Assembly: GCA_902561795.1 (NCBI GenBank)
Contig: CACERG010000015.1
Coordinates: forward strand, 1 to 49,204
Length of the DNA: 49,204 nucleotides
Reading direction: 5' to 3'
Source: an uncultured Bacteroidota bacterium
GTDB taxonomy: Bacteria; Bacteroidota; Bacteroidia; Flavobacteriales; Flavobacteriaceae
Below the pieces are notes generated by a model. The model saw only the letters and a list, made by a program, of their open reading frames with translations. It searched no databases and was not told the DNA's origin. Numbering within the stretch: the first letter of the stretch is position 1; each line of letters opens with the position of its first letter. Below, one piece after another: positions 1 to 49,204 of this stretch. The position numbers and the translations under genes were made by a program.

Positions 1-104
1 CCAACTATTAACTTTTTAACAATATTGTCAAGTCGATTGTTGATTTCTTGGGGGCTAAACAGGTTTTCTTTAATAAAGCAATAATTATATTAGCAATTAA
101 TTCC

Positions 105-1976
105 ATGAAAAATACAAGCACCTACACAGAAGATAATATTCGATCTCTTGATTGGAAAGAGCACATTAGGTTACGTCCTGGAATGTATATTGGAAAGCTT
201 GGTGACGGTTCCTCCCCTGATGATGGAATCTATATACTATTGAAAGAAATTTTGGACAACTGTATCGACGAGTTTGTTATGGGTGCAGGCAAAACTATAG
301 AAATAATTATCAATGAAAACAATGTAAGTGTCCGTGATTATGGAAGAGGAATTCCTTTAGGTAAAGTAATTGACGTTGTCTCAAAGATGAATACTGGTGG
401 TAAGTATGATTCTCGAGCATTTAAAAAATCAGTAGGTCTTAATGGCGTTGGTACAAAGGCAGTTAACGCCCTATCTGAAACTTTCATTGTTGAGTCAATA
501 AGGGAGAATCAGACAAAGAAAGTAAAATTTGAGTTTGGAATAGTTACAGAAGATTCTCCATTGGAAAAATCTAACAAGCGAAGAGGCACCAAAGTAATTT
601 TTTCGCCAGATAGGAAAATATTTAAAAACTTCAAATACTTGCCAGAATATGTTGAGCGCATGATTAAAAATTATGTTTTTCTTAATCCTGGTTTGACAGT
701 TGACTTTAATGGTAAGAAGTTTTTCTCTCAAAACGGTTTAAAGGACCTATTAGAAGATCAGTCAAACGAAAAAGACTTATTATACTCAATCATTCACCTT
801 AAAGGCGCAGATATAGAAATTGCAATTACCCACAGTAAAACTCAATACAGCGAAGAATACCACTCTTTTGTAAATGGCCAGCATACTACCCAAGGTGGAA
901 CACACCAAGCAGCATTTAGAGAAGGTTTGGTAAAAACAATCAGAGAACATTTTGGCAAAAACTTTGAGGCAGCTGATATTAGGAAATCCATAATTGCTGC
1001 GTTAAGTATTAAAGTAATGGAGCCTGTTTTTGAATCGCAGACTAAGACAAAGTTAGGATCAACTGAAATGGGTAGTGGATTACCATCGGTTAGAAGTTAT
1101 ATAATTGATTTTTTAAACAATGAATTAGATAATTTTTTACACAAAAATCAGGATATAGCAGAGTTAATTTTGAAAAAAATTCAACAGGCAGAAAAAGAAC
1201 GAAAAGAGCTTTCAGGAATAAGAAAACTCGCAAGAGAAAGGGCTAAAAAAGCAAATTTGCATAATAAAAAATTAAGAGACTGTCGTGTTCATCTTTCAGA
1301 TTTAAAAAAAGATCATAGGCTTGACTCTACTTTATTCATAACAGAAGGAGACTCAGCGAGCGGCTCAATTACTAAGTCAAGAGATGTAAATACACAAGCT
1401 GTTTTTAGTCTAAGGGGTAAACCTTTGAATAGTTTTGGTATGAGTAAAAAAATTGTTTATGAAAATGAGGAATTTAACCTGCTGCAAGCAGCTCTTAATA
1501 TTGAGGAAAGTTTAGAAAACTTGCGTTATAATAATATTGTTATTGCTACAGATGCTGATGTAGACGGAATGCATATCCGATTACTTTTAATTACATTTTT
1601 TTTACAATTTTTTCCTGAGCTCATAAAAGAGGGGCACCTGTATATTTTACAAACACCATTATTTCGTGTTCGTAATAAAAAAGAGACAATATATTGTTAT
1701 AATGAGGATGAAAGAAAAGAAGCATTAGTAAAGCTGAAAGGCAAACCAGAAATCACAAGATTTAAGGGTCTTGGTGAGATATCTCCTGATGAGTTTAAAT
1801 ATTTTATTGGTGATGACATAAGATTAGATCCTGTAATGCTAGACAAACAGACAACTGTAGAAGAATTACTTCTTTTTTATATGGGGAAAAATACTCCTGA
1901 TCGTCAAAAATTTATAATTAATAATCTTAAGGTAGAACTTGATTACGCTGAAGAAACAATTGAATTAGCTCAGTGA
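105..1976 (+). CDS. parE: DNA topoisomerase IV subunit B (ParE)
   Basis: ATPase subunit of the type IIA topoisomerase that decatenates and relaxes DNA together with ParC, encoded four bases downstream. The GHKL ATPase motifs are visible: [11 protein letters not shown] (Glu48, Asn52), DYGRGIP and [18 protein letters not shown] follows, and then the TOPRIM signatures EGDSASG (about residue 414) and DADVDG (about 485). The start is the ATG at 105, giving 623 aa. An upstream in-frame TTG at 48 would add 19 residues that do not look like the family, whose N-terminus runs into LRPGMYIG. The LRPGMYIG and KEILDN wording and the parC neighbour favour ParE over GyrB. Bases 1-104 hold nothing I can name. 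Confidence 0.93.
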
Positions 1977-1980
1977 AGAT

Positions 1981-4563
1981 ATGAATGAAGATGGAAACTT
2001 TATAAGCTCAGAAGAATCGGTTGCCCTGAAAAGAGTGACTGGAATGTATAAGGATTGGTTTTTGGATTATGCCTCATATGTAATTTTAGAGAGGGCTGTT
2101 CCTGCAATTGAAGATGGGCTTAAGCCTGTCCAAAGAAGAATCTTACATTCAATGAAAGACCTTGATGATGGCCGATACAATAAAGTTGCAAATATTGTTG
2201 GTCACTCAATGCAATACCATCCACACGGTGATGCAAGTATTGGAGATGCAATGGTCCAAATTGCTCAAAAAGAGTTATTAATCGATATGCAGGGAAATTG
2301 GGGGAATATTTTGACTGGAGACGGAGCTGCAGCATCCAGATATATTGAGGCTAGACTGTCTAAATTTGCTTTAGAAGTAGTTTTTAGTCCAAAAGTTACT
2401 CAGTGGCAGCTTTCTTATGACGGGAGGAAAAAAGAACCAATTCATTTACCAGTAAAGTTCCCATTATTACTTGCACAGGGAGCTGAAGGGATAGCAGTTG
2501 GGCTTTCAACAAAAATTTTGCCCCATAATTTTAATGAACTTTTAAATGCAAGTGTTAATTATCTAAAAGGAAAAAAAATTACTTTATATCCTGATTTCCA
2601 AACAGGTGGTATTATAGATGTTCAAAATTATAACGATGGAAATCGAGGTGGTAAAGTTAGAGTTCGTGCACGTATCAGTAAAATGGATAAAAATACCTTA
2701 GTTATTAATGAGATTCCTTATGGTACAAATACTTCATCATTAATAGATAGTATACTAAAGGCAAATGATAATGGGAAAATTAAAATTAAGAGGATTGAAG
2801 ATAATACATCCTCCAAAGTTGAAATTTTAGTACATCTACCTAATGACATTTCCCCAGACAAAACAATAGATGCACTTTATGCCTTTACTTCTTGTGAAAA
2901 TTCAGTTTCACCATTGGGCTGCCTAATTATTGATAATAAACCCAATTTTATGGGTGTTTTGGATATGCTTAAAATATCTACCGATCACACCGTCCAGCTT
3001 CTAAAGATGGAATTAGAAGTTCAATTATCAGATTTAGAAGATCAATGGCATAATGCCTCTTTAGAGAGAATTTTTATTGAAAATAAAATCTATCGAGATA
3101 TTGAAGCTGCTGAAACATGGGAAGAGGTAATTTCCAAGATACAAATTGGTTTAAAGCCCTATACGATGAATCTAAAACGAAATGTTGTTGAGGATGATAT
3201 AATTAAGCTTACTGAAATTAAAATTAAGAGAATTTCAAAATTTGATTTAGATAAGGCGCAACACAAAATCAAAATACTTGAAACAGATATAGAAGAGGTT
3301 AAAAATAATCTTAACCATATAATTGATTACACAGTAAGATATTTCAATCATTTAAAAAAATCTTATGGAACAAATAGAGAAAGAAAGTCTGAAATAAGAA
3401 TTTTTGATGATGTCGATGCTAGAAAGGTAGTCACTAGGAACCAAAAACTCTATATGAATAAGGAAGAGGGTTTTATAGGAACCTCCCTAAGAAAAGATCT
3501 ACTAGTATGCGAATGTTCAGATATTGACGACATTATAGTATTTACTAAAGACGGAAAAATGCAAGTTGTTAAGGTAGATACTAAGGTTTTTGTTGGCAAA
3601 AATATCGAATATGCTGCCGTTTTTAAAAAGAAAGACCAACGCACTATATACAATATGATTTATAGAGATGGGAAGAAAGGGACTTCATTTATAAAACGTT
3701 TTGCTGTTACTGGAGTTACTCGCGATAAAATATATGATTTAACTCAAGGGAAGCCTCAGTCTGAAGTACTTTATTTTTCAGCAAATCCTAATGGAGAAGC
3801 CGAAATAGTTTCAATCTTGCTAAAAAATACAGGAAGTATAAAGAAACTAAAATGGGATTTAGATTTCGCTGATCTCCAAATAAAAAATCGTGCAGTTAGA
3901 GGTAATACAGTTACCAAATATTTTATTAAAAAGGTAGAATTAAAAGAGAAAGGCATATCAACACTTAAACCCAGAAAAATTTGGTTTGACAGAACAGTTT
4001 TTAGGTTAAATTTAGAAGAAAGAGGTGATCTTTTAGGGGAATTCAAAGGTGATGACAAATTAATCGTCTCAACCGCGAAAGGAACAATTAAAGCATTTAC
4101 CCCTGATATGTCTCTACATTTTGAGGAGTCAGTCGATAAAATTGAAAAGTGGTATCCTAAAAAACCTCTTACTGCAATTTATTTTGACCCTGAAAAGCAA
4201 AGATATTTTCTGAAGAGATTTGTTATTGAAAACACTAATCGTGAGGATAGTTTTGTTGTTAATAAAGGCGAACTTATATACTTTTGCTCTGATTGGAAAC
4301 CAATTCTTAGAATTATTTTTGAAAAACCTAGAGGAAAAGATCCAATTCCAAATTTAGAAGTTGATGTTGAAAACTTTATTTCTGTTAAGGGGTTCAAAGC
4401 TCAAGGAAATCTGTTAACCAAGAAAAAAATCAAAAGAGTAGAGCTTATTAACTCCTCAAAATATGAGGAAATAGAACAAACAAATCCCCTTGAAATAGAG
4501 GTATCAAATGATGAAACAGTCAATGCAAGCGACGACACTAGTCAAATCACTTTAGATATATAG
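1981..4563 (+). CDS. parC: DNA topoisomerase IV subunit A (ParC)
   Basis: DNA-cleaving subunit of topoisomerase IV, partner of ParE. The N-terminal breakage-reunion domain shows GLKPVQRRILHSM (residues 46-58), HPHGDASIGDAM and AAASRYIEARLS, with catalytic Tyr121. A long helical section (about 330-480) precedes a C-terminal beta-propeller-like domain and an acidic tail. No QRRGG-type GyrA box is seen, which supports ParC over GyrA. The length of 860 aa fits Bacteroidota ParC. It forms an operon with parE (4-base gap). The gene converges with the minus-strand lipoprotein gene, and I see no strong hairpin terminator in the 46-base gap. Confidence 0.93.
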   Translation: MNEDGNFISSEESVALKRVTGMYKDWFLDYASYVILERAVPAIEDGLKPVQRRILHSMKDLDDGRYNKVANIVGHSMQYHPHGDASIGDAMVQIAQKELLIDMQGNWGNILTGDGAAASRYIEARLSKFALEVVFSPKVTQWQLSYDGRKKEPIHLPVKFPLLLAQGAEGIAVGLSTKILPHNFNELLNASVNYLKGKKITLYPDFQTGGIIDVQNYNDGNRGGKVRVRARISKMDKNTLVINEIPYGTNTSSLIDSILKANDNGKIKIKRIEDNTSSKVEILVHLPNDISPDKTIDALYAFTSCENSVSPLGCLIIDNKPNFMGVLDMLKISTDHTVQLLKMELEVQLSDLEDQWHNASLERIFIENKIYRDIEAAETWEEVISKIQIGLKPYTMNLKRNVVEDDIIKLTEIKIKRISKFDLDKAQHKIKILETDIEEVKNNLNHIIDYTVRYFNHLKKSYGTNRERKSEIRIFDDVDARKVVTRNQKLYMNKEEGFIGTSLRKDLLVCECSDIDDIIVFTKDGKMQVVKVDTKVFVGKNIEYAAVFKKKDQRTIYNMIYRDGKKGTSFIKRFAVTGVTRDKIYDLTQGKPQSEVLYFSANPNGEAEIVSILLKNTGSIKKLKWDLDFADLQIKNRAVRGNTVTKYFIKKVELKEKGISTLKPRKIWFDRTVFRLNLEERGDLLGEFKGDDKLIVSTAKGTIKAFTPDMSLHFEESVDKIEKWYPKKPLTAIYFDPEKQRYFLKRFVIENTNREDSFVVNKGELIYFCSDWKPILRIIFEKPRGKDPIPNLEVDVENFISVKGFKAQGNLLTKKKIKRVELINSSKYEEIEQTNPLEIEVSNDETVNASDDTSQITLDI

Positions 4564-4609
4564 AATTATTAATGTTAACTAGATTGATATTTTATAGTCG
4601 GTAGTTAAA

Positions 4610-4984
4610 TCAATTTATTTTTTCAATCTTTCCCTTTTTTTTATTTTTTCTGTCACCGACTAGTGAATATTCAAAATTATAGCTGTTTTGGTTAGTGCTT
4701 AAGATTCTAATTTGAATAGGTCTTTTTTCATTATAGTTCTTTGCATTTAATTTGGTCAAAATACACTCACAATCATTAACCCATCGAATTTTTGCAGTAT
4801 CAATTATACCGTCAAAAAATTCTATTTCATATAATGAATCTCTTACGAAATATGATGTTTTTATTTCATTGTTAATTACATGACTAAATTTAAATTTTCC
4901 TTCATGAAAAGGCAAGCAATTCCTTTCTAAAGAGTAGCAAGAAAAAAATATAATTATGAGAAAATAATATACCTTGTAATTCAT
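4610..4984 (-). CDS. small conserved lipoprotein found after parC
   Basis: Predicted 124-aa secreted lipoprotein of unknown function. The N-terminus is a short hydrophobic signal ending FFSC, with Cys16 as the likely lipidated residue. This is a relaxed lipobox of the kind common in Bacteroidota. The rest is a beta-rich, soluble domain with a conserved-looking RWVNDCECILTKLN segment. From memory, homologues in flavobacteria sit next to parC and are often labelled 'DNA topoisomerase IV', a label that seems borrowed from the neighbour because no topoisomerase domain is present. The start is the ATG at 4984; an in-frame TTG lies one codon upstream. Confidence 0.72.
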   Translation of the reverse strand: MNYKVYYFLIIIFFSCYSLERNCLPFHEGKFKFSHVINNEIKTSYFVRDSLYEIEFFDGIIDTAKIRWVNDCECILTKLNAKNYNEKRPIQIRILSTNQNSYNFEYSLVGDRKNKKKGKIEKIN

Positions 4985-4997
4985 CAAAACAAAAATA

Positions 4998-5402
4998 TCA
5001 AGATTTTGGTGAAAATGTTAAAAAGCTACCGTCCTTGTATATTTGTATAATTTGAACTACATCCGAATTAGTTTTAATCTCCACTGGACTCTGTTTATTG
5101 GTTAAAACATTTAATGATTTTTTTAAATCTGAGTCTATTTTACTTTTAACAAATTTATTATCAGATTTTAAAGAAGGGGAGGGCTTGAGGCTATTATCAA
5201 ATAACAACCAGTCTAGGGTCACTTCTTCAAAGCTATTCACGATTTTTAAAATAAAATCTAAGCTAGGTTTATTCCTTTTTGACATGACATGTGAAACAGA
5301 TGAACGCTGAACCCCAATTTGTTCAGCAAATGAGGCAGAATTTAAATTGTTACTTACCATTATCTCATTTAGACGTGAAATGAAAAAATCTATGTTTAAC
5401 AT
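4998..5402 (-). CDS. XRE-family HTH transcriptional regulator
   Basis: DNA-binding regulator of 134 aa. Residues about 6-66 form a Cro/CI-type helix-turn-helix: LNEIMVSNNLNSASFAEQIG, then QRSSVSHVMSKRNKPSLDFILKIV. A charged linker follows, and then a short C-terminal strand segment, VVQIIQIYKDGSFLTFSP, which resembles the tail of other flavobacterial XRE proteins. It is divergent from the carboxypeptidase gene at 5655. A half-site, ATTTACA, lies directly before its ATG on the coding strand (5403-5409), and more copies lie in the shared upstream region. I infer autoregulation plus control of the divergent gene. The effector and target range are unknown. Confidence 0.85.
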   Translation of the reverse strand: MLNIDFFISRLNEIMVSNNLNSASFAEQIGVQRSSVSHVMSKRNKPSLDFILKIVNSFEEVTLDWLLFDNSLKPSPSLKSDNKFVKSKIDSDLKKSLNVLTNKQSPVEIKTNSDVVQIIQIYKDGSFLTFSPKS

Positions 5403-5654
5403 TGTAAATTTTTATGAGTTAATTCTTCAATGTATTAAATTAATTTTAATAAAACAAGTCTTATTTTATTGAATATATACTTTATATATTTTTTGTAAAT
5501 ACTTGAAAAACAATATTATAAATCATTAAATTTTCACTTCGTATACATTTGTAAATTTAGCACTTCCATAGAATAAAAATAAATAAAGTTCAATATAATC
5601 TATGTTTACATATGTTTACAAATCGTTGTTTACATTTGTATGTAAACTATGTAG
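5403..5654. promoter_or_regulatory. divergent regulatory region with repeated GTTTACA/TGTAAAY half-sites
   Basis: This 252-bp gene-free stretch lies between the XRE regulator and the carboxypeptidase. GTTTACA occurs at 5604-5610, 5614-5620 and 5628-5634, the first two inside a tandem TATGTTTACA (5601-5620). The inverse TGTAAAC is at 5641-5647. TGTAAAT occurs at 5403-5409, 5494-5500 and 5550-5556. The 10-mer TACATTTGTA occurs at both 5544-5553 and 5631-5640. The repeated half-sites beside an HTH gene suggest an operator array. The binding protein is inferred, not shown. Confidence 0.6.
5628..5647. promoter_or_regulatory. perfect inverted repeat, putative operator for the XRE regulator
   Basis: GTTTACA (5628-5634), a 6-bp spacer, then its exact reverse complement TGTAAAC (5641-5647). 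The site ends 7 bp before the ATG of the carboxypeptidase gene, so a bound protein would cover the start region of that gene. This is the strongest dyad in the divergent region. Confidence 0.55.
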
Positions 5655-6752
5655 ATGAATTATAAAAGATATTTCCCTCCATCTTATTTAGAAGAACAAT
5701 TAAAAAATTTTAATCCTAATGTTAAAAGAACTGTTCTTGGCAGATCTGTGAATGGTCTCCCAGTCTATCAATTGCAAATTGGTAATGGTGATCAAAATAT
5801 TTTGATGTGGTCTCAGATGCATGGAAATGAAACGACTACTACAATAGCCTTGTTAGATTTTATTTCTTGGTTATTAAAGCGTGAGCAGTCTGAATTTTTA
5901 AAGTTTTTTAGTTTTTTTATTATTCCCCAACTAAATCCTGATGGATCTAAATTATATACCCGTGAAAATTTTAACGGTGTTGATTTAAATCGTGACGCAA
6001 TCCATTTAAGTCAACCTGAAAGTATAATACTTCGCAATGCATATGAGAAAATTTTACCACAGTATGCTATTAATCTTCATGGGCAAAGAACCATTTATGG
6101 TTCTGGACCTGACGGTCCCCCAGCAACAATTTCGTTTCTCTCTCCAAGCGCTGACTCGAAAAAGTCAATTACCTCCTCAAGAGCGAAAGCTATGATTGCT
6201 ATCGCTTCAATTAGAAATGAATTAGAAAAACAGCTTTCGGGAGGGATAAGCCGTTATGATGACCAATTTAATCCTAACTGTGTTGGAGATTATTTCTCAA
6301 AATGTGGGACTCCAACTATTTTATTTGAAGCGGGGCATTATATGAAAGATTATTTCAGGGTCAAAGTAAGGCGTTTTGTTCTAGAAGCATACAAAATCTT
6401 ATTTAAGCATCTTATGCTGAAATCAAACGGAGGTTCAGTTAAATCTTACCTTTCAATTCCCCAAAACACAAGTAATTATGTTGATTTAATTGTAAGTAAT
6501 ATCACAATAAAAGAGGATAAAAATCTATCTAAAAATCAACAGTTAGCAATTCAATACATTGAGAAATTGAAAAATCAAAAGATAATTTTTTTACCTTCCC
6601 TTGTGACTTATGGAAAAAATTTGAAATTAAAAGCACATAATTTTCTTGATTTTACTGATGTTAAAAAAGACAATTGCATTATTTTCAAAAAAGGTGCAAT
6701 TATAAATACCGACCCATTTAATAAATTATTTTCATTAAACACGTTTATTTAA
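5655..6752 (+). CDS. M14-family zinc carboxypeptidase
   Basis: Predicted metallocarboxypeptidase that removes C-terminal residues from peptides or a related substrate. Zinc ligands and catalytic residues of the M14 family are in order: HGNE (His56, Glu59), NPDG (94-97), NGVDLNRD (107-114), the third ligand His142 in INLHGQ, and the catalytic Glu225 in ILFEAGHY. The domain fills about residues 1-250; the last 110 residues are not recognised. I see no signal peptide, so a cytoplasmic location is likely. The gene is divergent from an XRE regulator, and its ATG follows the operator-like inverted repeat at 5628-5647. The substrate is unknown. Confidence 0.85.
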   Translation: MNYKRYFPPSYLEEQLKNFNPNVKRTVLGRSVNGLPVYQLQIGNGDQNILMWSQMHGNETTTTIALLDFISWLLKREQSEFLKFFSFFIIPQLNPDGSKLYTRENFNGVDLNRDAIHLSQPESIILRNAYEKILPQYAINLHGQRTIYGSGPDGPPATISFLSPSADSKKSITSSRAKAMIAIASIRNELEKQLSGGISRYDDQFNPNCVGDYFSKCGTPTILFEAGHYMKDYFRVKVRRFVLEAYKILFKHLMLKSNGGSVKSYLSIPQNTSNYVDLIVSNITIKEDKNLSKNQQLAIQYIEKLKNQKIIFLPSLVTYGKNLKLKAHNFLDFTDVKKDNCIIFKKGAIINTDPFNKLFSLNTFI

Positions 6753-6786
6753 AGAATTATTCTCAATAAAAAACAAATATTATCAT

Positions 6787-6794
6787 TAAATTTG
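6787..6794 (+). promoter_or_regulatory. possible -7 promoter box (TAAATTTG) before the Lrp-type gene
   Basis: TAAATTTG matches the Bacteroidota -7 consensus TAnnTTTG and lies 22 bases before the ATG at 6817. That would give a start site near 6801. No clear TTG -33 element lies at the expected distance, so this is only a weak call. Confidence 0.4.
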
Positions 6795-6816
6795 CAGTCA
6801 TTTCAAATACATAAAA

Positions 6817-7299
6817 ATGAGTAAAGTAACCTTAGACGAAATAGATCACCAAATTCTCGATATACTTATTGATAATACTCGGATCCCTTTCACTGATATT
6901 TCAAAGCGTCTTTTAATCTCAGCAGGAACTGTACATGTTCGGGTAAAAAAAATGGAAGAAGCAGGAATAATTAAAGGATCATCTTTAAATCTTGATTACG
7001 TTAAACTAGGTTATTCCTTTATAGCATACGTTGGTATATTCTTGGAAAAAACCGCTGCAACCGAACAAGTTCTTAATTCCTTAAAGCAAATTCCCTTTAT
7101 AACTGTGGCTCATATAACTACAGGAAAATTCAATGTTTTTTGTAAGGTTCGAGCACGTGATACTCACCATGCAAAAGACATAATATTTATGATCGATGAT
7201 GTTGAGGGTGTTTCAAGAACTGAAACAATGATTTCCCTTGAAGAAAGTATAAATGATAAAAAAAGGTTAATGCATCATATTTTTAATGAATTAAATTGA
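6817..7299 (+). CDS. Lrp/AsnC-family transcriptional regulator
   Basis: Regulator of 160 aa in the leucine-responsive family. The N-terminal winged HTH is clear (LDEIDHQILDILIDNTRIPFTDISKRLLIS, then GTVHVRVKKMEEAGIIKG, residues 6-54). A C-terminal RAM/AsnC ligand-binding domain follows (YSFIAYVGIFLEK, ITTGKFNVFCKVRARDTHHAKDII). Such proteins usually bind amino acids and act as dimers or octamers. Its stop codon overlaps the ATG of ppc by one base (TGATG), so the two are probably translationally coupled. Control of anaplerotic carbon flow by an amino-acid signal is an inference from this pairing. Confidence 0.9.
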   Translation: MSKVTLDEIDHQILDILIDNTRIPFTDISKRLLISAGTVHVRVKKMEEAGIIKGSSLNLDYVKLGYSFIAYVGIFLEKTAATEQVLNSLKQIPFITVAHITTGKFNVFCKVRARDTHHAKDIIFMIDDVEGVSRTETMISLEESINDKKRLMHHIFNELN

Positions 7300-9887
7300 T
7301 GGCACGTAAAACTAAAATTGAAAGATTTAACGAAAAAGTTCTCTCTCGATTTCAAATTTACAATAGCTTATTCTTAACTCTTCCATTTAAAACTATTAAG
7401 CAAACGTCGCTATTAATGCCGCTTTTTGCTGAACATTGCCGTATCGAATATGAAAAAAATTCAAATCCAACTGAAATTCTAAAATCCTTTTTTAGTCAGT
7501 ATGCACCTGATTTAAAGCCTCAAGAAGAGCAAGACTTACTATTTAATTTTATTCAATACATTGAACGCCAGGTTGTACTTTTTGATGCCATTGAAGATGC
7601 AGGGTTTTCATATGTAAATAATATGCATGGTAGGGGAACAATTCGAAGCATAAAGGAAGAGGCTTCTAATAAACAGTTAGAAACAGAGTTAATAGATTAT
7701 ATTAAGCGTTTTAAAGTTCGCATTGTTCTAACTGCTCATCCTACACAGTTTTATCCAGATAATGTTTTAGTTATTATTAATGAGTTATCAAAATCTATTG
7801 CATCCGATGATTTGGATAATATCAAAAAGCTTCTTGTTCAACTTGGGAAAACACCTTTTTATAAAAAGGAAAAGCCCAGTCCATATGAGGAAGCTGTAAG
7901 CTTAATATGGTTTCTTGAAAATATTTTCTATCATTCTGCAAGTACAATCTACAATTATATTGATGAACATATAATTAATTCAGAAGATCTTGATAATTCA
8001 ATCTTTGACTTTGGTTTCTGGCCAGGTGGAGATAGAGACGGTAACCCTTTTGTTACCCCAGAAATAACTCTTAAAACCTCTGAGCGCCTTCAATTTTCAA
8101 TTTTAAGAAACTATTATCGTGATTTAAGAAAGCTAAAAAGGAAAATAACATTTCCAGGTCTTGAAAATCGTATTGAATCTCTTGAAAGTTTAATGTTTAA
8201 TCAACTTTTTTACCCAGAGCGGAATAAAAATTTTTCTATTGAATTTATTAATTCTGAGTTAAAAATAGTTTTTGATTCTTTGGTAAATAATCATGATGGC
8301 CTCTACAAAAATGATGTTTTAGATTTAATTCACAAAGTGCGCCTTTTCGGTCTTCACTTTGCCAGTTTAGATATTCGACAAGACTCACGAATTCATCACA
8401 AAGTTTTTAATAAAATTGTTTCACACCCCAATATTTTAAAATATACTAAAAATTTACCTAAAAATTATTTGAGTTTAAGCACAGAGGACCGTTGTAAATG
8501 TCTTATCGAAATGAGTGGCGATGTACCACCAAAAATATTTAAAGATGAATTAACATACCAAACTTTGGAGAGTATCCGAAGCATGCAGAAAATACAAACT
8601 AAAAATGGTGAAAGAGGATGCAATAGATACATAATTAGCAATTGTCAAACTTTAGAAAATATACTTGAATTATTTGCTATGTGCCGCTTAAGTAACTGGA
8701 GTACACCAAAAGTAGATTTTATTCCATTATTCGAAACTATTCCAGATTTAGAAAATGCAAGCAAAGTGATGAGATCTTTATTTAATAATCCAATTTATTT
8801 AAATCATTTGAAGACTAGAGGCATGAAACAAACCATTATGTTGGGTTTTTCTGATGGTACCAAAGATGGGGGATATTTTATGGCGAATTGGAGCATCTAT
8901 CTTGCAAAAGAATCACTTAGTAAACTTTCCAACGAATTTGGTGTTAGAGTTGCTTTTTTCGATGGTAGGGGAGGGCCACCAGCCAGAGGAGGTGGAAACA
9001 CTCACGAATTTTATGCCTCAATGGGAGATACAATTCAAAGTGATGATATTCAGATAACAATACAAGGGCAAACAATAAGTTCAAATTTTGGTACTTTGGA
9101 TTCTTCACAATTTAATTTTGAGCAGCTTTTGAGTTCTGGGATTGAGAATCAAATTCTGAATCCAGGAAAAAATAATTTGACAGATGATGACCGTAAATTA
9201 ATGGATAGTATAGCAAAAATAAGCTACAAAGCTTATAAAGATTTTAAGGCTCACCCTTCATTTGTGCCTTATCTTCAGCACATGTCCACATTACCTTATT
9301 ATGCCAAAGCAAATATAGGTAGTAGACCTTCAAAACGAGGTAAGTCAGATACTTTTAAATTTGAAGACTTAAGAGCAATACCGTTTGTAGGAAGTTGGAG
9401 CCAACTAAAACAAAATGTTCCAGGTTTTTTTGGTCTAGGAATTTCATTGAAGACCATCATTGACGAAGGGAAATTAGATGAATTAAAAAAACTATTTAAA
9501 AGTTCTAAGTTTTTTCGAACTCTCATCTTCAATAGTATGATGAGCCTCTCAAAGTCATTTTTTAAATTAACAACATACATGAAAGATGATAAAGTATTCG
9601 GTGAATTTTGGAGTCTAATTTTTAAAGAATATAAACTTACAAAAGAAGTTCTTTTAAAAATAAGTGGATTCGAATCTTTAATGGAAAATGAGGCTGCTGG
9701 GAGGGCATCCATTAAAGCAAGAGAGGAAATTGTTCAACCTCTTTTAACAATTCAGCAATATGCTTTAATGGAGCTACAGATTTTAAGAAAACAAACTAGT
9801 TCTAACACAAAAAAAATAAAAGATCTAGAGGCAATGGTAACTAGATCTCTTTTTGGAAACATAAATGCGAGCAGAAATTCAGCTTGA
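7299..9887 (+). CDS. ppc: phosphoenolpyruvate carboxylase
   Basis: Carboxylates PEP with bicarbonate to oxaloacetate, refilling the TCA cycle. Family motifs are present: VLTAHPTQ with catalytic His147, FGFWPGGDRDGNPFVT, LGFSDGTKDGGYFMANW, and the catalytic loop FFDGRGGPPARGGGNTHEFYAS. The length of 862 aa is normal. The chain ends NASRNSA, whereas many PEP carboxylases end in NTG. The start is the ATG at 7299, overlapping the stop of the Lrp-type gene; an in-frame TTG sits one codon earlier. It ends two bases before the stop of convergent aroB. Confidence 0.95.
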   Translation: MARKTKIERFNEKVLSRFQIYNSLFLTLPFKTIKQTSLLMPLFAEHCRIEYEKNSNPTEILKSFFSQYAPDLKPQEEQDLLFNFIQYIERQVVLFDAIEDAGFSYVNNMHGRGTIRSIKEEASNKQLETELIDYIKRFKVRIVLTAHPTQFYPDNVLVIINELSKSIASDDLDNIKKLLVQLGKTPFYKKEKPSPYEEAVSLIWFLENIFYHSASTIYNYIDEHIINSEDLDNSIFDFGFWPGGDRDGNPFVTPEITLKTSERLQFSILRNYYRDLRKLKRKITFPGLENRIESLESLMFNQLFYPERNKNFSIEFINSELKIVFDSLVNNHDGLYKNDVLDLIHKVRLFGLHFASLDIRQDSRIHHKVFNKIVSHPNILKYTKNLPKNYLSLSTEDRCKCLIEMSGDVPPKIFKDELTYQTLESIRSMQKIQTKNGERGCNRYIISNCQTLENILELFAMCRLSNWSTPKVDFIPLFETIPDLENASKVMRSLFNNPIYLNHLKTRGMKQTIMLGFSDGTKDGGYFMANWSIYLAKESLSKLSNEFGVRVAFFDGRGGPPARGGGNTHEFYASMGDTIQSDDIQITIQGQTISSNFGTLDSSQFNFEQLLSSGIENQILNPGKNNLTDDDRKLMDSIAKISYKAYKDFKAHPSFVPYLQHMSTLPYYAKANIGSRPSKRGKSDTFKFEDLRAIPFVGSWSQLKQNVPGFFGLGISLKTIIDEGKLDELKKLFKSSKFFRTLIFNSMMSLSKSFFKLTTYMKDDKVFGEFWSLIFKEYKLTKEVLLKISGFESLMENEAAGRASIKAREEIVQPLLTIQQYALMELQILRKQTSSNTKKIKDLEAMVTRSLFGNINASRNSA

Positions 9888-9889
9888 AT

Positions 9890-10942
9890 TTAGCTTTCAT
9901 AGAAGTCAAAAGCGTTATCCAATAACTTTTTGCCAACATTTACATCAATAACAGGTTTACTTATATCTTCCAACAATACAAAATTTATTTTCCCACGATC
10001 ATTTTTTTTATCATGGCTTAAGAGTGATATGATAGAATGTTTTTCTTTAGATTTAAAAATCACTTTTGGGAAGTATTTATTAAACGTATTTTTAATATCC
10101 AACGCCTTGTCGTAAGGGAATCCGCAGAGTTGAGTTGAAATATAAGCTTCCAATATCATACCTATGGATATTGCTTCGCCGTGAAGTAATCGTTTTTTAT
10201 CATTATGCTCAAGGAAATAAGATTCAATTGCATGTCCAAAAGTGTGTCCAAAATTTAATATTTTTCGTAAATTTTTTTCCTTATAATCTTTTAAAACAAT
10301 TCTCTTTTTGATATTAATAGAAGGCAATATATGTTTAGAAAGATTAGATATAATTAACAAATTGATTTTTTTTAATTTATCCCAATAAGAGGCGCTAGCA
10401 ATTAAACCATGCTTTAACATTTCTGCAAAACCACTTCTAATTTCTTCTTTTTGTAACGTTTTTAACCAATTGGAATCAATAATTACTTCTTTTGGTTCTT
10501 TAAAAATTCCTATTTGATTTTTTAATGATCCCAGATCAATCCCGGTCTTACCTCCCACTGAGGCATCTACCATTGATAGAAGGGTAGTGGGAATATTATA
10601 AAAATCAATACCACGCTTAAACGTACATGCCACAAAGCCTCCTAAATCACAAACAACACCTCCACCAAGGTTTATTAAAATAGAGTTGCGATCAGCACCT
10701 TTTTCAGTTAGTTTATGCCAAATCATTTCACAAGTTTTTATGTTTTTAAACTCCTCACCTGCATGCATTTCGATCAACTCATAATTAGTAAATTTAGTTT
10801 GTGAAATGAAATCTGATAAACACAACTTTTTGGTATTACTATCAACTAAAATAAAAATACTAGAGGTTTTACTTTTTAAAAGTTTTTTCGAAAGGTCAAA
10901 TAGAGCAGTTGACCCAAATGATATTTTTACTTTATTCTTCAT
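9890..10942 (-). CDS. aroB: 3-dehydroquinate synthase
   Basis: Second step of the shikimate pathway: converts DAHP to 3-dehydroquinate, using NAD+ and a divalent metal. Characteristic segments are LGGGVVCDLGGFVA, TTLLSMVDASVGGKTGIDL, KNQIGIFKEP, EEIRSGFAEMLKHGLI (metal ligand Glu) and LNFGHTFGHAIE (metal-binding His). The length of 350 aa is typical. It is convergent with ppc (2-base gap), with no visible hairpin between them. A 69-base gap separates it from smpB on the same strand, so it may be part of the clpB-smpB-aroB transcript or have its own promoter. Confidence 0.95.
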   Translation of the reverse strand: MKNKVKISFGSTALFDLSKKLLKSKTSSIFILVDSNTKKLCLSDFISQTKFTNYELIEMHAGEEFKNIKTCEMIWHKLTEKGADRNSILINLGGGVVCDLGGFVACTFKRGIDFYNIPTTLLSMVDASVGGKTGIDLGSLKNQIGIFKEPKEVIIDSNWLKTLQKEEIRSGFAEMLKHGLIASASYWDKLKKINLLIISNLSKHILPSINIKKRIVLKDYKEKNLRKILNFGHTFGHAIESYFLEHNDKKRLLHGEAISIGMILEAYISTQLCGFPYDKALDIKNTFNKYFPKVIFKSKEKHSIISLLSHDKKNDRGKINFVLLEDISKPVIDVNVGKKLLDNAFDFYES

Positions 10943-11011
10943 GACATTATATGTTTAATAAAATAATCATTAATTATTTTGAGCAAATAATTAGTGCCCA
11001 GTTATAAATTT

Positions 11012-11476
11012 TTATCTTTTTTTAAAAGTTTTTTTTATGCGGTCAAGATTTCTCTTATTTTCTCTGTCTTTTATGCTCTCCCTTTTATCATAAAGTTTTT
11101 TACCTTTAGCTAGAGCAATTTTTATTTTAGCAAAACCATTTTCATTAATAAAAACACGCAAAGGTACAATTGTTAATCCACTGTTTTTAACATCTTTATA
11201 AAGCTTCTTTAGTTCTTTTTTTTTTAATAGAAGTTTTCTTTGAGCTTTTGGTTTATGGTTAAATTTATTTGCAAACCCATATTCCTCTATGTTCATATTT
11301 ATTGTGAATAATTCACCCTTTTCATTGAATTCACAAAAGCTTTCTGAAATTGATGCTTTACCATTTCGTATTGACTTTATTTCAGTTCCTGCAAGTACAA
11401 TTCCAGCAGTATATTCATCAATAAGATCGTATTCAAACCGCGCACGTTTATTTTGTATGTTAATCTTTTTAATCAC
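11012..11476 (-). CDS. smpB: SsrA (tmRNA)-binding protein SmpB
   Basis: Binds tmRNA and brings it to stalled ribosomes for trans-translation. The family N-terminus [14 protein letters not shown], the GTEIKSIR core and the basic C-terminal tail ([22 protein letters not shown]) are all present in 154 aa. The start appears to be GTG at 11476, because it gives the expected N-terminus and no in-frame ATG exists nearby. An out-of-frame ATG overlaps it and is immediately followed by TGA. The gene is 15 bases downstream of clpB, so co-transcription of two protein-quality-control genes is likely. A TATCTTTG box (11488 to 11481 on the minus strand) could add its own promoter. Confidence 0.93.
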
Positions 11477-11491
11477 ATTACAAAGATAATA

Positions 11492-14098
11492 TTAATCCTT
11501 GCTTGATATAAGTTCACCATTTCTAAAAATAAATGTTGAATCTATGTAATCAAAAATAATTTGTTTTTTACGTTGTATGTTATTAGATAATAATTCCTTA
11601 CTTAATGGATTAATTAATTTTTGTTGTATTACTCTTTTAACTGGACGTCCACCGTATTGAGGATCAAATCCTTTCTTTGCTAAATTTAAAATGGCTTTAT
11701 CAGTTACAAATAAATTTATTGATTTTTCTTTTAGCTTATTTTGGGTTATTGTTAACTGTAGCTTTACAATTTTTTCAATTTCATTCCGAGTAAGCGGAGT
11801 AAAAAGTATAGTTTCATCTATTCTATTTAAAAACTCAGGGCGAATATTTTTTTTCAAAAGTTCCATTACATTCAAAGTCGCCAGTTCTTCTGCTTTTTCA
11901 AAAGATTGATTATTTTTAAATGCTTTTTGAATTTCATCACTCCCTAAATTACTTGTCATAATTATTATACAATTTTTAAAATCTGCAACGCGCCCTTTGT
12001 TATCGGTCAACCTACCTTCATCAAGAACTTGTAAAAGAATATTAAAGGTGTCGGGATGAGCCTTTTCTATCTCGTCTAAGAGTACAACCGAATACGGTTT
12101 TCTTCTTATTGCCTCAGTTAGTTGTCCGCTTTCATCATAACCTACGTATCCCGGAGGAGAACCTATAAGTCTGCTAACCGAGTGTCTCTCTTGATATTCG
12201 CTCATATCAATTCTTGTAATATTATTTTCATTATCAAAAAGAAGCTCAGCTAAGGCTTTGGCAAGTTCTGTTTTCCCAACACCTGTTGTCCCTAAAAACA
12301 TAAAGCTCCCTATAGGCCTGTTTTCATCTTGTAGATCTGCCCTGCTTCTTCTGATAGCATCACTTACCGCTATTACAGCTTTCTCCTGTCCTACAAGCCT
12401 TTTATGTAAATTCTTTTCGAGGCTTAAAAGTTTTTCCCGTTCAGATTGAATCATTTTCGCAACTGGTACACCTGTCCATTTTGAAACAATTTCAGCAATA
12501 TCATCATAAGTTATCTCTTCTCTAATTAATGAATTTTCTGACTTAAATTTTGCAAGTTTATTTTTAAGTTCAGACATCTTTAATTCCTCATCTTGAAGTT
12601 TTCCATATCTAATTTCTGCAACTATACCATAATCCCCCTCTCTTTCTGAACGGTCAGCTTGAATCTTCAAGTCTTCAATATTTGATTTTGTTTGCTGAAG
12701 GTCATCAACAATTTGTTTCTCTTTTTGCCATTTAGCATAAAGAGATTTTCTGTTTTCTTTTAATTCAAAAACCTCTTTATTTAATAGTATAACCTTCTTT
12801 TCGTCTTTTTCTCGCTTTAAAGCAACTATTTCAATTTCAATTTGTCGAATCCTACGATCTAGTATATCTAGTTCTTCAGGCTTTGAATTCATTTCCATTT
12901 TTAATTTTGATGCTGCTTCATCAATTAAATCTATCGCTTTGTCTGGTAAAAATCGATTTCTGATATAACGATTAGAAAGGGAAACAGCGCCGATTATCGC
13001 ATCGTCTTTTATCCTAACTTTGTGATGCATTTCATATTTTTCTTTTATCCCTCTTAGAATTGAAATAGTACTTTCCGTATCGGGTTCATTGACACTAACT
13101 TTTTGAAATCTCCTTTCTAATGCTTTATCTTTTTCGATGTATTTTTGATATTCATCTAAAGTAGTAGCCCCAATTGCACGCAAATCACCCCTTGCAAGTG
13201 CTGGTTTAAGTATGTTAGCGGCATCAATAGAACCTTCACTTCCCCCTGCACCTACTAGTGTATGGATTTCATCAATGAAAAGAACTAAATCACCATCACT
13301 TTTTATTACTTCTTTTATTACGCTTTTAAGTCTTTCTTCGAATTCACCTTTATATTTTGCACCTGCAATAAGTGTTCCCATATCTAAAGAATAAATCAAC
13401 TTGTTTTTTAAATTTTCAGGAACATCACCTTCAATTATTCTATGAGCAAGTCCTTCTGCAATTGCAGTTTTACCAGTTCCAGGTTCACCAACCAACACTG
13501 GATTATTTTTTGTACGCCTACTTAGTATTTGTAAAAGTCTTCTTATTTCTTCGTCTCTTCCAATAACAGGATCAAGCTTGCCCTCAACAGCCATTTGATT
13601 CAGATTGATGGCATATTTATTTAAAGAATTATAGTTACTTTCAGCAGAAACCGAAGTTACTTTTTCTCCTTTACGAAGTTCTTCTATTGCCAATTCTAAT
13701 TTTACTTTGGTTATCCTTTCGTCTTTTAAAATATTTGAGATTTTACTTTTTGACTCAAAAATCGAAATCAAAAGATGTTCAACTGTAACATATTCATCTC
13801 CAGTATTTTTTGCAATGTTAATCGAATTCATTAAAGTTTGGGATGCACTTTTAGATAAATTTTGAGTATTTCCTTCAACTTTTGAAAAGGTATTTAAAAT
13901 GTTTTCATTTAAACTCTTTACTCTAGATATATCGACTTTTAGTCTATTAAATACAAAAGGTAAAACATTCTCATCAACCTCAAGTATTCCAGAAAATAAA
14001 TGCTCGTTTTCAACTTGTGGATGTTTATTTTCATAAGCGTTTTGTTGAGCAGCTTGCAAAGACTCTTGTGCTTTTAAAGTTAGTTTATTCAAATTCAT
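11492..14098 (-). CDS. clpB: ATP-dependent disaggregase chaperone ClpB
   Basis: Hexameric AAA+ chaperone that pulls proteins out of aggregates, working with DnaK. The order is an N-terminal Clp domain (1-145), NBD1 with Walker A GEPGTGKT (204-211) and Walker B LFIDEIH, and a long coiled-coil middle domain (about 410-530). Then comes NBD2 with Walker [20 protein letters not shown], and the pore-loop type [18 protein letters not shown]. The length of 868 aa and the middle domain distinguish it from ClpA and ClpC. It is divergent from glyA across 225 bases, and smpB follows 15 bases downstream. No CIRCE-like element is seen upstream. Confidence 0.96.
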
Positions 14099-14323
14099 AA
14101 CAATTTTTTATTTCGAATATGCAAAGTCTATTCCAATTACAATTCTATGTCCTTTTGACATATAAACTGTTGTTTATTAAGTCATTATGACAGATTAAAT
14201 GAACATATAATTGGTAAAATTGTCTGTTACTTGTTAATTAATCTTGAATAAATCATTAATATTTAGAAAAATTGATGTTAAAAAGGATATCGAATTGTTT
14301 AATTTTGAAATTAAAATTAGGTT
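14099..14323. other. divergent intergenic region between clpB and glyA
   Basis: This 225-bp region holds the promoters of both flanking genes but no gene I can support. A TAATTTTG at 14300-14307 fits TAnnTTTG for glyA, but the nearest upstream TTG (14272-14274) is 25 bases away, which is long. A short palindrome GTCATTATGAC lies at 14181-14191 on the clpB side. Nothing is strong enough for a firm promoter call. Confidence 0.4.
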
Positions 14324-15598
14324 ATGAGGAGCGATAGGGCAATATTTGATTTATTAGAAGCAGAGAAGTATCGCCAATCAAATGGTATAGAATTAATAGC
14401 TTCTGAAAACTTTACAAGTCCTGAAGTAATGGAGGCTTGCGGATCAATTTTGACTAACAAATATGCCGAGGGCTACCCAGGGAAAAGATATTACGGAGGG
14501 TGTGAGGTTGTTGATAAAGTAGAGCTAATTGCAATTGAAAGAGCAAAAGTGCTTTTTGGTGCAGCTTATGCTAATGTTCAGCCTCACTCTGGTTCTCAAG
14601 CAAACACTGCGGTTTTTCATGCATTTTTGAAGCCAGGCGATAAAATACTAGGCTTTGACTTATCTCATGGTGGTCATCTTACACATGGATCACCAGTTAA
14701 CTTTTCTGGGCGTTTGTATAGGTCTCATTTTTATGGAGTAGATAAAGATTCAGGACGTCTTGACTACGAAAACATACTAAAAATAGCAGGTGAAGTTAAA
14801 CCACAAATGATCATTGCTGGAGCCTCAGCATATTCAAGAGATATCGATTTTGCCAAATTTCGTGAAATAGCTGACTCAGTAGGTGCTTTTCTTTTAGCTG
14901 ATATTTCACATCCTTCAGGTATGATTGCTACGGGTCTTTTAACTGATCCGATTCCTCACTGTCATGTTGTAACAACAACAACTCATAAAACATTAAGAGG
15001 GCCTCGTGGTGGACTAATACTTATGGGAAAAGATTTTGAAAATCCATTTGGCCTTACTCTTAAAAATGGAAAACTGCAAAAAATGTCGCATATTTTAAAT
15101 ATGGCTGTTTTCCCTGGAAATCAGGGTGGTCCATTAATGCATGTTATTGCTGGTAAGGCAATTGCATTTGAAGAGGCACAGCAGCCAAGCTTTAAAAAAT
15201 ACATGGCTCAGGTTCGAAATAACGCTAAGGCTATGGCTAATTCTTTTTTAAAGTTAGATTATAATTTAATATCTGGTGGTACTGATAATCATATGATGCT
15301 AATTGATCTTAGGAATAAACATATTTCTGGTAAAGATGCTGAACTTGCTTTGGTAAAGGCCGATATTACTGCAAACAAAAATATGGTTCCTTTTGATGAT
15401 AAATCTCCATTTGTCACTTCTGGAATAAGAGTAGGTACAGCAGCCATAACTACACGAGGTTTGAAGGAAGACCAAATGGGAGAAATTGTAAATATGATTG
15501 ATCGGGTAATTTTAAATTATAATGACGATTTAATTATAAGTGAAGTTGCTAATCAAGTAAATGCTTTAATGCGTGGCAGACCTTTATTTAATTCTTAA
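14324..15598 (+). CDS. glyA: serine hydroxymethyltransferase
   Basis: PLP enzyme that converts serine and tetrahydrofolate to glycine and methylene-THF, the main one-carbon supply. The N-terminal [39 protein letters not shown] region is diagnostic. The PLP lysine is Lys222 in [14 protein letters not shown]. The length of 424 aa is typical. It stands alone, divergent from clpB and convergent with the glutaminyl cyclase gene, whose stop lies 4 bases beyond. Confidence 0.96.
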
Positions 15599-15602
15599 AA
15601 AA

Positions 15603-16625
15603 CTAAAACTTCGACAAAATTTTAACCTCAAACATCTTATTCCAATTTTTACCGGTTATAAAAAAAGTATCATGCTTCTTATGATAAGCAATTCCATTTA
15701 GAACATTTAACTTATTATGTTGTTTTACTTTTTCCTTAAGTCCTGAAAAGTCTACAACACCATCAACACCGCCAGTAATAGGATTTATTATAACCACAAC
15801 GTCCTTTTGAAATTGATAAGTATTGGCATATATTTTCCCAGAAACCCATTCTAATTCATTGATTTTTCTGAGAGCTGATTTATTTGTAACAACTTGAATT
15901 CTGTTTTCTTCCTTAAAATCATTTGGATTAAGAATCCATATATTTTCACTTCCATCAGATTTGTATAGCTTATTTCCATCATTACATAATCCCCATCCCT
16001 CTTTGCTTTCAAAATATGAGAACGATTTGATCATTTCTAAATTTGTTTTGTTGTATATAAAGCCTTTTAAAGATTTCCAAGTTAGTTGGATTATTTTGTC
16101 ATGTATCAAAGTAATACCCTCTCCAAAAAATGCATCATCCAATTTTTTGATTTCTATGATTTCACCAGTTTTATAATTAACCTTTCTCAAAGTTGATTTT
16201 CCATTCAGCCCTGTACTTTCATACAGGGTGTCTCCATCGAATTCTAATCCCTGGGTGTATGCTTCTATATCATGGGGGAAAATATTTACTATTTCGTATT
16301 TATAAAGCTTTGGCGGTTTGTGTGATAAAAGAGTGTAGATTATATTTTTTTTAAATATTTTATCTCCCTTTTTCAATTCTACTCTTATATTATATTCACC
16401 TAAGGGATCTGTTTCCAGAAATTTATGGGTTTTCTCGATCTGCTTATTATTTAAGTAGTATGAAGTATCAAAATCTTCAAGTGATGTTTTAACAACTAAG
16501 TTTAAAACTTTTTCAAAACTTCCTTTGTTACCTTTTATGCCTGTTAAAATTTGAATTTTTGGTTCAGCACTACTACTACAATTAAGAATAAGTATTGAAA
16601 TAATAATATTTAAAAAAAACTTCAT
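15603..16625 (-). CDS. glutaminyl-peptide cyclotransferase, lipoprotein
   Basis: Predicted glutaminyl cyclase of the plant/bacterial beta-propeller type, which turns N-terminal Gln into pyroglutamate on exported peptides. A signal peptide ends ILNCSS, so Cys16 is the likely lipid site. The C-terminal 230 residues hold the family repeats: YTQGLEFDGDTLYESTGL, FFGEGITLIHDKIIQLTW, NELEWVSGKIYANTY and LNGIAYHKKHDTFFITGKNW. The first 100 residues look like a separate beta domain. The location should be periplasmic or outer-membrane lipoprotein. Its substrates are unknown; proteins whose mature N-terminus is Gln are candidates. Confidence 0.87.
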   Translation of the reverse strand: MKFFLNIIISILILNCSSSAEPKIQILTGIKGNKGSFEKVLNLVVKTSLEDFDTSYYLNNKQIEKTHKFLETDPLGEYNIRVELKKGDKIFKKNIIYTLLSHKPPKLYKYEIVNIFPHDIEAYTQGLEFDGDTLYESTGLNGKSTLRKVNYKTGEIIEIKKLDDAFFGEGITLIHDKIIQLTWKSLKGFIYNKTNLEMIKSFSYFESKEGWGLCNDGNKLYKSDGSENIWILNPNDFKEENRIQVVTNKSALRKINELEWVSGKIYANTYQFQKDVVVIINPITGGVDGVVDFSGLKEKVKQHNKLNVLNGIAYHKKHDTFFITGKNWNKMFEVKILSKF

Positions 16626-16680
16626 TTTATTTTTTTGCTTGTTACTTTAAACTGTTTCACAAATTAAGAATTTAAAATCA

Positions 16681-16711
16681 TTGTTGAAATCAGACTAACA
16701 GTTTATATTTG
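16681..16711 (+). promoter_or_regulatory. Bacteroidota-type promoter of the SRP RNA gene
   Basis: TTGTTG at 16681-16686, a 17-base spacer, then TATATTTG at 16704-16711. This closely matches the Bacteroidota consensus TTG-N17-23-TAnnTTTG. Counting the final G as -7 places the start at about 16718, exactly at the first GGGC of the SRP RNA. Confidence 0.75.
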
Positions 16712-16716
16712 CTAAT

Positions 16717-16812
16717 GGGCAAGTTCTACACAACCAGCTCCTGTTGAATCCCCCAGGGCGGGAACGCAGCAAGGGTAGGCGGTCGTAGCGGTGTGATGTA
16801 GGCAGCTTGCCC
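16717..16812 (+). ncRNA. ffs: signal recognition particle RNA (4.5S-like, small bacterial type)
   Basis: RNA of about 96 nt that binds Ffh and directs co-translational membrane targeting. The ends GGGCAAG (16717-16723) and CTTGCCC (16806-16812) form a closing stem, which can extend by three A/T pairs on each side. The apical part carries the Ffh-binding core CAGGGCGGGAACGCAGCAAGG, with a GGAA-type loop and the asymmetric AGCA side, on the plus strand. No Alu domain is present. The promoter at 16681-16711 predicts the same 5' end. The SDR gene begins 16 bases after it. Confidence 0.9.
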
Positions 16813-16827
16813 ATTTTATTTAAAAAT

Positions 16828-17631
16828 ATGGGAAAAGTAGTTTTAGTTACAGGAGCATCTTCAGGCTTAGGTCTTGAATCAGCACTTTATCTAACAAAAA
16901 AGGGCTACGTAGTTTTCGGGACGAGTCGAAATCCAGATAATTTCAAAAAATCTGTACCATTCAGATTAATTAAATTAGAAATTACAGATCTCACTTCAAT
17001 AAAGACTTGTGTATCAAAAATATTGTCTTTGAGTGGTAAAATAGATGTTTTAATTAATAATGCCGGAGTTGGGATTACTGGACCTTTAGAAGAATTAAAC
17101 TCTGAGAAAGTAGTTGAAAATTTTTCTACAAATTGCTTTGGACCTTTGAATTTAATTCAAGCAGTACTTCCTCACATGCGAAAGCAACAGTCGGGTACTA
17201 TTATTAATGTGACATCAATTGGTGGATACATGGGGCTTCCTTTTCGTGGAGTATTTTCAGCTTCTAAAAGTGCATTCATGACTATGACAGAGAGTTTACG
17301 AATGGAAGTCAAAGAATTTGGAATTAAAGTATGTACACTCGCACCCGGTGATTATGCTACTGATGTAGCATCTAGAAGATATCATTCCCCCGTTTTAAAA
17401 AACTCTCCATACAAAAAATATGCTAAAGGAATTAAAACAATGGATGAACACGTTGATAAAGGTAATCCCCCGATAGAAATTGCAAAAGCAATCTATAATA
17501 TTCTAAATAATAGCAATCTTAAAGTACATTATCGAGTTGGAGCTATTTTACAAAAGTTATCAATATTTTTAAAAAAAATACTACCAAGCCAAATATTTGA
17601 AAGACTAATCATGAATCATTATAAATTATAA
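16828..17631 (+). CDS. SDR-family protein with Tyr-to-Phe change at the active site
   Basis: Short-chain dehydrogenase/reductase fold of 267 aa. The NAD(P)-binding TGASSGLG (8-15), the structural NNAG (77-80), Asn102 and catalytic-type Ser130 are present. The usual YxxxK appears as FSASK: Phe143 replaces Tyr (codon TTT, 17254-17256), with Lys147 kept. Loss of the Tyr hydroxyl normally abolishes or strongly reduces SDR redox activity, so this copy may be inactive, use another donor, or have a binding role. The start is the ATG at 16828; the in-frame TTG at 16807 would lie inside the SRP RNA. The substrate is unknown. The transaldolase gene follows after 6 bases. Confidence 0.82.
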   Translation: MGKVVLVTGASSGLGLESALYLTKKGYVVFGTSRNPDNFKKSVPFRLIKLEITDLTSIKTCVSKILSLSGKIDVLINNAGVGITGPLEELNSEKVVENFSTNCFGPLNLIQAVLPHMRKQQSGTIINVTSIGGYMGLPFRGVFSASKSAFMTMTESLRMEVKEFGIKVCTLAPGDYATDVASRRYHSPVLKNSPYKKYAKGIKTMDEHVDKGNPPIEIAKAIYNILNNSNLKVHYRVGAILQKLSIFLKKILPSQIFERLIMNHYKL

Positions 17632-17637
17632 AATCAT

Positions 17638-18291
17638 ATGAAATTTTTTATTGATACAGCAAACCTAAATCAAATTAGAGAAGCACAAGATTTAGGGGTT
17701 TTAGATGGAGTTACTACAAATCCATCTTTAATGGCTAAAGAAGGTATAACAGGAAATAGTAACATAATAAAGCATTACAAGGATATTTGTGAGATAGTTA
17801 ATGGAGATGTCTCTGCTGAAGTAATCTCTGTTGACTTTGAGGGTATGAAACGAGAAGGAGAGATGCTAGCGAACCTGAACACTCAAATTGTTGTCAAAGT
17901 TCCTATGATAGAAGAAGGAGTCAAAGCTTTAAAATACTTTTCTGATGTAGGAATAAAGACTAATTGCACTCTTGTTTTCTCTTCAGGACAGGCACTTATA
18001 GCTGCAAAGGCTGGAGCTAATTATGTTTCTCCATTTATTGGTCGTTTAGATGACAATTCAACAGATGGTTTAGAATTAATAAAAGAAATTCGTCAAATCT
18101 ATGATAATTTTGCTTTTAAAACACAAATTCTAGCAGCATCTATCCGACATACAATGCATATTGTAAATTGTGCTAAAATTGGAGCAGATGTTATAACAGG
18201 TCCTCTTTCATCAATCAAAGGTCTTTTAAATCATCCACTTACTGATATAGGATTAAAAAAGTTTTTAGAGGATTATAAAAAAGGAAACTAG
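17638..18291 (+). CDS. transaldolase / fructose-6-phosphate aldolase family protein
   Basis: Small class I aldolase of 217 aa. The Schiff-base Lys87 lies in IVVKVPM. Other family segments are FIDTANLNQI, DGVTTNPSLMAKEG, SPFIGRLDD and AASIRHTMHI. The short form includes both true transaldolases of the pentose phosphate pathway and fructose-6-phosphate aldolases, and sequence alone does not settle which. In Bacteroidota without a long transaldolase this type usually serves as transaldolase. Its TAG stop and that of the minus-strand neighbour share the same CTAG. Confidence 0.88.
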   Translation: MKFFIDTANLNQIREAQDLGVLDGVTTNPSLMAKEGITGNSNIIKHYKDICEIVNGDVSAEVISVDFEGMKREGEMLANLNTQIVVKVPMIEEGVKALKYFSDVGIKTNCTLVFSSGQALIAAKAGANYVSPFIGRLDDNSTDGLELIKEIRQIYDNFAFKTQILAASIRHTMHIVNCAKIGADVITGPLSSIKGLLNHPLTDIGLKKFLEDYKKGN

Positions 18292-19667
18292 AGACCTTTT
18301 AAAACTTTCTCAAAATCAAGATCGTAGAAATTTCCAAATCCTTCCACTATAAACCCGCTTTTATTTAGTGCTATACTTTTGTTTAAAAGCGTTAAAACCC
18401 AAGCTTTGCTTGCTTTATCAAAATCTGTTAATGCAAATTGATCATTAGAATCTAAACCCATCATTTTTTGAACTTGATCGGTTAAGGCATTAAAAGGTTG
18501 AATACAAATTCCTATAAATCTTATATTAGGATAAGTACTTTTTAGTCTATTTAAACGATTCAATGTGTTACGGTACTGATTCATTTGTGTTTGTGACCAA
18601 AAGTAAATTACTGTAGATTTGCCATAAGCTAATGAGGCGCTATTTACAGTTTTTCTTTCAAAATTTTGAAGTAAGACTTTAGGTAAAGGTTTCCCATTAT
18701 TCATTTTACTTATATCTTGATGTAATTCTAAAACCTCACTTAAATACTGTTTGGAGTTATTTACAGTAGCATAATATTGCAGAAATAGATCATGTTCTGT
18801 TTGATTTTTAAATTTTAACATTTCCTCAAATGCAATCGCTCTAGCGAGATTGTTTCTAAGTAATTTGCCAGAAACCATTTTATCCAAGATTTCCAATCTT
18901 CTAATGTTAAAAGATGTTGTTTCTTTCGCACTAAAATATGGTTCTCCCACCTTTAGTGCTTTTTGACTTATATAGTTTAAAATATAATTAACATAGGGAT
19001 CAAAAAATGCTAAATCATTATCACCATAGTTTAGAAATTTACGATAACTAAAAAACAGACTATCTTTTGCTTCTGTCCATTTTGAACTGCGTAATAATGC
19101 ATATCTTTCTCTAATACTTGCATAAGGATAAATGTAGGCTGCCTGAGTAACCTTTTGAGCAATTGGACTTAAATCATTTATTGAATCCATTTTAATCCAA
19201 GAAGCTTTTTTTTCAAGTAATAACGAATCTATTATTTTTTTAAATACTATTTGATTACTTGAGTATTTTGATGATAGAAAATTTACTTCTTCTTCTTGCC
19301 TAAGGTATATATCAATAAGAAAATTATTTTTTGTTGCTCCGATACCAGAAAATACGATAGACTCATTGAAAGTAGTAGCATTAATCCTTATCCAGAGACT
19401 ATCAGCTTCTTCCAAAAGAACAGTCTGATATTCTGGTAAATGTTCAAGTTTATATATGCCACTTGTGAGTGAGTCATATTTCCTTTGAAATTTAAAGTTA
19501 TCATCTAAATCAAGCATATCAATAACATTAGATCCTTGATACAAGGTTACATCACGTGAGGATGGATTAATTATTTGTCCGCCCAAGAAAATTCCATTAC
19601 GCGTTTTTGTATTTGAATTACATCCAAGTAGAATTAAAAAAATAAAAATGAATTTTAATTTTTTCAT
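18288..19667 (-). CDS. thioredoxin-fold lipoprotein lacking the CxxC motif
   Basis: Lipoprotein of 459 aa with a signal ending LILLGC (Cys16). The N-terminal part (about 25-125) resembles the DUF4369-type beta domain that precedes TlpA-like modules in Bacteroidota. A helical middle follows. Residues about 345-459 have the thioredoxin-like layout: STVIYFWS, a helix, RFIGICIQ, and a terminal GNFYDLD segment. Where TlpA proteins have WCxxC this one has WSQTQM (357-362), so it has no redox cysteine pair and probably is not an oxidoreductase. It likely faces the periplasm. Its function is unknown, and it is convergent with the transaldolase gene. Confidence 0.75.
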   Translation of the reverse strand: MKKLKFIFIFLILLGCNSNTKTRNGIFLGGQIINPSSRDVTLYQGSNVIDMLDLDDNFKFQRKYDSLTSGIYKLEHLPEYQTVLLEEADSLWIRINATTFNESIVFSGIGATKNNFLIDIYLRQEEEVNFLSSKYSSNQIVFKKIIDSLLLEKKASWIKMDSINDLSPIAQKVTQAAYIYPYASIRERYALLRSSKWTEAKDSLFFSYRKFLNYGDNDLAFFDPYVNYILNYISQKALKVGEPYFSAKETTSFNIRRLEILDKMVSGKLLRNNLARAIAFEEMLKFKNQTEHDLFLQYYATVNNSKQYLSEVLELHQDISKMNNGKPLPKVLLQNFERKTVNSASLAYGKSTVIYFWSQTQMNQYRNTLNRLNRLKSTYPNIRFIGICIQPFNALTDQVQKMMGLDSNDQFALTDFDKASKAWVLTLLNKSIALNKSGFIVEGFGNFYDLDFEKVLKGL

Positions 19668-19741
19668 ACGTATCTTAAAAATACAGATTTTTCAATTTGT
19701 AAAATATTTAAAGTCATTTTAGATTCAAATCACTTATTGTG

Positions 19742-19749
19742 TATGTTTG
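19742..19749 (+). promoter_or_regulatory. possible -7 box (TATGTTTG) for the ABC-F gene
   Basis: TATGTTTG fits TAnnTTTG and would place the start at about 19756, seven bases before the ATG at 19763. I see no TTG at the expected -33 distance, so the call is tentative. It also argues that the earlier in-frame GTG at 19739 is not the true start. Confidence 0.4.
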
Positions 19750-19762
19750 CAAAAAAATAATT

Positions 19763-21388
19763 ATGCTAACTGTTTCAAATCTATCGGTTCAATTTGGTAA
19801 ACGGGTATTATTTGATGATGTAAATATAAGTTTTACTCCTGGAAATTGTTATGGAATTATCGGGGCTAATGGTGCAGGAAAGTCAACATTTTTAAAAATT
19901 ATTTCAGGTAAACAAGAAGCAAATTCTGGAAATGTTTCTTTAGAACATGGTAAGCGACTTTCGGTTCTAGAACAAAATCATAATGCTTATGATGGGGATA
20001 TTGTTTTAGATGCTGTCCTGAAAGGAAATAAAGTCTTGTTTGATGTAAAAACTGAAATGGATAATTTATATGCAAAAGAAAATTTTACTGATGAGGACGG
20101 TGACAGAGTAGGAGCACTTCAAGTAAGTTATGAGGAGATGGGTGGCTGGAATGCTGATAGTGAGGCAGCGTCACTTCTCTCCAATTTAGAAATTCCAGAG
20201 CAATTACATGGTACACTAATGAGCGACTTGGATGGTAAACAAAAAGTGCGTGTTTTGCTAGCTCAAGCACTATTCGGAAATCCTGATGTTTTAATAATGG
20301 ATGAACCAACGAATGATTTAGATTACGACACAATTATGTGGCTGGAAGATTTTTTAGCTAATTATGAAAACACTGTTATTGTAGTATCGCATGATCGACA
20401 TTTTCTTGATTCTGTTTGCACTCATATTTCAGATATAGATTTTGGAAAAATTAATCATTATTCTGGCAATTATACCTTCTGGTATGAGTCGAGCCAGTTG
20501 GCGCTGAGACAGCGCACTCAACAGAATAAAAAAGCTGAGGAGAAGAAAAAAGAATTAGAAGAATTTATAGCTAGATTTTCTGCTAATGTCGCAAAATCAA
20601 AACAAGCTACTTCAAGAAAAAAAATGATTGAAAGACTAGATATTGAGGAAATAAAGCCTTCTAGCAGAAGATATCCTGCTATTATTTTTGATCAAGAGAG
20701 AGACGCTGGAGACCAAATTTTAAGTGTTGATAATCTTTCAGGCTCAGTAAGTGGAGAAGTTCTTTTTAATGAGATTTATTTTAATCTTGCAAAAAAAGAT
20801 AAAGTAATTATTTATTCAAAAGATACTCGTGCTGTTTCTTTGTTTTATGATATAATATCTGGAGCATCCAAATCTTATACCGGTAAATTTAACTGGGGTA
20901 TTACTACTACTCAGGCATACTTGCCTGCAGATCATGAATTTTTCTTTCACGACTCTATCTCATTAGTTGATTGGTTGCGCCAATACGCGAAAATAAAAGA
21001 AGAGAAGGAAGAAGTTTTTCTACGTGGCTTTTTAGGAAAGATGCTCTTTAGTGGTGACGAAGCATTAAAAAAATCAAACGTATTATCAGGTGGTGAAAAA
21101 GTTCGTTGTATGCTTTCAAAAATGATGATGCAACGTGCAAATGTCCTTTTACTAAATGAACCTACAAATCATTTAGATCTAGAATCAATAACTGCATTAA
21201 ATAATTCTCTCAAAAATTTCAAAGGAACGCTTTTATGTAGTACATCTGACAATACCTTTTCTCAAACACTTGGTAATAGAATTATTGAGTTAACTCCAAA
21301 TGGAGTTATAGATAGATATATGAGTTTTGATGAATACATGACAGACCAAAAGATTAAAGAACTTCAATTAAAAATGAGAATTAAATAG
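19763..21388 (+). CDS. ABC-F family ATPase with one intact and one degenerate ATP site
   Basis: Soluble tandem ABC protein of 541 aa, of the ABC-F group that acts at the ribosome. NBD1 has Walker A GANGAGKST (34-42), Walker B MDEPT (Asp180, Glu181) and H-loop His210. Its signature is DLDGKQ (155-160) instead of LSGGE. The linker between the domains (about 245-300) is helical and charged, as in ABC-F proteins. NBD2 has an intact signature LSGGE (441-445), but YSKDTRAVS in place of Walker A (351-359), LNEPT with Asn465 in Walker B, and STSD with Ser495 in place of the H-loop His. Site 1 is therefore complete and site 2 is not. It resembles the YbiT group; the exact role is unknown. Confidence 0.88.
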   Translation: MLTVSNLSVQFGKRVLFDDVNISFTPGNCYGIIGANGAGKSTFLKIISGKQEANSGNVSLEHGKRLSVLEQNHNAYDGDIVLDAVLKGNKVLFDVKTEMDNLYAKENFTDEDGDRVGALQVSYEEMGGWNADSEAASLLSNLEIPEQLHGTLMSDLDGKQKVRVLLAQALFGNPDVLIMDEPTNDLDYDTIMWLEDFLANYENTVIVVSHDRHFLDSVCTHISDIDFGKINHYSGNYTFWYESSQLALRQRTQQNKKAEEKKKELEEFIARFSANVAKSKQATSRKKMIERLDIEEIKPSSRRYPAIIFDQERDAGDQILSVDNLSGSVSGEVLFNEIYFNLAKKDKVIIYSKDTRAVSLFYDIISGASKSYTGKFNWGITTTQAYLPADHEFFFHDSISLVDWLRQYAKIKEEKEEVFLRGFLGKMLFSGDEALKKSNVLSGGEKVRCMLSKMMMQRANVLLLNEPTNHLDLESITALNNSLKNFKGTLLCSTSDNTFSQTLGNRIIELTPNGVIDRYMSFDEYMTDQKIKELQLKMRIK

Positions 21389-21436
21389 TATTAATCTATA
21401 AAATTTCAATCGAATAATATTCCTTATTTCCTTAAT

Positions 21437-23098
21437 TTACCAGAAAAATGAATACAATAATGCAAGTATTATCATCAAAATAAAGGATCCTACGTTATAT
21501 ATTGAGGATGTATCAAAAACCCCCTTATCAAGTTTTATAGCTTTTTTATCGTCACTTATTTTATTCTCTTTAATACTTACAATTGCAATAACAATCATTG
21601 AAAGAATTGCAGTTAATCCCATTTGATCCAAAAATGGTAGCGTTGGAAAAAATTCTTCTACTGGAGAATTCACTAACCAACCTTTTGGACCGACTTTAAA
21701 AAATAGTGCTATTGGAATTGAAGCTAGAGCTCCAAAAACTGCACCTTTATTTGAGGTTTTTTTCCAAAACAGCCCTAACACGAATACAGAAAGAATACCT
21801 GGACTTACTATTCCTGTGTACTCTTGAATAAATTGAAAAGCCTGGTCAATACCACCAAGTAATGGTGCCATAATTGTTGCAATTATTAGAGCAATAAATG
21901 CAGAAAGGCGGCCTACATTTACAGTTTTTGATTCACTTGCATTTTTATTAATCAATTGCTTATAAATATCCATAGTGAAAATAGTTGCTGTTGAATTTAA
22001 CATTGATGCCAAAGATGACACTATTGCGGCGGCAAGCGCAGCCACTGCGACTCCTTTTAATCCAGTAGGCAGAAATTGCATCAACCAAGGATAGGCTTTG
22101 TCTGCTTGATCTAATGAGGGAAGATTAGTCATTCCTGATTCTCCTAATTTTTCCATTAGCAAAGGATCATTTATAATTACATATGCTGCAATCCCTGGAA
22201 TTACAACAATAAGTGGTATTATCATTTTTAAACCAGCAGCAAATAAAATTCCTTTTTGAGATTCTTCTAAGGATTTTGCAGCAAGTGTTCTTTGAATGAT
22301 GTATTGATTAAATCCCCAATAGTATAAATTTGCAATCCACATTCCTCCAATCAAAACACCAATACCGGGTAAGTTCATATATTCAGGATTATTTTTTTCA
22401 AGTATCATATCGAAACGTTCAGGAACTGCAGCATAAATTGAATTTAGACCTTTAATAAAACCTTGCCCACCAGATGCAGTATCCAACGCAAGATATGTGG
22501 TGACTAATCCTCCTAAAATTAAAACTACCACTTGAATAATGTCAGTCCATGCAACTGCTGAAAGTCCTCCATAAAGAGAATATGCAACAGCAAATAAAGC
22601 TAAACCAACTATTGCATAGATCATATTAACCCCCAATATTGTCTGAAGAGCCAGTCCACCAAGATAGAGGACTGAAGCTAGATTTACAAAAATGTATAGG
22701 GCAATCCAAAATACGGCTAAAATTGTCTTTAATTCACTTGAATATCTTTGCTCGACGAATTCAGGAATTGTATAAATTTTCTTCTTTATAAAAATTGGTA
22801 AAAAAAACTTCCCAACAACTATCAATGTCAATGCAGCCATCCATTCGTATGTTGCTATTGCTAGTCCACCTGCGAAGCCTGAGCCTGACATTCCGATAAA
22901 TTGTTCTGCTGAGATGTTTGCTGCTATTAGAGATGCCCCAATTGCCCACCAGGGAAGTGATTTGCTAGCAAGAAAATAATCTTCTGTACTTTTAGTTTTA
23001 CCCTTTTTTGACCTTGATACCCATAGTCCAACACTTAAAATTACAATTGCATACAGAGCAAAAACAATATAATCTAATGTTTCAAAATTGGTATTCAT
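21437..23098 (-). CDS. sodium/solute symporter of the SSS family, vSGLT-like
   Basis: Inner-membrane Na+-coupled transporter of 553 aa with about 14 hydrophobic segments. It closely resembles the Vibrio galactose transporter vSGLT through STEDYFLASKSLPWWAIGASLIAANISAEQFIGMSGSGFAGGLAIATYEWMAALTLI (read in pieces), YTIPEFVEQRYS and GLSAVAWTDIIQ. The Gln and Glu in the first block and the NQYIIQR region match sugar-binding positions of vSGLT. A sugar is thus the likely substrate, though not proven. The start is the ATG at 23098, with a GTG one codon upstream. It is probably a single-gene unit. A TATTTTTG box on the minus strand (23159 to 23152) is a possible promoter element. Confidence 0.9.
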   Translation of the reverse strand: MNTNFETLDYIVFALYAIVILSVGLWVSRSKKGKTKSTEDYFLASKSLPWWAIGASLIAANISAEQFIGMSGSGFAGGLAIATYEWMAALTLIVVGKFFLPIFIKKKIYTIPEFVEQRYSSELKTILAVFWIALYIFVNLASVLYLGGLALQTILGVNMIYAIVGLALFAVAYSLYGGLSAVAWTDIIQVVVLILGGLVTTYLALDTASGGQGFIKGLNSIYAAVPERFDMILEKNNPEYMNLPGIGVLIGGMWIANLYYWGFNQYIIQRTLAAKSLEESQKGILFAAGLKMIIPLIVVIPGIAAYVIINDPLLMEKLGESGMTNLPSLDQADKAYPWLMQFLPTGLKGVAVAALAAAIVSSLASMLNSTATIFTMDIYKQLINKNASESKTVNVGRLSAFIALIIATIMAPLLGGIDQAFQFIQEYTGIVSPGILSVFVLGLFWKKTSNKGAVFGALASIPIALFFKVGPKGWLVNSPVEEFFPTLPFLDQMGLTAILSMIVIAIVSIKENKISDDKKAIKLDKGVFDTSSIYNVGSFILMIILALLYSFFW

Positions 23099-23195
23099 CA
23101 CTTAATTATTTTAAGGTTTAATTATTTATTATGGTTAATACTTTTAACGCACAAAAATATCAACTTAAGGATGCAAAATAAAAAATTAAAGGTGC

Positions 23196-23417
23196 TTAAA
23201 AAAGGTGTTGCAATATTTTTTCACCTATTTCAATTTCATCTTTGTGAAGAAATACTTGTTGAACTATTGGGTTAGAAATTCCAAAGCCAGCTAATCTAGC
23301 TGATTCTGATTCATCTTTAATTATAGGGAAAATTTTTTTCTCAGACAATGCTTGCTCCAAGGCCAAAACCTCAACGATTGATCCAGTGAAAAAATGTAAA
23401 TAATCTGAGTCAGGCAC
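23196..23417 (-). CDS. DUF2007-type small protein
   Basis: Small protein of 73 aa. The FTGSIVEVLALEQALSEKKIFPIIKDESESARLAGFG core matches what I remember of DUF2007, described only as a putative signal-transducing domain. There is no membrane segment. The start is GTG at 23417, as no ATG is available upstream in frame. It begins 5 bases after the stop of the two-TM protein gene, so both are probably co-transcribed. The function is unknown. Confidence 0.7.
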   Translation of the reverse strand: MPDSDYLHFFTGSIVEVLALEQALSEKKIFPIIKDESESARLAGFGISNPIVQQVFLHKDEIEIGEKILQHLF

Positions 23418-23422
23418 TACTT

Positions 23423-24103
23423 CTAAGCCTTATTATAGCGATTATCCCAGATAGCAGGATTAAAATTTTTACCCAGTGCAAATCCAAAATATAAAACAAT
23501 TGATGCGATAGCTTTAAACATAAAAAATAAAAGCATCCAGTAAGATGAATCGTTCTGATTCTTTGTAAATAATGATAGAGGTGTCAATTCTGTAAAAACC
23601 CAACTTAATGCAAGAACAGCCAAAAGTAAGTTCCAAATATTTTTAAATGGCCACATTAACGCTTTGCGGAATGGATGTAAGTCGTTTCCCCATTTATGAA
23701 TTAAATAATAATACTCATTTCCTAAAGGCACAAATAGAAGAGGGTCATCTTTTTTTTCTAGTCTAAAAAGAACAGAAGGAGCCATAATTTTAAATTCTGA
23801 AAGTTTTGTTTTGTGCTCTTTTTCTAACTTTTTTATATGTTTAAGTGCTTCGATTGGAAGTTTATTTTTAAAATATTTTATATCTAGAAATCTTAATCTA
23901 TAATCAATACTTACTTTTTTTATATGATCAATATGATATATTCTATCTTTAGAAAGTTTATTAAGATCAAAATTATTGATAGTATTAATACTCAATCTAT
24001 CAATAAAATTTGAAAGATTTGCTTTATGTTCCTCGTAGGTGCTCTCTCGGTTAAGCTTTAATGCAGATTCAATGTTAGTTCGTTGGATAAGCTTCATCTT
24101 CAT
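23423..24103 (-). CDS. conserved hypothetical protein with two C-terminal membrane segments
   Basis: Protein of 226 aa without a family I recognise. Residues 1-150 are soluble and charged, with a helical section rich in Lys and Glu (about 78-106). Two hydrophobic segments lie at about 157-171 (NLLLAVLALSWVF) and 188-208 (YWMLLFFMFKAIASIVLYFG). The chain ends in a short polar tail. This suggests an inner-membrane hairpin with a large cytoplasmic N-terminal part. It sits between pheT and the DUF2007-type gene on the same strand and likely forms a unit with the latter. Confidence 0.65.
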   Translation of the reverse strand: MKMKLIQRTNIESALKLNRESTYEEHKANLSNFIDRLSINTINNFDLNKLSKDRIYHIDHIKKVSIDYRLRFLDIKYFKNKLPIEALKHIKKLEKEHKTKLSEFKIMAPSVLFRLEKKDDPLLFVPLGNEYYYLIHKWGNDLHPFRKALMWPFKNIWNLLLAVLALSWVFTELTPLSLFTKNQNDSSYWMLLFFMFKAIASIVLYFGFALGKNFNPAIWDNRYNKA

Positions 24104-24156
24104 AACTCAATTTCATTTACAACAAAAATAGCAATATTTATATCAAATTTAAAATA

Positions 24157-26565
24157 TCAACGCAATTCTGCATTAAAATTTTCAACAAAGTTTTTTTCTA
24201 ATTTTTTCATTATTTTATCAACCTGTTTGTCGGTTAAGGTTCTGTTTTTATCTTGAAAATTAAAACTAACCCCATATGATTTTTTTCCAGCAGGTAGGTT
24301 TTTACCTTCATAAACATCGAATAGTTCAACAGACTTTAATATTTTTCGATCTGTTTTTAAAGAAATTTCTTCGATTTCGGCGAATGTGATTTCTTTATTT
24401 AATAATAATGCAAAGTCCCTCTTTATTGATGGAAACTTTGATAAATCTTTAAAATACGTAGGTTTTGTGAAGCAGTTTTCTATGAACCTTGACCAATTAA
24501 TGTCAGCTAGATAAATCTCTTTTTCAATGTTGTATTTTTCTCTTTTTTTCATTGAAATTAAACCATAATAACCAAGTATTATATTTTGTGAAGAAAGTTC
24601 ACACGCAAGGTCAAAGTCAGGATGATCTACATTACTGAACTTGACATTGTTATAACCGAAAGTCTGAAAAAGATCGATTATTAAACCTTTACCGTAAAAA
24701 AAAGTATCAGGTGATTGTTGAATGTTCCAATTCATTTGAAAAACCTCACCTACAATCGAAATACATAAGCGTCTTTCCTCCAAATACTTGTTATTATGTT
24801 TCCCGTATATTTTGCCAAGTTCAAAAAGTTTTAAACTATTGTTTTGTCTATTCAAATTATATGCAATAACCTCTATTGAATTGTAGATTAGAGATTGACG
24901 CATATTAGAAAAATCTTTGCCAAGTGGATTAATTATTTTTACTGGATCATGAAAATCAGATGTTTCATCTAGGCTCGAAATAGAATTGTTAATAATTTCA
25001 GTAAAACCTAATCCAGTTAATTTTTCTGAAATTGCTCTTTCTAATTTATATGATTCGTCCCATTTATAATAATCATCTGATTGAAAATTTAATGGTTTCT
25101 CTTCTATGTTATTAAACCCATAAATCCTTAGAATTTCTTCAATAACGTCATATGTTCGTTTTACGTCAACTCTATATCTCGGTATAGAAATATTCATCCC
25201 AGATTTAGATTCATTTTCAATTTTTATTTCTAAAGACTCTAGAATTATCCGTATTGTTTTTTTATTAAAGTTTTGACCAATAATTTTATTCAATTTTTCG
25301 AATGAAAAGAAAATTTTTGATTCATCATTTAATTTTTGGTCAACCTTTTGAATTTCACTTGAAATTTTTGCGCCTGTCAGATCAGATATTAGAATTGCAG
25401 CTCGCTTTAAAGCAGTAATGCCAATCTCAGGATCTATACCTCTTTCAAAACGAAATGAAGCATCAGTGTTTAAGCCATGTCTTTTTGCAGTTTTACGAAT
25501 ACTTACAGGGTCAAAGAATGCACTTTCTAAAAATATATTTGTTGTTTTATTTTCTACACCAGAATCTTTCCCACCAAAAATTCCTGCGATGCAATGTGGC
25601 TGACTATTGTCACAAATCATAAGATCCTCTTTATTTAGAGTACGTTTTATTCCGTCTAAAGTCATAAATTTGGTATTCTCTTTACATGTTTTTACAATTA
25701 TTTTATTATCTAATTTATCAGCATCAAATGCATGTAAGGGTTGTCCTAACTCGTGAAGTACATAATTTGTAACGTCTACAACATTATTTTTTGGAGATAT
25801 TCCTATTGCTTTTAAACGGTCTTTTAACCAACTTGGAGAGGGTTTAACTTTAACATTAGTCAAGGTGAGCCCATAATATTGTGAGCAGCGATCAGTGTCA
25901 TTTACTTTTACTTTTATTGTTTTTTTTGTGTTATCAATTTTAAATGTAGAGATATCTGGCATTGACCACTTATATGGAATATTCTTAATAGTACAGACCG
26001 CTTTTAAATCACGAGCAACGCCCATATGACTCATTGCGTCTGCTCTATTAGGTGTAAGACCAATATCAAAAACGTAATCTTGTTCCAAGTCAAAAATTGA
26101 TGATGCTAAAGTACCAGGAGAGGATTTTCTATCTAAAACTAAAATACCTTCATGATTATCACTTAGTCCAAGTTCATCTTCAGCACAAATCATGCCCTCA
26201 CTAATTTCTCCACGAATTTTTCCTTTTTTTATTTTTAAAACTGAGCCATCATACATGTGGAGTGTAGAACCAATTGTTGCAACAAGAACGGTTTGCCCCT
26301 TTGAAACATTAGGTGCACCACAAACAACAGAAAGTAAATTCTCACCGCCTACGTCTACTTTTGTAAGTTTTAGTCTGTCAGCATTGGGATGTTTTTCACA
26401 TTTTACAATTTCACCAACTAAGATACCCTCTAATCCACCCTTTATACTTTCATATTTTTCAACTTGTTCAACTTCCAAGCCAATGTTTGTAAGTAAATCA
26501 GAAATATCTTCAATCGGAAGGTCTATTTCAATGAATTGTTTTAACCAATTATAGGATATTTTCAA
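24157..26565 (-). CDS. pheT: phenylalanyl-tRNA synthetase beta subunit
   Basis: Beta chain of the (alpha-beta)2 PheRS that charges tRNA-Phe. The order is the N-terminal MKISYNWLKQFI, the OB-fold tRNA-binding domain (GILVGEIVKCEKHPNADRL, about 39-150), B3/B4 editing domain (about 210-390), B5 (about 400-480), a catalytic-like core, and a C-terminal anticodon-binding FDX-ACB domain (about 710-802). The length of 802 aa is normal. The start codon is TTG at 26565: the encoded N-terminus matches the family exactly and no ATG fits. The alpha-subunit gene is not in this window. The gene lies 49 bases downstream of recG. Confidence 0.95.
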   Translation of the reverse strand: MKISYNWLKQFIEIDLPIEDISDLLTNIGLEVEQVEKYESIKGGLEGILVGEIVKCEKHPNADRLKLTKVDVGGENLLSVVCGAPNVSKGQTVLVATIGSTLHMYDGSVLKIKKGKIRGEISEGMICAEDELGLSDNHEGILVLDRKSSPGTLASSIFDLEQDYVFDIGLTPNRADAMSHMGVARDLKAVCTIKNIPYKWSMPDISTFKIDNTKKTIKVKVNDTDRCSQYYGLTLTNVKVKPSPSWLKDRLKAIGISPKNNVVDVTNYVLHELGQPLHAFDADKLDNKIIVKTCKENTKFMTLDGIKRTLNKEDLMICDNSQPHCIAGIFGGKDSGVENKTTNIFLESAFFDPVSIRKTAKRHGLNTDASFRFERGIDPEIGITALKRAAILISDLTGAKISSEIQKVDQKLNDESKIFFSFEKLNKIIGQNFNKKTIRIILESLEIKIENESKSGMNISIPRYRVDVKRTYDVIEEILRIYGFNNIEEKPLNFQSDDYYKWDESYKLERAISEKLTGLGFTEIINNSISSLDETSDFHDPVKIINPLGKDFSNMRQSLIYNSIEVIAYNLNRQNNSLKLFELGKIYGKHNNKYLEERRLCISIVGEVFQMNWNIQQSPDTFFYGKGLIIDLFQTFGYNNVKFSNVDHPDFDLACELSSQNIILGYYGLISMKKREKYNIEKEIYLADINWSRFIENCFTKPTYFKDLSKFPSIKRDFALLLNKEITFAEIEEISLKTDRKILKSVELFDVYEGKNLPAGKKSYGVSFNFQDKNRTLTDKQVDKIMKKLEKNFVENFNAELR

Positions 26566-26614
26566 TTAATTAGTTTTTAATTGACTACAAATATAAGAAT
26601 CTCTTTACCCATAT

Positions 26615-28714
26615 TTAACTTATTAAATTCCAAATATTTGATTCATATTGTAGATTAGAAAGATTTTTTTTTATAATTTGATTATCACTGTTTTCAAGTT
26701 TTGGATCATTTTTTAATATTTTCTTAGCTAGTTCTCGTGCCATTTTAAGAAGTTTGTTATCCTTTACAATATCTGCAATCTTAAGTCGTAAAATTCCACT
26801 TTGCTGGGTTCCAAGAATATTTCCAGGTCCTCTAAGTTTAAGATCGACTTCGGATATTTCAAAACCATTATTTGTTTTTACCATTGTTTGAACCCTTATC
26901 TTACTTTCATCTGATAACTTACTTCCAGTCATTAAAATACAAAAGCTCTGTTCATTTCCCCTACCAACACGACCTCTGAGTTGATGAAGTTGTGATAATC
27001 CAAATCTTTCTGCACTTTCTATTATCATAACAGATGCATTTGGAATATTTACACCAACTTCAATTACTGTAGTAGCCACCATTATTTGTGTTTTTCCTTC
27101 TGCAAAACGTTTCATTTCGTATGCTTTATCATCAGCTTTCATCTTACCATGAACTATACTTATTTGATATTTTGGTATAGGAAAACTTCGAGAAAGACTT
27201 TCATAACCATCCATTAAATCTTTAAAATCTAATTTTTCAGATTCTTCTATTAAAGGATATACAACATAAATTTGTTGTCCTTCTTTAATTTTCTCTTTGA
27301 TAAACTGAAAAACTTTAAGTCGATTATTATCATATTTATGCATTGTATTTACTGGTTTTCTTCCTGGTGGCATTTCATCAATCAATGAAATATCTAAATC
27401 ACCATATAAACTCATTGCAAGTGTTCTTGGTATAGGTGTAGCAGTCATTACAAGTATATGAGGAGGAGTTGTATTTTTTGACCATAATTTTGCTCTTTGT
27501 GCAACTCCAAAACGATGTTGTTCATCTATAATAGCAAGCCCTAAATTTTTAAATCTAACATTTTCCTCAAATACAGCATGCGTTCCAATAAGTATCGGAA
27601 GAGTTCCATTTTCAAGCCCCAGATTTATTATTTTTCGTTCTTTTGCTTTAGTACTCCCTGTAAGAAGATTAAGTTTTATGTTGCTATCTGATAACAACTC
27701 TTGAAGAGAATTAAAATGTTGTTGAGCCAAAATTTCTGTAGGTGCAACAAAACAAGCTTGAAAGTTATTTTCGATTGCAATTAGAATTGCAAATAATGCA
27801 ACAATTGTTTTTCCTGATCCAACATCACCCTGAAGTAATCTATTCATTTGCCTCCCTGATCCCATATCCTCGCGTATTTCCCTTATGACTCTTTTTTGAG
27901 CACTGGTTAATTGATATGGTAATTGGTGATTATAAAAGTTTTTCAGTGTGCTTCCAATTTCTGAAAATAAAAAACCCTTTATTTTCCTCTTCCTTTGTTG
28001 ATTTTTTTGAATTAATTGCAATTGGATATAAGTTAATTCTTCAAATTTGAGTCTAATTTGTGCTTGGCTCAATTTTTTTTGAGAGGTAGGAAAATGTATT
28101 TCTTTTAAAGCAACATTTTTATCAATTAGTTTGTAATAATCTAGGACATATTTTGGTAAAGTTTCCGAAAAAAAATTCCCACCCATTTCAATCAAATTTA
28201 AGACCAACTTTTGAATAACTCTCTGCGATATACCGCTTCTGATTAATTTTTCTGTTGATGGATATATTGGATAAAATAATTTTTTAATTGATTTATTAAA
28301 ATTTACTTCTAATTCCATTTCAGGATGTGGCATACTAACATAACCTTTAAACCAATTAAGTCTTCCAAAGATTATATATGATTGATTAAGTTTTAAATTT
28401 TCTCTTATCCATTTGTAGCCCCTAAACCAAACCAAGTCCATTTTGCCAGATGTATCTTCAAAATGTGCTACCATTCTCTTACCTCTTTTTTGTTGTAAAA
28501 TCTCTATCTGAGTAATTTTTCCCTTAATTTGAACCTCAGAATTATTTTTTGGAAGTTCATTTATTAGATGGAACTGACTCCTATCTATATAACGATTTGG
28601 AAAAAAATGTAACAAATCATCAATGGTTGTTATTTTAAGTTCCTCTTTAAGAAGACGAGCACGTTCAGGACCAACACCTTTCAAATATTCAATGGATGTT
28701 TGTTTTTCACTCAT
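26615..28714 (-). CDS. recG: ATP-dependent DNA helicase RecG
   Basis: Branch-migration helicase that remodels stalled forks and Holliday junctions. An N-terminal wedge/OB domain binds the junction (about 1-240, with the opening SIEYLKGVGPERARLL). The helicase core follows, with Walker A QGDVGSGKT, motif II DEQH, TATPIPRTLA, and GRVGRGNEQSFC in the second RecA lobe. The length of 699 aa is typical. It is divergent from uvrD across 103 bases and lies upstream of pheT on the same strand. Confidence 0.95.
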   Translation of the reverse strand: MSEKQTSIEYLKGVGPERARLLKEELKITTIDDLLHFFPNRYIDRSQFHLINELPKNNSEVQIKGKITQIEILQQKRGKRMVAHFEDTSGKMDLVWFRGYKWIRENLKLNQSYIIFGRLNWFKGYVSMPHPEMELEVNFNKSIKKLFYPIYPSTEKLIRSGISQRVIQKLVLNLIEMGGNFFSETLPKYVLDYYKLIDKNVALKEIHFPTSQKKLSQAQIRLKFEELTYIQLQLIQKNQQRKRKIKGFLFSEIGSTLKNFYNHQLPYQLTSAQKRVIREIREDMGSGRQMNRLLQGDVGSGKTIVALFAILIAIENNFQACFVAPTEILAQQHFNSLQELLSDSNIKLNLLTGSTKAKERKIINLGLENGTLPILIGTHAVFEENVRFKNLGLAIIDEQHRFGVAQRAKLWSKNTTPPHILVMTATPIPRTLAMSLYGDLDISLIDEMPPGRKPVNTMHKYDNNRLKVFQFIKEKIKEGQQIYVVYPLIEESEKLDFKDLMDGYESLSRSFPIPKYQISIVHGKMKADDKAYEMKRFAEGKTQIMVATTVIEVGVNIPNASVMIIESAERFGLSQLHQLRGRVGRGNEQSFCILMTGSKLSDESKIRVQTMVKTNNGFEISEVDLKLRGPGNILGTQQSGILRLKIADIVKDNKLLKMARELAKKILKNDPKLENSDNQIIKKNLSNLQYESNIWNLIS

Positions 28715-28817
28715 TCGAAAGTGTTTTTTGATTATAATCAGTATAAATATGAAGATACAATGTTTATAATAAATAAGTAAAACTGATCAACTAGATAAAC
28801 GAAATAGTTATTTTTAA

Positions 28818-31139
28818 ATGTTGATGAAAAACGAACTTAAAATAAATCTAGATACATTAAATGATGCCCAAAGGAAACCCACTTTACATAAAGATGGCCC
28901 TCTTATTGTAATAGCAGGTGCTGGTTCAGGTAAAACAAGAGTACTTACATATAGAATTGCTTACTTGTTGTCCCAAGGAGTCGATTCGTTCTCAATTTTA
29001 GCTTTAACATTTACTAATAAAGCTGCAAGAGAAATGAAATCCCGCATTGGGGAGCTTGTGGGTGAAAGTGAAGCAAAAAATCTCTGGATGGGTACTTTTC
29101 ATTCAGTTTTTGCACGGTTGTTAAGATCTGAAGCAGAAAAGCTTGGATTTCCCTCTAATTTTACAATCTACGACACTCAAGACTCGGATAGATTAATTGC
29201 ATCTATAATCAAGGAGATGGGTCTTGACAAAGATCTATACAAGTATAAACAAATAAGGACTAGAATATCTTCATTTAAAAATAGTCTTATTACAGTTAAC
29301 GCCTACAATGATAATCCTGAAATACAAGAAGCAGACAAAATGATGCGAAGACCTGAAACAGGAGCAATATATAAAGAGTATGTTACAAGATGCTTTAAAG
29401 CTGGAGCCATGGATTTCGATGATCTACTTTTAAAGACAAATGAGTTACTTAACCTTTATCCTGATGTTCTCGCTAAATATCAAGAACGGTTTAGATATAT
29501 TTTGGTAGATGAATATCAAGACACAAATCATTCTCAATATTTAATTGTTAGGGCTTTAGCTGATCGTTATCAAAATATTTGTGTTGTTGGTGATGATGCA
29601 CAAAGCATCTACGCCTTTAGAGGTGCTAACATTAGTAATATATTAAATTTTCAAAATGACTATCCTGATGTAACACTTTATCGTTTAGAACAAAATTATA
29701 GGTCGACAAAAAATATTGTTAATGCAGCAAATTCAATTATAAGCCATAACAAAAATAAAATTGAAAAGATCGTATGGACATCAAATGAAATGGGATCATT
29801 AATTGATATTAATCAATTACCTACAGATTCTGACGAAGGCCGTCACGTAGCCTCCAATATATTTGAATTTAAAATGCGGGAACAATTAAAAAACAGAGAT
29901 TTTGTTGTATTATATAGAACCAATGCACAGTCTAGAGCTATAGAAGACGCCCTTAGAAAACGAGAAATTGCATACAAAATATATGGGGGATTATCATTTT
30001 ATCAGCGTAAGGAAATAAAAGATGTCATGGCTTATTTAAGATTAGTTATTAATAACAAAGATGAAGAAAGCCTTAAACGTATAATTAATTATCCTGCCCG
30101 AGGTATAGGCCAAACTACTATTAATAAACTTATAGTTGCATCGAAAAAATACAATATTACTCTATTTGATGCCATTAAAAAAGCTAAAGAAATAAACTTA
30201 AATATTAATCATGGAACTACCAATAAGTTAGAAAACTTTATTACTCTAATTGAACGTTTTCAAATTGAAAATGAGTTATTAGATGCATTTGAAATTACAG
30301 ATTTAATAATTAAAAAGATTGGAATTTTAACGGAATTAAAAAATGATGCTACTCCTGAAAATATTTCTAGAATAGAAAACATAGAAGAATTGCTAAATGG
30401 TATTCGTGATTTTACCGAAGGTCAGAAAGAACTTTCAGATGCATCAGGAAATCTTGAAGAATTTTTAGAGGATGTAGCATTGATAACAGACTTTGACAAT
30501 AAAGATGATACAAACTCAGATAAAGTTTCACTTATGACTATTCACCTTGCCAAAGGACTTGAGTTTCCGTATGTATTTGTTGTTGGTTTAGAAGAAGATT
30601 TATTTCCTTCAGCTTTAAGCCTAAATACAAGAGCAGAATTAGAGGAAGAGCGTAGATTATTTTATGTTGCATTAACTCGAGCTAAAAAAAGGGCTTTTTT
30701 GTCATATACCCTTTCTCGTTATCGTTGGGGCAAATTAGTTGATGCTGAACCCAGTAGGTTTATTGATGAGATTGATAAAGATTATGTGAATCATAATAAA
30801 ATTAGTAATAGTTATAGTTTTAAACCTATAATTGATACATCAATTTTTCAAAAACAGGAGTCTAAAAAAATTTCTAGAGACACTAGTGAAAACAAAATAT
30901 CTAATCCAAGTATTCAACAGTTAAGCAGATTACGTAAAATCAGGCAGGAAAATTTGAAAACAGATAATGATATTTCAATAAAAATTAAAGAGGGAATGAG
31001 TGTAGAACATGCCCGTTTTGGACATGGAACTGTAATCAATGTTGAAGGCAAGGGAAGTGACAAAAAGGCAATTATTAATTTCCAATCCTCAGGAGTTAAA
31101 AATCTTCTTTTGAGATTTGCAAAGTTAAAAATCAAATGA
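28818..31139 (+). CDS. UvrD/PcrA-type superfamily 1 DNA helicase
   Basis: 3'-5' helicase used in nucleotide excision repair, mismatch repair or replication-fork clearing. Motifs include LNDAQRKPTL (Q-motif region), AGAGSGKTRVL (Walker A), TFTNKAAREM, DEYQDTN (Walker B), GDDAQSIYAFRGA, EQNYRSTKNI and VALTRAKKRAFLSY. The C-terminal 60 residues (GMSVEHARFGHGTVINVEG onward) form the Tudor-like domain that in PcrA/UvrD contacts RNA polymerase. The length is 773 aa. The ATG at 28818 or 28824 may be the start. Its stop overlaps the ATG of the next gene (ATGA). Confidence 0.93.
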   Translation: MLMKNELKINLDTLNDAQRKPTLHKDGPLIVIAGAGSGKTRVLTYRIAYLLSQGVDSFSILALTFTNKAAREMKSRIGELVGESEAKNLWMGTFHSVFARLLRSEAEKLGFPSNFTIYDTQDSDRLIASIIKEMGLDKDLYKYKQIRTRISSFKNSLITVNAYNDNPEIQEADKMMRRPETGAIYKEYVTRCFKAGAMDFDDLLLKTNELLNLYPDVLAKYQERFRYILVDEYQDTNHSQYLIVRALADRYQNICVVGDDAQSIYAFRGANISNILNFQNDYPDVTLYRLEQNYRSTKNIVNAANSIISHNKNKIEKIVWTSNEMGSLIDINQLPTDSDEGRHVASNIFEFKMREQLKNRDFVVLYRTNAQSRAIEDALRKREIAYKIYGGLSFYQRKEIKDVMAYLRLVINNKDEESLKRIINYPARGIGQTTINKLIVASKKYNITLFDAIKKAKEINLNINHGTTNKLENFITLIERFQIENELLDAFEITDLIIKKIGILTELKNDATPENISRIENIEELLNGIRDFTEGQKELSDASGNLEEFLEDVALITDFDNKDDTNSDKVSLMTIHLAKGLEFPYVFVVGLEEDLFPSALSLNTRAELEEERRLFYVALTRAKKRAFLSYTLSRYRWGKLVDAEPSRFIDEIDKDYVNHNKISNSYSFKPIIDTSIFQKQESKKISRDTSENKISNPSIQQLSRLRKIRQENLKTDNDISIKIKEGMSVEHARFGHGTVINVEGKGSDKKAIINFQSSGVKNLLLRFAKLKIK

Positions 31140-31780
31140 TGTCATCAAATAAACTGAGAAATTTTTATTCAAAAATACCAAATTCAAAATATATAATCGA
31201 AGCAAAAGAAGTCTTAGAAAATGGCGGCATTATAATTTTTCCAACAGACACTGTATATGCACTAGGCTGCCTTTCAAATCAAAAGGAAAGATTGAAGGAT
31301 ATTGCTAGAATTAAAGGAAAAAAATTAGAGCATGCACCCTTAAGTTTTTTATTTAGTGATATTCGCTCATTGTCATCGTTTGTATCACCTATGGATTCAA
31401 AAACATTCAGATTTATTAAAAGCATGTTACCTGGCCCATATGCTTTCATTATGGAAGCAGCAAAAAAGCTTCCTAGGCCTTTTGAAAAAAGGAAAACTGT
31501 TGGTGTCAGAATACCAAACCATTCAATACTAAAATCATTGTTGCCAATTTTAAGTTCACCAATCGTGTCTACCTCAATTCATGATCCCGATAAAATTTTG
31601 GATTACACTACAGATCCTGAAATATTATTTGAAAAATGGAATTCAGAAATTGATCTTATGCTTTCTGATGGTTATGGAAAAAATATTCCGTCAACTGTAA
31701 TTGATTTAACTAAAGTTCCTTATGAAATTATTCGAAAAGGAGCAGGTGATATTCCAAAAAATCTTTTAATTAATTTATAA
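31136..31780 (+). CDS. YrdC/Sua5-domain protein, YciO-like
   Basis: Protein of 214 aa with the YrdC fold (IIIFPTDTVYALGC, IARIKGKKLEHAPLSFLF, LPGPYAFIM, KRKTVGVRIPNH). True TsaC/Sua5 enzymes make threonylcarbamoyl-AMP for the t6A tRNA modification and carry an S-A-N motif. Here that position reads STSIHDPD, as in the YciO branch. A role in t6A synthesis is therefore uncertain, although automatic labels would say L-threonylcarbamoyladenylate synthase. It overlaps uvrD by 4 bases, so translation is coupled. tsaE, a t6A gene, lies 2.3 kb away on the other strand. Confidence 0.8.
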   Translation: MMSSNKLRNFYSKIPNSKYIIEAKEVLENGGIIIFPTDTVYALGCLSNQKERLKDIARIKGKKLEHAPLSFLFSDIRSLSSFVSPMDSKTFRFIKSMLPGPYAFIMEAAKKLPRPFEKRKTVGVRIPNHSILKSLLPILSSPIVSTSIHDPDKILDYTTDPEILFEKWNSEIDLMLSDGYGKNIPSTVIDLTKVPYEIIRKGAGDIPKNLLINL

Positions 31781-31847
31781 TCGACGTTCATGAACAATCC
31801 TTCATTTTAAAATGTGCTAGAACAAATAAAAAAACATTTCTGTGATA

Positions 31848-32489
31848 ATGGAAGACTCCATAAAACATCAAGGTTTAAGAAGACATCTAGTTGAGCTTCT
31901 TAAAAGTAAAGGTATAGATTCGAAAAGTGTACTCAAAGCAGTTGGAAGTGTTCCAAGGCAACATTTTATGGACCATAGTCTTATAAATTTTTCATACGAA
32001 GACCAGGCATATCCTATTAGTTCAAATCAAACAATTTCTCAGCCTTTTACAGTTGCTTTCCAAACCCAATTACTAGAAATAGAAACCGATAACAAAATTC
32101 TCGAAATAGGTACAGGTTCAGGCTATCAAACTGCAATACTTTTAGAATTAAGTTCACAAATTTATACAATTGAGCGTCAGCAAAAGCTATTTAAAAAAAC
32201 ACAAAGATTATTTAAGAGCCTTGGTTTAAGGCCAAAAAAAATAATTTTTGGTGACGGTATTCTTGGCTTAGCCGATGATGCACCTTTTGATCGGATTTTA
32301 GTCACCGCAGGTGCATCTCAAGTACCTAAAAATCTTCTTGATCAATTAAAAATAGGAGGTAAATTAGTTATTCCTGTTGGATTGAAGGAACAAGAAATGC
32401 TGAGATTTACTCGTATTGCAGAAAAAGAGTTTAACAAAGAATCTTTTGGTAAATTTCGTTTTGTACCACTTTTGAATGATAAAAATTAA
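31848..32489 (+). CDS. pcm: protein-L-isoaspartate O-methyltransferase
   Basis: Repairs aged proteins by methylating L-isoaspartyl residues with S-adenosylmethionine. The family pattern is clear: VGSVPRQHFMDHSL, YEDQAYPISSNQTISQPFTVA (read in two parts) and the SAM-binding ILEIGTGSGYQTAIL. Then follow IYTIERQQKL, the FDRILVTAGASQVP loop and GGKLVIPVG. The length is 213 aa from the ATG at 31848; an in-frame GTG two codons earlier is possible. It lies 67 bases after the YrdC-like gene. Confidence 0.92.
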   Translation: MEDSIKHQGLRRHLVELLKSKGIDSKSVLKAVGSVPRQHFMDHSLINFSYEDQAYPISSNQTISQPFTVAFQTQLLEIETDNKILEIGTGSGYQTAILLELSSQIYTIERQQKLFKKTQRLFKSLGLRPKKIIFGDGILGLADDAPFDRILVTAGASQVPKNLLDQLKIGGKLVIPVGLKEQEMLRFTRIAEKEFNKESFGKFRFVPLLNDKN

Positions 32490-32520
32490 ATTAAACATTT
32501 ATGATATAGTTTTTTACTAA

Positions 32521-33690
32521 ATGAACTTTCAAAATACCGAAATAGCATATAAACTGAAGTCAAACAAACAACTTCTTAATACTCTATTAATTTTTAGACT
32601 TATTTCAAGTAGAACCCTTGTATCAGTTTTTACAAAAATTATTTCATTGTCATTAAAACTTAATTTACCGATATCAGGTATTTTAAATAAAACAGTATTT
32701 AAACAGTTTTGTGCTGGAATTGATGAAAAAGATTCAATTCAAGTTGTGAAAAAATTAAAAAAATTGAATGTAAAGTCTTATATGCATTATGCTTCGGAAG
32801 GGAATAAATCAGAAAATGATTTTGATAATAATTTAAATATTATTATTAACACTATTAACATAACTAATAAAGATGCTGCATTACCATTTACTGTATTTAA
32901 GGCATCGAGCCTAGGAAAGTTTAATCTTTTTGAAAAAAAAAGTTCAGGCTCTGCTTTATCGCAATTAGAAGAACAATATTGGAATAAAACTATTAATAGA
33001 ATCAATTCATGTTGTAAACACGCTGCCAGTCAAAATGTTAGAATTTTTATTGATGCTGAAGAATCTTGGATCCAACCTATAATTGATGAAATTGCAGAAA
33101 GTTTAATGGAAAAATTCAATAAAGAAAAGACTATTATTTACACAACTCTTCAAATGTATAGAAAAGATCGTCTTAAATATTTAAATAAATTAATTCAAAA
33201 TTCAATTAAAAACAAATATAATCTTGGATTCAAATTAGTTAGGGGTGCTTATATGGAAAAAGAAAATGAAAGGGCTTACAAAATGGGTCTCCCCTCGCCG
33301 ATATTTGAAAACAAAAATCTAACCGATTTAAGTTTTAATAATGCTTTAGATAAAATACTCATAAACAAAGAAAAATGTGATCTTTTTGTTGGAACTCACT
33401 GTGAAAAAAGTATCATAAAAATTCTGAAATGGATGAAAGAAAATAAAATATCAAATGGTTATAAAAAAATATGGTTTTCGCAGTTATTTGGGATGTCTGA
33501 TCATATATCATTTAACCTTGCATCTCGCGGGTATCAAGTAGTAAAATATGTCCCTTATGGTCCAATAAAAAAAGTAGTTCCCTATTTAATAAGAAGGGCA
33601 GAGGAAAATACATCGATTAATAGTCAACTACCTAAAGAAATAAATCTTATAAAAAGGGAAATAAAAAGGCGAAAATTTAATACAATTTGA
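32521..33690 (+). CDS. proline dehydrogenase
   Basis: FAD-dependent enzyme that oxidises proline to pyrroline-5-carboxylate, passing electrons to quinone. It is a stand-alone ProDH of 389 aa, without the P5C dehydrogenase part of PutA. The barrel motifs are IFIDAEESWIQ, TTLQMYRKDRL, GFKLVRGAYMEKE (substrate Lys/Arg region), VGTHCEKS, FSQLFGMSDHIS, KYVPYGPI, and YLIRRAEENTS with the two arginines that bind the proline carboxylate. The end overlaps the convergent DUF4258-like gene by 14 bases. Confidence 0.92.
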   Translation: MNFQNTEIAYKLKSNKQLLNTLLIFRLISSRTLVSVFTKIISLSLKLNLPISGILNKTVFKQFCAGIDEKDSIQVVKKLKKLNVKSYMHYASEGNKSENDFDNNLNIIINTINITNKDAALPFTVFKASSLGKFNLFEKKSSGSALSQLEEQYWNKTINRINSCCKHAASQNVRIFIDAEESWIQPIIDEIAESLMEKFNKEKTIIYTTLQMYRKDRLKYLNKLIQNSIKNKYNLGFKLVRGAYMEKENERAYKMGLPSPIFENKNLTDLSFNNALDKILINKEKCDLFVGTHCEKSIIKILKWMKENKISNGYKKIWFSQLFGMSDHISFNLASRGYQVVKYVPYGPIKKVVPYLIRRAEENTSINSQLPKEINLIKREIKRRKFNTI

Positions 33691-34036
33691 AGTCAATTAT
33701 TTTTATTGTATTAGGACAATTTGCGATTTCCAAATAAAAATTATTTTCTGAATCTAAATCTACAAAATATGTTCGACACGAATCTTTTTTTGTATTACTC
33801 TTAGAAAAGTTTATAACACCAACATTTATTAATGATCTAATAAGACTATCACTTAAAAATATTTTATTATTATCATTCGGAGAAAAAGCAATTTTCTTTT
33901 GAAGTAAATTATTTTTTACTCTTGCTGAAGGACCATAGTTACAGCTTGTTTTTTTTCCGCTAAATACAAATCCTAAAAAAATTAGGCCAACTGAAAAACC
34001 TCCTAAATAATAACCAAAACGATCAATAACTCTCAT
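33677..34036 (-). CDS. small membrane-anchored protein, DUF4258-like
   Basis: Protein of 119 aa with one N-terminal membrane segment (about 7-25, FGYYLGGFSVGLIFLGFVF) followed by a basic CNYGPSARV patch. A small domain comes next (SLIRSLINVGVINFSKSNTKKDSCRTYFVDLDSENNFYLEIANCPNTIKII, read in pieces). From memory, a protein of this form labelled DUF4258 occurs in this position in flavobacteria. The function is unknown. It is 12 bases downstream of tsaE and likely in one transcript with porX and tsaE. Its 3' end overlaps the proline dehydrogenase gene. Confidence 0.65.
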   Translation of the reverse strand: MRVIDRFGYYLGGFSVGLIFLGFVFSGKKTSCNYGPSARVKNNLLQKKIAFSPNDNNKIFLSDSLIRSLINVGVINFSKSNTKKDSCRTYFVDLDSENNFYLEIANCPNTIKIIDFKLY

Positions 34037-34048
34037 TTATAATATTAT

Positions 34049-34459
34049 TTACCGTTTTAATGAAAATATTCTTCTAGTATTATCATTTAAAACTTTAAGA
34101 ATATAATGATCATAATTTAATGGAAGATGATTTTCAATTTTTTCTGCCCATTCTAGAAAACACACATTACCTGATTCTAAATATTCCTCAATACCAATAT
34201 CTAATGCTTCATTTGAATTTTGAAGTCTATAAAAATCAAAATGATATATTGGACCATTATTAGATTGGTAGGTGTTTATAAGAGAGAATGTTGGGCTAGT
34301 GATGGCTTCTTTCACCCCTAATTGCATACAAATATTTGAAATTATTTTTGTTTTACCCGCACCCATTTTTCCATCAATTCTAACTACAGTTGTTTTTATA
34401 TTATCAATAACCAACTTACATGCTTTGTTAATATTAGCCAAATTATAAACATATTCCAT
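34049..34459 (-). CDS. tsaE: tRNA threonylcarbamoyladenosine biosynthesis ATPase TsaE
   Basis: Small ATPase of 136 aa that works with TsaB and TsaD in making t6A at position 37 of ANN-decoding tRNAs. The P-loop is GKMGAGKT (30-37). The TSPTFSLINTYQ segment, the HFDFYRLQ motif and the CFLEWAEKI segment are all characteristic. It lies 8 bases downstream of porX and 12 bases before the DUF4258-like gene. The porX-tsaE neighbourhood is, as far as I recall, common in flavobacteria. Confidence 0.9.
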   Translation of the reverse strand: MEYVYNLANINKACKLVIDNIKTTVVRIDGKMGAGKTKIISNICMQLGVKEAITSPTFSLINTYQSNNGPIYHFDFYRLQNSNEALDIGIEEYLESGNVCFLEWAEKIENHLPLNYDHYILKVLNDNTRRIFSLKR

Positions 34460-34467
34460 ATTAAAAT

Positions 34468-36021
34468 TTATTTAATCTTAGGATTTAATTGGACAAATGG
34501 AATAATCATTTCTTCAAGTGAAACACCTCCATGCTGGAAAGTATTTTTAAAAAAATTCGCATAATGATTAAAATTGTTCTTATATACAAAATAATTATTT
34601 TGGTTAGCAAAAATGTATTCACTATTGATAGAAGCACTTGGTAAACCTAAAAGATTGGGATCTTTTAGGCTTAAAACATCCTTAGAATCATATGTTATAC
34701 TTCTTCCTGTTTTATAGCGAAGGTTTAAACTTGTTTCTCTATCACCTATTACAGGACTTGGTTTTTTTACATTAATAGTTCCGTGATCAGTTGTAAGAAG
34801 TAATTGAAAACCCAATTCAGCTGATTTATTTAGTATTTTTTTTAGTTGACTATTTCTAAACCAGCTTAAGGTTAGTGATCTATATGCCTTATTATCAGGT
34901 GCTAATTCTTTTATAATTTCCATTTCTGTTTTGGCATGTGAAATCATATCTACAAAGTTGTAAACAATAACTGTCAGATTATCTCGTAAATAATTTTGTA
35001 AATTTTTTAAGAGTTGATGACTTTGAACTAACTGGGTTATTTTGTGAAAACTAAAAATAGTGTTAGTATTTAGTCGTTTGATTTGTTCTCTTAGTAGATC
35101 TTCCTCAAAAAGATTTTTCCCACCTTCTTCATGATCAAATTTCCACCACTTAGGGAATTTATTTTGAATCTCAATTGGTTTTAAGCCAGAAAAAATAGCA
35201 TTTCTAGAATATTGCGTTGCTGTAGGTAAAATACTGAAATATTTTATTTCGCTTTCTATTGAGTAAGAGGTAATTAATTCTTCACGAATGATATGCCACT
35301 GGTCTAGTCTAAGGTTATCAATTACCAACAAAATAGTTGGTTTATATTCTTTTAGCTTAGGAATAACTAATTTTTTAAATAAATCATGTGACAAAATCGG
35401 CCCATTGTTGCTATTGATCCAATCTAAATAATTACGTTCTATAAATTTTCCAAAAAGTGAATTAGACTCTATTTTTTGTGATTCAAATATCTCAAGCATA
35501 CTTGGATCTTCGAGTGATTCTAATTCTAATTCCCAATAAACTAATTTTTCAAAATGATTTATCCAATCTTGATAGCTTTCTAGTGAATGGAGTTCTTGTG
35601 TTAATCTTCCAAATTCTTTTTGGTAGTTTTCAATTGTTTTTTCAGCAATTAAATCCTTATGTCTCAATAATTTTTTCAAAGAAAGAAGAATTTGATTTGG
35701 ATTAACAGGCTTGATTAAATAATCAGATATTTTTTCACCTATTGCATCTTCCATTATTTTTTCTTCCTCATTTTTTGTAATCATTATTACAGGAAGTTGG
35801 GGTTTTATAGTTTTTATTGATTGCAATGTTTCTATGCCACTGAGTCCAGGCATATTTTCATCTAATAAAATTACATCAAATTCAATCGTTTTAATAAGAT
35901 CCAATGCATCTTGCCCGTTTGTCGCTCCAGTTGTTTCATAACCACGGCTATTTAAAAAAAGAAAATGCGGTTTTAAATTTTCAACTTCATCATCTATCCA
36001 TAAAACTCTAATCTTATTCAT
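34468..36021 (-). CDS. porX: PorX: response regulator with PglZ/alkaline-phosphatase-like domain
   Basis: Two-domain protein of 517 aa. Residues 1-120 form a CheY-like receiver with acidic pocket Asp10/Asp11, phospho-acceptor Asp54 (LLDENMPG) and Lys83. A helical linker follows. The PglZ-type domain starts near 225: LLVIDNLRLDQW (metal ligand Asp235), the nucleophile region PTATQYSRNAIFSG (Thr267 or Thr269), and TTDHGTI. PorX is known from Porphyromonas and Flavobacterium as the regulator of the type IX secretion system and as a zinc phosphodiesterase, working with kinase PorY. No secretion genes lie in this window. It is divergent from the HD protein gene with only 10 bases between the start codons. 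Confidence 0.9.
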   Translation of the reverse strand: MNKIRVLWIDDEVENLKPHFLFLNSRGYETTGATNGQDALDLIKTIEFDVILLDENMPGLSGIETLQSIKTIKPQLPVIMITKNEEEKIMEDAIGEKISDYLIKPVNPNQILLSLKKLLRHKDLIAEKTIENYQKEFGRLTQELHSLESYQDWINHFEKLVYWELELESLEDPSMLEIFESQKIESNSLFGKFIERNYLDWINSNNGPILSHDLFKKLVIPKLKEYKPTILLVIDNLRLDQWHIIREELITSYSIESEIKYFSILPTATQYSRNAIFSGLKPIEIQNKFPKWWKFDHEEGGKNLFEEDLLREQIKRLNTNTIFSFHKITQLVQSHQLLKNLQNYLRDNLTVIVYNFVDMISHAKTEMEIIKELAPDNKAYRSLTLSWFRNSQLKKILNKSAELGFQLLLTTDHGTINVKKPSPVIGDRETSLNLRYKTGRSITYDSKDVLSLKDPNLLGLPSASINSEYIFANQNNYFVYKNNFNHYANFFKNTFQHGGVSLEEMIIPFVQLNPKIK

Positions 36022-36031
36022 TATACTATAT

Positions 36032-37279
36032 TTGATAAAAGAAATTTTTTATTTTTTGCACTTCAATAAAACATTATTTAATGATCCAATTTATGGATTT
36101 ATTTCTATAGAAAGTAAGTTAATCTTAGAACTAATTAATCATAAATTTTTTCAGAGATTACGAAGAATTTCTCAGATGGGCTTGTCAAACTTAGTATATC
36201 CTGGAGCACACCATACACGTTTTGAACATGCATTAGGATCTCTTCATCTTATGCAAAAAGTTATTTACACATTAAAACACAAGGGTGTTTTGATTTCAAA
36301 AGATGAAAATGAAGCAATGCAAATTGCCATTTTATTACATGACATAGGTCATGGACCTTTTTCGCATGCAACTGAAAATATTCTTTTGAAAGAGATAAAT
36401 CATGAAATTATTTCACTCAATATAATTAAACTATTAAACGAGGAGATGAAAGGTAAGTTAAGTCTAGCCATTGAGATTTTTACGAACAAGTATAAAAGAA
36501 AATTTATGTATCAACTTGTGTCAGGCCAAATCGATGTGGATCGATTGGATTATCTTAAGCGTGATAGTTTTTATACTGGTGTAGCGGAGGGAAACATAAA
36601 TGTAGAACGAATAATAACAATGATGAATGTTGAAAGTGAAAAGCTCGTTTTTGAAAGCAAGGCATTACATTCATTAGAAAAGTTTTTACTCGCTCGACGT
36701 TTAATGTATTGGCAAGTTTATTTGCACAAGACGAGTTTAGCTGCAGAGTTAATATTAGAAAAATTATTTCAGCGTTATCGTGATTTAATTAAAAAAGGAT
36801 ATAATGATGAAAGTACCCCTAAAATAAAAACTCTTATATCATTGAATTTATCAAATCAAAAAATACCAAATGAAATTTTAAATTATTATTTAGAAATCGA
36901 AGATTATGAAGTATTTTTTTTAATTAAAAATTGGCAAAAAAATGATGACGATGTTCTAAGAAATCTTTCAAATCAGTTAATTAAAAGAAGGCTGCCAAAA
37001 ATTAAAATACAAGACCACCCTTTTACCAAAAATCAAATTGATACTCAACTTCAAAGTCTCAAAAAAAATAGTAATGTTGAAAATCAAAATTTTTATGTCT
37101 TTACAGGAAGTATTTCAAATCAAACATACAGGTCTGATAATTCACAAATTTTCTTAAAAGATAAAGTGGGATTGGTAAAACCAATCAATAAATTAATTGA
37201 TTATTTAGATTTTAAAGAGTTTTCAGAACCTATTTTTCGGTATTATTTGTGTTATCCAAAGGATATATATTCTTTATAA
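36032..37279 (+). CDS. HD-domain phosphohydrolase (dNTPase/SAMHD1-like)
   Basis: Metal-dependent hydrolase of 415 aa in the HD superfamily. The ligands are seen in HHTRFEHALGSLHLM (first His) and LLHDIGHGPFSHATE (His-Asp pair plus later His), with SGQIDVDRLDYLKRD downstream. This is the dGTPase/SAMHD1-like subfamily, which cleaves dNTPs to nucleosides and triphosphate; the real substrate here is untested. The start is probably TTG at 36032, because no in-frame ATG precedes the conserved FNDPIYGF. It is divergent from porX by 10 bases, and lpxD follows 17 bases downstream. Confidence 0.85.
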   Translation: MIKEIFYFLHFNKTLFNDPIYGFISIESKLILELINHKFFQRLRRISQMGLSNLVYPGAHHTRFEHALGSLHLMQKVIYTLKHKGVLISKDENEAMQIAILLHDIGHGPFSHATENILLKEINHEIISLNIIKLLNEEMKGKLSLAIEIFTNKYKRKFMYQLVSGQIDVDRLDYLKRDSFYTGVAEGNINVERIITMMNVESEKLVFESKALHSLEKFLLARRLMYWQVYLHKTSLAAELILEKLFQRYRDLIKKGYNDESTPKIKTLISLNLSNQKIPNEILNYYLEIEDYEVFFLIKNWQKNDDDVLRNLSNQLIKRRLPKIKIQDHPFTKNQIDTQLQSLKKNSNVENQNFYVFTGSISNQTYRSDNSQIFLKDKVGLVKPINKLIDYLDFKEFSEPIFRYYLCYPKDIYSL

Positions 37280-37296
37280 ATCATTATTTTTATTCG

Positions 37297-38322
37297 ATGA
37301 ATTCTACAGCTTTAGAGATTGCAAAAAAACTTAACGGTAGAGTAGAGGGTGATGGACAGGTCCAACTAAATAAACTTTCTAAAATAGAAGAGGCTCGAAA
37401 AGGATCTATTTCTTTTTTAGCAAATCCAAAGTATATATCTTTTTTAGAAAACACTAGAGCAAGTGCTATACTTATTTCTAATGAATTTAAAGCAATAAAT
37501 AATTCAGATATAACATTCATTAGAGTTAAAGACCCATATGTGGCTTTTTCAAAACTTCTTACTGATTTTTCTCAAGACAAAGAAAAAAGAAACTATGGTA
37601 TTCACCCAACTGCATCAATTCACCCCAATACCAATATTCACGAAGATGTATATGTAGGCCCAAATGTTACAATAGGAGAATCAGCCATAATTAAAAAGGG
37701 AGTAGTTATTAATTCAAATTCAGCTATTGGCTCTAATGTGGTTATTGGTCAAAACACAAAAATTTTTTCTGGAGTTATAATTCTTGACAAAACTCAGATT
37801 GGAAAGTGCTGTATAATTCAAGCTGGAGCAATTATTGGTTCTGAAGGTTTTGGTTTCAATAAGAATGAGGATGGAAAATACTCAAAAACACCTCAAATAG
37901 GTAACGTAGTCATTAAAGATAATGTTGAGATTGGGGCAAATACAACAATTGATCGTGCTACATTGGGATCAACAATTATTGGCCACGGGGTTAAATTGGA
38001 TAATCTTATTCAAATAGCTCATAATGTCGAGATTGGTTCTGATACAGTCATTGCTGCTCAAACTGGTATAGCTGGTTCGTCAAAAATTGGAGCTAGGTGT
38101 AAAATCGGTGGACAGGTGGGAATTATTGGTCATTTAACAATAGGAGATGATGTTCAAATACAAGGTCAAACTGGTGTTATAAGTGATGTTGCAAATAAAG
38201 ATATTATTCAAGGTACTCCAGCAATTGACTTTAGGTCTTTTTACAAATCCTATTCAATATTTAAAAATCTGCCAAATTTTGAATCTCGAATTAGAGAGCT
38301 TGAAAAAAAAATAAAGAAATGA
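37297..38322 (+). CDS. lpxD: UDP-3-O-acylglucosamine N-acyltransferase
   Basis: Third step of lipid A synthesis: adds the N-linked hydroxyacyl chain to UDP-3-O-acyl-glucosamine. An N-terminal uridine-binding domain (1-100, GSISFLANPKYISFL) precedes a left-handed beta-helix of hexapeptide repeats (about 100-310). The catalytic His242 lies in IQIAHNVEIG. A C-terminal helix ends the chain. The length is 341 aa from the ATG at 37297; an in-frame TTG at 37249 overlaps the HD gene and is unlikely. The stop overlaps the lpxC-fabZ ATG by 4 bases (ATGA). Confidence 0.95.
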   Translation: MNSTALEIAKKLNGRVEGDGQVQLNKLSKIEEARKGSISFLANPKYISFLENTRASAILISNEFKAINNSDITFIRVKDPYVAFSKLLTDFSQDKEKRNYGIHPTASIHPNTNIHEDVYVGPNVTIGESAIIKKGVVINSNSAIGSNVVIGQNTKIFSGVIILDKTQIGKCCIIQAGAIIGSEGFGFNKNEDGKYSKTPQIGNVVIKDNVEIGANTTIDRATLGSTIIGHGVKLDNLIQIAHNVEIGSDTVIAAQTGIAGSSKIGARCKIGGQVGIIGHLTIGDDVQIQGQTGVISDVANKDIIQGTPAIDFRSFYKSYSIFKNLPNFESRIRELEKKIKK

Positions 38323-39719
38323 TTCAAAAGAATAAAAAACAGAATACAATAAAAAAAGAGATAAAATTAAATGGGATTGGATTGCATACCGGTTCTGAAA
38401 TTAGCCTTACATTAAAGCCATCTGAAGAAAACAGTGGTTTTAATTTTGTCCGAATTGATATCGATCCAGATGAAAAAATACCCGCACTAGTAAATTTTGT
38501 GACGCAAACGGAAAGATGTACAACCATAGCTAAAGGTGAGAGTGAAGTAAAAACAATAGAGCACCTTTTAGCAGCTTTAGTTGGTTGTGAAATAAATAAT
38601 TGTTTAATTGTTGTAGATGGACCTGAGATTCCAATCATGGACGGATCTTCTAAGGTTTTTACTGATGCAATTATTAGTGCTGGTATAAAAAAACAGGAAT
38701 CATTACAAGGTGTTTTTGTGGTTGAAGAAAACTTAAAAATAAAGGATGATTCTTCGGGAAGTGAAATTATTATCGTACCTGACGAAACGTTTTCAATTTC
38801 AGTTATGATTGATTATAAATCAAAAGCACTAGGTTCTCAAAATGCTGTACTTAATTCAATACATAATTTTAATAGTCAAATAGCTCCATCAAGAACATTT
38901 GGTTTTTTACATGAGCTTAAGGATTTGCATGATTTAGGTTTAATAAAAGGCGGCGACATAAATAATTCTGTAATTTATGTTGATCACCCTTTGACTAAAA
39001 GTGATAAGGATTTATTAGAAAGGATTAATGGGAAAAAGGAAATATCTGTATCTGAAGAAGGTATTTTAAATGACCTTCCACTTAATTTTTCGAACGAAGC
39101 TGCTCGTCATAAGTTACTTGATCTTTTAGGAGATCTAGCATTAATTGGAATGCCAATACAAGGGAGAATAATAGCAACAAAACCAGGGCACAAAATAAAC
39201 ACAGATTTTGCAAAGCAAATTAGTACATTGATTAAAAATAATATGAAGAACAATGCGCCGTCCATAGATTTAAGTAAGCCGCCTTTGATGGATACAACAA
39301 AGATAATGGAAATGCTTCCTCATAGACCACCTTTTCTATTAGTTGACAAAATCCTAGAACTTACTGAAGATTATGTTATTGGATTAAAAAATGTTACTAT
39401 GAATGAAACATTTTTTGAAGGACATTTTCCCGGTGCACCTGTAATGCCAGGTGTGCTTCAGATTGAGTCTATGGCTCAAGCTGGTGGAGTTCTAGTTTTA
39501 AGTACCGTACCAGATCCTGAAAATTACCTAACTTTCTTTATGAAAATTGATAATTTTAAATTCAAACGCCCTGTCCATCCAGGTGATACATTAATTTTTA
39601 AATTGGATTTAATTACACCTATAAGAAGGGGAATATGTAACATGAGAGGTTATGCCTTTGTAAATGGACAAATAGTTAGTGAAGGTGATTTAATGGCACA
39701 AATATCAAGGCGAACGTGA
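38319..39719 (+). CDS. lpxC-fabZ: bifunctional LpxC deacetylase / FabZ dehydratase
   Basis: Fused enzyme of 466 aa. The LpxC part (about 1-310) is the zinc deacetylase that commits UDP-acyl-GlcNAc to lipid A; ligands are His82 (TIEHLLAAL), His264 and Asp268 (HKLLDLLGDL). The FabZ part (about 325-466) is the hotdog-fold 3-hydroxyacyl-ACP dehydratase, with catalytic His369 (EGHFPGAPVMPG) and Glu383 (LQIESMAQAGG). The fusion is typical of Bacteroidota and couples the two uses of hydroxyacyl-ACP. It overlaps lpxD by 4 bases and lies 7 bases before lpxA. Confidence 0.96.
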   Translation: MIQKNKKQNTIKKEIKLNGIGLHTGSEISLTLKPSEENSGFNFVRIDIDPDEKIPALVNFVTQTERCTTIAKGESEVKTIEHLLAALVGCEINNCLIVVDGPEIPIMDGSSKVFTDAIISAGIKKQESLQGVFVVEENLKIKDDSSGSEIIIVPDETFSISVMIDYKSKALGSQNAVLNSIHNFNSQIAPSRTFGFLHELKDLHDLGLIKGGDINNSVIYVDHPLTKSDKDLLERINGKKEISVSEEGILNDLPLNFSNEAARHKLLDLLGDLALIGMPIQGRIIATKPGHKINTDFAKQISTLIKNNMKNNAPSIDLSKPPLMDTTKIMEMLPHRPPFLLVDKILELTEDYVIGLKNVTMNETFFEGHFPGAPVMPGVLQIESMAQAGGVLVLSTVPDPENYLTFFMKIDNFKFKRPVHPGDTLIFKLDLITPIRRGICNMRGYAFVNGQIVSEGDLMAQISRRT

Positions 39720-39726
39720 TAATATT

Positions 39727-40512
39727 ATGATTACATATCAAAATTTAACGTCCATTCATCCTGAGGCAAAAATTGGAAATAATGTAACAATCGAACCTTT
39801 TACTACAATCTATAAAGACGTCGAAATTGGTGAAGGTACATGGATAGGTCCTAATGTAACCATAATGGATGGAGCAAGAATAGGTAGTTTCTGCAAAATA
39901 TTTCCTGGTGCTGTAATAAGTGCAATTCCACAAGATTTGAAATTTAATAATGAGTTATCAATAGTCGAAATTGGAAATTATACTACAATAAGAGAATGTG
40001 TTACAATAAATCGTGGGACAGCTGCTCGGGGAATTACAAAAGTTGGATCAAATTGCCTAATAATGGCATATTCTCATATAGCACACGATTGTTCAGTTGG
40101 AGATCATTCTATATTGTCCAATAACACTACTCTTGCAGGTCATGTTGAAATAGGTAGAGGATCGGTATTGTCAGGTCTTACTGCTATTCAACAATTCTGC
40201 TCCGTTGGTGAGTTTTCATTTGTTGCTGGAGGTTCAAGGGTTAGAAAGGATATTCCTCCATATGTGAAATGTGGAAAAGATCCACTAGTTTTTCTTGGTA
40301 TCAATTCTATTGGGCTGAAACGAAATAATTTCTCATCAGATCAAATCAAAACTATTGAAATGATTTATCGTTTCATTTACGATAGCAATAAAAATACAAC
40401 TCAAGCCATAGAAGCAATAGAGAAAAATTTTGATGCAAGTTTTGAAAAAAATGTAATTATTACTTTTATGGATAAATCTAGGCTAGGAATTTTAAAAAGT
40501 ACATCTAAATAG
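39727..40512 (+). CDS. lpxA: acyl-ACP-UDP-N-acetylglucosamine O-acyltransferase
   Basis: First enzyme of lipid A synthesis, transferring a 3-hydroxyacyl chain from ACP to UDP-GlcNAc. It is a left-handed beta-helix of hexapeptide repeats (about 10-190) with a C-terminal helical domain. The catalytic His120 lies in YSHIAHDCSVG. The PQDLKF and TINRGTAARGITKVG segments are typical. The length is 261 aa. It is part of the lpxD-lpxC/fabZ-lpxA run, and efp follows after 17 bases. Confidence 0.96.
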   Translation: MITYQNLTSIHPEAKIGNNVTIEPFTTIYKDVEIGEGTWIGPNVTIMDGARIGSFCKIFPGAVISAIPQDLKFNNELSIVEIGNYTTIRECVTINRGTAARGITKVGSNCLIMAYSHIAHDCSVGDHSILSNNTTLAGHVEIGRGSVLSGLTAIQQFCSVGEFSFVAGGSRVRKDIPPYVKCGKDPLVFLGINSIGLKRNNFSSDQIKTIEMIYRFIYDSNKNTTQAIEAIEKNFDASFEKNVIITFMDKSRLGILKSTSK

Positions 40513-40529
40513 ATTAATTTTACCCATTC

Positions 40530-41099
40530 ATGGCTACCACATCAGATATTAGAAAAGGTCTTTGTATAAGATACAATAATGATATTTACAAAATCATAGA
40601 CTTTTTGCACGTAAAACCTGGAAAAGGACCTGCCTTTGTGAGGACCAAGCTCAAAAGCGTCACCAACGGTAAAGTTTTAGAAAATACTTTTTCTGCGGGA
40701 CATAAGATTGAAGATATAAGAGTTGAAACACATAAGTATCAGTTTTTGTATAATGATAATGATGAATATCACTTTATGAATGTTGATGATTACAATCAAA
40801 TAAGTTTAAATAAAACTATAATAGATAATGCGGAATTAATGAAGGAGGGAGAAATGGTTTCAATATCAATTAATACTGAAGATAACACCCCATTATCTGC
40901 AGAAATGCCAGCAAGTGTAATATTAGAGATAAAACATACAGAGCCTGGTTTAAAGGGTAATACTGCTACTAATGCTACAAAACCTGCTACATTAGAAACA
41001 GGAGCAATTGTAAATGTACCATTGTTTATTAATGAAGGTGATAAAATTAAAGTTGACACTGAAAAAGGACATTACATTGAAAGAATTAAGATCAATTAA
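40530..41099 (+). CDS. efp: translation elongation factor P
   Basis: Relieves ribosome stalling on consecutive prolines. It has the three-domain EF-P layout of 189 aa. The domain I loop KPGKGPAF carries Lys32 at the position that is lysylated or otherwise modified in other bacteria; no modification enzyme is visible in the window. The domain II/III segment EGDKIKVDTEKGHYIERI ends the protein. It is clustered with lpxA upstream and sucD 22 bases downstream. Confidence 0.95.
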   Translation: MATTSDIRKGLCIRYNNDIYKIIDFLHVKPGKGPAFVRTKLKSVTNGKVLENTFSAGHKIEDIRVETHKYQFLYNDNDEYHFMNVDDYNQISLNKTIIDNAELMKEGEMVSISINTEDNTPLSAEMPASVILEIKHTEPGLKGNTATNATKPATLETGAIVNVPLFINEGDKIKVDTEKGHYIERIKIN

Positions 41100-41121
41100 A
41101 CTGATTTAATAACAACTAAAG

Positions 41122-41997
41122 ATGAGTGTACTCGTAGATAAGAATTCGAAAATTATTGTGCAAGGTTTTACTGGAAGTGAAGGAACATTTCATTCAACTC
41201 AAATGATTGAATATGGTACAAATATAGTGGGTGGTGTAACACCAGGAAAAGGTGGGCAAACACATCTTGATAAACCTGTATTTAATTCAGTTGCAGAAGC
41301 TGTAGATAAAATTGGTGCTGATACTTCAATAATTTTTGTTCCACCAGCATTTGCTGCAGACGCAATTATGGAGGCTGCAGAGGCTGGAATTAAGGTGATT
41401 ATTGCAATTACAGAGGGAATACCGGTTAACGACATGACAAAAGCTTTTCAATATGTTAAGTCAAAAGGATCAACACTAGTAGGTCCAAATTGTCCTGGTG
41501 TAATAACACCTGGCGAGGCAAAAGTTGGTATTATGCCTGGTTTTGTATTTAAAAGAGGTAAAGTAGGCATTGTTTCTAAATCAGGAACACTCACATATGA
41601 GGCATCTGATCAGGTGGTAAGTCAGGGTTTAGGAGTTTCCACTGCCATTGGGATAGGAGGTGACCCAATAATTGGAACTACTACTAAAGATGCTGTAGAA
41701 TTATTTATGAATGATGATGAGACAGACTGTATTGTTATGATAGGCGAAATAGGAGGTCAACTTGAAGCTGACGCTGCTTATTGGATTAAATCCTCTGGTA
41801 ATAAAAAACCGGTAGTAGGCTTTATAGCAGGGGAAACGGCTCCTAAGGGAAGAACAATGGGTCACGCTGGGGCTATTGTTGGTGGATCTAATGATACTGC
41901 TGAAGCAAAAAAGCGAATTATGAGTGAGTGTGGAATTCATGTTGTTGATTCTCCTGCCCTAATAGGATCAAAAGTTGCTGAAATACTCTCTAAATAA
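41122..41997 (+). CDS. sucD: succinyl-CoA synthetase alpha subunit
   Basis: Alpha chain of the TCA-cycle enzyme that makes ATP or GTP from succinyl-CoA. The CoA-binding Rossmann part has [14 protein letters not shown] and [12 protein letters not shown]. The phosphorylated His248 lies in GHAGAIVGG, and GPNCPGVI is present. The length is 291 aa. The beta subunit sucC is not in the window, so the two genes are unlinked here. fabG follows after 5 bases. Confidence 0.95.
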
Positions 41998-42002
41998 TAA
42001 AA

Positions 42003-42749
42003 ATGAAATTACTAGAAAAAAAAGTTGCGATTATCACAGGAGGAAGTAGAGGTATTGGAAAGGGTATTGCTGAAATTTTTGTTGAAAATGGATGCTCTGT
42101 GGCTATTACATACAACTCCAGTAAAGCTGAAGCAGAAAAATTAGTGAATAAATTAGAAAATAAAGAATGTAATATTAAAGCATATCAAAGTAATGCTGCT
42201 GATTTTAATGAAGCTCAAAATTTGATAAATGATGTATTAAATGATTTCGGCAACATTGACATTTTAGTAAATAATGCAGGAATAACAAAAGACAATTTAC
42301 TTATGAGAATGGGTGAAGAAGACTTTGATCAGGTTTTAGAAGTAAATTTAAAGTCTGTATTTAATCTAACAAAAGCTATTCAGAGACCATTTCTAAAACA
42401 AAGAAAAGGTTCTTTAATTCATATGAGCTCTATTGTTGGGGTTAAAGGAAATGCTGGCCAAGCAAACTATGCTGCTTCAAAAGCAGGTATAATAGGTTTC
42501 TCAAAGTCTATAGCACTAGAACTTGGATCTAGAAACATTAGATCAAATGTTGTTGCACCTGGTTTTATAGAAACTGAAATGACGGAAAAACTTCCCGAGG
42601 ACGTTGTCCAAGGATGGAGAGAAGGAATTCCACTAAAAAGAGGTGGAAAACCATACGATGTTGCAAATGCATGTGTATTTTTGGCATCTGATTTATCAAA
42701 TTATATTACAGGTCAAGTTCTTCATGTAGATGGAGGTATGTTAACTTAA
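42003..42749 (+). CDS. fabG: 3-oxoacyl-ACP reductase
   Basis: NADPH-dependent reductase of fatty acid elongation. The SDR motifs are complete: TGGSRGIG (12-19), NNAG (90-93), Asn115, Ser143, Tyr156 and Lys160 (YAASK). This contrasts with the Phe-bearing SDR protein at 16828. PGFIETEMTEKLP and the C-terminal YITGQVLHVDGGM are typical of FabG. The length is 248 aa. It fits with the nearby fabZ domain, and an SPFH gene follows after 12 bases. Confidence 0.93.
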   Translation: MKLLEKKVAIITGGSRGIGKGIAEIFVENGCSVAITYNSSKAEAEKLVNKLENKECNIKAYQSNAADFNEAQNLINDVLNDFGNIDILVNNAGITKDNLLMRMGEEDFDQVLEVNLKSVFNLTKAIQRPFLKQRKGSLIHMSSIVGVKGNAGQANYAASKAGIIGFSKSIALELGSRNIRSNVVAPGFIETEMTEKLPEDVVQGWREGIPLKRGGKPYDVANACVFLASDLSNYITGQVLHVDGGMLT

Positions 42750-42761
42750 AAAAAAATAATT

Positions 42762-43580
42762 ATGCAAAAATTACCTAAAATTGGATTACCAGTAATTTTA
42801 TTGGTTGTGGTCCTACTTATATTTATTTCAAAATCATCAATTAATATTGGTTACGGAGAAGCGGGAGTTCTTTTTAAGACTTTTGGAGGTGGAGTAGTAA
42901 CTGATCAAGCACCACTTGGTGAGGGATTTCATATTATAGCGCCTTGGAATAAGGTGTTTATATACAATGTGAAACAGCAAGAATTTTTTGAGGGAAATAT
43001 GCAAGTGCTTTCTTCAAATGGATTAGAAATATCACTTGATGTTTCTGTTTTGTACCAACCTAAGTACAGTGAGCTAGGATTACTCCATAAAACTAAGGGT
43101 GAAAACTATGTTAATATTGTTTTAATTCCTCAAATCAGAGCTGTTGCAAGATCTGTAGTTGGTCGCTACACACCCGAACAGCTTTATTCGACTAAACGCG
43201 ATGCTATTCAAAATGAAATATTTGAAGAGACTCAAAAAAATGTTGAATCTCAACATATTCAATTAAATGCAGTTCTTGTTAGAGATGTTACCCTTCCAGT
43301 TGCCATAAAGGAAGCCATCGAAAGAAAATTACGTCAAGAGCAAGAGGCTTTAGAATATGAGTTTAGAATTGAAAAGGCAAAGCAAGAAGCTGAACGTCAA
43401 AGAATTGATGCTGAAGGAAAAGCTACGGCTAACAGAATTTTAAGTGCCTCATTGACACAAAAGATCCTCCAAGAAAAAGGAATTGAAGCAACAACAAAGT
43501 TGTCAGAGTCAGCAAATTCAAAGGTCATTATTATTGGAAGTGGGAAAGATGGTCTCCCAATAATTTTGGGGAATCAATAA
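42762..43580 (+). CDS. prohibitin-like SPFH/Band 7 membrane protein
   Basis: Membrane-anchored protein of 272 aa. One N-terminal hydrophobic segment (about 7-24, GLPVILLVVVLLIFISKS) precedes an SPFH domain (about 28-210: GEAGVLFKTFGGGV, GEGFHIIAPWNKVFIYNVKQQE, VGRYTPEQLYSTKRDAIQ). A coiled-coil rich in Glu, Lys and Arg follows (about 190-230), and then the conserved tail SANSKVIIIGSGKDGLPIIL. Such proteins form large ring scaffolds, in some bacteria around the FtsH protease. The role here is not defined. It is the last gene before the his operon promoter. Confidence 0.88.
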   Translation: MQKLPKIGLPVILLVVVLLIFISKSSINIGYGEAGVLFKTFGGGVVTDQAPLGEGFHIIAPWNKVFIYNVKQQEFFEGNMQVLSSNGLEISLDVSVLYQPKYSELGLLHKTKGENYVNIVLIPQIRAVARSVVGRYTPEQLYSTKRDAIQNEIFEETQKNVESQHIQLNAVLVRDVTLPVAIKEAIERKLRQEQEALEYEFRIEKAKQEAERQRIDAEGKATANRILSASLTQKILQEKGIEATTKLSESANSKVIIIGSGKDGLPIILGNQ

Positions 43581-43587
43581 ATATGTT

Positions 43588-43614
43588 TTGATTTAAAAAA
43601 AATAAATATATTTG
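43588..43614 (+). promoter_or_regulatory. promoter of the histidine operon
   Basis: TTG at 43588-43590 (within TTTTG), a 16-base spacer, then TATATTTG at 43607-43614, followed by C as in many flavobacterial -7 boxes. The spacer is one base below the usual 17. If the last G is -7, transcription starts at about 43621, which is the A of the leader peptide ATG. Confidence 0.65.
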
Positions 43615-43620
43615 CACTTT

Positions 43621-43677
43621 ATGAAAATATTATTACATCATGCACATCAATTTAAAAACTACTCAAACGAGATGTAG
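43621..43677 (+). CDS. hisL: his operon leader peptide
   Basis: An 18-codon ORF encodes MKILLHHAHQFKNYSNEM, then TAG. Three of the four codons at positions 6-9 are CAT (His-His-Ala-His, 43636-43647), a strong enrichment for so short a peptide directly before hisG. Its 3' part (43662-43669) carries the segment that competes with the downstream terminator. I read it as a histidine sensor: the ribosome pauses at the CAT codons when charged tRNA-His is scarce. No Shine-Dalgarno sequence is present, and the predicted transcript would start at the ATG itself. Confidence 0.75.
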   Translation: MKILLHHAHQFKNYSNEM

Positions 43678-43713
43678 ATAAATTGTTTATGAAATAATTT
43701 AAACCCGTTTGAG
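43662..43713 (+). promoter_or_regulatory. antiterminator pairing of the his attenuator
   Basis: CTCAAACG (43662-43669, inside the leader ORF) is an exact reverse complement of CGTTTGAG (43706-43713), which forms most of the 5' arm of the terminator. The two structures exclude each other. A ribosome paused at the His codons leaves 43662 onward free, favouring antitermination. A ribosome at the stop codon (43675-43677) would cover the segment and let the terminator form. A small ATAAA-TTG-TTTAT hairpin (43678-43690) lies inside the loop. Confidence 0.65.
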
Positions 43714-43731
43714 AAATCAAACGGGTTTTTT
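43701..43731 (+). terminator. intrinsic terminator of the his attenuator
   Basis: A perfect 12-bp stem, AAACCCGTTTGA (43701-43712) with TCAAACGGGTTT (43717-43728), is closed by a GAAA tetraloop and runs into a T stretch (43726-43731). It lies 24 bases after the leader stop codon and 12 bases before the hisG ATG. The position between leader and first structural gene points to conditional termination rather than an operon end. Confidence 0.85.
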
Positions 43732-43743
43732 AATTTAAATATT

Positions 43744-44595
43744 ATGATAAGACTTGCTATACAAAAATCAGGAAGACTAAATAAGGGGTCACTGAATTTG
43801 TTAACAGACTGTGGAATTTCAATTGAAAATGGTGAAGATCAATTAAAGGTTTCGGCACGTAACTTTCCAATCGAAATTTTCTTTTTACGTAATAGTGATA
43901 TTCCTCAATATCTTAAAGATGGTGTGGTAGACCTTGCCATAGTAGGTGAAAACCTTCTCAAAGAGAAAGAACTTAAATTAAAAGTTATTGAAAAACTTGG
44001 TTTTTCGTCCTGTAGAACATCTATCGCCGTCCCTAATAATGTGCAATTCAATGGGATTCAAGATTTGGATGGAAAGCGTATTGCTACATCTTATCCAAAC
44101 ACAGTAAATTCTTTTTTAAAGAAAAATAAAATTAAGGCTGATTTACATATCATTAATGGATCAGTGGAAATAGCACCTAATATTGGTTTAGCTGACGCAA
44201 TATGCGACATCGTATCAACCGGTAGTACATTATTTAAAAATAACCTTAAAGAAGTTATTAAAATTGATGAATCTCAAGCTGTACTTGTAAAGGGTAATAA
44301 TTTGAAAAATGAAAAATTAAGTTATATAGAGAAGCTTCAATTCAGAGTTCAAGCCGTTTTAAGAGCTAAAAAATCAAAATATATTTTACTTAATGCTCCC
44401 AATAATAAAATTAAATCTATCAGCTCTATACTTCCAGTGTTGAAAAGTCCTACTGTTTTACCCTTAGCTCAAGAGGGTTGGAGCTCATTACATTCAGTTA
44501 TAAATGATCAGGATTTTTGGGAAGTTATAGATCAATTGAAAGAAGCTGGTGCAGAAGATATATTAGTATGTCCAATAGAAAAGATGGTTTTGTAA
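43744..44595 (+). CDS. hisG: ATP phosphoribosyltransferase, long form
   Basis: First and feedback-controlled step of histidine synthesis: joins ATP and PRPP. Opening IRLAIQKSGRLNKGS, then DLAIVGENLL, and the PRPP-binding region DAICDIVSTGSTLFKNNL. The C-terminal 75 residues form the regulatory ACT-like domain of the long HisG form, so no HisZ is needed and allosteric inhibition by histidine is expected. The length is 283 aa. It is the first structural gene after the attenuator and overlaps hisD by one base (TAATG). Confidence 0.95.
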   Translation: MIRLAIQKSGRLNKGSLNLLTDCGISIENGEDQLKVSARNFPIEIFFLRNSDIPQYLKDGVVDLAIVGENLLKEKELKLKVIEKLGFSSCRTSIAVPNNVQFNGIQDLDGKRIATSYPNTVNSFLKKNKIKADLHIINGSVEIAPNIGLADAICDIVSTGSTLFKNNLKEVIKIDESQAVLVKGNNLKNEKLSYIEKLQFRVQAVLRAKKSKYILLNAPNNKIKSISSILPVLKSPTVLPLAQEGWSSLHSVINDQDFWEVIDQLKEAGAEDILVCPIEKMVL

Positions 44596-45887
44596 TGAAT
44601 CAATTTTATAATCCCTCAAAACTTACTTGGAAAAACCTCATACAGAGACCTACATTTACTTTGGATGATTACCAGGTACTAGTTAATGAAGTTTTTGAAA
44701 ATGTTAAAAATCATGGAGACGAAGCTTTATTAAATTACGCGAAACAATTTGATAAATTCGAGCTTAAAGAATTTGCTGTAAATGATAGTGAAATTTCAAA
44801 AGCAATTAGAAATATTCCTAAGAATCTTAGGAAAGCAATTAAAAATGCAAAGGATAACATTCATGCTTTTCATAAAGCCCAGAAAACAAATAGGATTAAG
44901 GTTGAAACCCAAGAGGGCGTAGTTTGCTGGCAGGAAAAATTACCAATAGAAAAAATAGGGTTATATATTCCTAGTGGATCTGCACCTTTATTTTCGACGA
45001 TATTAATGTTAGCTACTCCCGCAACGATTGCTGGTTGTGAGGAAATCATATTATGCTCTCCACCTAACTCGTACGGTAAAATACCTGATGAAGTTCTTTT
45101 TACGGCTTCACTTTGTGGAATTGATAAAATTTTTAAAATTGGAGGAATTCAAGCTATTGCTGCTATGACATTTGGAACTGAAAGTATACCTAAAGTTTAT
45201 AAAATTTTCGGCCCTGGTAATCAATATGTCACCTCTGCAAAGCAATTTGCAACTCGCTATAGTGTTTCAATAGATATGCCAGCAGGTCCTAGTGAATTAT
45301 TAGTTGCCGCTGATGAGACTGCAGACCCTGATTTTGTGGCTTCAGACCTTTTATCTCAAGCAGAACACGGACCTGATAGTCAGGTAGTTTTGGTAAGTAC
45401 AAAAAAAGATTTTGTAGAGAAAGTAAATAAATCAATTAGTTATCAAATAGATGAATTACAGCGAAATGATATAGTGAAAAAAGCTCTTTTAAATTCTAAG
45501 GCAATAATATTCGATAATGATAAAAGCGCTGTTGATTTTATTAATGAATATAGTCCTGAACACTACATTATATGTGTTAAGAATGAGGATTACTATATAA
45601 AAAATGTAAAAAATGCAGGATCTGTTTTTATTGGTAATTATACACCTGAAAGTGCTGGTGATTATGCATCAGGAACTAACCACACATTGCCTACAAATGG
45701 TTATTCAAAACAATACAGTGGAGTAAATTTGGATAGCTTTACCAAATCTGTAACATTTCAAAAAATAAGTAAAAAAGGGATCCAACTTTTAGGCGAAACA
45801 ATTGAACTAATGGCAAATGCAGAAGGCTTACAGGCACATAAAAATGCTGTTAGTATTAGATTAAAAAAATTAGAAAATGAAAAATAA
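44595..45887 (+). CDS. hisD: histidinol dehydrogenase
   Basis: Last step of histidine synthesis: two successive NAD+-dependent oxidations of histidinol to histidine, with zinc. Segments typical of the family include LYIPSGSAPLFSTILMLATPA, IGGIQAIAAMTFGTESIPKV, FGPGNQYVTSAK, IDMPAGPSELLVAADE, LLSQAEHGPDSQV and SAGDYASGTNHTLPT. The length is 430 aa from the ATG at 44595, which overlaps the hisG stop by one base. Its end overlaps hisC by 11 bases. Confidence 0.96.
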   Translation: MNQFYNPSKLTWKNLIQRPTFTLDDYQVLVNEVFENVKNHGDEALLNYAKQFDKFELKEFAVNDSEISKAIRNIPKNLRKAIKNAKDNIHAFHKAQKTNRIKVETQEGVVCWQEKLPIEKIGLYIPSGSAPLFSTILMLATPATIAGCEEIILCSPPNSYGKIPDEVLFTASLCGIDKIFKIGGIQAIAAMTFGTESIPKVYKIFGPGNQYVTSAKQFATRYSVSIDMPAGPSELLVAADETADPDFVASDLLSQAEHGPDSQVVLVSTKKDFVEKVNKSISYQIDELQRNDIVKKALLNSKAIIFDNDKSAVDFINEYSPEHYIICVKNEDYYIKNVKNAGSVFIGNYTPESAGDYASGTNHTLPTNGYSKQYSGVNLDSFTKSVTFQKISKKGIQLLGETIELMANAEGLQAHKNAVSIRLKKLENEK

Positions 45888-46926
45888 AATTGATAGGTTT
45901 TTTCGAAAAAATCTAATTGATCTGATACCTTATCGATCTGCTAGAGAAGAATATGCAAATCAGGGTGTTAAAATGATTCTTTTGGACGCAAATGAAAATC
46001 CTTTTACATCAAGTTCAAATAGATACCCAGATCCTATGCAAACAATATTGAAAAATCGTATTGCAAATTGGAAAAATATAAATGAAAATCAAATTTATCT
46101 CAGCAACGGAAGTGACGAATCAATATCACAATTGATAATGGCTTTTTGTGAACCTGGAATAGACAATATAATAACTCTTCCTCCAACTTTTGGAATGTAT
46201 AAAGTTTCAGCTCATGTCCACGGTATTAAAGTTAAAGAAGTACCCTTAGACAGCTCATTTCAAATTGATGCTCAATTAGTTTTAGAAAAATCTAATAAAA
46301 ATTCAAAAATTATCTTTATCCCGACACCTAATAACCCTACAGGTAATAGCTTTAATTTAAAATCAATAATAAAAATTATTAAAAATTTTAGTGGACTTGT
46401 AGTTATTGATGAAGCCTATGTTGAGTTTTCAAATTCTCCATCTTTTATAGATTCAATTAAAAAAAACTCAAATCTAATTGTTTGTCAAACCTTTTCTAAA
46501 GGGCAAGGTATGGCAGGTGCAAGATTAGGAATGACCTTTGCAAATTCCGAACTTATCGCCTATATGAATAAAATTAAAGCACCTTATAATTTAAATTCAC
46601 TTACACAGTCTGCTGCCCTATTAAGATTAGAGGAACAAAATTTGATTAAAAAACAAGCGAAAATTATACTTAAAGAAAGAAAAAGAATAGAAAAAGCTCT
46701 AAGAAAAATTAGTTTTATTATTACTGTATATAAATCAGATGCGAATTTTCTACTTATTAAAGTAGACGATAGTAATTTAAGATACCAGCAACTCATTGAT
46801 AATGGTATTGTTGTTAGAAATTCATCCAAAAATTTGAATTGTGAAAATACGTTAAGAATCACAGTTGGTCTGAGTGAGGAAAATACGAGGTTAATTGATG
46901 TTTTGAATAATATTGATAGAAAATGA
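45877..46926 (+). CDS. hisC: histidinol-phosphate aminotransferase
   Basis: PLP enzyme that transfers an amino group from glutamate to imidazole-acetol phosphate. It has the fold-type I pattern: [50 protein letters not shown]. The PLP lysine is Lys208 in [15 protein letters not shown]. The length is 349 aa. It overlaps hisD by 11 bases and hisB by 4 bases (ATGA). Confidence 0.95.
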
Positions 46927-48050
46927 AAAAGATTTTATTTATCGACCGTGATGGAACTCTTGTACTTGAACCTGATGATGAACAAATAGATTCGTTAGAA
47001 AAACTTGAATTTTATCCTGAGGTTTTTACTTATCTAGGAAAAATCTCAAAAGAATTAGATTATGAGTTAGTTATGGTGACTAATCAAGATGGATTAGGTA
47101 CGAAAAGTTTTCCGGAGGAATTTTTTTGGCCAGCTCATAATAAACTTTTAAATAGTTTTAAAAATGAGGGAGTTACATTCTCTGAAATTTTCATTGATAG
47201 AAGCTTTCCAAACGATAATGCTTCAACTAGAAAACCTAGAACCGGTATGTTAATCAATTATTTAGATAACAGCGAGTATAATTTATCTGAATCTTATGTT
47301 ATTGGCGACCGAATATCAGACATGGAATTAGCCAAAAATTTGAATTCAAAAGGTATATTAATAAACATAGATAACATAAAACTTAAAGAGGAAACAAAAA
47401 ATGATTTTGACGAGATTATATCTCTAAAAACTAATTCTTGGTCTGAGATTTATTCACATTTAAAGTTAAAAGATAGGGTGGTAAAAAAGAAAAGGAAAAC
47501 AAACGAAACTGATATTATTATAAACCTTAATCTTGATGGAAAAGGCAAAAGCACAATTGATACAGGAATTAGTTTTTTTGATCACATGCTAGATCAACTA
47601 GCCCGCCATGGCGGTATAGATTTAGATCTTAAAATTAATGGTGATTTAGATGTTGATGAACATCACACAATTGAAGATGCTGGAATAACTCTAGGGGAGG
47701 CTTTTCATGACGCTTTAGGAGAAAAAATTGGCATTGAACGTTATGGTTTTTGCTTGCCAATGGATGACTGTCTTGCACAGGTAAGTATTGATTTCGGTGG
47801 TCGTAGCTGGCTTGTTTGGGAAGCTGAATTTAAACGTGAAATGATTGGTAAAATGCCTACTGAAATGTTTATGCATTTTTTTAAGTCTTTTTGTGATGGA
47901 GCTAAGGCCAATCTAAATATCAAAGCAGAGGGTAAAAATGAACACCATAAAATAGAGGCCATCTTTAAAGCCTTTGCAAGAACCATTAAACAAGCTATAA
48001 AACGTGACCCTGAAAAAATGATATTACCTTCTACTAAAGGGAATTTATAA
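46923..48050 (+). CDS. hisB: bifunctional histidinol-phosphatase / imidazoleglycerol-phosphate dehydratase
   Basis: Fused enzyme of 375 aa for two non-adjacent pathway steps. The N-terminal HAD phosphatase (about 1-165) has DRDGT (Asp8, Asp10), TNQDGLG, and KPRTGM with [13 protein letters not shown]. The C-terminal IGP dehydratase (about 185-375) has the metal-binding [22 protein letters not shown] and [16 protein letters not shown]. This is the same fusion as in E. coli. The TAATG junction overlaps hisH by one base. Confidence 0.96.
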
Positions 48051-48628
48051 TGATTGCTATAATAGACTATAATGTTGGAAATGTAAAAAGCTTACAATTT
48101 GCTCTTGAACGATTAGGAGTAAAAAGTATCTTAACAAACGATTATGGACTCATAAAAAAATCAGAAAAAGTAATTTTCCCTGGTCAAGGAGCTGCATCTA
48201 CTGCAATGGATAAGTTAAAAGAAGTTGGTTTAGATAAATTAATTCCAAATTTAAAACAACCCGTTTTAGGAATTTGTCTTGGCATGCAATTATTATGTGA
48301 AAATACTGAAGAAGGAGATGTTGATGGGCTAGGAATTATAAAATGTAATGTCATCAAATTTTCTGATAAATTAAAAGTACCACAGATGGGTTGGAATAAA
48401 GTTAAAAAACTTAGGACAAGGCTTTTTAATAAGATTAATGAGGGTGATTATATGTACTTAGTGCATTCATACTTTGTTCCCACAATTAATGAAACAATAG
48501 GTCAAAGTGAATATGGTTTAACTTATAGTGTTGCTGTTCAGAAAGAAAACTTTTTTGGTGTTCAATTTCATCCTGAAAAGAGTAGTTCTGCAGGCTCTCA
48601 ACTATTAAAGAATTTTTTAGAATTATGA
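48050..48628 (+). CDS. hisH: imidazole glycerol phosphate synthase, glutaminase subunit
   Basis: Class I glutamine amidotransferase that feeds ammonia to HisF. The catalytic triad is Cys76 ([11 protein letters not shown]), His174 and Glu176 (QFHPEKSS). The oxyanion region PGQGAA is present. The length is 192 aa. The partner hisF is not in the window and presumably lies beyond its edge. The stop overlaps the hisA start (ATGA). Confidence 0.95.
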
Positions 48629-49204
48629 GAGTTATACCTGCAATAGATATAATAGATGGAAAATGTGTACGCCTTACAAATGGTGATTATAGTAAGAAAA
48701 AAGTTTATAATGAAAATCCTATTGAAGTCGCTAAAGCTTTCGAAGATCATGGATTTAAGTTTTTACACCTAGTTGATTTAGATGGTGCAAAATCAAACCA
48801 TATTGTAAATCATAAAGTTTTAGAAGTAATAGCAACAAAAACAAATCTAAATATAGATTTTGGTGGGGGTCTAAAATCAAATAAAGATCTTGCTATTGCT
48901 TTTGAATGTGGAGCAAAAAAAATTACAGGAGGTAGTGTAGCTGTAAGGAATTCATCTTTATTTTTGGAATGGATAGATATATATGGGCCTGATAAAATTA
49001 TATTGGGCTCAGATGTAAATGGGGAAAAAATAGCAATAAATGGTTGGATTGAGACATCTAATCAAACAATAAATAAATTTTTATCATTTTACATTGATAA
49101 TGGGGTTAGAACAACTATATGTACCGATGTTAGCAAGGATGGAATGTTAAAAGGCCCTTCGATTAGTCTTTATAAAAAAATTTTAAAACAAAATAGTATA
49201 GATC
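48625..49204 (+). CDS. hisA: ProFAR isomerase HisA (partial, cut by window end)
   Basis: A TIM-barrel isomerase that opens the ribose ring of the ProFAR intermediate. Starting at ATG 48625 the frame reads [20 protein letters not shown], with catalytic Asp8. It continues through [26 protein letters not shown] and ILGSDVNG (the second catalytic Asp region) to [14 protein letters not shown]. It is open to the last base, so about 193 codons of an expected 240 or so are seen. It overlaps hisH by 4 bases. Confidence 0.93.

Follow-up and report, generated by a model that had tools for sequence, protein, structure and literature searches.

A predicted leader-peptide attenuator of the histidine operon in an uncultured Bacteroidota bacterium, and similar leaders in its relatives

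How might a Bacteroidota bacterium adjust the transcription of its histidine operon to the supply of histidine? The window (the whole stretch of 49,204 nucleotides that was analysed) ends in histidine genes in the order hisG-hisD-hisC-hisB-hisH-hisA, which reach the window's end. Pfam domains found across this operon are HisG, Histidinol_dh, Aminotran_1_2, IGPD, and GATase; hisA lay outside the Pfam scan and was named from its sequence. Between the upstream Band_7 gene and hisG is an intergenic gap of 163 bases, and the initial annotation had proposed that this gap holds an attenuator. Its 18-residue leader with His-His-Ala-His (43621-43677) was confirmed base for base, and we also find in the sequence its perfect 12-bp stem with a GAAA loop and a T-run (43701-43731) and the exact complementarity of 43662-43669 to 43706-43713. 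Comparison with relatives supports the same reading, as the leader, the terminator, and the pairing are conserved. Judging from sequence comparisons, we put the probability that this element is a ribosome-mediated transcription attenuator of the his operon at roughly 0.9. The features are as follows.

42762-43580: the upstream Band_7 gene, ending 120 nt before the terminator hairpin
43607-43614, + strand: putative -7 promoter element TATATTTG, recognized in the sequence by the consensus TAnnTTTG
43621-43677, + strand: leader ORF MKILLHHAHQFKNYSNEM, 18 codons, from ATG 43621 to the stop codon TAG 43677
43636-43647, + strand: putative regulatory codons CAT CAT GCA CAT (His-His-Ala-His), with His codons at 43636-43641 and 43645-43647
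43662-43669, + strand: segment B, CTCAAACG, the candidate antiterminator strand within the leader ORF, an exact complement of 43706-43713
43679-43701, + strand: hairpin C:D (43679-43688 with 43692-43701), enclosed by the B:E pairing
43701-43712, + strand: segment E, the 5' arm of the terminator
43706-43713, + strand: CGTTTGAG, part of E plus one loop base, the partner of B in the antiterminator
43717-43731, + strand: segment F, the 3' arm of the terminator, plus the T-run
43701-43712 with 43717-43728: terminator stem, 12 pairs, GAAA loop, T-run to 43731
43744-44595, + strand: hisG (Pfam HisG), the first gene of the controlled operon

The sequence has a leader ORF rich in codons for the operon's product and an intrinsic terminator between this leader and the first structural gene, and there is a mutually exclusive antiterminator that is conserved as a pairing. 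The amino acid that would be sensed is the product of the downstream operon, as identified by the Pfam matches of the his genes. The promoter box ends 6 nt before the leader's ATG. Because a passage on the sigma-A promoters of F. psychrophilum places the TAnnTTTG box at -12 to -5 (PMC9723704), we predict that transcription starts near 43619, with a 5' UTR of about 2 nt, so that the leader mRNA would be near-leaderless. Of 134 family members, 57 have such a box in the 60 nt that precede the leader start, at distances of 4-49 nt from it, as compared to 10 of 134 after one shuffle each. No TAnnTTTG box was found between the terminator arm and hisG in the window's sequence. Also, the T-run is only 12 nt from hisG, so transcripts from the leader promoter must cross the terminator to reach the operon.

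Could the arrangement be accidental? An exact 8-nt complement to the 12 nt at 43702-43713 arose in 1 of 5,000 dinucleotide shuffles of 43621-43699, and at least three His within 7 residues are found in 11 of the window's 1,136 ORFs of 8-40 amino acids (both strands). In the 1.73-Mb assembly, the terminator's exact pattern has a single match. Of 149 genomes of the family, 72 carry the strict pattern CTCARRCG-N24-50-CCGTTTGAG, once per genome, while the reversed pattern has 4 matches in total. For 40 of the 72 matches the position of hisG was listed, and in all 40 cases the match is on the strand of hisG, 30-120 nt ahead of it; the remaining 32 were left out of this check. We considered whether the B...E module might be reused for other genes and rejected the idea, given at most one strict match per genome in the 149 genomes and that all 40 checked matches precede hisG. 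As for other attenuators in the same genome, we tried two families: ilvD does not have such a leader, and the Chorismate_bind gene was not found in the 81%-complete assembly.

From this arrangement we infer the start site, the translation of the leader, stalling, the efficiency of termination, and the response to histidine. RNA polymerase would start about 2 nt before the leader's ATG, and a ribosome would load at once. With ample His-tRNA, the ribosome would reach the TAG and cover B, E would pair with F, and transcription would stop at around 43731. With scarce His-tRNA, the CAT codons would hold up the ribosome, whose front edge would then be at 43648-43657. This would leave B free to pair with E immediately after E is transcribed, with C:D enclosed between them. 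Once B:E has formed, E would be unavailable to F and the polymerase would continue into hisG. As modelled here, the design is simpler than the enteric relay: the finishing ribosome itself would hide the antiterminator strand.

We folded the RNA outside a placed ribosome, whose last covered base was taken to be 15 nt past the first base of the P-site codon, at a stage when F is not yet made. A stall at any of the window's three His codons leaves the ribosome ending at 43648-43657 with B (43662-43669) free, and a ribosome at the stop codon covers the RNA up to 43687 and masks B, so the geometry that the initial annotation described does work. Across the 134 family members, the probability of B:E exceeds 0.5 in 133 with the ribosome at the first His, in 102 at the last His (the other 32 fail to reach 0.5), and in none at the stop codon, where the terminator exceeds 0.5 in all 134. 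We also used a looser measure, the pairing of the E arm with anything upstream. The window scores 0.94 on this measure with no ribosome, 0.94 again with the ribosome at either the first or the last His, and 0.20 once the ribosome is at the stop. The values for E. coli hisL are 0.31 with no ribosome, 0.64 whether it stands at the first or the fourth His, 0.56 for the last His, and 0.63 for the stop codon, so static folding does not tell stalled from finished ribosomes on this proven attenuator. Static folding with a placed ribosome does not capture the enteric relay. Because it fails to reproduce the hisL switch, we consider these results to be only suggestive. The terminator, at about -17, is more stable than the antiterminator, at -12.7, which implies that the switch must be kinetic.

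The initial annotation also saw no separate protector hairpin. This is right for the window, where the antiterminator has a probability of 0.98 without a ribosome and pairing of the leader's 5' half (A, which includes the His codons) with the segment after B (C) is a weak protector. Because the antiterminator forms without a ribosome, an untranslated window leader should read through, unlike the classic case. The remark on the missing protector does not hold as a general rule. Across the family, the antiterminator without a ribosome is above 0.5 in 75 of 134 members and at or below 0.5 in 59. Furthermore, among 37 representatives chosen at below 80% similarity, cognate A:C duplexes are more stable than permuted ones (-12.15 vs -10.01, 0 of 5,000 permutations, in a test that ignores relatedness). 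In 35 of the 37, the self-fold C:D, which lies in front of E, is more stable than the shuffle mean. Because A:C and C:D compete with each other, A:C could serve as a protector when no ribosome is present.

How well is this conserved? We detected hisG in 334 of 397 sampled genomes of the family and took 80 further loci from named genomes. A first-round set of 110 hisG loci (30 others and the 80 from named genomes) was examined, and in all 110 a short leader that contains two or more His precedes a terminator of the general form CCGTTTG...CAARCGG. Our script called 109 of these; L012 was called by eye, with the leader MKNLHVHTHSLVLAQAR and a GTG start, as the script's hairpin and ORF there are wrong. 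E could not be placed in L066, which left 109 loci for the first-round scoring of B:E, and 105 of these have 7 or 8 pairs. B is poor (5-6 nt) in L015, L021, L039, and L056. In the 134 family members, B:E has all 8 pairs in 112, 7 in 21, and 6 in one. Leaders contain two to six His (only two in 7 of the 134, some of them among the window's nearer relatives), encoded by CAT 496 times and by CAC 35 times. The initial annotation had staked its reading on conservation of the His codons and the competing pairing in relatives, and within the family both are kept.

The core of B, E, and F is nearly invariant inside the family, and two-sided changes that preserve pairing are few. In B:E, pair 1 changes from C-G to A-T in 3 members and to T-A in one, pair 2 from T-A to A-T in 2, and pair 5 from A-T to G-C in one. 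In E:F, the pair one base before the CCG core changes from C-G to A-T in 12 and to T-A in one. As a separate observation, AG follows B in the window (43662-43671) and in relatives, and the stretch CTC-AAAC/AAGC-GAG can fold into a small separate hairpin.

To look beyond the family, we used a sample of 296 genomes from the phylum, of which 252 have hisG. In all we compared 198 hisG upstream regions: the 110 first-round loci, 60 chosen outside the family, and 28 of 29 further loci of the phylum sample; L123 was lost at the orientation step. The 60 were mostly high-scoring, and matches of about E = 1e-27 to 1e-33, mostly from family f17, were left out. Our caller required a short ORF with at least three of one residue within 7, then an intrinsic terminator. 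In these 198 rows, which are not independent (the two collections overlap, and the exact duplicates L037, L039, and L040 were removed from one alignment but kept in these counts), the caller found His most often, in 161, with Thr next at 12, Ser at 10, and lower counts for all other residues. On the reverse strand it found 0 of 198 for every residue, and in control stretches 700-1500 nt upstream it found His in 0 of 110. A separate version of the caller with at least three His gave 160 of 198, versus 0 of 198 for the reverse strand. If no terminator is required, then a His-rich ORF is present in all 32 regions from L141 to L172 and in 21 of the 28 from L173 to L200, with 7 of 88 for the reverse strand (L112-L200). 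In several of these comparisons, the leader ORF was begun at the innermost start codon that still leaves two His within 7, so some leaders are clipped.

Outside the family, B, E, and F often differ in sequence. For example, L142 has GGTAGGCC with GGCTTACC, and L141 has CAGGTAG with CTACCTG. A few elements do resemble the family's (CCGTCTG in L121, L129, and L135). So the leaders that the initial annotation would have us look for in relatives do occur in other families, often with B:E partners of a different sequence. Cognate B:E duplexes outside the family have a mean of -9.91, as compared to -7.22 (sd 0.36) for permuted ones, with 0 of 5,000 permutations as low; this test too ignores relatedness, and its n of 34 includes related members. 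In L155, L158, L187, and L190, and in L056 and L067 from the family sample, most swapped segments pair at least as well as the called B. Similar switches, often with other sequences, thus appear to precede the his genes of many relatives.

Not every region fits. The caller found no His leader with a terminator in 30 of the 60 regions that were fetched from outside the family, and at least 4 of these (L145, L147, L157, and L188) show a terminator by eye or in an earlier run. We regard the terminator caller as conservative: the way it handles loops makes it miss the E. coli his terminator as well as those that we see by eye in L145, L147, and L188, and it called a terminator in L157 in one run and lost it in a later one. 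In four more distant regions (L234-L237), hisG comes straight after another ORF, which looks like hisE, and there is no His leader. Also, members of family f23 (L191, L194, L196, L197, and L198) have His-rich leaders, with a GTG start under the caller, and no intrinsic terminator by the caller. The spacer between their leader and hisG is rich in C (0.21-0.31) and poor in G (0.06-0.10), a composition that would suit Rho-dependent attenuation. Part of f8 (L152, L154, L159, and L163) and f3 (L165, L166, and L169-L172) have His-cluster ORFs that end 67-127 nt before hisG and again no intrinsic terminator by the caller. Other f8 members (L143, L144, and L151) do have a called intrinsic terminator. 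The stretch ATGTATGTTTCTACGCGAAATAACAACC after the stop codon is common to L165, L166, and L171.

Given such families, might the window's leader also act on hisG through translation or Rho rather than through an intrinsic terminator? The idea draws its support from the families in which no terminator was called, including one whose spacers are C-rich and G-poor. In the window and its family, the terminator with its T-run is strong, conserved, and in competition with B:E, so we think that this is very unlikely there.

Another possibility is that the leader peptide, with its C-terminal tail of QAR, QAK, or SNE, is itself the conserved functional product, such as an arrest peptide or a small protein that acts in trans. 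The tail is indeed very similar within large groups of leaders. Nevertheless, the frame in which B is read varies. In 115 of 134 leaders B is in one frame and the peptide mostly ends in ...QAR or similar (for one of the 115, L016, the best-scoring B is out of register), and in 14, including the window, it is in another frame and the peptide ends in ...SNE or similar. In the remaining 5, the stop codon is within B (3 leaders) or B overlaps or follows the stop (2 leaders). In other families the tails differ, yet cognate B:E pairs still beat swapped ones. So we rejected the conserved tail as a functional product, and consider it highly improbable. That leaders read B in different frames is our main reason for taking B to be conserved as RNA and not as peptide.

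Finally, the hairpin might be nothing but the terminator of the Band_7 gene, with the His-rich ORF and the complementarity of B as accidents; the end of this gene, at 43580, lies 120 nt upstream of the hairpin, and a homologue lies up to 1500 nt upstream in 92 of 110 loci, but a promoter box stands between it and the leader, the T-run is so close to hisG, the excess of His over the next residue (161 vs 12 of 198) would go unexplained, and the 18 loci of 110 without a detected Band_7 homologue keep both leader and terminator, so the element is not tied to the upstream gene and we rejected this explanation as having next to no chance of being correct.

We return to the attenuator, which does not correspond to a family that Rfam would annotate. 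A search of the window with Rfam's covariance models found no related attenuator family at the gathering score. His_leader (RF00514) had no match at that score, nor was it among the 18 matches up to E = 10, and Trp_leader (RF00513) scored 12.3 bits against a cut-off of 41. A histidine T-box before hisG would be another way to sense the amino acid, and no T-box model matched in the strict or the relaxed search. The best relaxed match, SSRC10 (29.4 bits against a cut-off of 56), spans the leader and the terminator, and we judged it to be due to chance. Elsewhere in the window, at 16710-16816, Rfam identifies a small signal recognition particle RNA (RF04183, 113.4 bits).

The initial annotation had none of the near-leaderless promoter, the conservation of B regardless of frame, or the spread beyond the family. 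We offer a tentative generalization, with the odds somewhat against it: in much of the Bacteroidota, leader-peptide attenuation may govern the his operon, with a shared way of sensing and readouts that can be exchanged. In most of the sampled families, the readout would be an intrinsic terminator, and the finishing ribosome itself would hide the antiterminator strand, in the window's clade on a near-leaderless mRNA, and some families would have a His-rich leader without a detectable intrinsic terminator, as in f23 with its Rho-suited spacer. If so, the f23 leader would be a His-leader attenuator of another kind. That the logic is the same and the sequences often differ in several families of Bacteroidota points to a repeated origin or to old, fast-changing elements, and the wide distribution in the phylum deserves a survey. 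These elements could also supply a new RNA family for annotation. Translation initiation in this group is described as relying on signals other than Shine-Dalgarno (PMC9723704), and the his attenuators are a concrete candidate for an attenuation experiment in such a group.

How do these elements relate to known systems? The mechanism is textbook for enteric bacteria, where the his design passes the signal along a chain of hairpins. In the trp attenuator, a ribosome that has finished the leader sits near the stop codon and thereby covers the antiterminator strand. We found no description of a his attenuator in Bacteroidota in the open-access literature. A 2004 paper (Vitreschak et al., FEMS Microbiol Lett) reportedly mentions, in its abstract, candidate attenuators in some Bacteroidetes/Chlorobi, so we do not claim priority for the phylum as such. 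In the available part of a paper on the his genes of Bacteroidota and related groups, attenuation is mentioned once, for enterics (PMC8305728). Similarly, a passage in a 2010 paper describes leader-peptide systems as known only in Proteobacteria and Actinobacteria before its own case from the Firmicutes (PMC2965389). A 2013 survey suggests, in the passage on this point, that amino acid attenuators may have a gamma-proteobacterial origin with very few transfers (PMC3766115); that survey was based on Rfam models and could see only known ones. The repeated origin or old, fast-changing elements suggested by the Bacteroidota leaders would be an alternative to this proposal.

The window's element is like enteric hisL (RF00514) in its short leader with His codons, its intrinsic terminator before hisG, and its putative stalling-dependent antitermination. 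The E. coli leader has seven His in a row, more than in any of the family's leaders, and unlike enteric hisL, the window and its family have B inside or at the end of the leader ORF, where the finishing ribosome would cover it directly. In this the element resembles trp-type attenuators (RF00513), in which the finishing ribosome also hides the antiterminator strand near the stop; the amino acid and the sequence differ, and the protector hairpin is weak in the window. His-leader attenuators have also been predicted in the Bacillus cereus group, in Peptostreptococcaceae and relatives, and in Erysipelotrichales (PMC9413887). As described there, these were found in the same way, by a His-rich leader and a terminator/antiterminator before his genes; they belong to another phylum, and we liken them to ours by description and not by sequence. 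The closest to home is F. psychrophilum, whose transcriptome gave strong clues for leader-peptide attenuation before amino acid operons (PMC9723704). The passage on attenuation names no operon, and the main text in the version available does not contain the word histidine. Still, these suggested attenuators are from the same family as the window and would belong to the same class of mechanism.
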